Shown here in pieces: positions 1 to 8,930 of a stretch of 8,930 nucleotides of DNA. The DNA lies in the NCBI GenBank assembly GCA_017998575.1, contig JAGOCV010000161.1, forward strand, positions 1-8,930. The letters are read 5' to 3'. The notes under the pieces are model-generated. The model was not told the DNA's origin, searched no databases, and saw nothing but the letters and a program-made list of their open reading frames with translations. The first letter of the stretch is position 1; each line of letters begins with the position of its first letter. Both the position numbers and the translations under genes were made by a program. This stretch comes from Burkholderiaceae bacterium. GTDB taxonomy: Bacteria > Pseudomonadota > Gammaproteobacteria > Burkholderiales > Burkholderiaceae.

Positions 1-3000
1 CTGCTGTCGTACTGCCCGCTGTACTTCGAGCGTGACGCGGCGGGCGACTTCCGCGCGCCGGACCAGTGGCGCGCGCAGGCCCTGGCCGTGGTGGGCACGC
101 ACGACCTGCCCACGCTGGCCGGCTGGTGGCAGGGCGAGGACATCGAGCTGGCCGCGCGCCTGTCGCGCGAGCCCGATGCCGCCGCCAGCACCGCCGCCCA
201 CGGCCGCCAGGTGATCGAACGCGCCCAGGCCCGCGCGCAACTGCTGCTGGCGCTGGAGCGAGAGGGCCTGCTGCCCGAAGGCACCAGCGTGCATCCCACC
301 TCCATGCCGGGCGCCGGCCCGCGCCTGGTGGAAGCGGTGCACGCCTTCCTCGCCCGCACGCCATGCCTGCTGCTGGGCGTGCAGATCGAGGATGTCACCG
401 GACAACTGCACGCCGTCAACGTGCCCGGCACGCTGGAGAGCCAGCATCCCAACTGGCGGCGCAAGCTGGGTATCGCCATCGACGACCTGGCCGTGGACGC
501 GCGCATGCTCGGCGTGGCGCGCGTGCTGGCGGGTCGCGCGGCCGCCGCAGCGCCGGGCGAGGCCGCGCCGCTGCCGGCCGCGGGCGAGGTGCCCGACATC
601 GCGGGTGCCGAGGTGCCCGCCAGCACCTACCGCGTGCAGCTGCATGCCGGCTTCGGCTTCGATGCCGCCGCGCGCGCCGTGCCCTACCTGGCCGCGCTGG
701 GCGTGAGCCATCTCTACGTCTCGCCCTGGCAGCGCGCGCGCGCAGGCAGCACGCACGGCTACGACGTGGTGGACCACGACGCGCTCAACCCCGAACTGGG
801 CGACGAGGCCGCCTTCGAGCGGCTGTGCCAGGCGCTGGCGGCCCACGGCATGCGGCAGATGCTGGACATCGTGCCCAACCACATGGGCGTGCTCGAAGCC
901 GACAACGCCTGGTGGCTCGACGTGCTGGAGCACGGCCCGGCCTCGCTGCAGGCCGAGACCTTCGACATCGACTGGAGCCCGTCCGATCCGCAGATGCAGG
1001 GCCGCGTGCTGCTGCCCGTGCTGGGCGACCACTACGGCCGCGTGCTCGAAGCGGGAGAGCTCAAGCTGGTGTTCGAGGCCGAAGAGGGCAGCTTCCACAT
1101 CGCCTACTGGAATCACCGCTTCCCCATCGACCCGCGCGACTACCCCGCGCTGCTGGGCCGCCTGCCGCTGCCGGCCGGGCTGCCCGAAGAAGAACACGCG
1201 CGCATCGAATCGGTGCTGCACGCGCTCGCGCAACTGCCGCCGCGCAGCGACACCTCGGCCGACGCCCGCGCCACGCGCGCACGCGATGCGCGGGTGCACA
1301 AGCGCACGCTGGCGCGCCGCGTGGCCGCGCAGCCGCTGCTGGCCGTGTGGATCGATGCCGCCGTGCAGTCGTACGGCGGCACGCCGGGGGAGGCCGCCAG
1401 CTTCGACGCGCTCGACGCGCTGATCGCGCGCCAGGCCTGGCGACTGGCGTACTGGCGCGTGGCGGGCGACGAGATCAACTACCGCCGCTTCTTCGACATC
1501 AACACGCTGGCCGCGCTGCGCACCGAGCGCGAGCCGGTGTTCGAAGCTACGCACCGCCGCGTGCTGCGCTGGCTGCAGGACGGCTGCGTGCACGCGCTGC
1601 GCATCGACCACCCCGACGGCCTGGCCGATCCGCGCGGCTACTTCGCGCGGCTGCAGGCGCGCCAGGCCCAGGCCTGCGAGCGCGCCGGCCTGCCGCGCCG
1701 CGCCCTCTACCTGGTGGTCGAGAAGATCCTGGCCGACCACGAAGACCTGCCGGCCGACTGGCCCGTGCATGGCGGCACCGGCTACCGCTTCTCCAATCTG
1801 GTCAACGGCCTCTTCGTGGATGCAACGGGCGAAGGGCAGCTCACGCGCGTCTATGCCGACTTCATCGGCGAGCGGCTGGACTTCGGCGACGTGCTCTACG
1901 ACGCCAAGCGCCTCATCATGGACGTGGCGCTGGCCAGTGACCTGCAGTGGCTGGCCGAGGCGCTCCTGCGCATCAGCCGCGCCGACCGCCGCACCTGCGA
2001 CTTCACGCGCGCCGGCCTGCGGCTGGCGCTGGCCGAGGTGGCGGCGGGGTTCCCGGTGTACCGCACCTACCTCACCGGCGACGGGCAGGCCAGCGAGACC
2101 GATCGCCGCTATCTCGACCAGGCGATCGCGCGCGCGCGCCGCCGTGGCGTGGCCGGCGACGTGAGCGTGCTGCAGCACCTGCGCCACGTGCTGCTGGCGC
2201 CACCGGGCGAGGACGCGGCGCACGAGCCGGGCTACGAGGCCGCGCGCCGTGCCTTCATCGCGCGCTGGCAGCAGTTCACCGCGCCCGTGATGGCCAAGGC
2301 CATGGAAGACACGGCGTTCTACCGCTACCACCGGCTGGTGTCGCTCAACGACGTGGGCGGCGATCCGCGCACCTTCGGCACGCCGCCCAAGGCTTTCCAT
2401 GCGGTGTGCGAGTCGCAGGCGGCCGAGCGGCCGAACTGGCTGCTGGGCAGCTCCACCCACGACAGCAAGCGCTCGGAAGACGTGCGCACGCGGCTGGACG
2501 TGCTGGCCGAAATGCCCGCCGAATGGGCCGCCGCCGTGCACGAATGGCGCACGCTGGCCGACGCCTTCGCCGGCAGCGTGGCCGGGCTGCGCGCGCCCAC
2601 GCGCAACGACGAATACCTGCTCTACCAGACGCTGGTGGGCGTGTGGCCGCTGGTGCCCACCGACGAGGCCGCCCGCCAGGACCTGCGCGAACGCGTGGGC
2701 GCCTACATGCTCAAGGCCATGCGCGAGGCCAAGCAGGAAACCAGCTGGATCAACCCCGACGACGCTTACGAGGCCGCGATGGCCGGCTTCATCGACGGCC
2801 TGTTCGCCAGCCGCGAATTCGTCGCCAGCCTGGAGGCCTTCGTCGCGCGCATCGCGCCGGCGGGGCTGGCCAACAGCCTGAATCTGGTGATGCTCAAGTT
2901 CATGGCGCCCGGCGTGCCCGACGTGTACCAGGGCTGCGAGGGCTGGAACTTCAGCCTCGTCGATCCGGACAACCGGCGGCCGGTGGACTTCGAGGGCGCG

Positions 3001-3570
3001 GCCGCGCGGCTGGCCGTCGTGCGCGGCCTCTATGGCCAGCGCGATGCGTCGGCGCTGGCCACGCCGGCCGTGCCCGCGCGCGGGGACTGGGAAGTCCTGC
3101 GCGCGCGGCCCGACGACGGCCGCCTCAAGCAACTCGTCACCTGGCGGCTGCTGCAACTGCGTGCCGCGCAGCCCGGCTTCTTCGCGCGCGCGGGCTACGC
3201 GCCGATCGCCGCGCGCGGATCGCGGGCCGAGCACGTGCTGGCCTTCGCGCGCACCGCGCCGGATGACACGCAGGACGGCAGCGCGTACTCGCGCTGCGTC
3301 GTCGCCGTGGCCAGTCGCCTGCCCTGGCGCCGCCTGGGGGGCGATGCCGCCGCCGAGGCGCTCTCGGGTAGCCGGGGTTGGGACGACACGACCCTGCAAT
3401 TGCCTGCGGCGCCGGGCGGCTGGCGCGAGCTCTTCACCGGCCGCGCGATCGCGGCTGCGGATGCCGCGCACGCGGTGGGCGAGCTGCTGCACGAGCTGCC
3501 GCTGGCCGTGCTGGTGCCCACGGCGTGGTGGCCGCACGATCCCTCTCCTGCTTCCAAGGTGATTCCCTGA
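1..3570 (+). CDS. treY: MalQ-TreY fusion (4-alpha-glucanotransferase / maltooligosyltrehalose synthase), 5' partial
   Basis: The frame is open from base 1 with no start in view, so the N-terminus lies upstream. Codons 1 to about 178 are the C-terminal end of a GH77 amylomaltase. They contain the THDLPTLAGWW motif (bases 97-129), which carries the third catalytic Asp, and the closing VPGT...PNWRRKL motif. An Ala/Pro-rich linker (about 538-609) leads into a complete TreY of about 986 residues. TreY is a GH13 enzyme that isomerises the reducing-end alpha-1,4 bond of maltodextrins to alpha-1,1, giving maltooligosyltrehalose in the cytoplasm. Its hallmarks are STYRVQLH near the domain start, LDIVPNHMG, the nucleophile Asp in RIDHPDGL (1606-1608), the acid/base Glu in LVVEKIL (1720-1722) and the third Asp in SSTHDSKRSEDVR (2461-2463). 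It ends overlapping glgA, so the two are probably one operon. The fusion is read directly from the uninterrupted frame. How much of MalQ lies upstream cannot be seen. Confidence 0.95.
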   Translation: MLSYCPLYFERDAAGDFRAPDQWRAQALAVVGTHDLPTLAGWWQGEDIELAARLSREPDAAASTAAHGRQVIERAQARAQLLLALEREGLLPEGTSVHPTSMPGAGPRLVEAVHAFLARTPCLLLGVQIEDVTGQLHAVNVPGTLESQHPNWRRKLGIAIDDLAVDARMLGVARVLAGRAAAAAPGEAAPLPAAGEVPDIAGAEVPASTYRVQLHAGFGFDAAARAVPYLAALGVSHLYVSPWQRARAGSTHGYDVVDHDALNPELGDEAAFERLCQALAAHGMRQMLDIVPNHMGVLEADNAWWLDVLEHGPASLQAETFDIDWSPSDPQMQGRVLLPVLGDHYGRVLEAGELKLVFEAEEGSFHIAYWNHRFPIDPRDYPALLGRLPLPAGLPEEEHARIESVLHALAQLPPRSDTSADARATRARDARVHKRTLARRVAAQPLLAVWIDAAVQSYGGTPGEAASFDALDALIARQAWRLAYWRVAGDEINYRRFFDINTLAALRTEREPVFEATHRRVLRWLQDGCVHALRIDHPDGLADPRGYFARLQARQAQACERAGLPRRALYLVVEKILADHEDLPADWPVHGGTGYRFSNLVNGLFVDATGEGQLTRVYADFIGERLDFGDVLYDAKRLIMDVALASDLQWLAEALLRISRADRRTCDFTRAGLRLALAEVAAGFPVYRTYLTGDGQASETDRRYLDQAIARARRRGVAGDVSVLQHLRHVLLAPPGEDAAHEPGYEAARRAFIARWQQFTAPVMAKAMEDTAFYRYHRLVSLNDVGGDPRTFGTPPKAFHAVCESQAAERPNWLLGSSTHDSKRSEDVRTRLDVLAEMPAEWAAAVHEWRTLADAFAGSVAGLRAPTRNDEYLLYQTLVGVWPLVPTDEAARQDLRERVGAYMLKAMREAKQETSWINPDDAYEAAMAGFIDGLFASREFVASLEAFVARIAPAGLANSLNLVMLKFMAPGVPDVYQGCEGWNFSLVDPDNRRPVDFEGAAARLAVVRGLYGQRDASALATPAVPARGDWEVLRARPDDGRLKQLVTWRLLQLRAAQPGFFARAGYAPIAARGSRAEHVLAFARTAPDDTQDGSAYSRCVVAVASRLPWRRLGGDAAAEALSGSRGWDDTTLQLPAAPGGWRELFTGRAIAAADAAHAVGELLHELPLAVLVPTAWWPHDPSPASKVIP
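3556..3569 (+). promoter_or_regulatory. Ribosome binding site and CTG start of glgA
   Basis: AAGGTGA at 3556-3562 matches the anti-Shine-Dalgarno complement. Four bases later comes CTG (3567-3569), followed by codons for NILFATSECAP, exactly where GlgA proteins begin. The CTG shares bases with the upstream TGA stop (3568-3570), an arrangement like the common ATGA coupling. There is no ATG, GTG or TTG at the family start position. The nearest in-frame alternatives, GTG at 3525 and 3528, would add 13-14 non-conserved residues and lack this spacing. Confidence 0.65.
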
Positions 3571-5027
3571 ACATCCTCTTCGCCACTTCCGAATGCGCGC
3601 CCTGGGTCAAGACCGGCGGACTGGGCGACGTGAGCGCCGCGCTGCCGCAGGCGCTGGCCGGGCTGGGCCACGACGTGCGCGTGCTGATGCCGGCGTATGG
3701 CGCGCTGGGCACGCTCAAGTCGCAGGCACGCGAATGGACCGACTGGCCCGCCGATGGCGCCTGGCCCGCGGCGCGGCTGGGCCGCGTCGTGCGGCGCGGG
3801 CAGTTCGACCTGTGGCTGCTCGACTGCCCTGAACTCTTCGCCGACCCGGGTGGGCCTTATCAGGACACGGCCGGCCGTGACCACACGCACAACGCGCGCC
3901 GCTTCGCCTTCCTGGCGCGCGTGGCCGCGCAGCTCGCTGCCGGTGTCGTGCCGGCCATCGCCCAGGCCTGGCGGCCCGACGTCCTGCACTGCAACGACTG
4001 GCCGACCGCGCTGGCTCCCGCCTGGCTGGCGGCGCTGCGTGCCCAGGCGCGCATCCCCACGGTCGTCACCATCCACAACCTGGCCTACCAGGGCCTGTTC
4101 CCGATGGAGGTGGTGGACACGCTGGCCCTGCCGCCGTCATGGGGCACCGTGGAAGGCGCCGAGTTCTGGGGCCAGCTGTCGTACCTGAAGGCGGGCCTCG
4201 TGCATGCCGATGCCATCACCACCGTGAGCCCCACGTACGCGCGCGAGATCCGCACCGAGGCGTTCGGCTGCGGCCTCGACGGCCTGCTGCGCGCGCGCGA
4301 GGCCGACCTGTCGGGCATCCTCAACGGCATCGATGCCGCGCAATGGGATCCCGCCACCGACACCCTCATCGCCCAGCGCTACGACGCCGAAGGCTGGCGC
4401 GCCGGCAAGCTGGCCAACCGCCGCGCGCTGCGCCAGGCCATGGGCCTGCCGGGCCAGCGGCGCGGCCTGCTGTTCGGCGTGGTGAGCCGGCTGGCCAGCC
4501 AGAAGGGCATCGATCTCATCGTGGACAGCCTGCCCTGGCTCATCGCCAACGACTGCCAGCTGGCCGTGCTGGGCAGCGGCGACGCGGTGCTGCAGCAGCG
4601 CCTGCAGGCCGCCGCCGCCGCGCATTCCGCGCACGTTGCCGTGCGCATCGGCTTCGACGAGACGCTGGCGCACCTGATCGAGGCCGGCGCCGATGCCTTC
4701 CTCATGCCTTCGCGCTACGAGCCCTGCGGCCTCAACCAGATGTACAGCCAGCGCTATGGCACGCCGCCGGTGGTGCATGGCACGGGCGGGCTGGCCGATT
4801 CGGTGGACGACTTCGTGGCGGCCGGCCCCGACGCCGCCACAGGGTTCGTCATGCCCGAGGCCAGCGTGCCCGCGCTGCAGGCGGCGATGGCGCAGGCGCT
4901 GCTGGTGGCGAAGCAGCCAGCCGTGTGGGAGGCCATGTGCCGCCGCGGCATGGCGCGCGAGTTCGGCTGGGATGCGAGCGCGCGCGCGTACGTGCAGCTC
5001 TACGAGAGGCTGCGGCACCGACGCTAG
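3567..5027 (+). CDS. glgA: Glycogen synthase GlgA (ADP-glucose type)
   Basis: A GT5 enzyme that transfers glucose from ADP-glucose to the non-reducing end of alpha-1,4-glucan in the cytoplasm. At 486 residues it is of normal bacterial length. The N-terminal Rossmann half carries KTGGLGDV with Lys15 (nucleotide-sugar binding). It also carries HCNDW at 141-145, where E. coli GlgA has HAHDW; the NDW form also occurs in plant starch synthases. The C-terminal half has SRLASQKG (Arg308, Lys313) and SRYEPCGLNQ (Glu385, Cys387), followed by the GTGGLADSV loop. The start is the CTG at 3567, chosen from family alignment and the ribosome binding site. An in-frame ATG at 3378 lies deep inside treY and is rejected. 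It overlaps the MalQ-TreY frame by four bases, so expression is probably translationally coupled. GlgA makes the glucan that TreY and MalQ remodel. The family is certain; only the start is in doubt. Confidence 0.95.
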   Translation: MNILFATSECAPWVKTGGLGDVSAALPQALAGLGHDVRVLMPAYGALGTLKSQAREWTDWPADGAWPAARLGRVVRRGQFDLWLLDCPELFADPGGPYQDTAGRDHTHNARRFAFLARVAAQLAAGVVPAIAQAWRPDVLHCNDWPTALAPAWLAALRAQARIPTVVTIHNLAYQGLFPMEVVDTLALPPSWGTVEGAEFWGQLSYLKAGLVHADAITTVSPTYAREIRTEAFGCGLDGLLRAREADLSGILNGIDAAQWDPATDTLIAQRYDAEGWRAGKLANRRALRQAMGLPGQRRGLLFGVVSRLASQKGIDLIVDSLPWLIANDCQLAVLGSGDAVLQQRLQAAAAAHSAHVAVRIGFDETLAHLIEAGADAFLMPSRYEPCGLNQMYSQRYGTPPVVHGTGGLADSVDDFVAAGPDAATGFVMPEASVPALQAAMAQALLVAKQPAVWEAMCRRGMAREFGWDASARAYVQLYERLRHRR

Positions 5028-5028
5028 T

Positions 5029-5055
5029 GGCGCGGTGGCCGCGTCACCGTGCGCC
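5029..5055 (+). terminator. GC-rich hairpin after glgA, possible weak terminator
   Basis: GGCGC-GGTG (5029-5037) can pair with CACC (5045-5048) and GCGCC (5051-5055), giving nine base pairs with a two-base bulge and a seven-base loop. It starts two bases after the glgA stop, where the carbohydrate operon should end. There is no T-run after it, so it is not a canonical intrinsic terminator and may only protect the 3' end or pause transcription. Confidence 0.3.
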
Positions 5056-5060
5056 TGCCG

Positions 5061-5093
5061 GAAACGCGAATGCGTTCTCATAAAATCCGCCGG
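5061..5093 (+). promoter_or_regulatory. Candidate promoter/operator of the Fur-family gene
   Basis: TAAAAT at 5081-5086 is the only AT-rich hexamer in the 97-base gap and a fair -10 match; it would start transcription near 5093. No good -35 is visible. Just upstream, AACGC (5063-5067) and GCGTT (5072-5076) form a dyad around GAAT, a possible operator for autoregulation. It does not resemble a canonical Zur or Fur box, so the operator reading is speculative. Confidence 0.35.
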
Positions 5094-5124
5094 TCGCCTT
5101 CACGGCTCCAGCTCTTTCGTCACC

Positions 5125-5562
5125 ATGGAACGTTCCACCCGCCAACGCACCGCGATCCAGAGCGTTCTGGAGGGCGCCGGCCGGCCGCTGTCCCCGCAGG
5201 AAATCCTCGAAGCCGCGCAGGCGGACGTGCCGGCGCTGGGCATGGCGACGGTGTACCGCCAGCTCAAGGCGATGCAGGAGGAAGAGCTGCTGGTGGTGGT
5301 GGACCTGCCGGGCGAGAACGCGCGCTACGAGCTGGCGGGGCTGCACCATCACCATCACTTCCAGTGTCACGATTGCGGTCGCGCGTTCGACATTCCGGGG
5401 TGCCCCGGCAACCTGGCGAAGCTGGCGCCCGAGGGGTTCTCGGTGGACAGCCACGAGCTCACGCTCTACGGGCAGTGCGCGGATTGCGGGAAGACACCGG
5501 CGGGCCGGCGCAAGGGCGCGGTGAAGGCGGCTGGGGGCAAGGCGGTTGCGCATCGGCATTGA
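5125..5562 (+). CDS. Fur-family metal-responsive regulator, probable Zur
   Basis: The 145-residue protein has the usual length and order of the Fur family. An N-terminal winged helix has the recognition stretch MATVYRQL at about 40-47. A C-terminal metal-binding dimerisation domain has a five-His run at 74-78 followed directly by CHDC (Cys81, Cys84), then Cys93, His110 and the second pair CADC (Cys118, Cys121). The two CxxC pairs are the family's structural zinc site. The protein represses DNA targets when loaded with metal. Zinc is inferred as the effector from the adjacent zinc-type operon and from the run FDIPGCPG after the first CxxC, which differs from the iron-Fur pattern. The basic tail ends in HRH. 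The start is the ATG that gives a family-sized N-terminus; no clear Shine-Dalgarno precedes it. The family is secure. Zur rather than Fur or another subtype is an inference. Confidence 0.9.
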   Translation: MERSTRQRTAIQSVLEGAGRPLSPQEILEAAQADVPALGMATVYRQLKAMQEEELLVVVDLPGENARYELAGLHHHHHFQCHDCGRAFDIPGCPGNLAKLAPEGFSVDSHELTLYGQCADCGKTPAGRRKGAVKAAGGKAVAHRH

Positions 5563-5597
5563 TTTTTCGGCGATGCGCTGACGTTGGTGGCGCATCG
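5548..5597. other. Three alternating 8-mers forming competing hairpins
   Basis: GCGCATCG (5548-5555), CGATGCGC (5571-5578) and GCGCATCG again (5590-5597) overlap and follow the regulator's stop codon. The middle copy can pair with either neighbour, with loops of 15 or 11 bases. A run of five T (5563-5567) lies in the first loop, not after a stem, so this is not a standard terminator. The function is unknown and it may be chance. Confidence 0.3.
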
Positions 5598-5608
5598 GTC
5601 GGGATCAC

Positions 5609-5686
5609 GGGGTGGCTGCCTCCGCTCGTGTCCCCCGGATCGGCTGCGCCGATCCTCCTCCTTGACCTCGCTGCGACAGCCACCCC
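5609..5686 (+). repeat. Palindromic repeat unit, left copy
   Basis: The unit is bounded by a perfect 10-base inverted repeat, GGGGTGGCTG (5609-5618) and CAGCCACCCC (5677-5686). At its centre is a second palindrome, eight-base arms at 5637-5644 and 5648-5655 around TGC. Between these lie two conserved blocks that reappear inverted in the right copy. The layout resembles REP/BIME-type extragenic repeats. Its mobility or copy number cannot be judged from one window. Confidence 0.7.
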
Positions 5687-5776
5687 ATGCTCCCGACGGG
5701 CGCGCCATGCGACGGTTGCCGAATACCCCTGCGCATGACCAACGCTTTCGATCGCAGCGGCAGTGGTGCCTTGCAA

Positions 5777-5819
5777 AGCGAGGTCAAGGAGGAGGCCGAA
5801 GGCCGGGGGACACGAGCGG
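5777..5819 (-). repeat. Palindromic repeat unit, right copy in inverse orientation
   Basis: Bases 5777-5795 are the exact reverse complement of 5654-5672 (19 of 19), and 5803-5819 of 5622-5638 (17 of 17). The central palindrome between the blocks differs: GGCC-GAA-GGCC (5794-5804) replaces the longer stem of the left copy. The terminal 10-base inverted repeat of the left copy is not conserved here. A further 8-base match, 5669-5676 against 5752-5759, lies just inside the pair. Confidence 0.8.
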
Positions 5820-5871
5820 CGCAAGGCTCCGCTGGCGATGCGATGGGGCGCGATGGTCGTGTGTCATGAGG

Positions 5872-5902
5872 CCATGCCCCCGATGCAGCCATGGGGTCAT
5901 GG
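5872..5902. other. Hairpin upstream of the zrgA promoter
   Basis: CCATG-c-CCCC (5872-5881) pairs with GGGG-t-CATGG (5893-5902): nine base pairs with one internal mismatch and an 11-base loop. GTGTGT (5859-5864) and ACACAC (5913-5918) could extend it as an outer stem. It could insulate zrgA from upstream transcription or bind a regulator. There is no T-run. Confidence 0.3.
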
Positions 5903-5922
5903 AACGCCTGTCACACACCATC

Positions 5923-5947
5923 GGTGATAATGATTCTGTGAAATCAC
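5923..5947 (+). promoter_or_regulatory. Fur-box-like operator overlapping a -10 element and the zrgA start
   Basis: GATAATGAT at 5926-5934 equals the first nine bases of the classical Fur-box consensus, with about 11 of 19 matches over 5926-5944. GATAAT (5926-5931) is also a near-consensus -10 hexamer. A start of transcription seven bases on would fall at 5938, the first base of the GTG start codon. GTGAT (5924-5928) and ATCAC (5943-5947) form a short dyad across it. No clear -35 is visible. Metal-dependent repression by a Fur-family protein is the inference. Confidence 0.5.
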
Positions 5948-6537
5948 TAGCAAACATCCTTCCGCTGACGGCGCTGGCCATCACCGCACTCGCCGCATCC
6001 GCTGGCCAGGCCCATGACCACGGCAAGGGCGCCGCGCAGCACGCCCACACGCACGGCGTCGTGGCGCTCGACGTCGCGGTCGATGCGCAGACCATCACGC
6101 TGCAGCTGGAGGCACCGCTGGAAAGCCTGGTCGGCTTCGAGCGTGCGCCGCGCACGGCGGCCGAACGGCAGCGCGTCGATGCCGCCGTGGCGCAGCTTCG
6201 CGCGGGAGACCGGCTGTTCCGGCTCGACCCCGCCGCGCGCTGCGCGCTCAAGGACGTCGCCCTGCATTCGCCCACGATCGGACTCGGCAAGGACGGCAAG
6301 GACGACGACCACGGCAACGGCGGGAAGCACCACGACCACGGCGACGACAGCCACGCCGATCTCGAAGCCACCTACGCCTTCGCCTGCGAAGCGGCGGCGC
6401 AGGCCCGCTTCGTCGAACTGCCGCTGTTCGATGCTTTCCAGCGCATCCGCATGGTGAACGGCCAGGTGGCCGCGCCGCAGGGCCAGTTCAAGCGCACCCT
6501 GGGCCGCACCGACCGCCGCCTGGGCTGGGGCCGCTGA
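5938..6537 (+). CDS. zrgA: Periplasmic His-rich zinc-binding protein, ZrgA/DUF2796 family
   Basis: A 199-residue exported protein. From the GTG start, residues 1-25 form a classical Sec signal: Lys2, a hydrophobic core of about residues 4-20, and probable cleavage after AGQA. The mature protein begins at once with a metal-ligand cluster at 26-39 (HDHG...HAHTH). It continues with the VVALDVAVD...LQLEAPLESLVGFERAP segment typical of DUF2796. A second His/Asp cluster lies at 124-139 (DDHG...KHHDHGDDSH). Cys102 and Cys150 may form a disulfide. The Vibrio homologue, ZrgA, belongs to a zinc-regulated uptake system. The likely role here is zinc capture in the periplasm for the ABC transporter encoded two bases downstream. 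GTG at 5938 was chosen because it gives a clean signal peptide; an in-frame ATG at 5899 would add 13 residues before it. No Shine-Dalgarno precedes the GTG. Confidence 0.85.
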   Translation: MKSLANILPLTALAITALAASAGQAHDHGKGAAQHAHTHGVVALDVAVDAQTITLQLEAPLESLVGFERAPRTAAERQRVDAAVAQLRAGDRLFRLDPAARCALKDVALHSPTIGLGKDGKDDDHGNGGKHHDHGDDSHADLEATYAFACEAAAQARFVELPLFDAFQRIRMVNGQVAAPQGQFKRTLGRTDRRLGWGR

Positions 6538-6539
6538 AC

Positions 6540-7286
6540 GTGACACCGGCAGCCGTGGCGTCCGCTGCCGCGCCAGGCGCGTCCCCGGGGGCGGCGTTGC
6601 TGGAGGTTGCCGACCTGTCGTTCATCTGGCCGGGCCAGCCGAGGCCGGCTGTCGAAGTCGCCGCGTTCTCGCTGGGCGAGGGTGAAACTGTTTTTCTGCA
6701 TGGCGAGAGCGGCAGCGGCAAGAGCACGCTGCTCTCGCTGCTGGCCGGCGTGCTGCTGCCCACGCGCGGCCGCATCGCGCTGATGGGCGCCGACTGGCGC
6801 GCGCTCGGCCGCGCCGCGCGCGACCGGCACCGTGTGGATCACGTGGGCTACATCTTCCAGCAGTTCAACCTGCTGCCTTACCTGGGCGTGCTCGACAACG
6901 TGCTGCTGCCGTGCCGCTTCTCGGCGCAGCGGCGCGCGGCGGCCGAAGCCGAGGCCGGTTCGGCGCCCGAGGCTGCGCGTGCATTGCTGCGCGCCATGGG
7001 CCTCGACGAATCGCTGTGGGACCGCGCGGCCGGCCGCCTGTCGGTGGGCCAGCAGCAGCGCGTGGCCGCCGCGCGCGCGCTGATCGGTTCGCCCGCGCTG
7101 GTGATCGCCGACGAGCCCACCTCCGCGCTCGACGAAGACCGCCGCGATGCCTTCGTCGACCTGTTGCTGGCGGCCTGCGAACGGCGCGGCAGCGCCCTGG
7201 TGTTCGTGAGCCACGACCGGCGCCTGGCGCCACGCTTCTCGCGCCAGGTGGCGCTGGCCGGCCTGCGCAACGGAGCCAGTACATGA
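6540..7286 (+). CDS. ABC transporter ATP-binding protein (LolD/MacB type, Zrg-like zinc system)
   Basis: This 248-residue cytoplasmic ATPase powers the permease encoded next. All ABC motifs are present in order: Walker A GESGSGKST (55-63), Q-loop FQQFNLLPYL (106-115), signature LSVGQQQRV (167-175), Walker B LVIADEPTSALD (187-198) and the H-loop His225. The signature reads LSVGQ instead of the canonical LSGGQ. The overall pattern matches the LolD/MacB ATPases that pair with FtsX-like permeases, not ZnuC. The start is GTG, two bases after the zrgA stop. The first 19 residues are Ala-rich and not part of the fold, so a slightly later start (GTG at 6555) is possible. Its last four bases, ATGA, overlap the permease start, implying translational coupling and a fixed stoichiometry. 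The substrate is inferred from neighbours only. Confidence 0.93.
   Translation: MTPAAVASAAAPGASPGAALLEVADLSFIWPGQPRPAVEVAAFSLGEGETVFLHGESGSGKSTLLSLLAGVLLPTRGRIALMGADWRALGRAARDRHRVDHVGYIFQQFNLLPYLGVLDNVLLPCRFSAQRRAAAEAEAGSAPEAARALLRAMGLDESLWDRAAGRLSVGQQQRVAAARALIGSPALVIADEPTSALDEDRRDAFVDLLLAACERRGSALVFVSHDRRLAPRFSRQVALAGLRNGAST
7272..7285 (+). promoter_or_regulatory. Ribosome binding site and coupled start of the permease gene
   Basis: GGAG at 7272-7275 lies seven bases before ATG (7283-7285), which overlaps the ATPase stop as ATGA. This is the clearest Shine-Dalgarno in the metal operon and fixes the permease start. Confidence 0.75.
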
Positions 7287-8545
7287 CCCCGCTGTTCGGC
7301 CTGGCCTGGCGCAGCGCGTGGAACCGGCGCTTCACGCTCGCGCTCACGGTGCTCTCGATCGCGCTGTCGGCCTTCATGCTGCTGGGCGTCGAGCGCCTGC
7401 GCAACGACGTGCGCGACAACTTCACCTCGGCCGTCTCGGGCACCGATCTGGTGGTGGGCGCGCGCACGGGGCAGGTGCAGCTGCTGCTGTACTCGGTGTT
7501 CCGCGTGGGCTCGGCCACGGCCAACATGCGCTGGAGCAGCGTCGAGGCTTTGCAGTCCATGCGCCAGGTGGCGTGGGTCGTGCCGCTGTCGCTGGGCGAT
7601 TCGCACCGGGGCTTTCCGGTGCTGGGCACCACGGCGGGCTACTTCGAACATTTCCGCCATGGCGAAGGCCAGCCGCTGCGGCTGGCGCAGGGCACGCAGG
7701 CGTCGGACCTGTTCGATGCCGTGATCGGCGCCGAGGTGGCCGAGCGACTGGGCTACGCGCCCGGCGCGCGCATCACGCTCTCGCACGGCGCGGGCGAGTT
7801 CGACATGGACAGCCATGCCGACAAGCCCTTCACCGTGCGCGGCGTGCTCGCGCGCACCGGCACGCCGGTGGATCGCACCGTGCACATCAGCCTGGAGGCG
7901 ATGGAGGCGCTGCATGTCGACTGGACGGCTGGCGTGCCGCTGCCGGGCCGGCGCATCGGGCAAGACGCCGTGCGCCAGATGGATCTGCAGCCCAAAGCCG
8001 TCACCGCCGCGATGGTGGGCCTGCACAGCCGCGCGGCCGTGTTCTCGGTGCAGCGCCAGGTCAACAACTTCACGGGCGAGCCGCTGATGGCCATCCTGCC
8101 CGGCGTGGCGCTGGACGAACTCTGGACGCTGGTGGGCGCGGGCGAGCAGGCGCTGCTGCTCATGTCGGCCCTGGTGGCGCTGGTGAGCATGGCCGGCCTG
8201 GTGTCGGTGGTGCTGGCCGGCCTGGGCGAGCGGCGGCGCGAGCTGGCCGTGCTGCGCGCCGTGGGCGCGGGCCCGCGCCACGTGCTGGTGCTGCTCGCGC
8301 TCGAAGGCTTCCTCGTCACGCTGGCCGGGCTGGTGCTGGGCTGCGCGCTGCTGGCCGCCGCCACGCTGGCGGCCGGGCCATGGCTGCAATCGTCGTTCGG
8401 CCTGACGCCGGGCCTGGCCGCGCCCGATGGCGTGCAGCTCATGCTGCTGGGCGGCCTGCTGGCGGCCGGCTGGATCGCGAGCCTGCTGCCGGCCTGGCGT
8501 GCCTATCGCCTGTCGCTGGCCGATGGCCTGTCGCCGCCGGCCTGA
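7283..8545 (+). CDS. FtsX/MacB-type ABC transporter permease (Zrg-like system)
   Basis: A 420-residue inner-membrane protein with the MacB/LolE layout. One transmembrane helix at about 18-36 is followed by a large periplasmic domain of about 250 residues (MacB-PCD-like, including SGTDLVVGARTGQVQ at 52-66). Three more helices follow at about 288-312, 334-362 and 384-404. The cytoplasmic loop after helix 2 carries GERRRELAVLRAVGAGPRHV (315-334), the FtsX-family coupling motif that contacts the ATPase. Relatives (LolCE, MacB, FtsEX) do not move substrate through a membrane pore but transmit ATP-driven motion to the periplasm. A zinc-uptake role, as reported for the Vibrio Zrg system, would therefore be unusual. 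The start overlaps the ATPase stop and has a good ribosome binding site. The function is inferred from ZrgA and the DUF3299 gene on either side. Confidence 0.9.
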   Translation: MTPLFGLAWRSAWNRRFTLALTVLSIALSAFMLLGVERLRNDVRDNFTSAVSGTDLVVGARTGQVQLLLYSVFRVGSATANMRWSSVEALQSMRQVAWVVPLSLGDSHRGFPVLGTTAGYFEHFRHGEGQPLRLAQGTQASDLFDAVIGAEVAERLGYAPGARITLSHGAGEFDMDSHADKPFTVRGVLARTGTPVDRTVHISLEAMEALHVDWTAGVPLPGRRIGQDAVRQMDLQPKAVTAAMVGLHSRAAVFSVQRQVNNFTGEPLMAILPGVALDELWTLVGAGEQALLLMSALVALVSMAGLVSVVLAGLGERRRELAVLRAVGAGPRHVLVLLALEGFLVTLAGLVLGCALLAAATLAAGPWLQSSFGLTPGLAAPDGVQLMLLGGLLAAGWIASLLPAWRAYRLSLADGLSPPA

Positions 8546-8602
8546 ACGCGGCCGCCCATCCATCCGCCAGAAACTTTCATGCGGCCTGCCGCTCTGTCCA
8601 CC

Positions 8603-8930
8603 ATGACTTCCACTTCGCGTCTTCTCCCGCGCCGTCGCCTGTTGCAGGGGGCCGTCGCCCTGCTGGCCGGCGCGGCGCTGCCAGCGGCATGGGCTCAGGG
8701 CAAGTCGCGCGACATCTCGTGGGACGACCTCGTGCCGCAGGGCTGGGATCCGACGGCCTCGTTCCTCGACCTCAAGGGCGCCGAGAACCTGCCCGATACC
8801 GATCCGCGCGCGCAGAAGCTGCTCGAACGCATCCGCGAGGTGTGGGACAACGCGCCCGTGGTTCAGCAGCTCGAAGGGCGGCAGGGCCGCATCGCCGGCT
8901 ACCTGGTTCCGCCGGAACCGGGCCAGGACG
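8603..8930 (+). CDS. Exported DUF3299-family protein, 3' partial
   Basis: The frame is open to the end of the window; 109 residues are visible. It begins with an export signal of twin-arginine type: PRRRLLQ at 9-15, a hydrophobic stretch of Ala, Leu and Gly at about 16-29, and an AWA-Q cleavage site near residue 31. The mature part starts with DISWDDLVPQGWDP, the opening of DUF3299, a small periplasmic or lipoprotein family found beside ZrgA-type genes. It then has a helical segment with VVQQLEGRQGRIAGYLVP. There is no lipobox Cys, so this copy should be soluble. An in-frame ATG at 8579 is an alternative start that adds eight residues. Neither start has a clear ribosome binding site. The 57 bases after the permease stop show no promoter or terminator, so it is probably the fourth gene of the operon. 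Its biochemical role is unknown to me. Confidence 0.8.
   Translation, partial: MTSTSRLLPRRRLLQGAVALLAGAALPAAWAQGKSRDISWDDLVPQGWDPTASFLDLKGAENLPDTDPRAQKLLERIREVWDNAPVVQQLEGRQGRIAGYLVPPEPGQD

Follow-up and report, generated by a model that had tools for sequence, protein, structure and literature searches.

We analyzed an 8,930-nucleotide stretch of Burkholderiaceae DNA, referred to here as the window. Five co-oriented genes lie on the plus strand between position 5125 and the window end, and profile searches placed each in a family. The first (5125..5562, 145 aa) encodes a Fur-family protein that we read as a Zur-type repressor. It is followed by zrgA (5938..6537, 199 aa), which starts with GTG at 5938 and encodes a predicted His-rich periplasmic zinc-binding protein. 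A zrgC-type ABC ATPase gene (6540..7286) and a zrgB-type FtsX/MacB permease gene (7283..8545, 420 aa) overlap by four bases. The last gene (8603..8930, alternative start 8579) is a zrgE-type DUF3299 gene truncated by the window end; it is longer in locus L001 than the fragment in the window.

A previous sequence-only reading had named these five families and proposed a gene order like that of Vibrio in a betaproteobacterial host. All five genes were matched by profiles of the named families. The order zrgA-ATPase-FtsX permease-DUF3299 was confirmed and equals Vibrio zrgA-C-B-E; the table for V. parahaemolyticus in PMC9817125 has zrgD, A, C, B, and E as neighbours. The locus closest to the window comes from a Burkholderiales MAG, in agreement with the proposed host.

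The regulator gene and zrgA are separated by 375 bp, much of which is taken up by a dispersed palindromic repeat with nested inverted repeats (approximately 5588..5870). Copies or pieces of it occur at nine places in G001, the closest genome, counting the counterpart of the window copy. The repeat probably does not belong to the zinc system. An Rfam scan gave no match above gathering scores, and a promoter and terminator scan of positions 5000-6000 found none.

Zrg proteins and the direction of transport

Failure of the ZrgA and DUF3299 profile searches had been named beforehand as a possible refutation; both proteins matched. ZrgA matched PF10986 with an E value of 8.3e-48 (162.8 bits, curated cut-off 27.4), and it scored 105.2 bits against the NCBIfam model for zinc uptake protein ZrgA (NF047873), under the equivalog cut-off of 185. 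Its structural relatives by sequence were PA4063 (PDB 7ahw, 3.7e-19) and 8ezw (4.5e-14), which is listed as a zinc-binding protein and which we take to be V. cholerae ZrgA. Residues H37, H39, E68, and H139 were invariant in 10 sequences and are conserved candidate zinc ligands (His, His, Glu, and a post-loop His). Judging from the 8ezw alignment and the ligands given in PMC9820375, they probably correspond to V. cholerae His35, His37, Glu66, and His184. The ATPase matched ABC_tran (PF00005, 4.7e-30), with LolD as its best NCBIfam model (1.3e-44, under its cut-off). The DUF3299 fragment matched PF11736 (8.4e-7 to 1e-6) and 4hsp (4e-4), described in the match listing as a hypothetical protein and presumably the structure of PA4066.

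The permease matched FtsX (PF02687, 8.9e-17) and MacB_PCD (PF12704, 7e-13). Its predicted model (pLDDT 78.9) has helices at 2-50, 273-326, 331-372, and 383-413. Foldseek matched this model to LolC/E, MacB, and HrtB with a probability of 1.00 and, among the matches listed, TM-scores by query length of 0.30-0.57. None of the 50 matches listed, out of 332, was described as an importer. As modelled, the protein has the four transmembrane helices and large periplasmic domain of the FtsX type, and together with its ATPase partner it has the make-up of a type VII ABC system (MacB/LolCDE).

The label "uptake locus" is best treated as unproven. The permease is of MacB/LolC type, and export is reported for the relative in P. 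aeruginosa, without a relevant change in cell zinc (PMC11481552), whereas Vibrio ZrgA supports zinc acquisition. The zrg unit might instead export a metallophore or metal-metallophore complex useful in zinc starvation, as P. aeruginosa PA4063-PA4066 is reported to do with pyochelin-cobalt. The domains and fold matches of the permease agree with such a role, and permease-gene mutants are reported to accumulate pyochelin and cobalt (PMC11481552). We nevertheless regard export as unlikely. An NRPS condensation domain was not found in 19 of the 34 ZrgA-bearing genomes, G001 included, so an endogenous pyochelin-type substrate is not general. A search within the window found no MacA-like gene between its genes, and V. 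cholerae ZrgA is reported to support zinc-limited growth (PMC9820375).

Another reading, to which we assign a rather low probability, is that ZrgC-B-E work as a MacB/LolC-like mechanical machine and not as an inner-membrane zinc transporter. The machine would free or relocate envelope zinc and load ZrgA, and ZrgA would in turn supply a distinct importer, either an Azt ABC system or ZIP. If true, this would explain how an exporter-type fold can go together with the zinc-acquisition phenotype seen in Vibrio. The reading also fits loci at a distance from the FtsX unit that encode ZrgA together with an Azt-type importer, and the loci of G070 and G175, where zrgA and a ZIP gene stand in a single run. 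The co-occurrence of importers is not itself evidence for this reading because 163 of 200 genomes of the family have ZIP in any case.

A profile search of G001 found no ABC-3 (Znu/Azt-type) permease, which prompted the idea that Zrg is the sole zinc importer of this genome. Two ZIP genes in G001 ruled this out. The idea is further weakened by how common importers are in the family: besides ZIP, ABC-3 exceeded its cut-off in 118 of the 200 genomes, many of these matches being weak.

Regulator neighbourhoods and candidate operators

We gathered orthologues of the regulator by regulator similarity alone and used the best 80 of 378. ZrgA lay within 6 kb of the regulator at 32 of these 80 loci, so the pairing recurs in relatives and is not peculiar to the window. 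At the 53 loci with 6 kb present on both sides (the well-flanked set), we found ZrgA within this distance at 25, an AztB/ZnuB-type permease at 23, and CobW at 14. At least one of ZrgA, AztB/ZnuB, AztC/ZnuA, and CobW was present at 32 of the 53, and the count rose to 43 when TonB receptors, an AztD-like cluster, and two unnamed clusters were included. The remaining 10 lacked all eight neighbour types, which counts against reading the regulator as Zur. Representatives of the neighbours scored above the Pfam cut-offs for ZnuA, ABC-3, cobW, and TonB; their best NCBIfam names were AztB, AztC, AztD, ZigA, and ZrgA, all under equivalog cut-offs. The description of the regulator as "dedicated" did not hold, since its orthologue adjoins several other zinc operons in relatives and it is one of two Fur-family genes in G001.

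Some relatives join the two genes closely. The zur and zrgA genes overlap by 4 bp in L018, and the zur stop lies 30-53 bp from the ZrgA match in L018, L051, and L060. At 24 loci ZrgA is linked to zur and FtsX has no match within 6 kb; in two of them, L032 and L042, the contig ends close behind zrgA, so FtsX may still be linked there. Of the 24 genomes, 21 have a permease scoring at least 570 bits. In G203, G213, and G220 it was absent or scored much lower; these genomes, of unstated completeness, offer a weak lead towards ZrgA acting without the FtsX permease. Two counts speak against a Zur link: in 20 of the 34 ZrgA-bearing genomes no Fur-family gene lay closer than 6 kb to zrgA, and 11 genomes had just one Fur-family gene.

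A palindrome, ATGATAATGCATTATCAT, was found de novo ahead of zur orthologues. It scored at least 14 bits in 63 of 79 training regions and under 14 bits in the other 16. The window copy, ACGCGAATGCGTTCTCAT (5064..5081), ends 43 nt ahead of the regulator gene and is kept in L001. Its score was 19.9 bits when the window and L001 were left out of the matrix training, and none of 20,000 first-order shuffles of the 97-nt region reached that value. We consider it a candidate Zur autoregulatory box. Similar boxes occur in relatives: in L032, divergent zur and zrgA share a region of at most about 190 bp containing a 19.3-bit box, and a box stands immediately ahead of the ZIP-zrgA-DUF3299-zur run of both G070 and G175.

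Directly ahead of zrgA in the window, the matrix scan found weak sites and no canonical Zur box. An AT-rich block spanning the zrgA start and the bases right ahead of it (5924..5953, conserved in L001) is a candidate operator with three Zur-type sites in a 6-bp register (5.3, 7.5, and 10.9 bits). Their joint score was reached in 4 of 20,000 shuffles, by a statistic picked after the sites were seen, and the 10.9-bit site was equalled by 969 of 20,000. The block may hold three weak Zur-type sites or a Fur-like site, and the zrgA operator is ambiguous. Support for direct control of zrgA by Zur in the window is weak.

Zrg units away from zur were scanned as well. No Zur box of 12 bits or more was present in 19 of 20 fetched permease loci of this kind, although L140 and L141 have less than 120 bp upstream and are little informative; L142 had one 14.2-bit site about 630 bp from zrgA. 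The 19 loci count against a universal Zur link to zrg units. When 50 upstream regions, some zur-linked, were searched de novo for a common operator (L083-L112 and L136-L155), only low-information GC-rich patterns emerged.

These absences, together with the lack of a canonical Zur box ahead of zrgA, would fit iron (Fur) control of zrgA beside a Zur that regulates itself alone. The Fur operator consensus is a 7-1-7 arrangement with arms of seven, and TGATAATGATTCTGT, found ahead of zrgA and identical in L001, fits 11 of its 14 arm positions. The right arm fits just 4 of 7, however, and relatives have zur and zrgA joined or sharing a boxed promoter region. Known zrg operons are also reported to respond to Zur (PMC9817125, PMC11481552), and we give Fur control little credence.

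The regulator protein itself resembles zinc sensors. Its FUR domain matched PF01475 with an E value of 1.5e-21 (77.2 bits, curated cut-off 23.1). The two CxxC pairs and five-His run noticed in the sequence-only reading are C81/C84, C118/C121, and H74-H78. Across 16 sequences, one from the window and 15 from relatives, C81, C84, C93, H75-H78, H110, C118, and C121 do not vary. The profile search ranked 3mwm, which we take to be S. coelicolor Zur, and 2o03 (FurB, zinc uptake regulation) highest, 5 bits above PerR and Fur. A PerR- or Fur-type sensor of peroxide or iron is hardly credible: the best NCBIfam match is a PerR model (1.4e-16, far under its cut-off) and single-sequence phmmer scores the Fur entries 6d57 and 4ets equal to FurB, but this 5-bit lead, the zinc-type neighbours at 32 of 53 loci, and a separate, much stronger FUR match as the only other Fur-family gene in G001 argue otherwise. 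Because those 32 loci have zinc-supply genes and ATGATAATGCATTATCAT precedes most orthologues, we take Zur to be the best reading of the regulator, with zinc-dependent repression predicted. The zinc-type assignment proposed earlier agrees with profile ranking, neighbourhoods, and a shared box.

Proposed working and relation to known systems

We consider it probable that zur and the zrgA-C-B-E cluster are part of a zinc-starvation response in Burkholderiales. The gene identities, neighbourhood, zur box, conserved candidate ZrgA ligands, and permease fold class were observed, and we infer zinc specificity, repression, and a function in zinc supply. Zinc-loaded Zur would act at the box at 5064-5081 to repress the zur promoter. 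The zrg genes would be repressed too, by way of read-through from the zur promoter, the weaker operator at 5924-5953, or both. A drop in zinc would derepress zur and zrg. ZrgA would then bind periplasmic zinc, and the type VII ABC machine formed by the ATPase and MacB/LolC-type permease would cooperate with ZrgA and with the DUF3299 protein, increasing usable zinc. V. parahaemolyticus zrg is reported to be Zur-repressed and induced by zinc limitation (PMC9817125), and V. cholerae ZrgA to be required under zinc limitation (PMC9820375).

G001 has its zrg cluster next to zur, and our search revealed no ABC-3 permease in it; it offers a clean setting for distinguishing uptake, metal-complex export, and a periplasmic role. 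The operator motif and the split Burkholderiales arrangement (zur-azt-zrgA, with ATPase-FtsX-DUF3299 elsewhere) should ease mapping of the zinc-starvation regulon in the order. They also bear on a printed claim that these genes are invariably associated.

We compared the locus to known systems. The regulator shares its Fur domain, CxxC pairs, and His-rich stretch with M. tuberculosis FurB (2o03) and 3mwm, and differs from them in its invariant Cys93 and in a segment ahead of His110 that is 3-4 residues shorter. Other Burkholderiales have zur-azt-zrgA loci (e.g., L005, L013, and L015) with an orthologous regulator and ZrgA within 3.5 kb, and in L005 and L013 a Zur box precedes zur as in the window. 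In these loci an AztB/AztC-type importer is placed between zur and zrgA, and an FtsX unit is absent within 6 kb, whereas the window lacks an ABC-3 permease, as does G001 by our search.

Transport clusters of the zrg type have been described before in Vibrio and Pseudomonas. P. aeruginosa PA4063-PA4066 and the window share a ZrgA homologue (PA4063, 7ahw), a split ATPase and MacB-type permease, and a DUF3299 homologue. The Pseudomonas system is reported as a pyochelin-cobalt exporter (PMC11481552), while G001 yielded no NRPS condensation domain. Vibrio zrgABCDE (VP_RS01455-VP_RS01475) is reported with its ZrgA, ATPase, permease, and DUF3299 genes ordered as in the window (PMC9817125). It has an extra zrgD ahead of zrgA, whereas gene calling placed none between zur and zrgA in the window, and, unlike the Vibrio cluster, the zrg cluster of the window adjoins zur.

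Regulator identity and gene content

Five co-oriented genes make up the locus at 5125..8930: the Fur-family regulator (5125-5562), ZrgA (5938-6537), an ABC ATPase (6540-7286), an FtsX/MacB-type permease (7283-8545) and the 5' part of a DUF3299 gene that starts at 8603 or 8579 and runs to the window end. The family names proposed in the sequence-only reading held for all five, each scoring above its Pfam cut-off. ZrgA also matches two solved zinc-binding proteins, PA4063 and 8ezw, and the DUF3299 fragment weakly matches the solved structure 4hsp. On the 5' side, window 1-3570 carries the 3' part of a gene fusing a 4-alpha-glucanotransferase end to malto-oligosyltrehalose synthase, followed by glgA; neither has an evident connection to zinc. 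The nearest regulator locus, L001 on a Burkholderiales MAG contig, shows the same gene run and a regulator with 95% identity. L001 additionally has a 181-aa gene (9367-9912), a membrane protein by eye, between glgA and zur, which the window lacks. Our genome-wide statements rest on G001, the genome of L001 (of unstated completeness), as a stand-in for that of the window's organism.

We gathered regulator loci on regulator similarity alone (best 80 of 378), and 53 of the 80 have at least 6 kb on each side. ZrgA was present within 6 kb of the regulator in 25 of these 53 loci. At the same distance, AztB/ZnuB-type permeases and AztC/ZnuA-type binding proteins were each found in 23 loci, CobW-family GTPases in 14 and TonB receptors in 13; the neighbour profiles were derived from the same loci they were counted in. 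At least one of the first four types was present in 32/53 loci (45/80 overall). Once TonB receptors were counted as well, together with an AztD-like cluster and a further two that carry no family name, the figure rose to 43/53 (64/80 overall), and 10/53 had none of these types within 6 kb. Neighbour representatives exceeded the Pfam cut-offs for ZnuA, ABC-3, cobW and TonB; their best NCBIfam names were AztB, AztC, AztD, ZigA and ZrgA, every one under the equivalog cut-off. A profile search of solved structures with the regulator placed 3mwm and FurB at the top, 5 bits above PerR and Fur, and in a single-sequence search two Fur entries tied with FurB. G001 encodes two Fur-family proteins, the regulator itself and one far stronger FUR match. 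We read the regulator as Zur and consider this assignment sound.

Candidate operators and the zur-zrgA gap

One clear palindrome, ATGATAATGCATTATCAT, emerged from a de novo motif search of up to 160 bp upstream of 81 regulator genes. A matrix whose training set excluded the window and L001 detected a site of at least 14 bits in 63 of its 79 training regions and none in the other 16. The window's candidate Zur box (5064-5081) scores 19.9 bits, a value reached by 0 of 20000 shuffles, and ends 43 nt 5' of the regulator gene. The zero-mismatch core pattern, which was written to include this site, occurs in G001 only there; with up to one mismatch it occurs at 33 places, versus 17 for the reversed pattern. 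Two overlapping Zur boxes 6 bp apart are found in L008, L019, L030, L040, L050, L070, L076 and L080, among other relatives' loci, and this spacing suggests binding by two dimers.

Control of zrgA in the window is less clear-cut. No box of the zur-upstream type precedes zrgA. A block there, identical in L001, holds three weak Zur-type sites at 6-bp spacing (5.3, 7.5 and 10.9 bits). The best single site was matched by 969 of 20000 shuffles and the joint score of the three by 4 of 20000, a statistic picked after the sites were seen. This block, TGATAATGATTCTGT, likewise resembles the Fur-box consensus. Given these weak sites and the Fur-box likeness, Zur may, but need not, act directly on zrgA in the window. 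Read-through from zur is possible, because a simple scan found no terminator-like site between the genes.

The gap also contains a palindromic dispersed intergenic repeat of about 250 bp (window 5588-5870). G001 has copies or pieces of it at nine sites, all with E of 8e-6 or better; shorter pieces occur in the genomes G021, G183 and G070, and it was not found in G059. More than 100 bp are identical between the window and L001, though the flanking sequence has diverged. Its RNA fold has a z of -5.2, and an Rfam search returned no match.

Linkage of zur and zrg in relatives

The arrangement of the two genes varies among relatives. They overlap by 4 bp in L018, lie close together in L051 and L060, and in L032 and L046 point away from each other across a stretch that holds a box. 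In G070 and G175, ZIP, zrgA, DUF3299 and zur form a same-strand run, with a box directly 5' of ZIP (positions worked out).

A reverse survey from ZrgA across 200 genomes of the family found it over cut-off in 34, all of which (34/34) have DUF3299. A Fur-family gene lay within 6 kb of zrgA in 14/34 (contig ends may hide some), and nine of those 14 also had DUF3299 within 5 kb. Eleven of the 34 have a single Fur-family gene (G061, G067, G072, G082, G083, G119, G124, G143, G161, G185 and G199). Adjacency is therefore common but not the rule.

Twenty-four zur-linked ZrgA loci have no FtsX gene within 6 kb (2 have a contig end just past zrgA), and 21 of the 24 genomes encode the permease. These loci bear on a published statement that the genes are always associated. 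Of 23 permease loci in genomes whose zur-linked zrgA has no permease beside it, we retrieved 20; 18 are informative, L140 and L141 having less than 120 bp upstream. In 19/20 there was no site of at least 12 bits within the stretch scanned. The exception, L142, has one 14.2-bit site about 630 bp from zrgA; in the shuffles, each set gave 0.2 sites at 14 bits. Seven of the 20 have their own ZrgA gene. These box-poor loci argue against universal Zur control of zrg.

Other gene groups also adjoin zur. In L002 (7087-9876), L013 (5742-9843) and others, zur is transcribed divergently from another cluster of zinc type. It comprises an AztC-like binding protein, a 380-390 aa protein without a Pfam match and a 243-250 aa protein, also without one, which is possibly a permease that has diverged strongly; L013 adds an AztD-like protein. 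In L015 (4350-9991), L016, L027, L036 and L041, a TonB receptor, an ABC ATPase and two membrane proteins stand in a row beside zur. The membrane proteins form one cluster, and the one scanned matched ABC-2/DUF3526. A candidate Zur box precedes the receptor in L015, L016 and L027. Such rows are possibly metallophore systems.

Transport direction and known Zrg systems

The direction of transport by Zrg is a real question at this locus. Modelling of the permease (pLDDT 78.9) gave a single helix followed by a periplasmic domain and three further helices. The best 50 of 332 Foldseek matches were LolC/LolE, MacB, HrtB, YbbP, FtsX and similar proteins; normalised by query length, their TM-scores run from 0.30 to 0.57. 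LolC/MacB-type machines are known for extrusion or mechanical work. In ZrgA, H37, H39, E68 and H139 are kept in 10/10 aligned sequences. These residues fit the one zinc site described as widely conserved in PMC9820375, which also describes ZrgA as supporting zinc-limited growth of V. cholerae. PA4063-PA4066, in turn, is reported as a pyochelin-cobalt exporter in PMC11481552. The direction is thus disputed in print. A pyochelin-type substrate made by the cell itself is not general, since 19/34 ZrgA-bearing genomes, G001 included, had no detected NRPS condensation domain. An ABC-3 permease was not detected in G001. We rejected Zrg as the only possible importer of G001, because two ZIP genes are present there.

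In the part of the literature searched, none of the listed titles and abstract openings named zur-zrg linkage in Burkholderiales. A betaproteobacterial ZrgA group and a genome-neighbourhood survey are already published (PMC7731109). Zrg systems are likewise in print, as is their control by Zur in Vibrio and in Pseudomonas, and the locus is an ordinary but well-placed member of this known system.
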